This document shows, one piece after another, positions 1-64,000 of a stretch of 64,000 bases of DNA. Under the pieces are notes generated by a model. That model was not told the origin of the DNA. It did not search any database and was given only the letters and a program-made list of their open reading frames with translations. The DNA comes from Tetrahymena thermophila SB210. Lineage: Eukaryota; Ciliophora; Oligohymenophorea; Hymenostomatida; Tetrahymenidae. The position numbers and the translations under genes were made by a program. Position 1 is the stretch's first letter. The number at the start of each line of letters is the position of its first letter. The stretch lies in NCBI RefSeq assembly GCF_000189635.1, contig NW_002476013.1:434001-498000 (forward strand), read 5' to 3'.

Positions 1-1038
1 GTTTGGTGCTATCCTTAATTTTGTAAATTAAATTATATTATTTTTCCTTCATTATCAGATGTGCTAAGTAAAGGGAAATTTTAGTATTATTTGTTTCCAT
101 TATTTCCAGATAAGCGATAATCGTTAACGATTTTATCATTAGATGTCAATTTTAAGTTATCAGAATTACTTAGTAAAATGTGGCTGGAGAATTTTTGAAG
201 TGATGGTGGATTTATATTGACTTATTCAAGATTTTCAGTTGGTTTACAATAAACAATATGAGAATGTGGGTGGAGTAACGAATTTGTACCAACTTATTAT
301 GTTTTTTGCACTTATGATAAAAATAATTGCTATTAATTTTATTACTGATATTGAGGATCATTAATTATTTTATTCCTTTAGAAATCAGACTAGAATTTAT
401 GTTTAGTAACAAAATTAGCATCTTTTTCACTTGGATATTTCATCAAACAAAGATCTCTTTCTTAAGATTATTCCTATTGAGGTTTTTCCTTCTTTTAAGT
501 AGCTTCTACTGCATTTTTGAATCTATTTTTACCATTTTTATTTCTTAATTTGTTTATTTCCATATTGTTAGAGAAGTTTAAAGCAGCTAATTAATCTGCT
601 TATAGATCAGAATAATCTTCTGAGTATTTGTATTTTGGTTTGGCTGTATGATTCATCTAAGTCTAATCTATATAATATTGACTTTTATCATAATCTCCTT
701 ATATATCTTCTTCTTCATCATCTTCTTCATCATAGTCTTCACTTTCCTCAAACTACTGTTGGTCATTCTATAAAGAATTTATAATTTACTTGTAATCTTC
801 TTTTTTTTGAGGAACAGATTATCTTCCATCATTATCATCATCGTCCTATTACCAAAATTCTTACAATATATTTTGCTAATTAGTTTTTAAGGCATCATCG
901 CACTTTCTTTTACTTACTAAATCCTTAAATATTTTATCTTTTTTTTAAGCATCTTCTTCTTTAACTGTAATAATATAGTAGCAGCAAACAGGTCTATTAA
1001 TTATTTTTAGTAAGAATTATTTATTTGTAAAAAACATA
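1..1038 (-). CDS. acidic Q/D/E-rich protein, N-terminal part
   Basis: I do not recognise this family. On the minus strand one frame is open from an ATG at 1036-1038 to the left edge (346 codons, no TGA), so the 3' end lies outside the window. It begins with a hydrophobic stretch (MFFTNKQFLLKIINR, then VCCYYIITV) followed by charged KEEDAQKKDKIFKDL. An acidic run sits around residue 110 (EEDDEEED, positions 690-730), and the rest is rich in Gln and Asn. The many in-frame TAA/TAG codons read as Gln are what make the frame continuous. The start is the first in-frame ATG; an intron near 1005-1020 cannot be excluded because the first 14 codons are very AT-rich. The low-complexity composition suggests a largely disordered protein. 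Confidence 0.7.
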
Positions 1039-1273
1039 TTTTAAATCTTTTAAATATTAAAATATTATTTGAAATAATTTTATCAGTTAGTTATTTTAAC
1101 TATTCAAAATATAACTTAAATTTATTTTTTATAGCTAGCTAAAGTAAATTTAATAGAAAATTTTAATTTGTTTTTTTTTTTTTTACATAAATCAAACAGG
1201 GAAATTATCAAAAAAGTCAAATGAGTTATTCAAAAAAAAATAAATTCTAATAAGAAGCATAAATGAAGAAATA

Positions 1274-4200
1274 TCAATAAAAAGAATAAAAAAATTCTAA
1301 AAATTAAAGATGCAAATAGTATAAATTTATTTCTTAAATTGAGGAAATGTAATGCTTGTATAAAATAAAATTAAAACAATAAAATTACTTATGATCACTG
1401 ATTTCTACTTCTTTTCTTTTGTAAAAAAGTGGAAGACCTTCTCTATATGTTTTTTGTTGTTTTTAATTACCTATCAAAGCATTGAAAGGTAAAAACTAAG
1501 ATTCTATTTCTATATCTTATTATTCTTATTGCTTTTTCATGACATGATTATTTTCGTTATTCCACATTAAGATTCTATCACACCTTTAAAATAAGTAAAT
1601 AAGTAAATAAATAAAGTAATTAATTAATTAAATTTAAGTTAATTCTTAAACTTAAATAAATGTGTAATAAATCATACTGAAATGCCATAGTTTAATAAAA
1701 TTAATTACCAACTATGAACCTTTTCTTTCTAAGTGTCATATTTATTTTATCCCACAGTATATTTGTAAGTGGGAAGGAATGTGATACCAGCTTCTTAGTA
1801 ATTACAAACTATACCTTTTTTAAACTGAATAAGTTAATCGTTTCCTAAATACTGTTAAAAAATAGCATGAAATTTTTCTGGCTAAATATTTGAATCTGTC
1901 AATTTGCTTAACAATCTTAAACTTTCATTACAATCTAAATTCACTCTAAAGTTTAAGTTTCCCGCAAGAAAGATTTTATCTGCTTTTTCGATTTTCTCTC
2001 TCTTATACTTTGACATTCCTTCTTTTTAAAATGCTCTTTAATGGATTTCTCCAATTTACTAAAAGCGCTCCTATGTTTTATTCTATCCTGGCTAGAGATG
2101 AGCATTTATAAAGCATAATTTTGTATTACAAACACTTAATTTAATAACTACAGTTCCTTTTCCCACAGAAGTAGATACAATATCGTCATGTTCTACAGCT
2201 GTTATATCTTCAATAATACTTTTTTAAGCTAAAATGACAGTCATTAATCCACCTGAACTATGAAAATCTACTTCGACATACTCTGGTAAATCCAAGCTAA
2301 AAATATTATACTATTATTATAAGTTATAAAGTTAATTTCATCAACTCACAAAAATTAGTTTTAAGTTAGTTACTTAAATGAGCTAGATCCAAAATTATCT
2401 CTCAGTTTTATCTTAGCAATTTTAATCAAGGTTTTCTATTTTATATTCAGGTTTTTTTTAAAAACAGAGAACTAAAATATCAGGAGCTTTATAACTTTAG
2501 AAGTCAAATAAACCTTTTAAGCTAAACTGAGTATTTTTAGGTAAGAACTTTTTGATATTCCAGGTTGTAATATAAACTGATATTTATTTCTTTAATAAAA
2601 ACTAGCTTTCTCTTCTAAAAGCTTCTTCCTTTAGTTCCTATTCAAACTTCAATGCTTTATTAAAAAAAATTTTAATTTTTTATTTTCATCTAATAATTTT
2701 TTTTTAATGGATTCAGTTTTTTCGTAAATATTTTATTACTATTTTTCTTGAAATATTTCATTTTAACAAAAACAAAAAAAATCTATTCTTTTAAAATTCA
2801 TTCATTCTAATCAAATCAAAATTTTTTTAATAAAAATCAAAAATATTTGAAAATTTTATTTAAATTAATATTAGTTATTCAACATTAATTATTTATTTTA
2901 AATATTTTTATTAAATTATTTTTACATTTTTAAGAATCAACATGTCTTCCTAGTATGAGATCGATTGCCTCTTATTTATGAGAATCTTAAAATGTGCCTT
3001 CATATAGCCTTTTTATACTACTTAGTTTTCCTCTCAACTTTCCAAACAAGCCTCCAGATCCTGTCTTAGTTGCATGTGAAGTTAAGGCATTAGTTCCTGC
3101 ATAATGCTAAGAGATATTATCACCATTTTATGACCATAATATTTTAAATTGTTTAACAAACTGAATGCATTACTTTTAATTTTCCATCATATCTAAAGCA
3201 TCTTATTTATAAACTTAAAAAAAGTCGTATCCATATAGATCTTTAAGCATCAACTATAATGTATTTAATTCAATTTTAGATTAAAATATATTTGTTCTAT
3301 CCAAGGAAGATTTGCAATTTGTCCTTATAACTCCTATTTTTAAAAAAATATAATCCAACATTATAAAATGTAAAAAATTTATTTTCATTGTTTAGCATAG
3401 AAATAAAATTTTTAACTCAGAATAAATTGAGATTTAATTAATTTTAATAACATTAATTAGATTTTTTATTTACCTTTTTAGAACTATGGTGTATTAAGAA
3501 GTAGATAGGAATACTATCTTTATATTGGGGTTAGATTTTTAATTATATATGGGTTAATGTTTTCATATTTTCCTCCTTTGCAATGATGTTTTATATCAAA
3601 TGTATCATATTGTACTAGCATATGAAATTCTTTAGCTAAATCATAATGCTGTTTAAATGTCCCTGTTAATAACTTCTCACCAGAACGCCCTTCAGCCATT
3701 AAACTTACTGAAAATATTTTGCCATATTTTTATGTGATATCAGAAAAATGTTTTTTAAATGATTGCAAACTCAAGTGTTCACCGCCAGCCAATCTTATTT
3801 TTCCTTTCAAACCTTCTTATTCCCATAAAATTGGCAGTGAGCCTCTAATCTAAATATGAGATGTTATTTTCTCTCCTTTATTAAAAATATAGATAGACTC
3901 ATGCTCAACAAAATTAGCTGTATTTCCATCAGTATCAACACCTTAAATTAATTTATAAATATTATTAATTCTTATATTTATTCATTTATGCATTTGTTGG
4001 AATCTGTTATTTTTTAACTATAAATTTAATCTGAAGAGAAAATATTAAAATAGAAAAGATTAAGAATAAATCTAAAAAATTTTTGAATTAAAATTTGAGA
4101 TTTTATTAATTAGATAAAATAAATTTGATTAATATTATTTTTTATAAAATTTTTTACTTAATTTCTCTTTCATCTTTTTTAAATAAATAAAATTATTCAA

Positions 4201-5982
4201 TATCAAATTAAAGAATTTTACTGATTAATAGTAATTATTTTTTATAATTGATATTTATTTACAAAATTATTTTAATATTTATCAATCCAAAGAAAAGATA
4301 ATTTGTAGCAGCATTTATTTGCTTATTTACTTAAAAATTATTTTATTTGATTTATTGCATAAAAAATAATTTTTAGATTCTTCCATTTAAATAAAGTAAT
4401 TGCTTTCCTTTGAATAAATAATTATTTCCATTAAATAAATATTTTATAAATCATTTAATTAATTTTAACAAATAAAATTATAGAAGATAATAAATTATTT
4501 GAAATGATTTTTTTAGAATGAATAAATGAATTACCTCTATGATTACAACGAGTTCCACTTCTAAAGATAGATCTACGTGAAATCAAATAATAATTAACAA
4601 TAATGTTTTTATCAATTTGGCACTAAAAATTTTTAACATATCCTTAAATGAGCTGCAAGTGCCACTAAAAGGAAATGTTTTAATTTATAAGAGGCTTCAT
4701 CATGGAGTGATTCCAAAAATACTGAGGTTCAAAATGACTTGCTAATGAAATTAAAGGACTTTTATGCTTTATTTCTTCTTACTTTTATAAACTTAAGCTT
4801 AGTGGATAATTAAATGCGAAATAGTGACCGAAACTAAGAATCTATATGTATATTTGTTGATTAATTTGTTTAAATTTTATTTGCTTTAGATAGCTGTCAT
4901 AAATTTTCTTATCGTAAATTATTATTTGGCGATATGGTATTTAAAAGAAATAAATTGGTAATAAATAGATTTGATCAAATTTTTTTTAAAAGAATTATAT
5001 TGACAAAATTTTTAATTAAAGGAGGGGAATTAAGTAAGTTTTTACTGAAGTTACTAAAGAGTTTTCCAATTTATTAATTAGAATTTCTCTAAGTATTAAT
5101 GTTACTTTAAAGATAAAGGATATTCTCCTTACGAATTATTTTAATTTAATACTCTTCTAATTTAAAATAGCCAAATAGTCATTTTAACCGAACAGATTTT
5201 TAATTAATTACCTTTTCAATTCTCTCTATATATGATTTTATTTCCTTGCTTAACTCCATCTTGTTATACTATTTATGTTAAGATTAAAATTAGATTTCTT
5301 TAAATTTTAATTTTATCTTAAATTCTGCATATTTAAAATACAAATTTAAAACTTTTTAATTAAAATATTTCTTTTTTAGCTTTCATTTTTGCTAGTTTTT
5401 GATAACATGTTTTTTTATTTTGCATTTATCATCAATCAACATATGAAATATTATTTCTCAAGTTAATAAGAAAATTAATTATTTTTACACTCATATGGAT
5501 TAACTCCACTTTCTTGCACTCAAAAATCTAATATTCATCTATGACACATATTTGATCAACTTCTTCTACAAACACTAGAAAATTTTAATTGAGTATATTA
5601 ATTATCCCTAAAAATGCAGACATTAAAACCTAACTATTCTTCTAAAAGTTTATTTTCTCATCCCAATCTATTTTAATTAAAATGTATTTAGCACATATAA
5701 ACTCCACTTTAAAATGCTAAATTATCTATTAATATTGATTTACTAAACTCTTGTATTTTTCCATCGAAGCCGATAAGTATCTTTGATTCAATATTAGTAA
5801 TTGTTTTCTTTGCTTCAATCTATATTTTACATTATTATTTATTTTATTCATTGCATATATCTTCTTAAAATGATATTTTGATTCTATTCATTAGAGTAAT
5901 ATTTTACAAGAAATCCCTGAGAACCTATCTTAAGCGTAAAGAGCTATAAATTGCATCCTTCTTTCTTAAATATGCCAAACAT
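1274..5982 (-). CDS. SYNJ: synaptojanin-like phosphoinositide phosphatase (SAC + 5-phosphatase)
   Basis: Predicted to hydrolyse phosphoinositides, removing 3-, 4- or 5-phosphates from membrane lipids during vesicle traffic. Ten exons (5982-5908, 5819-5708, 5667-5489, 5268-5212, 4841-4535, 3941-3474, 3333-2926, 2654-2350, 2310-1709, 1583-1274) splice in agreeing phases to 940 residues. The SAC half shows SGFDYDLT-like FNYPLSLSLQ, LISRRSIFRSGTRCNHRGVD, SHIQIRGSLPILWEQ and the catalytic CX5R loop RTNCKSSLDRTN near residue 406. The 5-phosphatase half (about 610-940) shows ITTWNIKKF, INAHL, FLAGNLNFRV, TFLPTYKY, WCDRILMW and SDHK. SAC followed by 5-phosphatase in one chain is the synaptojanin architecture. 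The exact C-terminus after SDHK, and the linker splice at 2655-2925, are uncertain: a frame at 2670-2797 also reads plausibly if an 8-T run lacks one base. No Pro-rich tail is seen. Confidence 0.86.
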
Positions 5983-7623
5983 TAACCTAGCTTAAACTTT
6001 TAATATGAAATAGTTATTGATTTTTCTTTATCCTTCTATTTGCTTATCTTGTTATTTAGTGAAAAGAAAGTTAGTTTTTATCTCTAAATGTCTAATCTAT
6101 TTATTTATTTTAATTGATTGATAAATAGATAGATTGACTCTATGAATGAATCAATAATCTTCAAATGTTATTAATTATTAAATTATTAAGACTTTGATTA
6201 AATATGACTATATCATAAATATATTTCGAATCAAATTAATTAAAGCAACTAATACATTAATCAATCAATATAATCTCAAAAAAAAGATATCAAACAAAGC
6301 TAGAATTTTTATTAGTAGGGGATTAGATTAATCAAAAATTAACTTAAGTAAGTGAGTATGTTATGTGGTCAGTCAATTTTCTTGTTTTTTTATAAGCAAG
6401 AAAAGGTATCAGAAAATTAATTTTGAGTATCTAAATTTGCTTAATGGGCTAAATTAATTAAAAAATAATAGATTACATTTTACAAAAAGAAAAAATTGAA
6501 GTAAAATTAGTATTTAAAAATAACTAGTATTTAATTCTATGGTTATTATTTAATAAAATTAAATAGTAATCAAGTTAAAATATCTTGACATTTAAATAAA
6601 TATAAACAGTGTATTGAATAGTTATCCTAATATATTATCAAAAATTTAATCAAAAATTTGATAATTAATTAAAAGATATTATTCATTTTGAGTGGTTTTC
6701 AAATTTTTTGTAATCTTTTAGCAAGAATATTAGCTTTATAAACACGAACATATGTCTAAATAAATACTCATTTTATATTTTATTTTTTATAATATTTTTA
6801 TAGGTTTACTTATTTCTAAGTATTTTTTTTGGATTTTTCTTTCCAAAATCTTTTATTTTTAATTATCTTTTCGATAAAACATAAATATATAATTTATATT
6901 TTCCATTTTTTATTTAAATTTTTATTTTTCAAGAAATTTATTTTTTTTAATAACACCTAAAATGAAAGCATGCATAATAAATAAATAATAATTAAATCAT
7001 TCAAAGTGATAAGCATAGATATTGTTATCTTTTCAGCTTTGAAAAAGTACATGAGTAAAAAATTAATCATAAATATCATATTTATAATTTAATTATGAGC
7101 ATCGAAATATTTTTTTTATTAACATTAAATTATTAAAATTTTCTTTTCATTTAAACCAAATTCTTAATAAAACACTAAAATATAGTTGAGAAAAATGTCT
7201 TAAAAATTACTTATTTAGAATTATATTATTTTGCATATAATCAATCAATCTCAGTTTTTCCATATTAAAAAGTGTTTTTTTGGATTTTTGTTTCTAAAAT
7301 CTTTAACATTTTAAATGTCATTTTTAGTTAAATAAATATTGAATTTAAATTGTGAATTTTTTTATAAATGTTTTTTATTTCTCAAAAAATAAATTTATTC
7401 TTTTAATTAATACCATAAAATCAATCAATAATTTATAAATATATAATATTAAATTCAATTACATAAATTTAGTTCCTCCCTTTCACTAGAATAAAGAATT
7501 TATTTAAGATATAATTTTATTTATTAATTTTCTTTTAAAATTATTTATTTATTAAAAATAAATTTTCATTAATATATAAATTTTACTTTTAATCCTATAA
7601 AAAATATTAAAATTATTTTATAT
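5983..7623. other. AT-rich intergenic region
   Basis: This lies between the synaptojanin start and the 3' end of the glucosidase gene. It is almost pure A/T with many TAAATAAA-like words. I see no frame with coding character and no RNA gene. Confidence 0.6.
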
Positions 7624-9864
7624 TCATATGTATGACTCAGTAATAATTAGAGTAATCAAACTAGTCCATCCATTGAATGGATGATTTCCAGCTCCTTTAC
7701 CATCAAGCTTTTAGTTAAAGTGCTCAAAGAAGTATCCTCTTGTTTCAAATTCTCCACATACTGTTTATATAACATTTTATCTTAATGTTTCGTAAAACTC
7801 TTATACGATATCAGAGCTATCCCAGTAGTAAAGCTTCATGCTTCTTAAAATCATGTACTACATGTTAATCCAAATAGGTCCTCTCCAATAATTGGATGAT
7901 TTTCCAAAGTATTCATCTTTTTCACTTAAACTTCTGATGCCATAAGGAGTCCACAAAGTATCTTAGTTCATCATGGCCAAGATTTGTTTTTCTAAAATTT
8001 TAGTATCATTGACTAAACCTAGCATCAATGGAAGGAAGTTAGGATATCCTAAATGAGTAGATAAATGGTATTAAGTGAAATTTTATCCATGCTTGTTTAC
8101 TGTAGTATTGTAAAGCATATCATAATAAATTGAGTCTTCTTTGTTTAAAAGGACTTCATTGATAGAATTTTTAATCTTTTCTGCTGTTTCAGTGTAAGTG
8201 GAATTGTTAGTTAAGATGGCAAGTGATTAACTAAAAAAGTAAGCCCATGCGCTGGCATCAATATTATATTTAGAAACATATAATTTTTCATCGAAATTTT
8301 CAACTCTTGGCCAGTCATCCATACCAGATCCCAAGTTGTAGGTTTCCTTTGGACCCCACCACTTAAAAAGTAATAAATCCGAAGAAGTAGAATTTGTGTC
8401 TTGTTGCACACTTTGAATATTCATCCACCAGCCAAACCATAATTCAATTTTAGGAATGAGTTTTTGAATGTATTCTTCTTAACCTTCCTACTTCTATATG
8501 TAAAGCAAATTAAACAAGAAAGAAGGAGGGTTTCCATCTTTATTATCTTCATACAATCCTGGGATGTAGGAGCGGTCTTCTGGTCCTCTAGGTTACTCTC
8601 TAGGAATCCAGCCTGAAGATGAAATAGTATTAAACCACTTTTCAATATCTTATTTGCAAAAATCTAGGTCCCATTGACAAGAGAGCATCTAATGGAATCC
8701 ATCATCCCACAGGAATGGACGAGGGAAGCCTAAACGTGAAGGAGTTGTACTAAATAAAGGTAAATATTCCTAACAAATTTCCTCATCCTAAGCACATAAA
8801 AGATTTCCATAAGTGTATTGTATACCTCCCATTAAGTTGTAAAAGCTTTGAGTAGCACAAGTCATCTCACTTTTACTTATAGTTCTTTGTTATGCTAATT
8901 GAGAGTAAGATCTTTTTTAATTTACTTAGATAAGATATCTAATCAACTAAAATTAATTCTAACTTTAAAGCTACTTAACTAGGTTTGTAGAAGTTTAATT
9001 TTCAACATTAAATGCTGCATTGAAATTCTTTTAAACATATGGATCTAATGCGTTGGTTATCTATTGATCATCTATATAAATATAATGTGCATTAACATTA
9101 GGTGTATAGTAAACTTATATTTCAGCTCCGACATTAAGCTTAGTGGCTGTCTTAACAAAAATTATGGTGGAATTGTTTTCAACTGAATTGTTAAAATTGT
9201 ATTTAATTTTTTTAAGTAAACTTTCAACATCCCAATTGTCTTTCTCATCTGAAGCAATACCTCTAAATGAGATTTTTTCAGCTAAATTTTTGCCAATAAT
9301 TGTTATTTTATGCTACAAACAGCTAGAAACAATAACTATTTCGTTCTAAGTAATATTTTTGATTAGCAACGATCTAGTGGCAGTTGAGTTGTTTGTTCCA
9401 TTTTAAGGTTGTTCAAAATTCTCAAAAGCAATAGCGTAAATAAAACCAACTTCTAAGTGCTTATTTTTTAATGATTTAGATTTAGATGTGATATTTCTTG
9501 TTGTATCAATCCAATCAGTAGGATTTAATCTGATATAATTTTGTAGCATCTATAAGTCGCCAAGCAAAGGATCATAAACCTCTTATGAAGCATAATTCCC
9601 TACACCAGTATTAACTCTGTAGTTGTAAATGATCTTGTCACTACGTCTTTTAGGGAATTAATATCTTAGGGTCAAGCTAGCCTCGTGATTGCGGAAGTAT
9701 GCCTGACTAACAACAAGTGGGTTATTTGTGCTTTAACTAATAGCATGGATTAATTAAGGTTTGTATAAACCCCATCTATAAGGATCTGTCTCATTATATC
9801 CTTAATAGCTATAGCAGATAGCACCTGCTAACAACAAAAATCCTAATATTGTTATTTTAAGCAT
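7624..9864 (-). CDS. MOGS: mannosyl-oligosaccharide glucosidase (glucosidase I, GH63)
   Basis: Glucosidase I removes the terminal alpha-1,2-linked glucose from the Glc3Man9GlcNAc2 glycan in the ER, the first trimming step after N-glycosylation. A single uninterrupted frame of 746 residues runs from ATG 9864 to TGA 7624, close to the usual family length. An N-terminal hydrophobic segment ([14 protein letters not shown]) is a signal anchor. The N-domain carries [11 protein letters not shown]. The C-terminal (alpha/alpha)6 barrel has [34 protein letters not shown] (about residue 515, containing the conserved catalytic Asp region), [13 protein letters not shown] and GYFFEHFN with the likely second catalytic Glu. 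Several NxS/T sequons fit a lumenal protein. No intron is needed, unlike most neighbours. Confidence 0.95.
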
Positions 9865-11809
9865 TTGAAAATCAATTTTTGTTATTAAACAGCAATTATT
9901 TATATTTAATTATTAATTAATTAAATCTTTTGACTATCAATCAAATCCTCTTTATTTTCTATTAACATTATTGTTAATAATTGAAGAAATCTAGAGAATC
10001 TATTCAGGTTTGATTATTTAAAACCCAAAATAATTAAATATCTAACTCAATAACACGAATTATTTGCTTCTCATTTAAGATCAAATTTATTTGTGGAATA
10101 TATTTTAATAAACAAAATAACTTAAAAGTTTAAATTAGTAACCTAGTCTAAATTTTTTTGACAGTGTTAGGATGAATGAACATAAGGTTCAGTTGTTAAA
10201 ATCATGCTAGTTAATATTTTCAGCTTATATTATAGTAAATTTTGCATACTTTCTATTTGTTAAGAGATTAGTTAAAGTTTGGAGTAACTACCCTGACCTG
10301 ATCAAAAAATGAGATAAAATTAAAGTTTTAATATAAAATTCTTTCTTAAAATCAAGTAAACATCTACCTACATAATTTTAGATTAGAGTGTAATATAAAA
10401 TATATCAAATTGTTTATTAAGATTAGAAATAATGCTTAAAAAAATACTATACTTTTGAAAAATAATAATGGCAAAAATAAAAAAAAAGCTAAATGAAGCA
10501 CTTACAAAAAGTTAATTTGATGATTAAATTTTACAATACTTAAATTGGTTTCGTAAATAAAATTAATTGTAGTGGCTATTAAATATTTGATTCTATAAAA
10601 GATTATAAATTTAAATCGACTCATTAACACAAAATCTAGAGACTAAATTTTCCTCATAAATAATATTTACGTCTAAAATTTCTGATTTATTTTTTAATTT
10701 TCCCAACAAAGTAACAAAGTGCTAATAGCTTAATATGAAGCTAACAAATGAAATTAAACCAAAATACAAGATTTTCTTTTTATTCTCCCATGTCAAAGTG
10801 ATTAATAATTTTTTGAGCATGAATCTGAAATAATTTGTTTTAATTTCTCAATGTATTTTAATGAAAATCCAAAAATAGGAGGAAAAAGTTATCCAATAAA
10901 ATTAAGATGATTAGATATCTAAGTATAATAATTTAATATCAAGAAATAAATGAAAATTTAACCAAAAAAAATATTTTTAATCTATTAATTTCTATTTTTT
11001 TATTTAAATTTTTCAATATTATTAATTCATCAAATTATATTCTAAACAAACAAAAAATATTTTTATTTATGAAATAATATTTTATTTATAAGATTTTTGG
11101 AGTCAAATTGCTGATATTAAGATAATAAACAATACAATTTGCATAATGAATTAATGTAGCTAATCTTCATCAAGTTATTTAAAATATATATTCTTTTTTG
11201 ACAAAATTTTATCTTTTATTTAAATGTTTTATTTTATATTATCAAAAATTTGACAAATAAACATCTACACAAAGTACGTAAAAAGTTTTTTTTTGTTATT
11301 TTTTGAGGTTTTTAATAATAGGTTTTTTTTACTGAGAAAAAAATAGATTTTTTTAATTAGAGTTTGATAAAATTATATTTTTTATAAACTTATTTATTGG
11401 TTTTATATGAAACAAATAAATTGATAAAAATGTTAGAAGAAATAAATATACATTTATTAATTTTCTTCATCAAATTTATGAACAATAAAATATATTATAA
11501 ATGAAATTATTATAAATTAAGGTAGAACAAATTGAATAATGAAATTGATTAATAAAATACTGATGAAATTAATTTTTAGTCGTTCTATATTTATTTAACA
11601 TTTTTTAAAGTTTAGTGTATTTATCAATTAATTTGGGGTTATCTTCTAATAATAAAATTGCTTGTTATTAAAATACAGTTTTAATTAATTAATTTATACA
11701 ATTTAATTAATTTTTTAACAAATTATCAATTATTCTATCAATAGCGCATTTTTTTATTAGTGCTATAATATTAACAAAGGAAATAAACAATAATATTCAA
11801 AGGTAGAAA
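9865..11809. other. AT-rich intergenic region between divergent genes
   Basis: Divergent spacer between the glucosidase gene (-) and the beta-helix gene (+), so promoters of both should lie here. It is extremely AT-rich with many homopolymers. I found no coding frame or RNA gene. Confidence 0.55.
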
Positions 11810-14800
11810 ATGAACTCAAGTGGAAATGGATAATTGAAATCAAGCTCTATTAATAAAACAAAAGGTTCGAATGAAGTTAAGATTCTAGCTGCATTTAAGC
11901 AACAAATTATTGTTGGTAAACAATCAAATAAAGTTTAAGTTTAAATCCTTCTTTCTATCTTAATAGAATGAATGATAATATTTTTTAAAAACAAACAATG
12001 GCAGCTATATTCAAATTATAATCCTTTAATAAATGAAAAGATTCTGAAAAGGGTCCAATTAAAACAATTTAATAGGCTATTGATGAATCTCTTCCTGGTT
12101 GTGTTATTAAGATTGCGCCAGGTCTTTATTAAGAATGCTTAAAAATAACGTAAATAAATTATGAATTTACAGCATATGAGCAGATTATGCTTTTAAATTT
12201 ACCTTAGAATTTAAAAAAAGAATGCAAAATAAATAACTAAAAATACTCTTTTAAGAAAATTTTTTTATCAAATATATATTTAGAAAACCTTAGTTGAGAT
12301 TGGAAGCAAAAGATAAAAGCGGAGATGTAGTCATTTTAGGGAATAAAGGTCCAGTTATATTATTAAATGTGTAAAAAAGTGAGAAATGTCATTTAGTTGG
12401 CTTAAAAATAGCCCACACAGGATAAGTAGAAGAGTAAATAGCTTTAATTTATATTGTTTAGCATAAATACTAATAGCTTTTTTGCATTAATTTATTTTGA
12501 TGTTCATTTTTATTGCTATAATGTTACATATATTTTATTATTAACTTCCATGTTTAAGTGAAAAGGATGAAGGATATAAAAAGAGTCATTTTACTAAGAA
12601 TTTGAATGTAAACAACTAAGAAATTATAGAAAGAGATATAAATTAAGATATAATTACCTATGTTTCACCTCCAGAAAAAGAACTTTGTGATGTATACAAT
12701 ATAAATTAGTATGTTCATAGTATTGTGACTGTGTATTCAGGCAAAATGTTCATTGAAGACTCACTTCTCTCTTTAAAGTAATTATAATTTGTATTTTATG
12801 TAATTTAAATAAAACATAAAAATATTTAATCTTAAAAGTTTTATTGCATATACGTTTAAGCAGATTCTACCTGCTATTTTAGTTTCAGAAAATGGAGAAC
12901 TGATATTAAATAGAACTGAAGTTAAAGGGCATAAAAACTAAGACACAATAGGTAAGTATTACTAATTAATTTTGAATAGTTCTAATTAAATTATATTAGG
13001 TGTATTAATCCAAAATGGAGATGCCTTGATTAAAGATAGTAAAATCCATAACCACAAAAGTGGAGGTATTTATATAAAATCAAAACCAACTAATCACGTT
13101 AAAATAGTAAACACTAAAATTGTTTAAAATGAAATAATTGGTGTGCTGTGTTAAGGGATAGACTCTCAAGTCTTATTGGAAGGCAATAAAATCGAAAAAA
13201 TTGGTGGTCCAGGAATTAGAATAGGTATATCAAATAAATCATGCATCATCAGAAATGAAATTAGGCTAAATAGACCTGGAATTGAAGTCATTAGCGGTGA
13301 TCCATACATTTATGAAAATAAAATAGATAAAAATATTTCTTCTGGTATTGTTACAGTTGCTTATTCAGACTACAGGTAAAATAATAAATAAATGGATAAT
13401 TTAATCAAGAATATATAAAAAATACTATAAGAAATATAATTAGTGCAAATTAACTCCTAAAAGAATAGATTAATTAAAGTATCATTCAAGCAAATAAATT
13501 GATTTTAATTAGTTAGCATTTATAAGGAGTAGATTTATTTAAAAAAGTAAGAAAACAAGTATTAAAATTACAAATAAATTAATATAGAAATAAATAATTT
13601 TTAAAAATAAAATAGTGTTTGTAAGAAATTGTTTAGCAGTTAATATGAATCTTAAATTTAAAATAATTTTTTAATAAAAATTTCTAATTTAGAAGTTTAA
13701 AATATAAAACAAAAATTCTTATTAAATGAACATAATTAACTTAAATGAAATATAAATAGATGCGATGGAAGGATAAAAAGTAATATTAGTATTTCAGGCA
13801 ACAGAGACTTTGGAATTGTATGCAGTGGTATTAAAAATCACACAAAAATAGAGTCTAATCCATGCATTAGCTACAATAAAAAGAGTGGTATAAGAGCAGA
13901 AGATAACTCAGAAATATATATTTTTAAAAATAAGATATCTAGAAATATGGGATAAGTATGATTAAATATAAATTAAAATTAAATATTTTAATTCAGAAAA
14001 TTTATTTATTTATTAAATGTTAGGGTGTTTTAGTTGTTGAAACTGCAAGTGCAGTAGTAGAGAAAAATGAAATTTATGAAAATATGAAAGCAAATATTGC
14101 TTTAGGAGGCGGTAATTCAGTGAATACGTTAATTGTTGAAAATAAAATATTCGGAGGAAGATGTGAAGGTATATTTATAATAGATGGTGAAAATGCTTGG
14201 ATATTAAGAAACCACATTTATGAAAATAATGATGGCATCATCTCTGTAACATCTATACCTCTAATTTAAAGCAATGAAATATACAGAAATAAAAGTCATG
14301 GTAAAATTAATTAAAAATTATTTATTATTTTTTCCTAAATTATTCTTTTAATAAAATAATCATTTACCAATCTAATTTGTTTGCAAACCTAAGTTAAAAT
14401 AAATATAAAAACTACTTGTGTTTAAAAACTGTTCTAATGTGTGCATATTTAATTTCTAATATCAAGCAAAACTAATTTTATTAGAATATTTTTTATTTTA
14501 GTAATTTATAGAAACTTTGAAAAAAAATAATGAAAATTTTTTATTGAAAAGTTTTAAATTTAATAAAGAGAATTTAAAAATGATATTAATTAAATCTTAT
14601 AAATAAATAAATGATAAATAATTTAATTTAATAAAACCAAAATTCTAGGAATTATGATGGTTAAAGATAGCAGAGTGAATTTCTTAAATAATAAAGTATA
14701 TGAAAATGATTCTGGTGTAGGGATTTTTGTAAGAGATAAATGTTAAGGGACAATTAAAGATAATGAAGTAGATTCTTAATTATATTTATTTTATTTATTA

Positions 14801-14980
14801 ATAATTTTTATTTTTTAAAAGACATACAACAATAAAGTTGATATTTTAGTTGAAAATAGAATTAAATCACTTGCAAATGTTAGAAAAGAAAATAAATTTT
14901 CAGGGTTAGTTAGAATTCCACAAAACTACGATTTCTCTTATATGTTAGAATCAAATAGTAATTTTTGCCAAATATTTTGA
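11810..14980 (+). CDS. parallel beta-helix (PbH1 repeat / pectin-lyase-fold) protein
   Basis: Ten exons (11810-11915, 12041-12149, 12284-12455, 12566-12777, 12839-12951, 13000-13375, 13760-13955, 14024-14300, 14649-14767, 14822-14980) splice in agreeing phases to 612 residues ending at TGA 14978-14980. After a short Ser/Asn-rich start comes the typical beta-helix entry GPIKTIQQAIDESLPGCVIK then IAPGLYQE. Repeating turns follow, such as KSGGIYIKS, GPGIRIGISN, RPGIEVISGD, FGIVCSG, KSGIRAEDNS, CEGIFIIDG and SGVGIFVRD, each with N-x-I stacks about every 22-24 residues. This is the pattern of PbH1 repeats found in F-box/SHCBP1-type and NosD-type proteins. No signal peptide or TM segment is visible, so a cytosolic scaffold is likelier than a secreted lyase. 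I see no catalytic Asp/Arg set of pectate lyases. Substrate or partner unknown. Confidence 0.85.
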
Positions 14981-15838
14981 TTAATTTTAAATATTTTTAA
15001 CTCAATTTTCTGTTTATACTCTCTATACCTATCTATCTATTTATACATTTGTTATCTTTATTTTCATTTAATTTATAAAATAAAAAAACTTGTTTTAAGA
15101 TATTTACTTTTTATTAGATTTCTCTATCTTTATATTCTGCAACAAACAAATTTATTTATGGTAAAAAACTTACAAAAAAAATTAAATTTGTCTTGAAAAA
15201 GATATATTTATATTAATTTATAAATAAAAGAATATTTTACCTCTAAAATAAATACTCAAATCAGTCAGGTTTATAGAAGTTTAAGTATAATCAAAAATAT
15301 TCTTAGTTTTTAATGTTTTTTTGTATTTTGAATTTAAATTATTGATTTATTCATTTATTTGTTTGTTTATTTATTTACAATTTCTTTCATTTTGTTTTTA
15401 ATTTTTATCTATCTATCTATATAAGTAAGTAAGTAGATTAAATAAATATTATTACTATAATTTTTATTTAAAACTATTAAGATAAATATTCATAAATGTT
15501 TTCAATTGGATTAATTAGTTCATTTTTATTTTTGTTAGTAAATTAAATAAATGTATTTCCAATTATATTTATTTTAAAACAAATATGACATTCATAAATT
15601 TTTTTATTTAGATTAATTCAAAAATAGTTTTTTTTCAATTTAGATCATTTCATTTTAAAATATTTATTTCTAAAAATACTTAAAAAAATTCAAGATCATT
15701 AAAATAAAAGATATCTTAAACTATTTACAGTAGTGTGATATAGATTTAAATTTTTAAAATAAATTTTTTAATAAAACCAGCAACTTTTAATGATTAGTTT
15801 TTCACAAATAAAGCTAACTTACTTAACTACTAACTAAC
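14981..15838. other. AT-rich spacer between convergent genes
   Basis: Shared 3' spacer of the beta-helix and DHHC genes. It holds simple repeats (TCTATCTA near 15408, then AAGTAAGTAAGTAG) and no coding signal. Confidence 0.55.
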
Positions 15839-17609
15839 TCAACTAACTTTGTATTTTCTACAGGCTTCATATATTTCACTTTGTTAATTATAAAAGTGAT
15901 CTTCAATAAAATCAGCATTTGATTATAACATTTCAGCAAGCTCTTCTCCATTATAAAGTAGTTCTAAATAATTGCAGTTATACTTTGGTTTTGTAGGTAT
16001 CAGCCAATAAAATTGATCCTAACCAAAAACTAATTACAACTAATTGAAAAACGAATAAGGTCTTCCAAATTTTTCTTTATAAGATTCAACGGTTGTTTAG
16101 TTTGTTTTTAAGCAGTCATATTAATCAGATAAGAATTCATTTATTAAAAATATAAATAAGGCACTCAAGACAATAAACAAGATAGCCTATAGTTTTAATA
16201 AATTTCAATTAGAAATATTTTTTTAATTTATTCAAATTGATAAATTTATCAAAATTATTATAACACTTAATATTTATTTTAATTTGCATTCAAAAAATCA
16301 ATAAATAATGTTGCAGAAAATTATTATTTTACTACCATATTTAGAAATAAAAAATATTTAGTCAAATAATTTATGTTTATAAATTTCTTTTAAATATTTT
16401 ACTTTTTTAAAATTAAATGGTTTACAAAAAACTCTAATTTATTTTTAAAAATGAATATGGCTTTTAAATAAAAATTATTGCAAAAATTAATTGCTTCTTA
16501 TCTAATTGATTTATTTTTTATCTTCTCTAAAACTTATTATTAATTCTTATCAAGGTAAGGTATTTATTTTTGTTAAAAGTTAATATATTTATTTCACTCT
16601 ACTCCATTAAAAATATTTATTTCATTTAGATAGAAGATTTAGAATTATTTAAATTAAATAAGTTTTAACATATTTATTTAGCAAAGCCTTAATACAAGTT
16701 TAAAAAAATTAGTAGAATTATTTTATATTTGAATCAATAAATAATGTTTATAAAAAATTGAATTACCACTAAGTGCTTCCATGTCATTCCTATAAAGAGC
16801 ATAAATAACTTTGGTGTATTTTAATATAACAGAACTGCACTAAAAACTAAATATATAATAAGTAGTATGCAGTAGATCTCACAGTGAACTAAGAATAGTA
16901 TGAAATACTTTTAGTTTTTTAATCCAACGCAATTATTGATCCATGTGCAGTGATGATCCATACGAAAAACACATTTTTAACATGTTTTGCAATGATGAGC
17001 TCTTTATGGCTTCCATTTTTTATCTGGGCATTTCTAACAATAAATAATTTAATTTTCTTCTAATAATTCACTAGGTGGCTTTAAATTCCTTTTATTTAAT
17101 GAATTCAAATTAAATTAAAAACACTTTAAATGAAATTAGTGATATGTCTTTAATGATGCCACAATTAATCTTTCTTTTCATTTAAACTTTGCATATTAAT
17201 AAAGTTAGTTTTTTGCATTTTGTCCTACATAAATTATCTTTAATTGAATAATATTTATTTACTTTAAAAAACCTGGATCGCTCAAAGATGCTTTAAAATA
17301 GCTAATTATTGCAAGGAAAAAAAAAGTTTGATAGAGGATGAAGAGACATGTACCAGTATTATCTAGCTCAATACCCCTTATCATTAAATAAAATTTCCTA
17401 TCTTCTTTAAACCATCTACGCAAGAATAGCGAATATACTATGTAATTTGAGAGTAGCAAAAGGACAATTGTTACGACTTATAATGTTCTACCTAATAATA
17501 TGTCGCATTTCGATACTTATTTATTATTTCCTTAATTGCTATTTTTAGTTTCTTCATTATCATCATCATCTGAAGAGCTGATATCTTCATAACTTTCGCT
17601 TTCCTTCAT
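15839..17609 (-). CDS. DHHC-type palmitoyl (S-acyl) transferase
   Basis: Transfers palmitate to cysteines of membrane-associated proteins. Three exons (17609-17263, 17088-16767, 16186-15839) agree in phase and give 338 residues. The N-terminus is acidic (SSSDDDDNEE), followed by two TM segments (QVVTIVLLLLSNYIVYSLF; LFILYQTFFFLAIISYF) and the SDPGFL motif. The cysteine-rich domain reads YCQKCPDKKWKPQRAHHC, then KTCQKCVFRMDHHCTWINNC with the catalytic Cys of DHHC. Two more TM segments follow, then the TTxE motif (TTVE) downstream of the last one. This order is diagnostic for the family, and 338 residues is a normal length. The ATG at 17607-17609 is the first in frame. The 580-nt second intron could hide a small extra exon but none is needed. 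Confidence 0.95.
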
Positions 17610-18458
17610 GACAAGAATTTAATATATTTTTTATTTGCTAAATTTAAAAACTATTAAATAACCAAAATAAATAATTAAGAATAATATTTTTAAGAAATAC
17701 ATTCTTAAATTTTCTTAAAATTAAATAAGTAAAAAAATGAATGACTCGAATATATAACTAAGTATAATTTAAATCTAATAATAATCAAAAAATCTTAAAA
17801 ATGGATAAATATCTTAAGAACTTAAATAAACTACTTTATTTATAATAACAAAATATATTTTAAATAGAATTAAGTTTATACTGCTTGCTTATTTTATGAT
17901 GCATAATATTTTCTAACAATTGAAATGCAGTGACGAAATAAGAATTATTTATTTATTGATTTATTGATTTATTGATTGAAGAGGATGAGAAAGTGTGTGA
18001 AAGAATGAAGAAATATTAAAACTAAAGAAAGGAAAATATATATATATAATAGAAGGTATTGAATTATTAGTATATATTTATAATACGTTATTATTAATAT
18101 TCATAAAACGGGGATAATATATATGGATGGATGGTTATTTATTTAACATATATTCATATTTAATTTCCCCTCAACAATCATTCTTTTGCTCAATCGTTCG
18201 TTTGTTCGTTGATATATTTTCAAGCTTTTCAATCACAAACCTGCACCGAATGAAAGTTGTTTGTTATTATTTAGTAAGTAAGTAAGCAAGCTATTACATG
18301 CTTGTGACTCTGAAGTGAATATGAACTCAATTTGCTATGCTTTTTAATTTAAATGGTTCTTATAAATATTATGTAACTTGTTTAAGCTTCAAGTCCTGGC
18401 TAGTTGATTTTGCTATTCATTCAGAGTTTAGCATGGAAGGTGCTAATAATTATTTATC
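17610..18458. other. intergenic, microsatellite-rich
   Basis: Contains TTATTGATTTATTGATTTATTGATTG near 17950, an (AT)n run near 18037 and AAGTAAGTAAGTAAGCAAG near 18270. No coding frame was found. It separates the DHHC promoter from the CHCHD 3' end. Confidence 0.55.
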
Positions 18459-19223
18459 TCATTGAGGGAGATTATTTCTTCTTTGACACTCCTTAAGGAC
18501 GTCCAAGTAAGGTTGGCACATGGCTATTTCAGATTAGCTCTTCAAGCACTGTTTAATTAAAAAAGAGTTTAGTATTTAAATATTAGAAATAAAATAAATA
18601 ATTGGATTTAATAATAAATAAATCAAAGAGTATTACAGTTGAGAAATTGCCCATTTCATCACCGCAAATTTGTTGTCTTTGTTGGTATTATTCAGGAGCT
18701 TATTATTATTGTTATTAGGGTTGGCTGTGAGAACCTATTTAACATAATAAAATTAGTTAGAAACTATTTATTTTATATATATTTTATTTGTTTTAAAAGC
18801 ATCTACTAAATTGCTCTTTCTGCTTGAGCCACAACATTTTTCTTGCACTTTAATTAGTTTTTTAATAATCAACGAAATTTAGTGATGCATTTAGAACAAA
18901 ATGAGAAAAATCATATATTTAATAACTTACCAGAACCAGTAATGGATCTGATAGCTTGGTGAGCAACTTCAGAACCAGCACCGAAAGCCATACCTTGCAT
19001 GACCATACCACCAAGACCAGAGAACATACCACCGGAAGATTGAGTTTATTATTGAGGAGGAGCTTGTTAGACGGGAGCGGGTCTTTAAGCAGTAGCAGTG
19101 TTTCTGGGAGGAGGAGAGGAAGTTCTTCCACCGAAACCACCGGAGCTTGCTGTAGTTTAAAAAATATTTTTAGACTTCAAATTTTTTATGAATTAAGTAA
19201 AATAAATTACATCTTCTAGGCAT
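18459..19223 (-). CDS. CHCHD2: CHCHD2/CHCHD10-like twin CX9C mitochondrial protein
   Basis: Mitochondrial intermembrane-space protein family linked to respiratory-chain function and cristae organisation; imported by disulfide relay. Four exons (19223-19211, 19149-18931, 18734-18637, 18548-18459) agree in phase and give 139 residues. The N-terminus MPRRSSSGGFGGR is followed by Pro/Gln-rich sequence, then the family's Gly/Ala hydrophobic helix (GGMFSGLGGMVMQGMAFGAG, then SEVAHQAIRSITGS). The C-terminal CHCH domain has exact twin CX9C spacing: CGDEMGNFSTC and CQPYLDVLKEC. The last intron splits the first CX9C just before its second Cys, and splicing restores the motif, which strongly supports the model. 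Codons are GC-richer than flanking DNA, consistent with good expression. Confidence 0.93.
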
Positions 19224-19930
19224 TTTTTTTAGAGTTATTTTGATTTTTTGGTTGTTTGCTTTTGTTACTTTTTTTTGTGAATTATTATTTATATTAAAAT
19301 CAAAAGGAATTTTCGGAGTATTTATAACAAATAATTCAGGAAGATTCTATTACACAATGATAGCAAGCAGTAAAATTTTTTATCAAATTCGCTTGTTTTT
19401 AGTGTGATTTATTAAATAGTCAATCATTTTAAATGCTACCAAATTATTGTATGCATTCATTCATATCAATTAATTAATCAATACTCCACCAAGTGACCTA
19501 ACTAAACTCGTAAAAAACTTAATCATATTAATTTTTTTCTAATTTCTTTCGATTCTATTTTCAAATGTGAAAAGTGCTAAGCAATTTCCATTTATATATT
19601 CAACTCTTTTTTACAAATCAAAAACCAAGTTTGAAGCATGTTTAGATATCTTTTACTTTTTGCTTCTTTATTATCTCTTAAGTAATTACATTAATACTAA
19701 TTTTACAATATTCCATCACTTTTACTCACATAATCTTCTTAAGCATATACCAAAGCAACCAATTTCTAAAAGAAATTTCTTAAACTACTGACTTCTTATG
19801 TGTTAATATATGCTGCAATTAGCGCTGCCCACCAAAAAAAACAAAAATTCAAAGTTATTTGTCCTCCTAACAGTAACTAATTAATAGTTTATTTTTAGAT
19901 GAAAAATTTCTTAAACTCAATACTTCACAA
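19224..19930. other. upstream region of the CHCHD gene
   Basis: This should contain the CHCHD promoter and 5' leader. A plus-strand frame at 19567-19791 is open, but its composition is hydrophobic and AT-driven and I do not call it a gene. Confidence 0.45.
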
Positions 19931-20525
19931 TCATACAAGAAACGGTTATTACATCTTATTATTTTGGCAAAGCATTTTTGATAATGCTTCATGTTTATGG
20001 GTATTAAACAGTTTCTCGAGTAAGTGAGATGATTATTCTTTTGAATTTCCATCGTTTCTAGAAAAATCTACATTGTCTATTTTAAGAATATTTTAACAAG
20101 TAATCATTTAATACAAATTATCAGCTAAAAAATATTCTAAATTTCCAAAAAATGTTCGAATCTATTTGATAAGATAAAATAGATGTATGTGATCTTAATT
20201 AAATTCATTTTTTTACAGAGCTTCTTTTAATATTGCCTACCTACACTTATGTTGTTATTGTAAGCTTTTTCCAAGATAAGATAAACAAATTAAAAATATA
20301 ATTTTAAATGTATTTGATTAGTTTTTATATTTATTTAAATCTTAAAAAAACTTAAATATATCATTTTTATTTATAAATTACTTTTTAAAATTCTATTTAT
20401 AAAAGAATTAATGTTTGATATTCGAAATATATTGGAAAAATCGAATATATATAATTATTTATTGTATTACTTATTTTCTCAAAGAAATTATCATAAAAAT
20501 GTATATCTGTCTTATCAATTCTATT
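19931..20525 (-). CDS. possible gamma-tubulin-complex-component C-terminal region, incomplete
   Basis: Two exons, 20525-20382 and 20245-19931 (TGA at 19931-19933), join in phase 0. The first reads NRIDKTDIHFYDNFFEKIS and ends FEYQTLILLQIEFQK. The second reads CRQAILKEALQKNEFNQDHI, then IKQIRTFFGNLEYFLADNL and, near the end, SSHLLEKLFNTHKHEALSKM. The pattern (Y-Q-x-L-x-x-L, then FxxNLxYxxxDxL, then a late HxxFL-like helix) resembles the C-terminal domain of GCP/Spc97-98 proteins that cap gamma-tubulin. I could not find a convincing N-terminal half upstream, where the DNA is nearly all A/T, so this is either a gene with distant AT-rich exons or a truncated copy. A short alternative frame (ATG at 20052) overlaps and is rejected because it is less protein-like. 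Confidence 0.4.
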
Positions 20526-21370
20526 CTAATTCATTCAAATTTGTAACACTATTTAAAGTTTTTTTTATAATATTATTTTCAATTTTATTTTGAAATTAAT
20601 CAAAATTAAATTTCAATAGCTTGCTTTAGTTTAGTTTCAAAAATTCTATATTAAAATACCAACTAATTTAAAATATAAATTTTAATTGTCAACAAAACGA
20701 TTATTCTATAATTTATTTAAAAATATTAATTTTTTAATACTTTTGTTTGATTAATGAAAACAATTTTTTTCAACTAAAAGTAATAATTAATCTTATTAAA
20801 AAAATTCTAATTATTAACTTTTAGAAATAAAATGAATTAAAATTTATATTTGAATACTGAATAGAAATTAATTAACTTATAATTTTTCTTTACCTTTTTA
20901 ATTTAAAATAATTTAAAATTTCAGATTTATTGTTTATATTTGTTTTTTTAGATGATATTTTTGTAAATTTAATTCATTTTTAAAAGTGAATTGCTTAATT
21001 GAAGAAATAATAAAGAAAAGTAAAAGCAATTTCGCTCTGAAATTATCAGAAGATAGCCAAGTTATCCGATAATTATTTAATTAATTTATTATTTATTTTG
21101 GAATTATTAATGTTATTTATGAAAAGGTACTCACTTTGAAATAATATCTTTGATCACATATAAAAACAGCGAATAAATATGGTTTTATAACTAATAATAC
21201 AAAAATAATTGATTCTTTTGGTATATTTTATAAAAATTTTAATTAAAATAGTTTTATTTTGTGTTAATTAATTAATTAAATAAATAGTTAGTTTTAATAT
21301 AAAGTAATTTCCTTTGTTACACTGAGTATTGGAATCAGTATCGATCACATTTAAAAATTTTTATAGTATA
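20526..21370. other. AT-rich region with one weak plus-strand frame
   Basis: Mostly A/T. A possible upstream exon of the gene at 19931-20525 lies near 20550-20640 (LNQSKLLKFNFDQFQNKIE on the minus strand), but its splice phase does not match. A separate plus-strand frame at about 20955-21153 is discussed in the findings. Confidence 0.35.
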
Positions 21371-22417
21371 TCACAATTAACAAGCTAATATTTTTTAAAG
21401 GTTTTGTGCCCTCTTTTTGTTGTTTTATTTTTTGTTTAGTGCTTGAAAGACTTCAAAAGTATTATTTTTGAATCCTATAATGAACATCATTTAATTTTAA
21501 ATGTAGTAGAAGGAGGATATGTATTTGACTTCTGAAAAAGGTAATAGATGGGTATTATAAGCATTATTCACATCAAATAGTAGAATACTATGATAAGCCT
21601 TTGAGAACTAAAATGGATGAACTAGTAGTTAATTAGTATTAATAACTTGAATGAGGTCAGCTGAAAAATCTAAGACTTTTATCAACTCAAGAGTAAAAGG
21701 ATTCCATAGTTTGCAAGTTCTATCATAAGATCCTGAAAATAAAACGTCTGTATTGTACATCGTTTACTTCATTATTTTGAGTATATGAATAGAACTTGAA
21801 TGCGCTTTCTCAATAATCTTTTCTTATTATAAATTAATTTTACTGCAGAAAGTAATATCTAGTTCTGATCCAGCTATTATATAGTTATTCCATTTTTCAA
21901 GAGAAAGAATTGGTTTGTTAAGAAAATTTTAATTTAATCTTTTTTTATTATTTAAGTTAATCACACCAATTTCTGAATTCTCTCCTGCATAATATACTAA
22001 GTTTTTAGAGTAAAGTATCTCACATCTACTGTTAAGTAGGACCTATTATTACAAACTGAATTCAATAGATGAATGATCTTTTTTGTATATTAGCATGGTA
22101 TTTGGTGAAAGAAGTATGAATAACCTCTTAGATTTATTTGAATACAGGATTCTTCTAACCCATCCATGGCATTAGTGCAATACATAAACCAAATTCTTTG
22201 TGTTGATATCCCAAAATCTAACTTCATACGAAACTGTATTACTCGTTGCTATTATATTGTCATCTATAGAAATTATATTATTGATGTTGTTTAAAACAGA
22301 CCACCTCTTTGAAATTGGTCTCTTTCCTTCTTGCATATGAGCATTTTCCTACCTAAATTTTTGCTCATAGCAATAAAACTAATTAAAGCTTTGGTGAGCC
22401 TTTTTTTTAAGCATCAT
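21371..22417 (-). CDS. WD40-repeat protein
   Basis: An intronless frame of 348 residues runs from ATG 22417 to TGA 21371. Repeat signatures are EVRFWDINTKNLVYVLHQCH (about residue 70) and the clear blade DVLFSGSYDRTCKLWNPFTL (about residue 240). Other blades are degenerate: IIAGSELDITFCS and LLFDVNNAYNTHLLPF. This fits a beta-propeller scaffold with about four to six recognisable blades. The neighbours give no functional link. Two adjacent Met codons begin the frame (22417 and 22414). An open stretch continues about 16 codons further upstream without a Met, so a short 5' exon is possible. Binding partner unknown. Confidence 0.8.
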
Positions 22418-22992
22418 AGCTTTCAAAATTTCTTCTACAAAATAATTCTATTATCAAGTAATTTCAATTTTTTTGTTTTTGTTTTTGTGATTTGTTTTAA
22501 TAAGTTAAAGCTAATAATCAATTATAAATAAAACACAAGCATTTACATAATCAGATGGCTATATATGGTTTAATAATACCCAAATCCTTATCAAAAATCT
22601 TCTAATTATTTGCTTTTGAATACTTAATATCACTAGTTCAATTATTTAAACAAACTATCAACATAATATCTCGATTATTTTATATTTTTGAGAAAATATT
22701 ATACAATAAACTCTATTATATAAGTATATATATAATTTACATCTAGATTAGAAAAAATTAAAGCAACAAAAAAATTGAAATGAAATCATTTCATTATTTA
22801 AATCAATTAAAAATAATGCCAATTGAGTTGAAAAATAGAATTTAAAAAATTTCATGTTTGGATTTAATGATCCAAACCATAATATATATTTTTTAACAGA
22901 ATTTCTGATAATATTCAACTTTATTTATTTTTTATTAATAATTATTTAGTTTATAATAAGGATTAAACGTCTAAGTAAGCGAAATTATATAG
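22418..22992. other. divergent promoter region
   Basis: Spacer between the WD40 gene (-) and the DUF547 gene (+). AT-rich with no coding frame. A plus-strand ORF at 22331-22531 is the shadow of the WD40 5' end. Confidence 0.5.
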
Positions 22993-24363
22993 ATGGATAG
23001 CCAAAAAAGTTAAGAATACTTAAAATTATTCACTCGAGCTAGATAATACCTAATAAAAGACTCTTAAAATTAAAATAATAAATTAATTCAATCCACTTTT
23101 AAATGCAGAGATCTTGTAAGCTGGATTCAATAATAGACAAAGTATCCTCTAAAAGAAATTATTAAAGATATTAATGAAAATTTATTTAATCCAACTCAAT
23201 ATCAATAAACAATATATATTTTAGATACTTCCAAACCTGTTTTTAGTAATAATTCTGAATCAGCGAGATTCATTTAAGAAGAGTTTGAAATGCATGCTAA
23301 TAATTCGCTCGTCTTGAATATCACTCAAGATTCACGCAATTAGTAAAGTAAGTAAATTTTTTAAAAAAATATTCCAAATAAACAAATTTTTGCTTTGAAG
23401 GGTTCTTTTTTGAAGAAGGATATGAACAAGATATATATATGGAAGATCCCACCAAGCTAATTCATGATATTAGAATAATTATTTAAGACTTAAAAGCCTA
23501 AGCTTTAAGCGACGATGGTTCATTAGTGGACTATCAAAAAATAAGCAAATCTGATATATTTAATACATAATTTATCAATTTAATATGTAAACTACCTTTT
23601 ATTAAAACACAAATCCTAAGAAATAATGAAGAGGCTAAAGTTTCTTTCTTCTTAAATCTTTACAATATATTGAATATCCACTCAATTATTGAATAGTCAA
23701 AATCTAATCAAGCTTACTAAATGTCAGCTGCAGAAAGAGCTGATTTTTACAATAAGTACAAATACAACATAGCTGGATAAAATTACACTTTAAATGACAT
23801 TGAACATGGAATTCTTAGAGCAAATGACAATTTTGGAAACTCTAAATTTAAAACTTTTTGTCTTATCTTGCAAGGTATTTAATTGTAAATATCAAAATTT
23901 TAATGCTTAAAATTTGCTATTAATTAAAGGAAAATCGCTTAGCGATAAATCAAAGCCTAGATTTTAACAGCACGATGCAAGAAATAAACTGTGTTGTTAA
24001 AAAACAGATTTTAGAATTCATTTTTGTTTGAATTGTGGAGCTAAATCATGCCCACCAATAAGAGTTTATGATCCTGAAAATTTGCATGAATAAATTGAGC
24101 TAAGTACTAAATCTTTCATAGAGTAAAATGTAGAAATTTTAGAAATTCGATAAATAAAATCGTATAAAATAAATTTAAGCATGCTTTTTAAATGGTACAA
24201 AGGAGACTTTGCTCCAAATGAGCAAGCTATACTTTAGCTCTTATGCTAATATTTGTCTGAATAAAAAAAATAGACATTATCAAATATATTACAAAAAAAG
24301 ATAAAATATTAAATTAATTACTTATCTTATGATTGGACTGTAAATAATTTTAACAAAAATTGA
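22993..24363 (+). CDS. DUF547 domain protein
   Basis: Three exons (22993-23347, 23401-23874, 23930-24363) agree in phase and give 420 residues. Residues about 40-70 (STFKCRDLVSWIQQQTKYPL) resemble a DEP-like helix pair, a weak match. The C-terminal half is a textbook DUF547: AKVSFFLNLYNILNIHSII, then YTLNDIEHGILRAND, then DFRIHFCLNCGAKSCPPIRV with the conserved Cys pair, then MLFKWYKGDF and the terminal YDWTVN. DUF547 proteins occur in plants, ciliates and bacteria; some plant members carry a leucine-zipper, but the biochemical role is not established. No signal peptide or TM segment. TGA at 24361-24363. Confidence 0.88.
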
Positions 24364-24996
24364 GGTGTTTAATGAATATATTTTACTTTATAATATTTAT
24401 AATTTTGTATTTTTATTAACTAAGTAATAAATAAGAACTTTTTGTTATTATAAAATTACAAAATACTTTAAAATAGTGCTAGGTAACAAACATTTCAGGT
24501 TATGTTTTGTATAACAATGATGTTAAATTAGAGATGTGAATCAAAAGCTTCTATTTTTTTAATTAAAACGAAAAAATAAATAAATCTTTTTTCGATATTA
24601 ATTTTTAATCAATTTCATCTAATAGATATTTTTGATATAATCTTTAATTTAAATATGAAATTAAAAGTATAGAAATATTAATTATTTTGTAAGTAAGTGT
24701 AAACTAAGTTATGAAAAATAATTAGGTTTAGGACCTAGTAATCTTTGAAAATAGGAAAATCAAATAAAAATTATATTATTTTATAAGTATAAAAACCAAA
24801 TTGAATTAATTTGCTTTTGTTTTATGTATACTCTAGATTTAATTAATTTTGAACATTATAAAATTATTATAAATTGAAAACAGGCAGACACTAATAATAT
24901 AAGAAAAGAATTATTTTTATTTTAAATTGATTTAGAGTTGTTAAAAAAATACTTTTATTTTCCTAATTAGATTTATTGAATTTAATTAAAATAATT
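24364..24996. other. AT-rich spacer between convergent genes
   Basis: Shared 3' region of the DUF547 and coiled-coil genes. No coding signal. Confidence 0.5.
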
Positions 24997-26081
24997 TCAT
25001 TATTATTATTCTTCTTCTTAATTTTCATAATCTTAATTATGTCTTTCTTCTCCTTCTTAATAATTATCTAAATCTTCCTTTTGTTGATTATTTTAATCAT
25101 CAAATTGTTATTCTACTCCAAATCCTTTTGATCTAAAATATTCTTCTTTAGCCTTTTTGATTTCATTTAATTTTTAAAAATAAAATAATATTAAAATTAT
25201 TAAATACTTTTTCTTCAATTTTAATATCTTATTCTGACTTTATTTCAGTAAGGAAGATATTTATTTATTTTATAGCCTTTATTTGTACTATGGATTCTTG
25301 TATAATTTCATTTAATGCTTATGCTATTTATGGGTATTCACTAAAGAAATCACTATGTTTTTCTATTACTTTTTCTATTAACTATGACGATTCGTTTATG
25401 TAGGTATTTACTTAATCTATGTCAATAGAAAGACCACTTTCTATATAGACTTTTTTTACCGAACCATTTAGAAATTCTTATAAATTAGAAGCGTATTCAC
25501 TAAATTCATCTAACTTGCTAAATATATCTTTGTAATTTTTATACTTAAAAATAGATATTTTTGAATGCTCTTCAAAATGTTAAAAATACTTCAATAGATA
25601 AAACTTCTTCTAGAGTATTAATTGCCCTTTCTCTTAAGATCTTTGTTTGAAGTTGTATGTTACTGTCAATAATATCTTTGAGTTACTGCAATCTGTCTGT
25701 AAATTCAATCTATTTTATTACATTTTTTATTTATCATTTTTTCTAAATTTAGAGAAATTTTTAATACTTCTAATTTATTTTGCTGCTTTTTCATTTTATC
25801 TTTCAAAGTCACATTTAAAAATTAGTACTAAAGTAAATAAGATCTATAATTTTCATACATTTTGAATTCTTGCTCATATCTTAATTTTTATTATTATTCT
25901 TCTTCGCCTAAGATATCATCTTCAGCTAATATTTAATTAAACTGTAATAATTCGCTCTAGACAATTTTGTCTTGTTAAAAAATATACTTTGCTATTTTTA
26001 AGAAAAACTATGTATTGCATTAGAAGCTGATTGGGGCCTTTAAATAGATTGCTTTTAAGTTTCTTTTTAGGTTTATTTCAT
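24997..26081 (-). CDS. coiled-coil protein with apparent homopolymer frameshifts
   Basis: I do not recognise the family. Exons run 26081-25768, 25709-25208 and 25152-24997 (introns 25710-25767 and 25153-25207). The N-terminus is KQTQKETQKQSIQRPQSASN. A Glu/Gln-rich helical stretch follows (LGEEEQQQKLRYEQEFKMYE; DRLQQLKDIIDSNIQLQTKI), then YKNYKDIFSKLDEFSEYASN and an acidic Gln-rich tail. The frame is broken twice. At 25977-25982 a six-base run needs one more base to join the N-terminus to DKIVQSELLQ. At 25582-25586 a five-base run needs one fewer to join LSIEVF to HFEEHSK. Both are A/T homopolymers, so assembly or base-calling error is the simplest explanation; real decay of the gene is the alternative. 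Splice phases otherwise agree. Confidence 0.6.
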
Positions 26082-27316
26082 TTTCTACTTTGAATTAAAA
26101 TCAATTACCTTTTAAATTTATTAAAATTTTTGAAAAATTTAGATTTAAAGCTATTAATTATTAAAATTGATATAATTCTAAAATCTAAAAAGCTTGTTTA
26201 CGAATCTTTTAAATAATATAGTTTAAAAAGAAAAATGATAAATTAATAAAAATGGTATTCATTCTCTGCAAAGAAAAATTTAAACAAAATACGATATTTA
26301 GCGACATACAAAGAGACTATTTATTTATAGCGAAGAATGCGATTCTATTGTTGAAAAATTTTATTAGTGTATGAATAGAAGAATTTAAGAAGTCTAAGAA
26401 AATAAATAATAATGTTTGATAATAAAAATTATAATGTTTAATTTTATATTTGTTTATAGCATTATTTTTTAAAATAACAAATAAAATTTTATAATATTTA
26501 AAAAAAATATATACAACTAGAGCTTGGCTCTAGTCTTCAAAAAATTTTAGATCTAAGCTCAAGTTTATAAAAAGTAAAATTTATCCATCACTGCTTTTAA
26601 TATCTTATTTAATTCTTCATTCTAATGATTTGAAAAGAAAAAAAATTAATTCTAAAAATCAAATAAAGTAGGCTAGCTAATCTTAATTTTAAAATGCTCA
26701 TAAGAAAGTAAGTAAATATTTTTTTATTTTGTAAAAGATTTATAAAATTTGTAGATTTTTTTAAAAATATTTGTTGTAAATTAGAAAATAATAATAAAAA
26801 TTCTATCAAGGATTGTAATTTTTAAAAATTTAGAAGTTCAAGAACCACTAAATGAAATCGTTTGGAGAAGAAAGATCAAAAATTTAGATGATAAATAATG
26901 GAAAAAAAAACGATTAAACACTTCCAAATTAATATTTTGATAAAAGAAATCATCTATATATATTTAATTGATTTTTTAATATGGTACAGACAGAATATCC
27001 TTCCTTTTTAATTTATTTTGAATTTCCAACTAAATATCCTACTCCCATAAAAAGGAATAATAATATAAGAATTTCAATTGTAATAAAAGTGAATTTCATT
27101 AAATAATATTTTAATTAAATTATTATTAAATTGCATTCATTTTCAAAATCTATCTCACATAATTATAAAAGAAATATTTTAATAAACAATTATTTTGAAT
27201 TAAAGGATTGATTACTAACTAAGTCTTTATTTTAAAAAGGTGGTTTTAGAAACTAGATAAAAAAAATCAAAATTAAAATACCAAATTGAAAAAAAAATCA
27301 TTTAAAATAGCTGAAA
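26082..27316. other. intergenic region with a weak CX9C-like mini-frame
   Basis: Mostly A/T. On the plus strand, 26315-26410 reads RLFIYSEECDSIVEKFYQCM, with Cys spaced as CX9C. It could be reached by splicing ATG 26251 (GT...AAAG), but no second Cys pair follows and I do not call a gene. A perfect hairpin lies at 26516-26534. Confidence 0.35.
26516..26534. repeat. perfect 8-bp hairpin
   Basis: ACTAGAGC, a TTG loop, then GCTCTAGT. It stands out because it is GC-rich relative to its surroundings. It lies between genes; function unknown. Confidence 0.7.
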
Positions 27317-27667
27317 ATGAATAATTTAAAATTGATTTCTATTTTAATAGCTACTACTGTAATAGCTTTTACCTCTCTCTATGCTCTATAAACAAATTTT
27401 TCAGTTAAATAAGAATCTTAACTAAATTTTGTGAGTTAAAATAGATGCTTTGATGGTGAATATGCATGCTATTCTAATAGTCAATGCTGCTCAGGGAAAT
27501 GCATCAAACCATCATCTGATTAACAAATGGCTACTTCATACTGCACTAAATATGAACGTCCTGCTTGTGGTCTTCCAAAGGAACAATGTAGCTCAAATGG
27601 ATAATGCTGCTCAAAAAATTGTGTTATCCCTCCTCCTATATATTCCATTAATCCTTATTGTGCATGA
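27317..27667 (+). CDS. small secreted cysteine-rich protein
   Basis: An intronless frame of 116 residues. The N-terminus (NNLKLISILIATTVIAFTSL) is a signal peptide, probably cleaved after YAL. Two similar Cys modules follow: CFDGEYACYSNSQCCSGKC and CGLPKEQCSSNGQCCSKNC, separated by a linker with one Cys and ended by PYCA. The C-x(n)-C-x(5)-CC-x(3)-C pattern resembles small disulfide-knot or colipase/Dickkopf-like folds; a specific function cannot be assigned. It is probably a secreted or granule-cargo protein. Several TAA codons read as Gln. The neighbours are far away on both sides. Confidence 0.82.
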
Positions 27668-29474
27668 GAACCATATAAAATAATAATTATTTTACTTATA
27701 ATAAATAATTTAATATATTTTATATAAGATTATATAAAATAATATATACTATATTATTAATTTATGTGATATTTGAAAGATTGAAATAAATTTTTTATTT
27801 ATGATTTGTAAGTGCAAAGAAAAATTTGTTAATACTGATAAAAATCAATGTTATTTTACTAAATAAATGAATCACACATAAAAAAAGTGGAAAAATAATT
27901 AATAAAAAATTAAAATACAAAATTTTCATAATTGAATTATTTTATATCATAATAACAATAATTTATTTTTCTAAATCATTTTTTTTAATTTGAAGAATTG
28001 ACCATAAATATAAATTCATTTTTTATTTTTAATAAAAACATTCTTAAATTAATTTTGAAGAATTGACGATTATGACAGTTTTTTTTATTTTAACGAAAAT
28101 TTTAATTTTAAATAAACTTGTTTAGTTTAATATATAAAATTAATTTTATTTAAAATTGTTAAAACTAACTGTAAAACCTTAACAAAATCTATAAAAATTC
28201 AATTATTTTTTCAAAATTATCATTTAATATTTAAAAAATTTAAAAATCTAAAAAAACTAATTAGATCTTTTAATTTATGTTACAAATTTCTTATTGCAAT
28301 AATTGACCTATTTTAGAAATAATTTGTTAAACATTTTAATTTTATCATAATCATGTTAAAATGATTATATTTATTATTAAAATGATTATAGGTAACTACC
28401 AATTTATTGATTATGATAAAATAATTCAATTAAACTTGTAATTAAATATTTTAGAACTATTTTTTTATTTTAAAAGAATATTTTTTAACAACTAAACTAA
28501 TTATTAATAAAAATAGCAAAGGTAAAGAAAGTAATGTTTTTTTATTCATTTTATTAATTTCAAATTATTTTTTTTTTGGAAAAAATTTACTTTTATGTTT
28601 ATTATTTTAGAAGAAATTGACTTTCATGATTATTCTATTTTTTTAATTGCTTTTAAAAATATGTCTTTAAAAAAAAACAAAACAAAACTATTTATTTATT
28701 TATTATTTATAAATATGTGTAAGTTAGAACTATTTTATATATTTATTATGAAATCAGAGTTTAATAAAAAAATAATATAAACAATTATTTTATTAAAATT
28801 CTTTGTTGCATCTAAAAATTTTTAATTTTAAATGACATAATTCTTAAATTCAAAATTAAATTTTTTTCTTAATGACTCTAAAAAACTCAATTCAAAAAAT
28901 TTATTATTGAAGTTTTAAATGATCAAATTTAGAAACATAATAAGAATGAAAATAAAATAAATTATTTAGCAATTTATTCAATTTAGCTTAATAAATATCT
29001 AACGTTCCACTTAATTTGAAAATACAAAACATAAAAAGGGATTTAAGTTCAAATTTATTTTTATTAGAGTAGTAAATTAAAGTGCGTAAAAATTATTCAT
29101 TTTAATTTCACAAATAAAATTATGAGGCGAGACTGGAAGATTAAAAATACATCACGATTCAAAAAGAAACATTTGGAAGTGTAAATTAAAAAGGTAAATC
29201 CATTCAAAATCAAATATTTTAAATACCACAATTAAATTAATTAAATTGGCTTGTACAAATATAATAAAATATTCAAATTTATTAATTAAAAGTAAAAAAT
29301 TACATTAATATCAATCAAGCTATGTGTGAAAAAGATTACTCAATATCATCGCAAAAGATATCTTTCTCAAATTTATCAGAAAAATCTAAAAAATCTTATA
29401 TTGATTTAATATTATTAAAATTTTAATTTTTCTAAAATTTTTAAGCTTAAATAGACTTTAATAATTATTGAATA
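27668..29474. other. long AT-rich intergenic region
   Basis: 1.8 kb of near-pure A/T. The phrase GAAGAATTGAC occurs at about 27992 and 28061 with similar T-rich flanks, and TTAAAATGATTATA recurs near 28365 and 28390, so small tandem duplications may be present. The plus-strand ORF at 28595-28780 has no protein-like composition. Confidence 0.5.
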
Positions 29475-30355
29475 ATGGAGTTATTTTAGCAAGCAGTTAA
29501 AGCACTAGAGCCATACAAGTACGAAAATGACTGGTCAAAAACTTTCCGTTATTACAACGATATGTTTTGGTACACTTATTCACTAGCAGGATTAGTAATT
29601 CCTTATTCTAGTTTTTTTTCTGGCTTTCTAAAAATTATAATGACAATCGAATGCTTTTTTATGTTAATTAATCAATAAATCTATAAAAAATGTATTTAAA
29701 AAGGTACCTCTATTGGTGATATCTCTTTATAGGTTCTTTAACCCACTTTAAAACGAGAAATCATTGCAAGATTAACCAAACTTTAAGAAAACAAAAGGAT
29801 ATTTCTTAGTGAAATCTCTCACATTCTACGCATTTTACTACTATATTTTAGATATTATTATTACAGCTGTTGATGGAAGCTATACAAATGTCTGTAGATT
29901 TGCATTCCTTAGTCATCATATCCCTTCTATTCCCCTCCTCTATTACATTAACTGTCTCAATTATATGCCTTGGTGGACAATTATTGTAGCAGGTAATTTA
30001 TTGATTTTGTTTTTTTTGGATTAAAATAATAATGAAGCTTTAAAATTTTAAAGATAATTTAGAAATTCGAAAATAAATAGCAGCAAATGAAATAAATAAT
30101 TTAAAAAATCAGTAATTTAATTATTTTATATTATTAAAAGCATGGCATGCTCTTTTGATAGCATTCCCAGATATCTAGCTGTTGAATTACCCTTACCTTG
30201 CTATTATTTTTTACTTCCATTACATGATTTTCTACAAAGAACCCTACTGCACTATAGGCGTCTTTAAGAGTATTTAAAAGGTCTTCCCTTTCATGTATGT
30301 CGCCTTAATTATAATATGGTGGACTGATTGCAAAAATCTTCTTCCATTCATATGA
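29475..30355 (+). CDS. multi-pass membrane protein, unknown family, one frame break
   Basis: I do not recognise the family. Exons 29475-29992 and 30142-30355 join in phase. The N-terminus MELFQQAVKALEPYKYENDW is followed by about six hydrophobic segments, for example YSLAGLVIPYSSFFSGF, ILDIIITAVDG, IPLLYYINCLNYMPWWTIIV, LNYPYLAIIFYFHYMIFY and FPFMYVALIIIWW. His/Trp-rich loops (SHHIPS, AWHALLIAFPD) lie between them. To run from the first segment to KTKGYFLVKSLTF the six-A run at 29685-29690 must lose one base. Otherwise a very short intron (GTACCT...TATAG) would be needed and its phase does not fit. A draft-assembly indel is likely. It is probably an integral membrane protein; I cannot tell which membrane. 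Confidence 0.6.
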
Positions 30356-31212
30356 ATAAATAAAAATGAAACTAATCAATTTATTTATCTCTCTATCTCT
30401 CTATGAAATTCTTGCAAATATCTAAATATTATAAATAGTTAAAATTTGATTGCTCACAATATTAATGTGAATAATTTTAGTATAAATTAATATTTAAATA
30501 TCATACTTACATTCTATATTTTAGCATTATAGATGAATTTTTTATCATTATCTAACAATTTATTTTTTAACCACAAAGTATTTTATGTGTTTGTTTCTTA
30601 TGAATATTTAATATCTCAAATTTACATTTGATTATTTATCATTTATTTTTTTTAAATTATAAATATTCTATTTTCAGCCTATTTAGTTACTTATTTTCAT
30701 TATAAGATGCTTTAAATATGCAAAATATTTATTATCAACTCAATATTTAAAATTTAAGAAGCAAAAAATATCATTTTAGTTTTCACTTTCAAAAATTTTA
30801 AGCTGTAAAAATTCTATCTGATAAATTCTTCATATTGGCGCTTTTTTATAATAAAAAACTTTTTAAATTTATTTAATAATATCTTTTATTTGATCTACAT
30901 GATCAATTGATCTTAAAATTATGAAAAATATTGATCGAAAAACATAATTATTGATTTAAAATTTAGATTTTTTTTCCTTATAATATGTTAATTATTAAAG
31001 TACTCTCACTAAAAATGAAGGCTAACTGAAATTCTCATGCTCATAAATAATAATTAGCAAAGCTCGAATTTATTTTTATTATATTAAAAAAATACACTTT
31101 ACTTCTTCTTACACTAATTAAATAATTTATATTGTATGCAGTCAAGATATCAATATAAAATTTTCATAATTAATAAATAAATAAAAGATTCGAAATTTGA
31201 TAAAAATAAAAA
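30356..31212. other. AT-rich intergenic region
   Basis: Spacer before the LRR gene. TCTCTCTATCTCTCTATG microsatellite near 30385. No coding signal. Confidence 0.5.
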
Positions 31213-34200
31213 ATGTATAGATACATAGACAATATTGAAAGTTTGGAAAATAAGCTTTCTGCTTCCAATATTTCAAGCCTTGAGATGAAATTAAAGTAAT
31301 AAAAGCAAATTTCTTATACAATTTAATAATAGGAATTTAGAAATATAAGATTTAGAAATTAAAAAGTTAAAAATATAAAAAAAGATAAAGCATGAAATCC
31401 GATAAATGTACCATTTAGCTAAATCAGTTTTTTTACTTTTTTTTACATTTTAAGTTTCAATTTTAGTTATAAATATTTTAATAAAAAAGTTCACCTTTAA
31501 ATGAGGAATTATTTTCTTTAGTTTGTTCTGCTATAAGAAAATAATCAAATATCTCAAACTTGAAACTACTCTTTAAGTAATTATAATAAATGTGAAGTAT
31601 TATATAAAATACTTGCATCAATCATTTTAATACTTAAAAATATTTATTAAAAAATTGTAAAATCATAATATTTTATTGTGTTTTTAATTTTTTATTGAAT
31701 TAATGTACATATAATATACTTGCCTAATTTTAACATTAAAATTTAATAAATACATTATAAGTTGGTCTAATTAAATTAATGATGAAAATATATCTCTTTT
31801 CAGTTCTGCTTTGGAAGCATCTTCTTCACTTTAGTCTTTTATTATTAAATTAAAGTAAAATATAATAATATCTCATATTTATTAACCATTTAAATTAATT
31901 TTCTATAAAAAATTATTATTTTTCCTAATTTCTATTACATAAATAATTTTTTTAAAATTATAAAAAGCTAAAGACCTTCAAATTAAATTCTTACATCTCA
32001 AGGAATATCTAAATTAATGTCTTCATTAGCTAATTGTACTAATCTTTCAATTATCAAACTAAATTTGGAGTAATTAATTAATTAAATATATTTTTTTGAT
32101 TTAGATTAAAGATTTTTTGAATTAATTTTTAATACCTTATCCTCTTTTATTATTACCTATCAGTTATTTTTTAGTAATAATTCATTTTAATAGTCTTATT
32201 AAAATAATAAAATAAAATTGAAAATTTTCAATCTCCTTCATAAATTAGAAAATTTACATTATTAAATTTATTATTAAAAGATCAATTTAAATTGGAGCTT
32301 AAGGTTTTTAAGCTCTATGTTCTGTATTATCTAATTTTGAGAAACTCTATAATTTGTCACTTAATTTAAAGTAAATTATATTTATTATTTCATATAAAAA
32401 ACTTAAAGTATATAAAGATTATGACAAACATATTACTTTTATAAAGTTTAATATATTAATAAATTTTAAGAAATTGTGTTTATAAACCTAAAAAGTTATA
32501 TAAAAATTGATTCTGAAAGTGTATCTGACTTATGGTCTGATTTAGCAAAATGCATTAATATCTAAACTTTAGAATTACATTTAAGGTAAATATATTTTTA
32601 TTATTTCATTCAATTATTTATTTAATATTCTTGAGTAAAAGTGCAAATAATCCTCGAAAATAATAAAATATTAAATTGAATAATTTTATTTTATTTAAAT
32701 CTTTAATGTTTATTTTAATAATTTTATTATTCAAATTGCTTTAAAAATTTTATAAATAAGTAATAATAATCTTGAAATTTAAGATGCAAAAAGTTTAGGG
32801 TCTGCTTTAGTTAATTTAGTTTAACTCTCGAATTTATCAGTTGAAATCATGTAATTAGTATATTTTAAAAATTAAAAAAACTATTTGATTGACTTAATAG
32901 AAAACTTCTTGGAAAAAAAATAAAAATTACAAATAATTTTTTAAAAGATTTTATCTTTATTATAAACTTTATTACTAATTAAATTTTGTTAAAATAAGAT
33001 TAATTAAATAGAAAAATTTTATTTAAAATAAAGGAGTAATAATATTGGCGATGAAGGCGTATCAGGATTGTTCCTTAATTTAGAAAAATGCTCTAAAATC
33101 TAAAAGTTATCATTATCGCTTTGGTAATAATAGCTTAGTTTAATTTCATATTATCAATATAATATTATTAAATTATATTAATTGATAGCAATAATTAAGT
33201 TGGAGCTAAGGGAGCAATAGCTATAGGTACTTCTTTAGGAAACTGTATTAATTTAACTGATTTAACTCTAAGTTTTCGGTAAATTTTTTCATTTATTATC
33301 TACCTTTGAAAAATTCATACAATGTGAACCCTCATTAAAACAGAATTAAAAAACATTTTTCATAAATAACTTGTTAGTTTTTGTAGTTCTTAAAACTCAT
33401 TTAACAATTAAATTTTAAAATAAGAAAATTAATGAAGAATACAATTAAATATAAAATTATTTGAAATAAAAGTTTATTTTGATTTTTAAAGAAATTGAAT
33501 TAAATGATCTGATGATATGTGAAATAATAATATATTATTTAAATCTAATTCACTTCTTTTTATTTTAAAATTTATTTTTATCAAAACTCAAGCAATTATA
33601 TATCTATTTTATTAAAAGTGAAGATAAAATTAGTGATGACACTCTACTTGGTTTAATTAATGCCTTAAAAAATAAAACTAAACTCTCAAATTTAAATTTG
33701 AATCTTGAAAAGTAAATTGCTAATTTTTATTTATATTTAATTAATTACTTTAAATTTTATATTTGTCGAGTAAAATTTATTTATTTAAACCTACTTTATT
33801 ATTTATTATAATTCATATTTACAAATTATTTTTCAAAAATAGAGTTGGAGCTGCGTGTGTAAAAAATTTACGTGATTACTTATCAACTTGCACAAATTTA
33901 TCTACTTTGTAACTTGATATACGGTAAATAAAAGCATCTTATAATTTAGTTTTCTAACTTTCTTTTGAAAATTAATTTATTTAAAATATTTTTAAAAATA
34001 ACATTTTTTAATTAAATTTATTTGTTGCTTTCTACCTTATTTTTATTTTTTGGTTGAGATAAAAAATAATTCTAATTTTTTATTAAACTTTTGGTACTTA
34101 CTTACTAACTTACTTACTTCCTTACTGATTTATCATCAATTAATAATCTTCATATCTTTATTTTATCAACAGATTTACTGAAAATGGATCATTTAATGCT

Positions 34201-36240
34201 GCTAATTTAATTTCAGGTCTAGAAAGCTTAAATAATTTAGAGACTTTAAATATTGATTTTATGTAAAAATAGATTAATTTAAAATAAAATATTTAAAGGA
34301 GAGTTAATTTAAACTCATGTTTTTATTAAAAGCCAGATTTTCATAATAAATTTAATGTTGCTTTTACATTTACAAAAAGATAAATTTTTATTATAATAAT
34401 TATTAAAAAGGTACGAGAAAGGATAAAAAGGGGCATCTAATTTAGGTACTGCTTTAGCAAATTGCACTTCTTAACTAAATGTTCTAAAGCTCAATCTTGG
34501 GTAAAAGCTATTATTTTAATTCTTTTTATAATTATTTAATAAAGTTTGGAATGAATTTGAATATATTTGATACCTTTAAATCAAAAATTAAATTAAAAAA
34601 TTTATACAATATTTGATAGATTTACACTGTTAAATTTCATTAATGACCAACCACTTTTTTTAAAATAAAATTTAATTTTATTTAATTTGGAATTAGTTTA
34701 ATTTTAATATCTTATTTATAATGTGCATGTAGAAAGATATATATTTCAAGGTTTTAAACTAAAGTAAACAACATATAATAGCTAATATAAAATTTAAAAC
34801 AACTTTTTCAAAAAATAATAAATAAAGTATGCTTTCTAATTTCACACTTTCGTTTTAATTTAAATTTTAACTTTAGTGCAATTTAATCAACATTGTTTCA
34901 ATTATAATCAAATATATTTTTATTAAAAAATATAATTATAATCAAAACTTATAACTTAAATCCATATATTTCTATTATTAACTAAATACCAAAACCTACA
35001 AATTGGCTCTCCACCCACCTACCACACTATTAATTTTGAATGCAAAAAAAAAATATTTATTGTTAAAACTAAGTTAATAAGATAAATAATTCAAAGATTA
35101 GATAGCAAAAATTTACTTTTTATGTTAGTAATTTAATTTTTAAAATGGTTAAAAAAATCATTCTTTAGATTTAATTAGATTTTTAATTATTTTTATTCTT
35201 TTCACGATAAAATTATAAAATAATAGAGGAAACGAATATGCTGCATCAGGTTTAACATTTTTAGTTCCTGGCCTTGCTAATTGCTCTAAATTATAAAATT
35301 TAGAATTATCATTAAAGTATTTCTTTTTTATTTTATTTAAATGAATCTCTGAATCGCTTATTTGGCATCTTGAGGTTAAAATGATTATGTATAAAACAAA
35401 AGATCTTTGAAACAGACTTACTATTTTTTTTTTTTTTTTCTTAAAATTTTTTAAAACAATCTCAATCAAATAAGTTAAAATTATTTCCTTAATTTTCTTT
35501 TAGGGTAAACCAAATTGGAGGTACTACAAGTATATGCTCTGCTTTATAAAACTGCATAAATCTGAAAAATTTGATATTAGAATTAGAGTAAATTTTTTTT
35601 TGTATTGAAAATTTTTTTTTTATTTACTTGTTTATTTATTTAAAAAATATTTTGATTATTTGCTTTATTTATAATAGCTAAAACAAGATTGGAGATGTAG
35701 GCTTATCACGTTTGGGTCCTTCTCTCTCTAAGTGTGTTTATCTATAAACTTTGATTTTGAATTTAAGGTAAAGCACTAACTTTATTTAGTTTCAATGTGT
35801 TATTACTTTATTTATTTTTTAGTAGCTATTTCGATTTGAATAAATATTAAATTTTAACATATCATTTATTTTATTTATTTATTTTTTATAAAAAGTGAGA
35901 ATTAAATAGGAGATAAAGGCCTCAAAACTTTAGTTTAAGACGTTTCTAAATTCTAAAATTTGACATATTTGATTATTCTTTTATGGTAAATACCACATTT
36001 TTATTTTTATTTATTTAAAATTATTTGAATATCAAAATATCTCATAAATAGATTTATTATTTTTTATCATTTAAATTAATATAAACATATTTTAAAGATT
36101 AATTTCAAATATAGATTTATTATTTATTTATTAAAAGTAATTGTTTAGTTGGAAATCAAAAGATAATAAAAATGTGTGATTAGAAGATTTTAAAAATGAA
36201 GAAACTAGTCTGTGGATATATTGCATACGATTATGATTGA
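31213..36240 (+). CDS. leucine-rich-repeat protein, one 30-residue repeat per exon
   Basis: Nineteen exons: 31213-31295, 31333-31407, 31490-31576, 31762-31854, 31968-32069, 32281-32370, 32496-32585, 32761-32850, 33034-33123, 33189-33278, 33619-33711, 33843-33923, 34173-34262, 34411-34500, 35227-35316, 35504-35587, 35678-35767, 35896-35985, 36138-36240. Every junction is phase 2, giving 566 residues. The first two exons encode a charged coiled coil (IQDLEIKKLKIQKKI). Sixteen exons then each carry one RNI-like LRR of the type N-x-I-G-D-x-G-x-L-x-x-L-x-x-C-x-L-x-x-L-x-L, for example NIGDEGVSGLFLNLEKC and VGAKGAIAIGTSLGNC. A final exon ends MKKLVCGYIAYDYD. Such proteins act as binding scaffolds; the ligand is unknown. 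No signal peptide or TM segment. The 726-nt intron before 35227 is the longest. Confidence 0.88.
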
Positions 36241-36966
36241 AATTAGTTAAAATTTTATACTTTATGGTTCATAGTTAGTAAAATAATATTAATTACAGAA
36301 TCAAATCAATAATTAAAATAAGGGTTGTATAAAATTTATATTTAAGTCATTTTATTTTCATATTGCATAAAAAAATTAAAAAATTATTTTGTTCTACCTA
36401 AGCTTATTAATAAGAAAATTTATTTCAAAAAAATAAAAATTTTATAAAAAAACAAACATACTTTAGTATATTTTTATTAATAATTATTTAATATTTTATT
36501 TAAAATAAGTTCACTATTTAATATTAATGAATTAGCCACAAATAAAAAAGAGTTCGTTTTACTTGAATTAGCATATAGTTTAATTAATACTATTAATAAA
36601 ATAGTTTAATTAACTTTTAATTTACAATTTATATAAATTTAATCATTTCTCTTTTTAAAATTCTTATATTTAATATTGAAATGTCCATGAACATTAATAT
36701 AAAAAGTTTGCTTTTTGGAATAGCTAAAAGCTATTACCTTTACTATTGAAAGGTATGTGTTAAAAATCAAAACACTAATTAGTTTTTAAGAAAATCATAA
36801 AGAAAAAAATTTATTTGAAGGATAAATTAATTTAAAAGACATAATATGACTAAAAAATAGAATCTTTTATTAATTGCTTTTTATTTAAAATAAAAATGTT
36901 AATTTGTACTATTCATTATCATAGAGATACTTAATTCCATATTTATTAATAAATTATTTGATATGT
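36241..36966. other. AT-rich spacer between convergent genes
   Basis: 3' spacer of the LRR gene. No coding frame that I trust, although exons of the next minus-strand gene could extend into it. Confidence 0.45.
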
Positions 36967-37560
36967 TCAATAGTATGATACTGCCTATATGAAAGTGTCA
37001 AACAATAACTTTTCTATTCATTCAAAGTAAAAATCATGTTTTACTTTTTTTTCAAATCAAAAGATATTCAATATTATAAAAAATTTTATTTAATTATTAG
37101 ATAGATTATCAGTAGAGAAAATATTTTACTACCTTTATAATTATTTTTAATAGGTAATTAATTGTAAGCTTCATGATATATTGCAATAGCTCTTAAAAAA
37201 TGATAGATAGATTGCAAATAAAAAATATATCGGCATATAAATATTGTAATTAATTCATAGAATGCTTTAAATGATTACAATATTTATTAGGGTTTGTCAA
37301 GTAATTTATAATAGTATGAAGTATTTAAATGTAAAATTTAGAAATTATATGATTCAATATTCAAAATAAGTAAATTTATTCTTCTCTTAACTTATGGTAG
37401 TTATTAATTTAAGCTAAAAATAAATACATTAAATTCACCATGATATTAAAAATTAATTTAGTTTTTAGGTCATTTAATTCTAATTCGGATTAAATCTGTT
37501 AAGCTTCAAAGCCAAAAAGTTAATATAAAATACAAATAAATTTTTATATTTAAAAGCCTT
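36967..37560 (-). CDS. hypothetical protein, exon structure unresolved
   Basis: I do not recognise this gene. On the minus strand about 90 codons (37403-37137) are open and protein-like: RRINLLILNIESYNF, LLDKPQQILQSFKAFYELI, SIYHFLRAIAIYHEAYNQLP. A preceding segment (FEAQQIQSELELNDLKTKLI, about 37512-37440) joins it in phase 0 through a 53-nt GT...AG intron. Downstream the most natural continuation is EKLLFDTFIQAVSYY, ending at TGA 36967-36969, but two other acceptors are possible. An overlapping frame further upstream (near 37600) could encode a TM segment. Start codon not identified. Treat this as a coding region without a settled model. Confidence 0.4.
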
Positions 37561-37822
37561 AGAAGTGAAAAGTAAAATGGAACAGAAAATATACATTGCT
37601 AAACTAATAATTTTAACCCCATCTTTAAAAAATTAAAATAAATATTTACAAATCTATTTTTTTCATTGTAAAATTTCTAATTTTAAGATTTTAAGCGCAA
37701 AATAAAAAAACAAACACACTTGCAAGCAGAAATTAAATTAAGTTTATTATTTAATATCATATCTTTTTTAGCGCTGTCATATCAAAAGCGCTTACGTACT
37801 TAATATATTTTTTTATTATTCG

Positions 37823-39512
37823 TCATAGCTCTAACTGAATGTTTAATTCGCTCTATCTAAAGTTGAATCCATAAATTCCATTCCACCCCTTACCAAACAA
37901 ATAAACTCTATTTATTTCAAATCAGAATTAAAACATAATTTTAAACATAATATATTATTACGTCTGGTCATATTCATTAGTGGTTATGGTGTTAGGATGT
38001 ATTAAGGTGTCTTCTTATTATCCGATTTCTACTCCTCGAGAAGCGAATTTTGAAACTTCTTCGATGTCAATTGTCCTTAAATTTAAAAAATAGTTGATAT
38101 ATGTTGGATAAAACTCAACAATTATTTACTTGACAAATTTTCCATCCTATTTCTCGAATACATGAATTTTGGAACTGTTCGATTCTAGAATCAACAAGTA
38201 ATTTAAGAGTGAGGCAATTTAGAAGTTTTCAAGCTTTTTGATTTAATCGAATCCAGATAACTTTGGTTTTTATTAGTAAGATAAATTAATTCATAAAAGT
38301 ATTTGAAAAGTTAAGCTTAAAATAAAAGAAATAGATTGATGAGTTTATTGATTGCTTCACGGTGCTTTGAATAAATAAAAATTTAGGCTATAAAAAATAT
38401 GATTACATTAATATTTTTTTTTGAAAATCTTAAAATAATTTTTGAAAGAAGTCTTTTTTTAATAATATTTTATAAATTCAACGAAAATAAATTTTTCTGT
38501 TAAAAATCTATTGTTTTAATATTTTGAGCGTTTTTCTAAATATAAAAAGGGTTATAGTTTTCTAGATTAAAATTTGTTGTGCATTACGTCTTTGTTTTCG
38601 ACCACATAAAACGCAAACAAATTTCAACCCACCTAAAATTTAATTTTTAAGTTAGTTAAACATTTTTCTATAAAAAAATTAAAGCCAGCAAGCTAGCTTA
38701 ATTTTTGTTCAATTTTGTAAGAAAAATTAAATTTTTGAACAAAAATTTAACTATATGAACGGGGTGAGCTAATTTAATTAATTGAATTAACTTAAAATTT
38801 ATAAATATTTTTTATATTTTCTTAAATTTTTGTAAGTTATTTCAAACATCATAAAGTAATTTTAGATAATTATATAATTCATATTATCTTTTAATAAAAA
38901 ATCATTCTACCTCAATCTCTCTTTTAGGATTTTCGAATTTATTGTCCATTATGTGGAGATGGTGCTGATTATCAAAGATCAAAATTTCACTCTTTTTTGT
39001 TCCCTTTGTGACGCTTTTAGAATAGCATACAGCTTTTGGTTATGGTACTAGTTTATTTATCTTTTCAGTTATATTTTCAACAAGTTGTTTAGATTCTAAC
39101 CTAGTATTCGTTTTAGTGAAAAAAAACAGTATTTATTAAATTTCTATTTCAGTAAATTTTTTTCTATTCTAATTAATGACATAAAATCTATATAGAAGAA
39201 TCGAAAAATTTTTAGTTAAATCAATATAATATTAAAGGGTTGTTTCAAATATATCTTTTAATAACTATATGTCTCAAATTGTAATTAAAAAAGAAAAATA
39301 AATTAATAATAAAATTCTATTTACTTATCATCATTTGATTTAGAAATATAGTTGATTTTAGAGTCATCTGAATAAACGTAAAGCAATTAACTTTCTACAT
39401 ATCCTTTTGTAGATTAGGTTGAGTTCGCAATACTAAATGTATTAATTTCACTCTTTTTTTCATTAATAAATTAAGCTAAGTAGAAGGCTTAATCTTCATA
39501 GTTGTAAAACAT
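37823..39512 (-). CDS. beta-propeller-like protein of unknown family
   Basis: Four exons (39512-39325, 39100-38911, 38260-37962, 37907-37823) agree in phase and give 253 residues. The start MFYNYEDQAFYLAQFINEKK is the first ATG. The body has repeated short beta-rich units, each an aromatic/hydrophobic strand, Ser/Asp turn and Lys: QLLYVYSDDSKINYIS, EILIFDNQHHLHIMDNKFE, SNSSKIHVFEKQDGKFV and TVYLFGKGWNGIYGFNFR. This spacing suggests blades of a small beta-propeller. A segment NLRTIDIEEVSKFASRG is more helical. I cannot name the family, and no catalytic motif or TM segment is visible. The 650-nt second intron (38261-38910) contains a strong inverted repeat. Confidence 0.65.
38700..38747. repeat. 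13-bp perfect inverted repeat inside an intron
   Basis: AATTTTTGTTCAA (38700-38712) and its exact reverse complement TTGAACAAAAATT (38735-38747) flank a 22-nt spacer. It lies in intron 2 of the beta-propeller-like gene and would form a stem-loop in the pre-mRNA. Confidence 0.75.
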
Positions 39513-41144
39513 GGATAAGCTTATAATAAAAAAATAAATTTAAAAAAGTAGAAATTAATTTGTTTGAATATTTGAATTGCTTTAGAATTCACATTTTGTT
39601 AAAACTGATCCATTTTTGTATTATAGATTTATGATAAATGAAAATGAGAAAAATTTTAGTTCTATTTAATTAAGTAATTAACAAAGATTCATTATCGTCA
39701 ATTGATAGATTAAAATTTGCATTAATGACATTTGAATTGTACATTAATGTAATTTAGTTTTATAAAAGAAATTTTAATTAATTTTTATTATAAATTAGTT
39801 TATAAAAATAAAAGAAAATTGATTGAAATAACGTCATCAATCATGTAAATTAATTTAAATAATAATTGCCATATTAAAATTAAATTATTGCTTGTTATTT
39901 TTTAAATATTATTTTGGGTACTTATTTTCTATGATTAAAAAAAATATTTATGAACTGTAAATTAAGAACAATAAGAAATTAATTTATTTATTGTTTATTT
40001 TATCATTTAATTGTATTACCATTACATGATGTAAATAATAGGTATTATTTTAAAATAGTTTGTACTATAACCAGATTTGATTATAGAAATGACAATAATT
40101 TTAATTAACTAATTTAGTTATTAATTACTATCAAAAGATATAGTATGATTTAAATTTGTAAGCAAGAGATAGACGGCTCATTATGAAAGTTTTATATGCC
40201 AAAATTAATCATCAATACTTCAAAAGCTTGGACAAAATCAATATATAATTTTTCTAAAAAGTTTACTAAAAAGAGTATAAAAATAAATTAAATGATTTAG
40301 AGTAATTTTACAATCTTTGTATGTAATAGTTAAGCTTACACTATAACTAAATTATTTAGAATAAATGGGATAATCGATTAGTCCATCATCGAACTGACCA
40401 AAAATAATTTTGATTAAGGTCATATTTTATTATCGAACTAGAATTAATTGTAAAGTATTAATTAATGCATATTTTATTTGGGTATAGTAATTAATTATAA
40501 GCATATAAAATTAATCATTCTTAATGATTGCTTTATTTAAATTATTTTTAGACATGATTCGAAAAATATTTTAAGATTTTTATTTAAAAAAATTATTTTA
40601 TTTTAAGAACAACTTTACTTGATTGTATAAATGCTTAGTTAAAAGAATTTGTATTTAAATTAAACCTGAGTATTAATTGATTTTTTATAAATTTAGTTTG
40701 AAATTAAACTAATATCTATGTTAGAAAAGTAAACAGGTTAAACGAAAATTGTATGAAAAATTCTTTAAATAAAAGCAAAAACTATTATTTTTTAGCATTT
40801 ATGTTTCTTTTTTAGGCAACTGACCATTAAAATAATAAATTTTTTTGTTTTAATTGAATTAAAATGCTTATGTTTAATGAGAAGACTTTTATTATAATGT
40901 CTATTTACATTAATAAAGCAAAATCAAATTTTTAAATATTTCTTTTTTATTCAAGGTATTTCTAATGAGATTTGTTTAAAAAATAAAAATTAGCCATTAC
41001 GGATTGTAAGTGGTTGTAGTAAAATCCTTATCGAATGAGTATACGCCGTTTATTGAGCAACATTTTATTAAATCCATCAGCTTTTTATCTTCTTACTTTT
41101 TTATTTGATACTATTAACGAGGAGTCAAGGGAGGTGAAGGATTG
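39513..41144. other. AT-rich divergent intergenic region
   Basis: Upstream of the propeller-like gene (-) and the small membrane ORF (+). A plus-strand frame at about 40985-41120 reads SLSNEYTPFIEQHFIKSI and is in frame with the ORF at 41145, but a TGA at 41106-41108 separates them. It may be an exon of that gene. Confidence 0.4.
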
Positions 41145-41504
41145 ATGTAAGCAGTTATCAAAAACAGAATAATTAAGGCTACGAAATACAATTTGCTCCA
41201 CTTTAAAAATGTTACTTTATCTGCTAATGGAAGATTATTCATCAATTATTTAATATCTTTTAAGATCTATGTTGTTATAATGATTGGTATCTATATGCTT
41301 GCTATTTGTTTTCTCTACACTTTTCTATTCAAAAATATTAAAGATAAACTAGTTTTTTCACATAAACGAAGCTTAAACAATCACAAAGTGGAGAAAGAAT
41401 CAAATTATCTTAAACAGCTTATAATATGTTATAAAATAAATAACCTATAAAACTATCTTATCAAATACTTTTTTTAAGTAAATTTATTTGCTAAAGTTGA
41501 TTGA
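41145..41504 (+). CDS. small single-pass membrane protein, tentative
   Basis: 119 codons from ATG 41145 to TGA 41504. Basic N-terminal third (QAVIKNRIIKATKYNLLHFK), then one long TM segment (KIYVVIMIGIYMLAICFLYT), then a basic tail (KRSLNNHKVEKESNYLKQL). I do not recognise it. The frame upstream of the ATG is protein-like but interrupted by TGA, so this could be the last exon of a longer gene. Codon composition is close to background, so confidence is limited. Confidence 0.35.
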
Positions 41505-42099
41505 TATTAGTGTAATAATTAATGTACCATTTTTAGCTGTTTTATTTTTAGAAAAAAATTTTAAAGAATTTAAGAAAAAGAAAAAATAAAAGAAAGAAAA
41601 ACTGAATATGGTTTTTAGATATATTAAATAAATAAATATACAATCTTCTTAGACTCATTCGTAGAAAGGAAGACAAAAAATTTAATTATAATTAAATGAA
41701 AAATTAGATTTTTAAAACTAAAAATAGCTAAATGAGGAAATGAATTAATAATTAAGAAGATTTTAATTAAACAGAAAGACTTATTTGTTATAGATAAAGC
41801 ATGGGGTGAGCTAATCAATAATCTAATTATTTATTTATTTCTTTAGAGTTATCTAAATATAGGATTACTTTAAATTACTTTCTACCTATTTTTTGACGTC
41901 TGCTTGGTTAATACATCACAATTGATTTTAATCATTCTTATAAAATCAGATTATCAAAAGTCAGCTTGTTTTTAAATATTCAGACTTTCCTCGTGAATAT
42001 AATCAAAAAAAAACAAAAACAAATCAAACAAAAAAAAATCAGTAAAACCACCAACAAAAGTAAAAAAAACTTCTACTTAAAAAAAAAAGTCAAAAAGAA
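41505..42099. other. leader/promoter region of the guanylate-kinase-like gene
   Basis: Ends in a strikingly A-rich, C-containing leader (about 42005-42099: AAAACAAAAACAAATCAAAC and similar), of the kind seen before well expressed ciliate genes. A minus-strand ORF at 41624-41818 is not called. Confidence 0.45.
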
Positions 42100-42570
42100 A
42101 TGAGAAAGATCACTCCCTTAGTTGTTTCTGGTTCTTCCGCTATCGGTAAGAATGCCTTCGCCTCAAGATTAGTTAAGGAACACCCTGACATGTTCAAGTT
42201 AGCTCCTCCTGTCAACCAAACCTAACAAATGGAACAAGAATACTTCCAAGCTGAAAAGGAAAACAAGATTCCCATTTTCCAAGTTAACGAAGTTGAACTC
42301 GCTGGAAGCATCAAGCAAAAAGTTGGAACTGCCAATGGTCTCCACATTATTCCCCCCAACATTGAAACTTTTAGAGAAAGACTTGAAAAGGCTGAAGAAA
42401 GCACTGTTGAAAAAATCAACAGAACTTGCGAACAAATCAAGACTGAATTGAACAAAGCCTTCGAAAGCGACTTATATAGCACTGAAGACTTTATTGTAGC
42501 CAACAAAGATTTCGAAAAGTCTTATTAGCAATTCAAGAAGAGAGTTTTCGTCATGTACAAGTAAAACTGA
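42100..42570 (+). CDS. guanylate-kinase-like protein with degenerate P-loop
   Basis: An intronless frame of 156 residues, ATG 42100 to TGA 42570. It follows the guanylate kinase fold: PLVVSGSSAIGKNAFASRLV at the start (P-loop position), KEHPDMF, then GLHIIPPNIETFRERLEKAE and DFIVANKDFEKSYQQFKK at the end, matching the family's I-x-PP and N-D-L-E-x-A-Y elements. It is shorter than real GMP kinases (about 190-200). The P-loop reads GSSAIGKN, with Asn where Ser/Thr binds Mg-ATP, and the GMP-binding R-x-x-R-x-G-E and Tyr region is replaced by a Gln/Glu-rich stretch (NQTQQMEQEYFQAEKENK). It is therefore probably catalytically dead. Codons are strongly biased (AAG, ATC, CTC, GCC), unlike most neighbours, implying high expression. 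Confidence 0.75.
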
Positions 42571-44353
42571 TTTGACTAGTTTAACCTAGTTGAATTCTTC
42601 TTTAGAATGAATATATAAAAATAATAGTGATGTTTTATTAATCAAATTTATTACTGCAAATAACTAATAAATAATAGAATGAAAACAAATCTTAATAACC
42701 AAAACTCACTCATTCACTAATATTCAAAATACTCATCAGAAGAAAAACCCAACAAATTAACCAACCAACTAATAACAACTCTACTTTTTATAAATATATA
42801 AATACTATAAATTTTAAAAATTATTTCAAATCTTACTCTCAAAATTAATAAAAATTTGTATGAATGACTGACTGATTATCTGCATTTTTATATTACTCTG
42901 TAAATTCATATAATATTCAAGTTCTTATTAATCAATCTCACATTTTTTATAACAAATTTTGTCTAAAATTTAATTTAAATAGAACTAACTAAACTGTCAT
43001 AAATACATACACACATAACACGCAACTAAAAAGAAATAGATAAAGTATTTTTCATCATAATATATATTAATCAAAATTTGAGAAAATTATAATTTTATAG
43101 ATGAATACCATTTTGAGCACATTTAAAACTCAAAAATAATTTATAAAAAAATTAATTTTCACAATATTTTTTAATTTTAAACTAAAATTTAAATTTTTTG
43201 AAATAAATTTTAGAGTAAAATTTTTCATAATTTTTGTCTAATTTAATTAATAAATAGATTAATTATATTTACAATTTTTTTATTTTAATATTTGTAGAAA
43301 TTATTTTGGAGGTTCAATATTAAATCAAATTTTAACATATAATGAACTAAGCTTTATTAAGTTATATTTCTCAACTTAATTCAACTATTCAAATGCAGTA
43401 TGTTTTTGATAAAATTTTATAGATAACATTTTTTATTTTTTAATTTTATTCCTAAAGAATAAACAACAATTAATAAAATAGTTGGATTTTTAAAAGCCAA
43501 AGGCAATAATACATTAAAATAAATTTTGTCTCAGTTAAACACTTTTTAAAACTTTTTAATTTATTTAATATTAAAACAAGAAGCTTTACATTCGTAAATT
43601 TACTTTTAAAAACTGTTTTGAAACAAAGAAATTTATTAAAAATCAAATGTTGTCTATCTTTTAAAAACAATCTTTTTAGAAAATAAATAATTGTAAAATG
43701 CTTTATTAAGAACATTTTTAGCTAAAAATGCAGTAAAAACAGTTTGTAAAATTAATAAAATTAACACTTTTTAGATTTAAAAAGTATTTAAAACCATATT
43801 TTAAAAATCACTTATTAGTTTTAATAAGATTGCTTTTCAAATTTATTTTTGTAAAACCAATTTTGAATGCTTGAAGTATATTGCATGTCTTATAATATGT
43901 CTCTTGCTTGAGCTTTTAGGTTTTTCACTCTATTTGGGAATATTTTGAATGCCTAAAACATTTTATTAAAAGAGAGCTTAATTTCTGAAAATTGTATGCA
44001 TTTTTCCTATAAAGTAAATAAAGAATTTGAAATGAAATAATTATGCAAATTAAGGTCCCCGAATAATTGCTTTATTGAATGATAAAAAAATTACAAATGA
44101 TTAAATTAATGTTTCTAATTGTCATAATTCAAAAAATCAAAAATTGAAAGATCAAAAATTAATTTCCACAAATTAACACTAATCGTCACAAAAGAAAGTT
44201 GCGTAATTTAACAATTGCATTTTTCAAACCACTCATCTCATTTTTAAATCAAATAATGAGCAAACCAATTACATTCAAATACAAATTGTTTTTCTACTTA
44301 ATTTCCTTCAAATTAAATTTGAAGTTAAGAAAAACACATGTTTATTAAGAAAA
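42571..44353. other. AT-rich intergenic region
   Basis: No trustworthy frame. The ORF at 43470-43715 (-) has background composition. Confidence 0.5.
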
Positions 44354-45480
44354 TGGAGGCAAGTAAGGCAAAAATTTAAATCTTTGATTAAAATGAAAAT
44401 ATTTTAGTTATGGCAACAGATAAAAATCCTTTTATAAATAAAAAAACTAATGAGTAATTTAATTACTCGAAGTACATTATATTGGCATGAGTTAATCTAT
44501 CTACAAATCCAATTTATCGACTTAACTTTTTCTAAAATTTAACATTTAATTTCAGAAATATATGAAAAAAAATAGTCTTTCTAATTTTACTATTAAGAGT
44601 CAGTATCAAATTACTTTTTAAATATGTTTCTGACAAAATATAAATTAGAATTTATTCGAAGCTATTTCAATATTTATTAAAACTGATCCTTTAAGTTATT
44701 AGCAAGATTTAAATTTCATTTTTATTGCGATATTTTCATCAGTTTCAATTTACATCATTTGTTTATCTAACTCTGTCATCATTATTAGTTTAATTAAAAT
44801 CCCTTTTGCATATTAAATAAATTCAAATTTCGCTCTTTTTTAATTGTCTGTTAATTTCAATTTAATTTTTTATCAACGAAAAAATATAATTTAATCGTCA
44901 TTATTCAATCATTATCTAATTAAAAACATATGTCTGTTCATACGCAAATTTACGAGGATTCTAAGCGATAAATTTCAAATCATTAATTTAAAATAATAAT
45001 AGCAAAAATTAAATGAAATTGTTTCTATTTATTAATTAAATAAACTAAAGAGCATCAAAGTCAAAAAGCCCTACCCTACCTAATATTTTAAAGCTATTAA
45101 ATAAGATTTATCTAAAAATAGATACTTACTTAATTATTATAATTAAATACTTCTGATGCTTAACTAAATGAATATATTATATTCAGTAGACAAACATAAA
45201 AAGACGTTTTTAAAATAAATTGTATTCAAGTTGTTGATTTTATTAATGAAAATAGAAACTTAAATACAGAAAAATAATAGAAATAACTAAATCAATAACT
45301 AAATGTAGACGGCTTTAAGAATAAAATAATAAATTTATTAATATAAAATTTATTAAATTTCCTGAGAATATTTACAAGTATAGAAGAAATTCAATCAATT
45401 TTAAAGAAATTATAATTGAATTTTCTAAATTAATTTCTTTTTTTCTAGGTTCAGGTTTTTATAATAATTATTATTATTAG
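44354..45480 (+). CDS. tentative membrane protein gene
   Basis: Unrecognised. Possible model: ATG 44354, a GTAAGG donor after four codons, an exon starting near 44565 (IYEKKQSFQFYYQES), a 48-nt intron, then a frame that is free of TGA for over 200 codons. That frame includes a hydrophobic segment (FIAIFSSVSIYIICLSNSV) and KVKKPYPTQYFKAIKQDL. About 45180 the best reading moves to another frame (RQTQKDVFKINCIQVVDF, then DGFKNKIINLLIQNLLNFL), needing an unseen intron or a one-base indel. Frames this long without TGA are uncommon by chance at this base composition, but splice sites are not compelling, so only the existence of a gene is suggested. Confidence 0.33.
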
Positions 45481-47878
45481 AGATATTAAATCATTTAGAT
45501 AATATAATTATAATTAATAAATATCACTTAGTAATATAATTACAATTATATTCTATTTATAGTAATTCTTCTATTCTAAATTTACACATTTTCATGTAAA
45601 CAAATTAATCTTATGAATTTCTAAATTTAGAATTCATTCTTAAATTCTTCTTTCTAATATTTCTTTGTGATCATTGATTATTTTTTTATTATTCCTTATT
45701 AGCTTTTATATAAAAAGATAGAAAAATCTACCATCAATATTTTAATCGAAGTAAGTTAAACCTTTAATTTATATAAAATGTTAGATAAAATTTGCTATAA
45801 AAAATACATAGTTTTTTTGTAAAATAATAAAACATATTTATTATTTAAATATATTTTATTTAGCAATTTTTTAAAAAAATATAAGCGATGTATAGATTTA
45901 AAAAAATATAAGTGATAAAGAGATTTAAAAAAATTCTATGCCTTTAATTATTGTATTTACTCAAAAGAGTTATAATAATTATAACATAATATTAAATAAC
46001 TCAAAAAATAACTCTATAATAAATTAGTTATAAACATTTCTACAATAATTATAAATTAGATTTTATATTGTGCATATTGAGGAGATAACTTTCATAAAAG
46101 CTAACAATTAAATCACAACTTTTTAATCTAAGACGAAAATCAATCATTTAAGTGGTTTTTTATATATACATAATGCATCAGAATACTCAAAATAAAATTA
46201 TGATACTTCTAATTATTAATCATCATCAGCAGGGGAACATATTAAGCAAAATAAAAATCAATTGTTATAACGTATTAAATAAAAATTTAGATTGCATATT
46301 TAAGATATTTTTTCCTCGAATAGTTACTTATTTAAATAAACCAATCATTCATTTTAAATAAACCAATATAAAACATATTTAAATAATTCCATATTTTAAG
46401 TTTTTATTTAAATCTTTAAAAGTTTTAAGCAATATTTATATAAATATGTAAAACAAATGAATAGTCCTTTTTTTTTCTAATAAAAATTTGCAAAAAATAA
46501 AAGAATTGAAATATCTTATAATGAATGAATATTTTTATAATCTTTTATTTATCTAATTTATTTCCCACGTTTACCACAATATATATTTGATCTTCTTTAT
46601 TAAATATATTTATATTTTTCTTTATTAAATGAAATATCTTTTCCAAAATATTTAAAAAACAAAGTATTTTAAAATCAACAAATTGTATTTTCATTTACAA
46701 TTTTCTTTTTTGAAAATTATAAGATTACATAAATAATATTAATAATCTTTTAAATTTCCTTTCCATAAAATGTAAAAAATTTTTATTTTAGTAATTTATT
46801 TCACAAAAACTTTTAATTAAATATTTTATTATTTAAAAAATATTAATACAAATAAATTAAAAAAAAGCATAAATATATTTTAAAAATAATAAATAATCTT
46901 TTATTAAAACATTCAATTTATTAGCTCTTTTAATCAATTATTGCTTTTTTTTGTGGATTTCTAACTAAAAACTAAAGAAAGAAGTATATTTTTTGAATTT
47001 ACATTTTCAAATAAGCATTCTATAAATTAAAATATATTACTAAAATAATTTAATATAAAAAATTTTTCTTCTTTTTAAATATCATATTATATCTTAATTT
47101 ATTCATTATAATTTCTCATATATGTCAATTTTAATAAAATTTTCTTTAAATTTAATTTCAATTTCCAGATAAAAAATTTTAGTTATAAATCAATAATATT
47201 CATATTATATTGGTCCAAAAAACCTTAAAAGATAATTAATTAAGATATAATTATTTTAAATGAAATAATAATAAAAATATTTTGAAAAATTAGCAAATGA
47301 AAGTCATGCTAAAAATTGATTATTGTAAGTAAAATGAATTAAAAATTGTTATTTAGGTATGAAATTTAAATTAAACTTAATAAAAAAAAAAAATCTATAT
47401 TTAAAAAATATTAAATGAAAATTAAATTAAAAAATAAACCATTTTAAATATAATAAATTAAAATAAGATAAAAAATGATTAAATAAATAAGTAAATGATA
47501 TGAAAAGAATTATGCTATTGAAAGAAATGCCATGAACAAAGCTATTAAATATATGAACATAAATTTGACAAATAAAGATATAAATATGTTAATTTTAAGT
47601 TTTAAATACTAAATAAAATTTTATACTAAAAATAATAGGTGTAGATAGATAGATAGAAAGATCAATTAGTAGATAATTGATTTTCTGATTGGTTGATACT
47701 CAAAAAAAAATTCATTTGAAAGTTTAGATAATAGTTTGGTGTTTAAGTAAAAGTATATTTTTATTTATTTAATAATGATATGTTATGTCAGTAAATATGT
47801 TTGTTTGTTTTAATTTTGTTTGAAATTTGAAGTGTTTATTTAAATATAAATAAATGTTATTCATTAAACATTCTTTTC
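45481..47878. other. AT-rich intergenic region
   Basis: About 2.4 kb of A/T-rich DNA with a GATAGATAGATAGA tract near 47644. No coding frame found. Confidence 0.5.
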
Positions 47879-50800
47879 TCAATTCTTTAAAGAAGAGTTT
47901 AATGAAGAGAATGAACTAAAGAGCATTCTGTTACCAGAAGAATGGTTTAATTTACCATTTTTGAGTAAAGTAGATGTAACTATTTTGTTGCAAACATATC
48001 CAGCAAATGTAGTTACAATGTTCGAGCCCAAAGAGTTAACTAAGCAAGTATTATTTTTGCCTATGTCTTTCAAGTTATCTGAGAACTACTGTAAAAATCT
48101 AGTTTTTCTCCTATAAGGAGCTTCTGTCTTGGGATATTCTGAATTAAGATCGTGGTTGGAATCATCAAAATTTCTATCACTCTAAACTTCAAGTAAAAAT
48201 CCATTCATTTCAATATGTTTTGCACTGGAGGTGTCGTCTTGTGTTTGGGTGTTGTTCTACTTATCACTACTGTAGTTTGAATTAGCATTAAAATATTCGC
48301 ATTGTTTATCAAGTTCGTCAATTGTTTTTTATTCTTTAACTTATTTTTCGTTTTTGCTTGGAGAAGATTAATTTTAATTTCCTGCTTATTCTTCTTACTT
48401 GAAGTGATCATCTAATTGTTGACCATTATGAGATTATAAATCTCTTTCTTATTTATTTTAGTTATGATTTCTAGTCTATTCTGTGCTGCTTACAAAAATT
48501 TCTACCTCTTCCTCGAATTATTATTAAACTTCTTCTTCTTCTTCTAATTACTATTAAACCTCTTCTTCTCTTTTGTCTTGAGATTTTTATTTTTGGGTGA
48601 TGATTTCAACATTTTCTTCTTCATTTTTTGAAGCTAAATTTTAATGCTCCTATTAAAAGTGGTTAAATGCTTCTTGAATTTCATTTTCTTCTATGACGAT
48701 ATTAGCTGTGTATTACATTTAATTATTGCTTTAATTAGCTTAATTATCAATTACAGTCAATTTTTCTTAAGTTAATTCAGTTTATACATTTTCTATTCCA
48801 TTTTTAATATTTTTTTCTTCTTCTACAAGTTCTTTTTGCTAGCCATTAATGTTTTTATTGTCTTACTCTTAGGTATTTTTTTCAATTATTTGATTACTAT
48901 TCTAATCATCAGTCTTGTTTTCAGTTATAGTTTGTGATTTGTTATTTTCATCAACTTATTCTGCATTTTGCTCTATAATGTGCTTCTTTTAAAGTTACTC
49001 TAAGACTTTCTACTCTAAATCTGTTTCATATTACTAACCAAACTTTGATAAGTGATGTTGATTCTAATTTTCTTCCTCAAATTTTTCTAAGGCTGCGTCA
49101 ACGTCTTACTAAGTTAAATTTTCAGTGGGAGGTGGAGATTAGCAAGAAATTTTAGAAGCTAAACCTTCTTCTTCAATTTGTACAAAATCTTCTTCTTCCT
49201 TCTATTATAAAATTACGTCGCTTGAGATTTCTCTTTGATTTTCTTCTCTGCACTCATTTTATATTTATTAATCTTGCTTTTAGAATTGGTCAATCTCCTT
49301 TTACAATTCCTAATATTCACCTTTTTCAAAAGCTTCTTGTTACTCTGCAGTAAACTAAACAGGAACATACTCATCCAAATTAGAAATTCTTGGATAAACT
49401 TCATTTTCATTATGATCTTAAGAGTTTGATGAATCCTTCTTATTTTGCTCAGATTCATGATCTGCTTACTGTTATTCAGCAATAAGCTAGCCATCAAAAT
49501 TAGCATTCTATAAATCCCTTTCTTATCTTTAATTCTTATTTTGATTTCTTCTTGTCTATTAAGTAGGATTAATTTCTAAATCCATTTCAAATTCGATATC
49601 ATTTAAGATATCTGGATATTCTTTTTCTTCTTGTTATTATTATTGTTGTTGTTGTTGTATTTATTATGGCTATTACTATTCAACAACTTCTACTTTTTCT
49701 TCATAAACAACACTTTTCTTTTAGTTCATTTAATTTGAAGGTGTTTGCTCTTTTTGAACATTTTCTTTCCTTACATAAATGATAGTGTTTGATTTGCGAC
49801 CTTTATTTATTGATTCTCTTTAAATTTTATTTGATTATCTTTGATTGTTCTTTTTGTTTTCTTTTGAGCTTGGAGTTGCATTTGTACTTTTTGCTTATTT
49901 AGTTTTTTCTTCTTCTTTGTAATTAAACTCCTCACTTTCCATAATTGCTTCTTATTTTACTTCTTGTAAAGCTTAAATATCATGAACATGAACGGGCTTC
50001 TCTACCTATTATTCCTAATTTTACTGTAATTCTTAGGCAATTTAATGAATTTAATTTGTCAAATCCTGTGGATTTGTTTCTGAGCTCGAAATTGATGCTT
50101 TTCTGCTAGGTCTAAGTGATGAAGGAGCGAATTTGCTTAATCTAGAACTGTCATCTAATAGTGAAGGGAATGCCTAGCTAGTGGAATTTTCTTATTGGCC
50201 TATAAAATAATATGATAAGTTAATAATTTTGTATTTTATCTACAACAAAATAAATTCAATTTAAATTGTAGAAAATTTTTATTTAAAGTCAAATAAATTA
50301 AAAAATTCTAGACTGACTATTCAAAAATTTTAAGATTTGATTTTATTTTCTTTCTTTCTTTTTTATAGGAATTTCTAATAAAAATAAATTAAAAATGTTT
50401 AATTTATTTACAAAAACTGCTAACGTCCTAAGATTTCTTCTATAATAATTCGTAAGATTGTTCGACATTTTCGATTCCATCCCAGTTGCAAGAGAGCAAA
50501 AGATGAGCATCTGGAGTTCTAACGATTGAATGATTTCTTCTATTATTTCTAGCAATCATATTATCATTTTATCTTTTTAACATAGCTTGAATTTAAGCAT
50601 AATCTTTCTTTTGGGTAGTTTTAGGTTCTTTTTCACTTTTTCTTAAGTTGTCGCGTTGAAAATTTTTTTGGTTCTTTTGAGGACTATCTTCGAATTAATT
50701 ACCTTCATTAGTTGCATTTGTTTGGTCTGATTTGAGTTAATAAAATAAACTGCTTTTGGTCTAATTTTAAATTTGGCTACTGCCGCCTTAAGAATATCTC

Positions 50801-51440
50801 TCATTCTTTGGCTAAACAGATCCATTTCTATAATTATATCTATACTTTTATGTGTTTGTACCGTTTCCTTATAAGCTTTATCTCCCATTCATTTATAAAT
50901 TATTTGATGGTTCTTAGCTTTCATTTAAATTATTTGATTAACCTTGGTTTGACTGAGTTTGACTGTCAGTTTTATTACTTTCTTGACCTGCTTAAGATTA
51001 GTCAATTTCACTTTATAGCAATTTCTTAGGAACGTAAGTAGTTTTAAAGTGTCTGTTGTTTCTCTGTCCTTACTTGCGTTATTATTAATTATTATTATTA
51101 TTATTATTAGCTCTATCGGGTTTTTGTTATCTTTGCTAGCTGGTGCTGTCTTGTTCTAAATTATTTGATTACTCTACAAGTGGTTTATCAGAAGGCTTAG
51201 AGCTAAATTTACCAAAAGAAATTAAAATGATGGTAAAAAAACAATTAAATATTACACTTATTCTGAATTATTAGAATGAATAATCGGTTAGCTTTCCTTT
51301 TAAACATAAGTAGAGGCTTCATTGATTTTAACTTATGAAATTTTGACTTCTTCGTACTTTGGTGTTTTATCATCTTATAGAGCTTCCTTTTTAATATACT
51401 ATACTTGGTTTCTAGACTATGATTTAAAAGAAGATCTCAT
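47879..51440 (-). CDS. large Q/N/E-rich low-complexity protein
   Basis: Three exons (51440-51256, 51202-50412, 50199-47879) agree in phase and give 1098 residues, ending at TGA 47879-47881. It begins MRSSFKSQSRNQVQYIKKEA. The next part is Asn/Gln-rich, with an (ATT)n tract encoding poly-Asn followed by RNNRHFKTTYVPKKLLQSE and YRYNYRNG. A short conserved-looking patch is SIVRTPDAHLLLSCNWDGIE. Then come Ser-rich LLDDSSRLSKFAPSSLRPSR and a long Glu/Gln-rich region (for example YVPVQFTAEQQEAFEKGEYQ). The C-terminus is less repetitive (NNTCLVNSLGSNIVTTFAG). It is largely disordered by composition. The family is unknown; a role in RNP or granule assembly is possible from composition alone. Confidence 0.8.
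51080..51112. repeat. (ATT)n microsatellite encoding poly-Asn
   Basis: Tandem TAT/ATT triplets on the plus strand, read as a run of Asn followed by Gln in the minus-strand protein. Likely length-variable between strains. Confidence 0.7.
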
Positions 51441-53648
51441 TTAATTATTTATGGTTGTTTATTATCTTGGGAAGAAAATAATGAATGGCGAAAGAATTTA
51501 TTTTCTTTTTGCTTTCTTTATTTGTTAAACACTGAGGTATAAATTTCAAAGATTTATTTTTTAATTATTTTTTTCAGTGTTTTTCATTCAACTTAAAGCC
51601 TATATCCAAATATTAAAATAGATGATTAGAATATTAAATTCTTCTTATTTGAAAGGAACAATCTATTCCAAATGCAGGCAATTTAATACATTTGTTTATA
51701 TAAATTAATCAACCTACATAAAAGTTTGTTTTTATTTATTTAATTAATATTTGAGTGTTTTTTCTTTTATTTACTTATTGAATCGGTAGCCAATCAGACG
51801 GCCAGCCTTGTCAATAATTATTTATTTAAATTATTTTTTGCTAGTCTCACTTAGCAAAATCAATCTTAATTAATTGACTCTTTTGCTTTTGATTTCATTT
51901 AAATATATATTTTTTATCAAAATTAAGCTAACGCTCTTTTAATAAAAACACGCTTCTAATTTTTTTAATATTTTCTTGATTCATCTCATCTAATTTAAAT
52001 ATTGCATGATTGTTTTCATCTGGCGATGACATCTGTGCAAATTTTAATTAACTAAATAATTTAACAATATTAAATAAGTGATGCAACAAAACTTTTAAAT
52101 TTACTTGTTTCTTACATATTAATTAAATTATGTTCATAATTTATTTTTTTAACCTATTCTATTATCGTTAAAGTTTTCAATTATTTTTTTATTTATTTGT
52201 TAAACTTTCTTTTGCCAACTCTAACTAATAAAAGAATTAATATTTTGAATAAAGTATTTAAGAAACAAGAGTCTATTTTCCTTATCAGCCTGTTTTTAAT
52301 AATTTTTTTGTTATAGTTGGTGTCATTACAATAATTCTTTTATATGGATTATATTATTACGATTAATTGAGGTCGATTAAATTTGTTCATAAAACTCTTA
52401 AAAACGTAAATAAAAACAAAAAGATACACATGGTAATAATATTAATAATTATTATTATTTATTTATTTATAATTATGGTAAACGAATAAATCAAATTTAG
52501 TTTTTTTATTTCTTTTGATTTCTAAAATTAAATAATTATATTTCAACCTGCTTTATTTTCTCATCCTTTTTTCGTAATATAAGATACTAGACTTTTTTAA
52601 TTATTTTAGGATCTGTTTTCAATTTTTATTTTAATCCTTAAAATAGTTTTATAATTATCTAAGAATGCTATTCTCCATTTAAAAATTATTATTTTTAGTT
52701 AGCATAAAACAGATAATTTTATAGATTTTATATAATAATTTGATTTGGTGAATAAATATAATTAAGTAAATTAGAATATTTAATTTATTATTCTAATAAT
52801 TAAGATAGTATTTATAATAAATTCTAAATAATTTCTAATAAATAAAAGCGATAATTAAACATTTTTATTTATTATATAATGGACAGTCATATTTATCAAA
52901 AATAATAATTCCGTTTTTACAAAATCAATTAATTTTTTAAATCTATTTATTCACTTTAAATACACTTTTACTAAGCAAGATTCTATTTTGAGAATAAATT
53001 TTTATTTTATATTTTGGTTATATCATTTATCAACAGCATTAAAAATTAATATTCAAATTTAATAGTTTATGAAAATTTAAAATATTTCGAGATAAAATAT
53101 TCATATAATCCCAAAGATAATTAATTATGATTAAATTATTTTAATTTTTTTTTTATGATAATAGCTTAATATTTTAAAAAATAAATATTACAAAATTAAT
53201 TAATTTAAAAAAAGATGTAGCATAAGCACAATAAATATAAATAATCTTTCTTTCTTTCTTTCTTTTTATTAATTAATTTTTATTTATGATTTTAATGTTT
53301 GTTTGTTTATTTATTTTTTATTTGATTTTAATTAATTTTATTTAATTCTTTTATTAATTTTTATTTTTTTATGATTTTTATGAATTTCTTTTATTTTTCT
53401 TATTATTCTTTTTCTTTTTTATTTTTTTCTTTCTTTTTTAAGATACTCAAGCTAAGCACGCATTATAAATCTCAATTAAGCCTCATCTTGTTCAAATATG
53501 CTGATTTATATCTTTCTATTTATTTCCTAGTTAAAAAATACTAATTATATATATTTGTAGGTCTGTCTAATAAAGAATTTGTTATTTATGATTTTATTTT
53601 TTTTAATTATTTTGATATAACCTCTTCTCCTTGCTAAATAACAATTTT
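51441..53648. other. long AT-rich intergenic region
   Basis: Divergent spacer upstream of the Q/N-rich gene. A CTTTCTTTCTTTCTTTC tract lies near 53247 and T-rich low-complexity sequence near 53330-53440. No coding signal. Confidence 0.5.
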
Positions 53649-54164
53649 ATGGAGGATTAAGTGGTTTGTATGAGTTTTATTAGCAGTAATTAAGTCATTT
53701 TATAATTAGTTAAATTTGTGGATTTGATTTTTTTCTTAAGTTTAGTGATTCCTCCAAATTATGCATCTTATCAAATGAAATCTGATTGTTTGAATGTACC
53801 TAGACTTTGTCTAGATCAGAAATCAAATGAGTAAAATAGCTCTAAGATGGTCACTAAACTTGAGAGAGGGTATTAAAAACTTTAATAAATGATATCATTT
53901 TTTAATGATAACTGGAAATTACTAACTAATAATCTCATATCATCCACTTACTTTTTTTCACAAAAATTTCTTAGTGAATTTCTTTTTAATTAAATATTTA
54001 TTTTCTAAATAATTCAAATCAAATTTTCCACTTTTTTCTCTGTTGTGAATTGCTTTATTTTACCCAAAATAATTCCATTCAAAATTAATTAATTTATTTA
54101 AATTATCCCACTAAATATGCATTTTTTTTGCTAATTAAGTTTCTTTTATAACATAAACAGATGA
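53649..54164 (+). CDS. tentative small protein
   Basis: Frame open from ATG 53649 to TGA about 54164. The convincing part is residues about 33-90: IPPNYASYQMKSDCLNVPRL, then CLDQKSNEQNSSKMVTKLER. The first 30 codons include a hydrophobic stretch (VDLIFFLSLVI) that could be a signal anchor or an intron, since GTGG...CTTAAG borders are available. The last 70 codons look like background, so the true end may be earlier through an intron starting after GAGAGAGG. Family unknown. Confidence 0.3.
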
Positions 54165-54304
54165 TTGCCTTTTAATTTTTATAAAATTTCACAAAATTAT
54201 AAAACACAAAATGTATATTTTTTATTTACAAGAAATAAATAAATAATTATATTTATGATAAAATAATTATTAAATTTATATTTATATACTTAATTCGGAA
54301 AAAA

Positions 54305-57300
54305 TCAAGAAATATGCATGAGCTCTTAGATATATTTATCTCTTAACTTCATCTCAAATTAAATATCTTTAAAGAGTGTCTTATCTGCATCTGTATTATA
54401 CTCCTATAGTTCTTAATCCCAATGCATAAAATCTTGAGCTATAATTTTAGTTTATTTTGTTACATAATCTGTCTCTTCTTTTGCCATTTCTCTTGTTTAT
54501 TATTACAGTTAATTCACCTATTAAAACAAACTACCTGCCTTTTTTCTTACTTCAATATTTTAGGCCTATATTATAAGTTTTAAAAAAAATATCAAATTAA
54601 AATTTAATTAATTAATTTATTTATTTAAAATTGAAATTAAATATTTGATTTACATAAAATATTGTTGAATTTTATTATTTTTTAAATTATTTTAATTTAA
54701 TTTTACATTTTATCTTTTTCTTTCAGAAAATGCAGAAGATGAGGAAGTTAAAGGAAACTTAAATATTTTTTAGTCTTTTTTGATAGCACTAGAAACTGTT
54801 GATGTATCAGGTGAGCTATTGAAGTCAAACGTTTGTTAATTAGTTTTTAACGATTGATAAAGGCTTTTTCTTTAAGACCTACTACTTAAAATGTCGTTGA
54901 TTTTTAAATCTTAAGAAAGCATATTTTGCAAATTTTGACTGCTTTTTAATTATTAACAGCTTTTTGATTTATTTAATTATTCTCCTTTTGTTTAACTCAC
55001 ATTGTTATCTTTTAAACTTAATTTGGAAGATGGACGACTACCATCGAATTTTTTAACAGGAATTGAATACCTTCTTTATGAAAAGTTCATTTATTTTTTT
55101 TACAATACGTTTATTTGCTTATCTTAAACAATACTATCAAAGGGTACTTTATTTTCTTATTTATCTTAAAATAATAACTGTTTATTGTTTTAATCTTTTA
55201 TGGATAAAATTTTATTTTAACTTTATTTAATATTTTCTTTAAGCAAATTTCTTGAGCTGTTTGAAAGTTGTTGGGTATGTTTTTACTTGATGCTTTACAT
55301 TTCTGTTGAAAAATTATCTTTGCTATTCGGACTCAAGATTGGAGATTTTTAAAACTATTCTGCATTATAAAATTGTAAGACTGGAATAGAAAATCTTCTT
55401 GAAGGAAATGCAGCATTTTAAGAAATATTTTAAAGTTAAATGATATTTTCTTCAAATATAGAATCAGAGCTTTTTTTAGATTTTAGATCAATTTTTTAAA
55501 AGTTTTGATTCACAGGACTTAAAATTTTATTAAAAGAACTATTAATAGGCATATCATTTAAATTATATTAATTATCACTTAAAGCACCAATTAAGTTGCT
55601 TTTCATTTCATTTTTATTTTAGTTCTTTATATTTTAATAGCGATCGTTCTTACTAAATGTAAGCGGTCTAGGTTAAATAACTCTAAATTTTCTAATATTA
55701 GGAATATTACTTAGATTTTAATCTATTTTATCTAAATCTTTCTGGATATAATTTATTTATTTTTCAATATTATTCTTGAGTTCAAATTATCTCATCAAAC
55801 CTAGTTTTTATCTAATATCATCTATTCTATCTTATCTTTATTCTAATTTTTATTTATGTTTCTTAAGTTCTGCCATTTCTGCTTCTTTTCTTTTTAATTC
55901 TAACAAAGCTGGCATGAATTCGCTCTTTATTTATAAAATTAATATTATTTTATTTTTATAAAAAATTAAGTGGAATATTAACTAAATATCTTTATCTTTA
56001 TCTACCGTTTCATCAATAATTAATTACTTTCAGGTTTATTTGTTAAATTATATTTTTTATTTAAATAAAAAATTCTAAATATAAATAATTAATTTTTGAG
56101 ATGTCTTGGTTAACTATGAATTTTTTATTCTAATAAGAGGATTTTAAAGTAAATTAGAGTGAATATTTTCTATCATTTTAATTTAAATTTAGTAAAACTG
56201 CTTATAAAGCATTTTAACTAATTTAAGAAGTATTTCTATTCAAAAAATTTATTTATTTAATTAAATTATAAAAGCCTAAATATAAATAATTTTTGAGGTA
56301 CTTTGGCTATCTATATTAACTATACTAGTAAGAAGACTTGATAATAACATTTTTGAGTAAATATTTACTATTATTTTAATAATTATTCTAAAAATTTATT
56401 TGCTAAGCTAAATTTTTGATTTAAATTAAAAAATTCTAAAAAAAAATAATTTTTTAGATATCCTACTTCTCTATAATATTATTTTATTGAATTTTTTGCA
56501 TGAATAAAATTATTTTTTAAACGTTTTAATCAATAAGTAGCCGATTTATTTTTAATTATTTTAATATTTTTAAATGATTAAAATATAATTAATTTATATA
56601 CATAATCACTTTTAAAAATAAGTTATAATTAAAATTCAACTTTTTAATAAAATTAACTACCTATGAATCAAAGTTGCTCTTTAGAAGAGTGTCTTCAAAA
56701 TGAAAAAGGGATTTTGATTTTTTTCTATGCATATCATTCTATTCAAGTATTTAATTTGCAGAGTTATTATTTTAGTTTTATGGAGTTTGTGATTCTCTTT
56801 TTTATAATGAAAGACTAGATTGTAGATCTTCTGGGAGTAAATCATTAAATGGAATTTAAAATCCTTTATTTATTGAAGACCATGTTTTATCTTTGGCATT
56901 TGGACTTTAAGAAACAGGTGAAAGCAAGCTATTTCTTGGAGAATCTAAAAATTAATTTTATTTTTGTTTCTGCTTTTCAATCCTTTCTTGAATTGTTTAA
57001 ATTCTGCTTTTCTTTTTGTCTTATGCGTTATTTGACTGAAGGGCTTAATTTATTTCGTTTTCATCATTTTCTTAAATTTGAAATTATTTTCTTTATTTAT
57101 TTAAATATGTGTAAAGCAATCAAAATTATAAAGCTTTTAGTTTTAAATTCAAAATTACTTCTTCTTAGGCTTAGGTTATAGCTAAGAGTTATAAATTGCT
57201 TATCTTATTTGTTTTGTTTTAAAAAGAAACTCTTGATTGTTTTCATAAGTTTCATCAACCAATGGACTTTAAACAAGTTTTATGCTTCTAAAATCTACTT

Positions 57301-57595
57301 AATTATTGAATTCATTATCGTCTTTATCTTTATGATCAACATAAAATATCTAAGAATTGCTTTTTTCTTATTTATTCTTGTTTAATATCTCATCACTCAC
57401 GATTTCATTTTTAACACTTTATTTATTTTTCCCCTTCATTAACCTTTCTGAGTAAATTTCTTCCATCATTTAAAAAACATTTTGCATTCTTTTCAACTGC
57501 TTAGGAGGAGGACCGATCCTAATTTGTCTCAACCTCCTTATTTCCAATATTCGCTGTTCCTCTTTTCTTGATCTCTTCTTTTAAATTTTTTCCAT
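54305..57595 (-). CDS. coiled-coil / disordered protein with duplicated RR[FY]SIPV motifs
   Basis: Five exons (57595-57159, 57090-56661, 56026-55983, 55922-54707, 54565-54305) agree in phase and give 795 residues. The N-terminus is strongly basic and helical (MEKIQKKRSRKEEQRILEIR, then IGPPPKQLKRMQNVFQMMEE). Middle coiled-coil segments are ALLELKRKEAEMAELKKHKQ and ELKNNIEKQINYIQKDLDKI. Between and after these are Ser/Asn-rich stretches with two near-identical motifs, PSRRFSIPVLQF and SQRRYSIPVKKF, each carrying an RRxS basophilic-kinase consensus. The C-terminus is helical and acidic (QTKIIAQDFMHWDQELQEYN). No known domain recognised; cytoskeletal or basal-body association is only a guess from composition. 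The smallest exon (44 nt) is the least certain. Confidence 0.75.
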
Positions 57596-58636
57596 AGTAT
57601 AAACTATATTTTGGGAAAATAATTTTTATATTTAAGCACTTTGGGTTATTTACAATCAATTTAAAATAACTTAGATTAATTACAAATTGTTTTTCTTTCT
57701 TCTACTATTAATATCTTATAATTTAATTAATTTAAGGTGCTAGTTTTTAATCATAGATTTTTTCATTCAATATTTACTAATTCAACTCACAAATACTGTC
57801 AGTTTTTTTGCAAGTTTTGTTATTAATTTAATTTTTCAAATTACACTTTAGTAAAAATACTTCTTTTGTAATTTTCATAAATTCTTAACTTAAAATTTAG
57901 TCTTTCTAGTTTACTACTTATTTACAAATAAAATATTAATAATTTGTATCCCTACAATTAACTTATTATAATACTTCATTCTTTATATTTAGAATTGTGA
58001 TAACTGTGAATGTTCATATATTAGGACTGTTTTTTAAAATATTTGAAATGTTATTTAATTAATGGGTAAGAAATAACTTTAAGTGAGGCCTCTAAACCGA
58101 AATTTACCTCAATATATGAACACTGACAGTATTTATATTTAATATAAAATTTACTATTCTGATGGTAATAATTTAATTTTGTATAATAATAATAAATAAT
58201 TAATATATTATTTTAATATAAATGTTTATCAATTTAAACACTTAAAGATTATTTATCTTTAAAACAAATATTAAATATTTGTAAAACTTCAAAAGATTTA
58301 AATTATTTTTTAGATTTTAGACTTGGTTTATAGAATTATCTACAATAATCTAAAATTTTAAATAGTATAAATTATAAATAGCATTTTTTAATTTTTCCAG
58401 TCAAATATCGCTTTATTTTTAATGACATTATTAATTTTAATAGATTATAAAAAAAACAGTAAATTTTTGCTTAAGTTAATAATAACTATTAATTGGGTTT
58501 TCAAGCAAGATATTGTTGTTATATATTTATTAAATTATTATTTGATTGATTTTTGTTTTATAATAAATCAGATATTATCCAAGTAATAAAATTTTATTAG
58601 CTTTAGTAGTTTTAAAAATAGTTTTTAGCAGGTATT
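57596..58636. other. divergent intergenic region with nested inverted repeats
   Basis: Promoter spacer between the coiled-coil gene (-) and the DZIP1-like gene (+). It holds two nested perfect inverted repeats (57791-58134 and 58011-58122). No coding frame. Confidence 0.5.
57791..58134. repeat. nested perfect inverted repeats
   Basis: Outer arms AAATACTGTCAGT (57791-57803) and ACTGACAGTATTT (58122-58134). Inner arms TGTTCATATATT (58011-58022) and AATATATGAACA (58111-58122). The inner hairpin has an 88-nt loop with some GC (GAGGCCTCTAAACCG). Confidence 0.7.
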
Positions 58637-61600
58637 ATGAGCGAATAGGAAGCGAGTGATAAGATGACTTTTAAAGCTTATGCTTAACTGCCTTATAAGC
58701 CTTTTAAGTTTACAGAGCCAACAGAATAGTTAAATTTGAGACTAGTGGCAAATATTGACCCTGATTAGTTGTATTATAGAGGAGATTTAGATTAGGCTTC
58801 TGCTGTTTTGAAAAATTTTGTAAACAGCCACATTCCAGAGGAAATGGATTACGAAATGTTTAATAAATTATTTAGACTATCATAATTAGCAATTGAATAC
58901 TACTCTTAAGAGTAGGCTAATAGATAACAAGTAATAGATGACTAATACTTGAAATATAAATAGTTGTAGGAATAAGAAAAGAATTTAAATGAATTAAAGA
59001 TAAAACACAATGAAAAGAAAGAAACTTATAAAGTAATAAAATAAAAATAGCTTTTTCAAAAATTTTAAATGAATTAAAATGTTTTTTATTTTAAATATAA
59101 GGAACAAATCAAGTAACTTAGCAAAAAGATCAAAGAAATGAAAAAAGAGGCAGAAAGAATTGGTAGTTACAAATGTGTTTATTGTTCTAAGGCATATAGA
59201 GATAAAGATGGATTAGATTCTCATGTAAAGAGAAGACATTTAGATATGCTTAATGAGATATAGGTAATATAAAATTATTTTTTTTAAGACATCAGCTTCA
59301 ATTAATTATTAAAAACAATTATAATGTAAATTAAAGGAAACAAAGGACATGATTAAAGAGCGCTAAGACCCAATTTATTAGCTAAAAAAGAAGCAACAAG
59401 ATGAAATTAGAGAATAAAACAAAATACAATTAGAAAGACTCTAAGAATTACAAAAGTAGCTTGAGCAGGCTAAGATAAACGAAGCCAAATTGGTAGAATA
59501 AATTACTAGTAAGCTTCAATAAGATTTTGATATGAAAATAAGCTAAGTTATTACATTACAAAACGAAGAAAAGTAAAAAGAAATAGAGAAATCTTCAAAA
59601 ATTTTACAATAAAAGGAAGAGATTTAACAGAAAAATTAGATAAAAGAATAAGAGATAAACACTTATTTAGAAAAAATGAATCAAAATCTAGAGAATTTCT
59701 AAAAAAAGTAAATTTAATTTAATCAAATTCAGATAATTTACTTTTTTTTGATAAAAGCTTTTCAAAAATTTAAGAGTAGCAAGAAAAAATGACCAAATAG
59801 CAAGAAGAATACACTAAATAATTAGATAAAATTTCACAAAATTAAGAAGAGTTAAAAAAATCATCACTTTAACAATCAGCTCTTGTAATAAAAAATATTT
59901 TTATATTTATAATTAAATTTTAATTGAAAAATATTATTTATATTTATTAAGATTAAAGAATAACAAAGTATGTACGTTGGTAATATTGTATCTAACAAAA
60001 CTGTACCTTTGCCTATCAATACAAAATAAAATTCGAAATAAGGTTTAATTTTTTTTAAATAAAAATAATATTTACTCATATTTTTTTATATTCAGAACAA
60101 TTTCCTGTATAAGCTCATCCAACAGCTGATTTTTAAAATGCCACTAAATAGCCTAAAACTTTCTTTAACCAAGAAGAAGAAGATTCCTTTTTAAATAACA
60201 ACAGCTCAGTTATTGACGACTAATAAATAAGAGAATTTAAAGGTTTGAACCCAAAATCAGGATTTTTATAAGCAAAGGTAATCCACATAGGAGATTTAGA
60301 AGATGATTTTGATAGCGAAGACGAAAACAGAAAGTCATATTTAAAATAAAAATAAGAAAGTGAGATTAGAAATCAGATCTAGCAAGAGTTAAAAAGTAAG
60401 TATTTGAACTATGAATAAATTATTTAATGAAAAATTAATTAACAAATTATTTTAAAAATTTTTGATTGAAAATAGATGACAAATAAGACTAGAGTAAAGT
60501 TAATCCTAAATCTTAGACTTACATTTACCAAGATCCTTCGAACATGAGCATTGAAAATAATAACAAAAATTAAAATGGAGTTAAAAGTTTAAGCACAATA
60601 CAGGATTAAGATTTGTTTGGTTTATAAAGAATGAGCTAAACTTAAATAGACGACGATAAATAAAAGCTTAAAAATATGAATAATACTAAAACAGTTTCAA
60701 AGAAATAAATAGAAGAGTAGAATAAAATTGATGAATCTGAAGAGAAATTATACTTTTAGAGTGAAAGCAACAATACTCAAGAAACTCCTAGATAGCCAAA
60801 TGTTTTGTCTAACTAAATGAGTTTCGGAGCTAAAGGGCTTGAAGTTGGTTCCGAATAAAATCTAGGAAGAAAGAGCATGTTCAGCAGCTAAAAAGGGAAA
60901 AAATTAGATGAATTGCATATTTCAGAATAACCTAGCAAAGAACAATAAAAAAGTCTTGCTAATTCTGAAAGAGAGTAAAATGATAAAAAAGATAAAAAAG
61001 AAAATAAAAATAAAGGAGACAAAAAAGACTCTTTTAGCATCAGTGATGAAGAAATTAATTCAAGTTCAAGCAGTTTATCAGATATTTCAGCAAGGATGAA
61101 AGACAACTATAAAAAAAAGAACAAAAATTCAAATCATTCATCAAAAAAATCAATTGGAAATGTAAAAGACATACCTTCTCCTCATCCTAAGGATGATAAG
61201 GACAGCAAATCCAAGCAAATATTAAAGAAAAGTTCAAACTAATTTGAAGAGGATTCAAAAAACACTAGCAAAAATTAAATAGAGGACGATAAAAGAAAAA
61301 AAAGCTAGGAAGTTAATCAAAATAGCTAAAATAATTCATTTGGAATATTTAAAAAAGATTTAAATGAAGCTAAGGGTTAGCTAAATATTTCAGATAATTA
61401 AAAGCTAAAAGAAAACAATGCCAATAAAGAAGAAGAACCAAATAATAAACCAAAAGAAGAAAATGTTAAAACAAAAGAATCAGAAGAGTCTTCCTTCTTG
61501 AGAAGAGGCTCTAAAGATTCATTTACAAACCTGTAATAGTCTCCCAGAGAATCCAAGAATCAAATATCATAAAAAGATACTTCAAATGATTAAAAATAAT

Positions 61601-62727
61601 CTTTCTCACTGCCTCTAATGCAACCTCCTCCTGATCTAGCTAGCCATTAATAAGATTCAATTTTTGATAAAATTTAAAAAACAGATTCAATACCTACATA
61701 GTTAGGTTAAAAGTAGCAAAGTGATTAAGAAATAAAGGGAAAAAAATTAAGTAAATTCGGATAAAGATCATTAGATACAGAACAACAAAATAAATCCTAA
61801 ACATCATTAAATAAGATAGACTCAAATGAGTCAGAAAAGAATAAAGATTTATCAGATTTACAATAAAAAAAAGAATTAGATAAATCTGATGATAAAAATA
61901 AGTTGACTACCCTTTAAACTGATAACAAATAAATAGAAGAAAAGTAAGATAAATAAGCCTCATTATCATAAAACTAACCATAGTAATAATAAAACGATCT
62001 TTTGAAAAATTAAAATGAATAAAAACAAGATAATTAGAAGAAATTGAAGTCTCAAAAATCTAATAAAATCGAAGAAGAAAACAAATAAAATTAAACTGAT
62101 AGAAAGATAAATGAACCAGATAAAAATATTAAAAATGAAGATGAAACTAAAAGTAAGGCAACTGAAGCTAATAAAAACAATTAAAATGAAACTGATAAAA
62201 AATCAGAATCTCATTCTTTAGCTAAAAAGAAGTCTGTTGAAGAGGAGAAAAAATAAGACTAATTAAAAACATAGGAGTAAAACAAATTTTAGATATAATC
62301 TTTGAAAAAAGCTGATGATTCAACTTTTGATTTTTACAAAGACTCACCTAGATAAGAATAATAATTAACAGCGACTGAGTAGAATTATTCAGTAGAAAAT
62401 TAACTTCTTTCAGTGAACAATAATAGTGATGAAGATAAAAATAAAAAATAGCATCCCACCACTATTGGAAGGCACCAAATCAAGCACGAAGAAAAAAAAG
62501 CAGAAGCAACTGGTTTCAAGCCTTTCGTTAATTCTGAGATCGATGAAATCCGTAAAGAATTAAGCTCTAAATAAAAAAATAAAATTGACAAGTTAGAGAA
62601 AAAATATGGGGAATTCTCAGATGATGACGATGAAATAGAAAGGGAATTAGAAGACTCAAAAGAGAAGCAAAAAAATAAAAATAAATTAGCAGGAGCATTT
62701 GAAGAAATAGATGATGATGATTTTTGA
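58637..62727 (+). CDS. DZIP1: DZIP1/Iguana-like C2H2 zinc-finger protein
   Basis: DZIP1-family proteins act at the basal body and transition zone in cilium assembly. Seven exons (58637-59032, 59102-59263, 59337-59707, 59758-59884, 59952-60042, 60096-60395, 60476-62727) agree in phase and give 1232 residues. The N-terminal Dzip domain is clear: NLRLVANIDPDQLYYRGDLD, then NKLFRLSQLAIEYYSQEQAN. A coiled coil leads to one C2H2 finger (C157-X2-C160-X12-H173-X4-H178, CVYC...HVKRRH), followed by more Gln/Glu coiled coil (QLERLQELQKQLEQAKINEA). The last exon encodes about 750 residues of Lys/Ser/Gln/Asn-rich sequence ending in an acidic patch (EFSDDDDEIERELEDSKEK, AFEEIDDDDF). That tail is much longer than the conserved part and is probably disordered. 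The neighbourhood does not add functional evidence. Confidence 0.92.
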
Positions 62728-63570
62728 AAAAAAATAATTTTTTTTTTTTTTAATTAAAGTTAAAAATTATCAATGTTTATTTTAACTATTTTATGTTAAT
62801 TTGAGATTAAATATTTATTTATATTATCTAATTTGGATGGATTGCTTATTATCAATCCTTAAATTTCAAAATTCAAATAAAATTACTGATTAATTAAGAT
62901 TTTAATCTAATAAAACTGACTAATATTTGAAAGAGCAGTAATAAATTACTAATATCTATTTTTAATGTAAAAAATAATTTGAAAGAAAAATGTATATTAA
63001 CGAATAATAATATATGTAAACAATGAGTAATTAATTACAAACAATTAATTAAAATTATAAAAATTAATGAATTTTATTAATTTTAATTGTATATTTATAT
63101 GTTCTGTATGCAGTAGTCATATAAAAATAAGTAAGTTTTATCATAATTTTATTATTTTTGCAATTTAAGTAAATTAATTAATATAAATATTAGATAGATA
63201 CTTTTAAAATGTAAAAAAAATACATTTAATAATTTATAAGAATTATTGAGTAAGCTAAAAATGATAAAATGATAATCGGTTTATATATTTTCTGATAATA
63301 TTATGTAAAGGTTATTAGTATATAAACAATATAAATTTAGAGTAATTATATATAAACTATTTTTGTTTTTAACATAAGTAAATATATTTGCATAAATGCT
63401 TTCACTTTTTTTTTGAGTTTGTTTTTAACTGCAAAATTCTTATGCAAGATTTGATAGAAATTAATTAATTGGTTTGTTAAATATAGTTTAACATTAAATG
63501 CGCATAAATATTATAATTTAAAGTATTTGATTTAGAATAACTTTAAGTTTAATTGATATTAGAAATCATA
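62728..63570. other. AT-rich intergenic region
   Basis: 3' region of the DZIP1-like gene and upstream region of the MORN gene. No coding signal. Confidence 0.5.
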
Positions 63571-64000
63571 ATGAATAAAAATCTAATAAGCGTCAATTCT
63601 TATTAAAATGAAAAGACATCCAATAATCCTTGCAGTAATGTGGAGTCTTAGTTAGATTTTGTTAAAATTACAAGTAAAAACGGTGATTAATATAATATAT
63701 AATAATATAATTAACAAAAAAATGGATTTGGCATATTTTAAAGTAAGAATCCTCAAGAAAGCTATGAAGGTAAATAAGATTTCTACAAATTAAATTATAT
63801 TATTTATTTATTTTAAATTCATTAAAGGATAGTGGCTTAATAACATGAAACATGGTAAAGGCAAGTTTATAAGTGAACATGGAATCATTTATGAAGGTAT
63901 ATGGAGTAATAATAAATCTAATGGGTACGGAACTCTATAAATTCCTGATAATTTCTATGAAAGAAACGACTACTCCTAAAAATAACTTTTAATTGAGAGC
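63571..64000 (+). CDS. MORN-repeat protein, N-terminal part
   Basis: Exon 1 63571-63769, intron 63770-63827, exon 2 63828 to the right edge, in phase. After an Asn/Ser/Gln-rich start come NGFGIFQSKNPQESYEGQWL, NNMKHGKGKFISEHGIIYEG and IWSNNKSNGYGTLQIPDNFY. These are MORN units (Y-x-G-x-W-x-x-x-x-x-x-G-x-G). MORN proteins bind membranes or scaffold cytoskeletal structures, and some carry C-terminal kinase or SET domains; the remainder lies outside the window. The intron falls inside the first YEG/QW of a repeat, and splicing restores it. Confidence 0.9.

Follow-up and report, generated by a model that had tools for sequence, protein, structure and literature searches.

A predicted one-repeat-per-exon LRR gene of Tetrahymena thermophila with phase 2 introns throughout

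Positions 31213-36240 on the plus strand of the window, by which we mean the whole 64,000-nt stretch of T. thermophila SB210 DNA analysed here (contig NW_002476013.1, positions 434,001 to 498,000), are predicted to encode a single LRR protein of 541 residues under the ciliate code, in which TGA is the sole stop. The gene is an instance of the published Tetrahymena LRR family with 90-bp exons (Xiong et al. 2019, PMC6564038), and its architecture is not new; what our analysis provides is confirmation of that architecture from raw DNA, without annotation. The reading we favour, at a probability of roughly 0.88, is that of a coding LRR gene of this family which grew by old duplication of an exon together with its intron, and whose product is a binding solenoid.

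Gene model, intron phase and repeats

In our model, 17 introns separate 18 exons; translation starts with the ATG at 31213 and stops with a TGA whose last base is 36240, in agreement with a preliminary description of an LRR gene at this place. Exon and intron borders were set from splice signals, the open code-6 frame and the repeat profile. In the list below, "both models" refers to this profile model and to a phase-blind model; the own and other-loci profiles are those built from the repeats of this gene and from LRR exons elsewhere in the genome.

Exon 1, 31213..31295, plus strand: 83 nt, ATG start, ends in phase 2, no clear repeat; both models
Exon 2, 31490..31576, plus strand: 87 nt, weak LRR; both models
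Exon 3, 31762..31854, plus strand: 93 nt, weak LRR; both models
Exon 4, 31968..32069, plus strand: 102 nt, LRR; both models and other-loci profile
Exon 5, 32281..32370, plus strand: 90 nt, LRR; own and other-loci profiles, missed by the phase-blind model
Exon 6, 32496..32585, plus strand: 90 nt, LRR; both models and other-loci profile
Exon 7, 32761..32850, plus strand: 90 nt, LRR; both models and other-loci profile
Exon 8, 33034..33123, plus strand: 90 nt, LRR; both models and other-loci profile
Exon 9, 33189..33278, plus strand: 90 nt, LRR; both models and other-loci profile
Exon 10, 33619..33711, plus strand: 93 nt, LRR; both models and other-loci profile
Exon 11, 33843..33923, plus strand: 81 nt, LRR; own and other-loci profiles, phase-blind end at 33908
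Exon 12, 34173..34262, plus strand: 90 nt, weak LRR; both models, absent from the other-loci profile scan of the window (6.0 bits when scored alone)
Exon 13, 34411..34500, plus strand: 90 nt, LRR; both models and other-loci profile
Exon 14, 35227..35316, plus strand: 90 nt, LRR, after a 726-nt intron; both models and other-loci profile
Exon 15, 35504..35587, plus strand: 84 nt, LRR; own and other-loci profiles, split by the phase-blind model
Exon 16, 35678..35767, plus strand: 90 nt, LRR; both models and other-loci profile
Exon 17, 35896..35985, plus strand: 90 nt, LRR; both models and other-loci profile
Exon 18, 36138..36240, plus strand: 103 nt including the TGA stop, C-terminal tail without LRR score; profile model

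Each internal exon carries one LRR and all 16 have lengths divisible by 3, which bears out the reading of one in-frame repeat per exon. Ten exons are exactly 90 nt, as had been described, five of them consecutively (exons 5-9); six internal exons deviate from 90 nt, and the eight exons of other lengths span 81-103 nt, not the 75-103 nt first given, with no exon of 75 nt among them. Donors read GTAA in 16 of the 17 introns and GTAT in one, acceptors are AG in all, and intron lengths range from 65 to 726 nt with a median of 175. The placement of donors at a fixed point of the repeat, after the final L-x-L, also held: in 15 of the 16 repeat exons the donor lies directly behind the terminal hydrophobic-x-hydrophobic segment, and exon 10 has one residue extra. 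Once spliced, the main frame contains a single TGA, the final stop, where shuffles average 10.7 and the two alternative frames hold 11 and 25, although the picking of exons for openness somewhat favours this absence. The window is AT-rich (GC 16-31% per 2-kb step), and long frames are open in it under the ciliate code; five of ten proteins of neighbouring genes lack a Pfam match.

The count of 19 exons and 18 introns in the preliminary description was not borne out. A scan of the six longest of the 17 introns turned up no extra exon with a repeat: of 221 candidate frames, each an AG..GT stretch read in one frame, the best scored 5.5 bits and the top phase 2 candidate, at 34765-34875, 5.0 bits. 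Two open phase 2 AG..GT stretches of 75 nt in intron 1 (31333-31407 and 31391-31465) lie outside the 40 best-scoring candidates; either may be the additional exon of the earlier count.

All 17 introns of the model are in phase 2, as had been claimed, and this pattern was compared with a dynamic-programming model that is blind to phase, its only inputs being codon usage from four other long window frames and simple scores for splice sites. With the intron penalty at its lightest, this model scored 71.5, and 16 of its 17 introns fell in phase 2; at stiffer penalties it gave 17 and 11 exons, with 15 of 16 and 9 of 10 introns in phase 2. Ten control regions of the window yielded 15 phase 2 introns out of 48 (15 of 45 without one region that is nested in another; four of the ten include codon-usage training frames), and ten dinucleotide shuffles yielded 24 of 89, with scores of 5.0-20.5. 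From these comparisons we conclude that the phase 2 pattern is not due to chance. Relative to the profile model, the phase-blind model missed exon 5, shortened exon 11, split exon 15 and moved both ends of the last exon, which it started at 36149 and halted before a TGA at 36177. Because the last exon is placed elsewhere by this model, the C-terminus is the least certain part of the gene; exons 1-3 of the predicted structure, like exon 18, are less certain than the rest.

The majority consensus of the gene's repeats is xNxIGxxGxxxLxSxLxNCxNLxxLxLxL, with six L and no column that reaches 90% conservation. A rise in degeneracy toward the stop, as proposed for the final full repeats, is mostly unsupported by the leave-one-out scores, which are 26.0, 23.5, 34.4 and 22.3 bits for exons 14-17 and fall to 6.1-14.1 bits in exons 1, 2, 12, 3, 7, 11 and 10, the weakest repeats being 2, 12, 3 and 7. 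What survives of that proposal is exon 17, and against the other-loci profile only (13.7 bits); on that profile exons 15 and 16 score 33.2 and 31.4 bits, and exons 2, 3 and 11 score 12.0-14.0. Exon 18 has no repeat score.

The individual repeats have diverged, and the Pfam model LRR_6 scores 23.2 bits, below its curated cut-off of 23.4. Neither a NACHT nor a ROC-COR domain was found: at E up to 1 Pfam yields only LRR_6 and, short of significance, UPF0228. Sequence comparison at E ≤0.01 matches the protein to ten chains of solved structure, including an unnamed LRR protein (the best match), 5irm, which we take to be NOD2, as well as DRC5, RanGAP1 and NLRX1. Judged from the family, a protein-binding LRR solenoid is the natural inference for the product.

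Relatives in the genome and age of the gene

When the genome was searched with a consensus repeat of our own making, at least 149 matches were obtained among the 150 scored of 7,300 candidates. At 30 other loci, chosen for LRR similarity and in part overlapping, the window gene's profile found 189 repeat matches. Both splice sites could be set for 143 of them, using the strongest nearby signals and ignoring length and phase, and 46 were dropped, many of these belonging to intron-free arrays. Exactly 90 nt was the length of 112 of the 143 LRR exons, with a phase 2 intron before 127 and after 127; exact 90-nt phase 2 LRR exons numbered 113 (91 distinct) across 23 of the 30 loci. A profile made from the 91, not fully independent in that its exons were first collected with the window gene's own profile, recovered 15 of the 16 repeat exons (not exon 12), 13 of them at i-E ≤0.026. 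Over the 64 kb it detected nothing outside the gene, and a single additional row inside intron 13 at 0.5 bits.

Compared with these relatives, the window gene is an ordinary and fairly old family member. Its ten 90-nt exons share a mean base identity of 47% (30% when shuffled) versus 82.5% among the 91 young exons of other loci; its exon GC is 0.269 versus 0.346, and its leucine codons are mostly TTA, compared with mixed usage in the young arrays. BLAST revealed no mutual resemblance of its introns above background, with 17 matching pairs against 9-24 in 20 dinucleotide shuffles; intron matches that had looked suggestive were discarded as equal to those in the shuffles. Proximity along the array made no significant difference to the likeness of repeats either (Mantel r −0.14, p 0.12; identity of adjacent repeats 0.304, against 0.294 overall).

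The young arrays gave a very different result. Within loci, all 155 of 155 intron pairs aligned, at a median identity of 90% and a median length of 258 nt; the comparison covered introns of 100-300 nt, 79 in number but 65 distinct since loci overlap. Because every young pair aligned, the BLAST test has the power to detect copied introns. Young-array introns are mostly about 245-275 nt and densest near 250-258, and the main text of Xiong et al. (PMC6564038) gives an intron length peak of 257 bp in T. thermophila and 232 bp in T. malaccensis. A telomerase reverse transcriptase frame of this assembly agrees with PDB chain 2r4g, the T. thermophila protein, at every one of 102 residues; together with the intron lengths, this points to T. 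thermophila or a very close relative. Duplication of exon and intron as a unit is thus well supported in the young relatives. The preliminary description had proposed tandem exon duplication for the window gene itself; because the gene retains no trace of it, in introns that behave like shuffles or in the order of its repeats, we infer it here from kin only.

Origin of the array and exon skipping

We propose that unequal recombination in the germline would have duplicated a single exon-plus-intron unit again and again, enlarging the array as its kin suggest, and that the uniform phase and exon length would be the outcome of copying such a unit. This growth would be so old that the introns have since diverged to background. 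The product, by analogy with the family, would be a curved LRR solenoid presenting a protein-binding surface, and with frame-neutral exons the number of repeats could be altered by recombination, and possibly by splicing, with the fold unharmed. For the growth of such arrays the main text of Xiong et al. (PMC6564038) likewise invokes unequal crossing over, possibly with a retrotransposon.

An alternative, which we consider unlikely yet the strongest of those weighed here, is that the repeat array came first and was intron-free, that introns were inserted later, in parallel and at one site, and that duplication played a minor part in this gene. Among the top protein matches at other places in the genome, several are long open frames whose repeats are uninterrupted by introns. 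Taking frames where two or more repeat spacings measure 29-32 residues, we counted eleven distinct arrays of this kind. With a duplicate array left out, 35 of their 59 spacings are exactly 30 residues and a further ten measure 60 or 90; for the second C112 array this recount follows the more complete of its readings, and inclusion of the duplicate gives 36 of 61. One array, C91, is irregular. The consensus of the 61 intron-free repeats, one array being entered twice, is

SNQIGDQGASALGSGLSKCTNLSNLKLNL

and differs little from the young-exon consensus,

NNQIGDEGASGLGSALANCINLSNLTLNL

The window repeats fit the two profiles equally, with means of 24.4 bits on the intron-free and 23.5 bits on the young-exon profile. 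Since the 30-residue period is also present in intron-free arrays, the 90-nt unit is a property of the protein repeat that needs no introns, and the period alone is no proof of exon duplication. The shared period, the nearly identical consensus and the shuffle-like introns of the window gene all speak for an array that preceded its introns. Nonetheless, seventeen independent phase 2 insertions at the same site are unlikely, the introns of young arrays are plainly copies of each other, and the lack of intron resemblance in the window gene is equally expected after long divergence. The uniform phase still calls for a common intron-bearing ancestor. The intron-free 30-residue arrays do bear on whether the repeat or the exon arose first. 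Xiong et al. (PMC6564038) describe no more than a single case in which two 90-bp exons may have fused, and their main text nowhere uses the terms "intronless", "intron gain" or "intron loss". These intron-free arrays probably belong to their group I, the one devoid of 90-bp exons.

A repeat exon can be removed without a change of frame, as the preliminary description had it. All 16 single-exon skips stay in frame and create no new stop, and among the 136 possible skips, including those of several exons each, a TGA arises at the new junction in only 3. Exon skipping in the window gene is, as far as the sequence goes, possible. A survey of 65 eukaryotes (Grau-Bove et al. 2018, PMC6142364) reports that, of the non-animals covered, T. 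thermophila alone resembles animals in having lengths divisible by three over-represented in its skipped exons; the words "leucine" and "LRR" are absent from the main text. An obvious candidate for the source of this bias is the 90-bp LRR exons, which number in the thousands, whether by real skipping or by mis-mapped reads in similar exons, and in the open-access papers searched we found none that links the two. Frame-neutral exons would offer a simple and testable explanation. A bolder version, that skipping of 90-bp phase 2 LRR exons produces the bias and that the arrays constitute a splice-made repertoire of binding surfaces, of the kind proposed for the brown algal ROCOs, seems to us a long shot, somewhat less probable than an intron-free beginning.

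We give slightly less credence again to the proposal that alternative splicing is the purpose of the architecture, with exon skipping serving to diversify a receptor in the manner of NLRP3 and the ROCO genes of brown algae. The preserved frame and the 133 of 136 skips with no junction TGA would suit it, as would the T. thermophila bias and the precedents of brown algal 72-bp phase 2 one-LRR exons with splice variants (PMC11378527, in part) and NLRP3 (PMC6642158, in part). Frame neutrality, though, is an automatic result of unit duplication, and neither "Alternative splic" nor "isoform" occurs in the main text of Xiong et al. (PMC6564038). That the window gene is a decayed relic is very improbable: its weak repeats in exons 2, 3, 7 and 12 and its variable intron lengths would be in keeping with a pseudogene, but no in-frame TGA precedes the end and the splice sites are all canonical.

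The published family and comparable systems

According to the main text of Xiong et al. (PMC6564038), T. thermophila has 1,874 LRR genes, of which 1,500 contain one or more 90-bp exons, and in LRR genes more than 98% of the introns that come before a 90-bp exon are in phase 2; the genes fall into three age groups. Grown by old unit duplication as we propose, the window gene is group-II-like in these terms, with introns longer than the 56-bp norm. As in group II, it has at least three consecutive exact 90-bp exons with phase 2 introns, a background GC in its exons and, in comparisons within the gene, no repeats at the DNA level. Unlike group II, in which introns are mostly about 56 bp, it has introns of 65-726 nt and six internal exons that are not 90 nt.

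The young arrays that we assign to group III (for example L039 and L040) resemble the window gene in exon length, in phase and in their 30-residue LRR consensus. In contrast to these, the window gene has no introns that are about 90% alike or cluster at 245-275 nt, and neither the higher GC nor the mixed leucine codons. The DNA-level repetition of group III was not found in comparisons within the gene, judged by a mean exon identity of 0.47 and shuffle-like introns.

Outside ciliates, the LRR exons of brown algal ROCO genes resemble those of the window gene in carrying one LRR per exon in phase 2, and exon shuffling and splice variants are reported for them in the portion of the source used here (PMC11378527). 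They differ in that brown algal exons are 72 bp and encode LRR-ROC-COR proteins, and the window protein has no ROC or COR. Unlike vertebrate NLR products, the window protein is composed of LRRs only and has repeats of 30 residues. Vertebrate NLR proteins have repeats of 28-29 residues and a NACHT domain. In the part of the NLR study drawn on here (PMC6642158), most NOD/NLRC genes have one 28-aa LRR per exon, and NLRP genes have exons of 171 bp. The likeness to the window gene lies in RI-type LRRs, frame-preserving exons and a fixed border near the beta-strand, which the intron position directly behind the LxLxL segment resembles (PMC6642158).

Intron 1 and intron 13 of the LRR gene

The preliminary description counted 19 exons in the LRR gene at 31213-36240 (forward strand), one more than our model of 18, and the additional exon is perhaps one of two open AG..GT stretches in intron 1. 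Their donors are GTAC and GTTA, and neither stretch is among the 40 best scores obtained with the LRR repeat profile. No other intron of this gene comes close to intron 13 in length.

31333-31407, intron 1, open AG..GT stretch of 75 nt, phase 2
31391-31465, intron 1, open AG..GT stretch of 75 nt, phase 2
34501-35226, intron 13, 726 nt

Profile scoring found no clear repeat in intron 13, where the best phase 2 candidate (34765-34875) reached 5.0 bits; this intron may cover a lost repeat or an earlier insertion.

Neighbouring frames

Pfam assigned four of the surrounding frames, and at an E of 0.001 gave no match for two very long ones, in which Q, N, K and E are abundant by eye.

1672-2337, reverse, Exo_endo_phos2-type phosphatase
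7624-9936, reverse, GH63 glucosidase
12729-13502, forward, right-handed beta-helix protein
41926-42570, forward, guanylate kinase
47879-50320, reverse, very long open frame, 813 aa
60466-62727, forward, very long open frame, 753 aa

Exon skipping and intron-free arrays

In the Grau-Bove 2018 survey (PMC6142364), T. thermophila is reported to be the sole non-animal with an animal-like 3n bias of skipped exons. The 90-bp LRR exons could be its cause, or the source of a mapping artefact.

LRR arrays of 30-residue period that lack introns are also present in this genome (loci L003-L043 and L062), with up to 13 repeat matches within a single open frame; C-numbers denote contigs.

C258, 185940-187374
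C112, 25333-26326
C112, second array, starting at 27220
C209, C270, C81, C61, C15 and C91, one array each
C288, two arrays

In contrast to these arrays, Xiong et al. 2019 (PMC6564038) report only a single case in which two 90-bp LRR exons may have fused.
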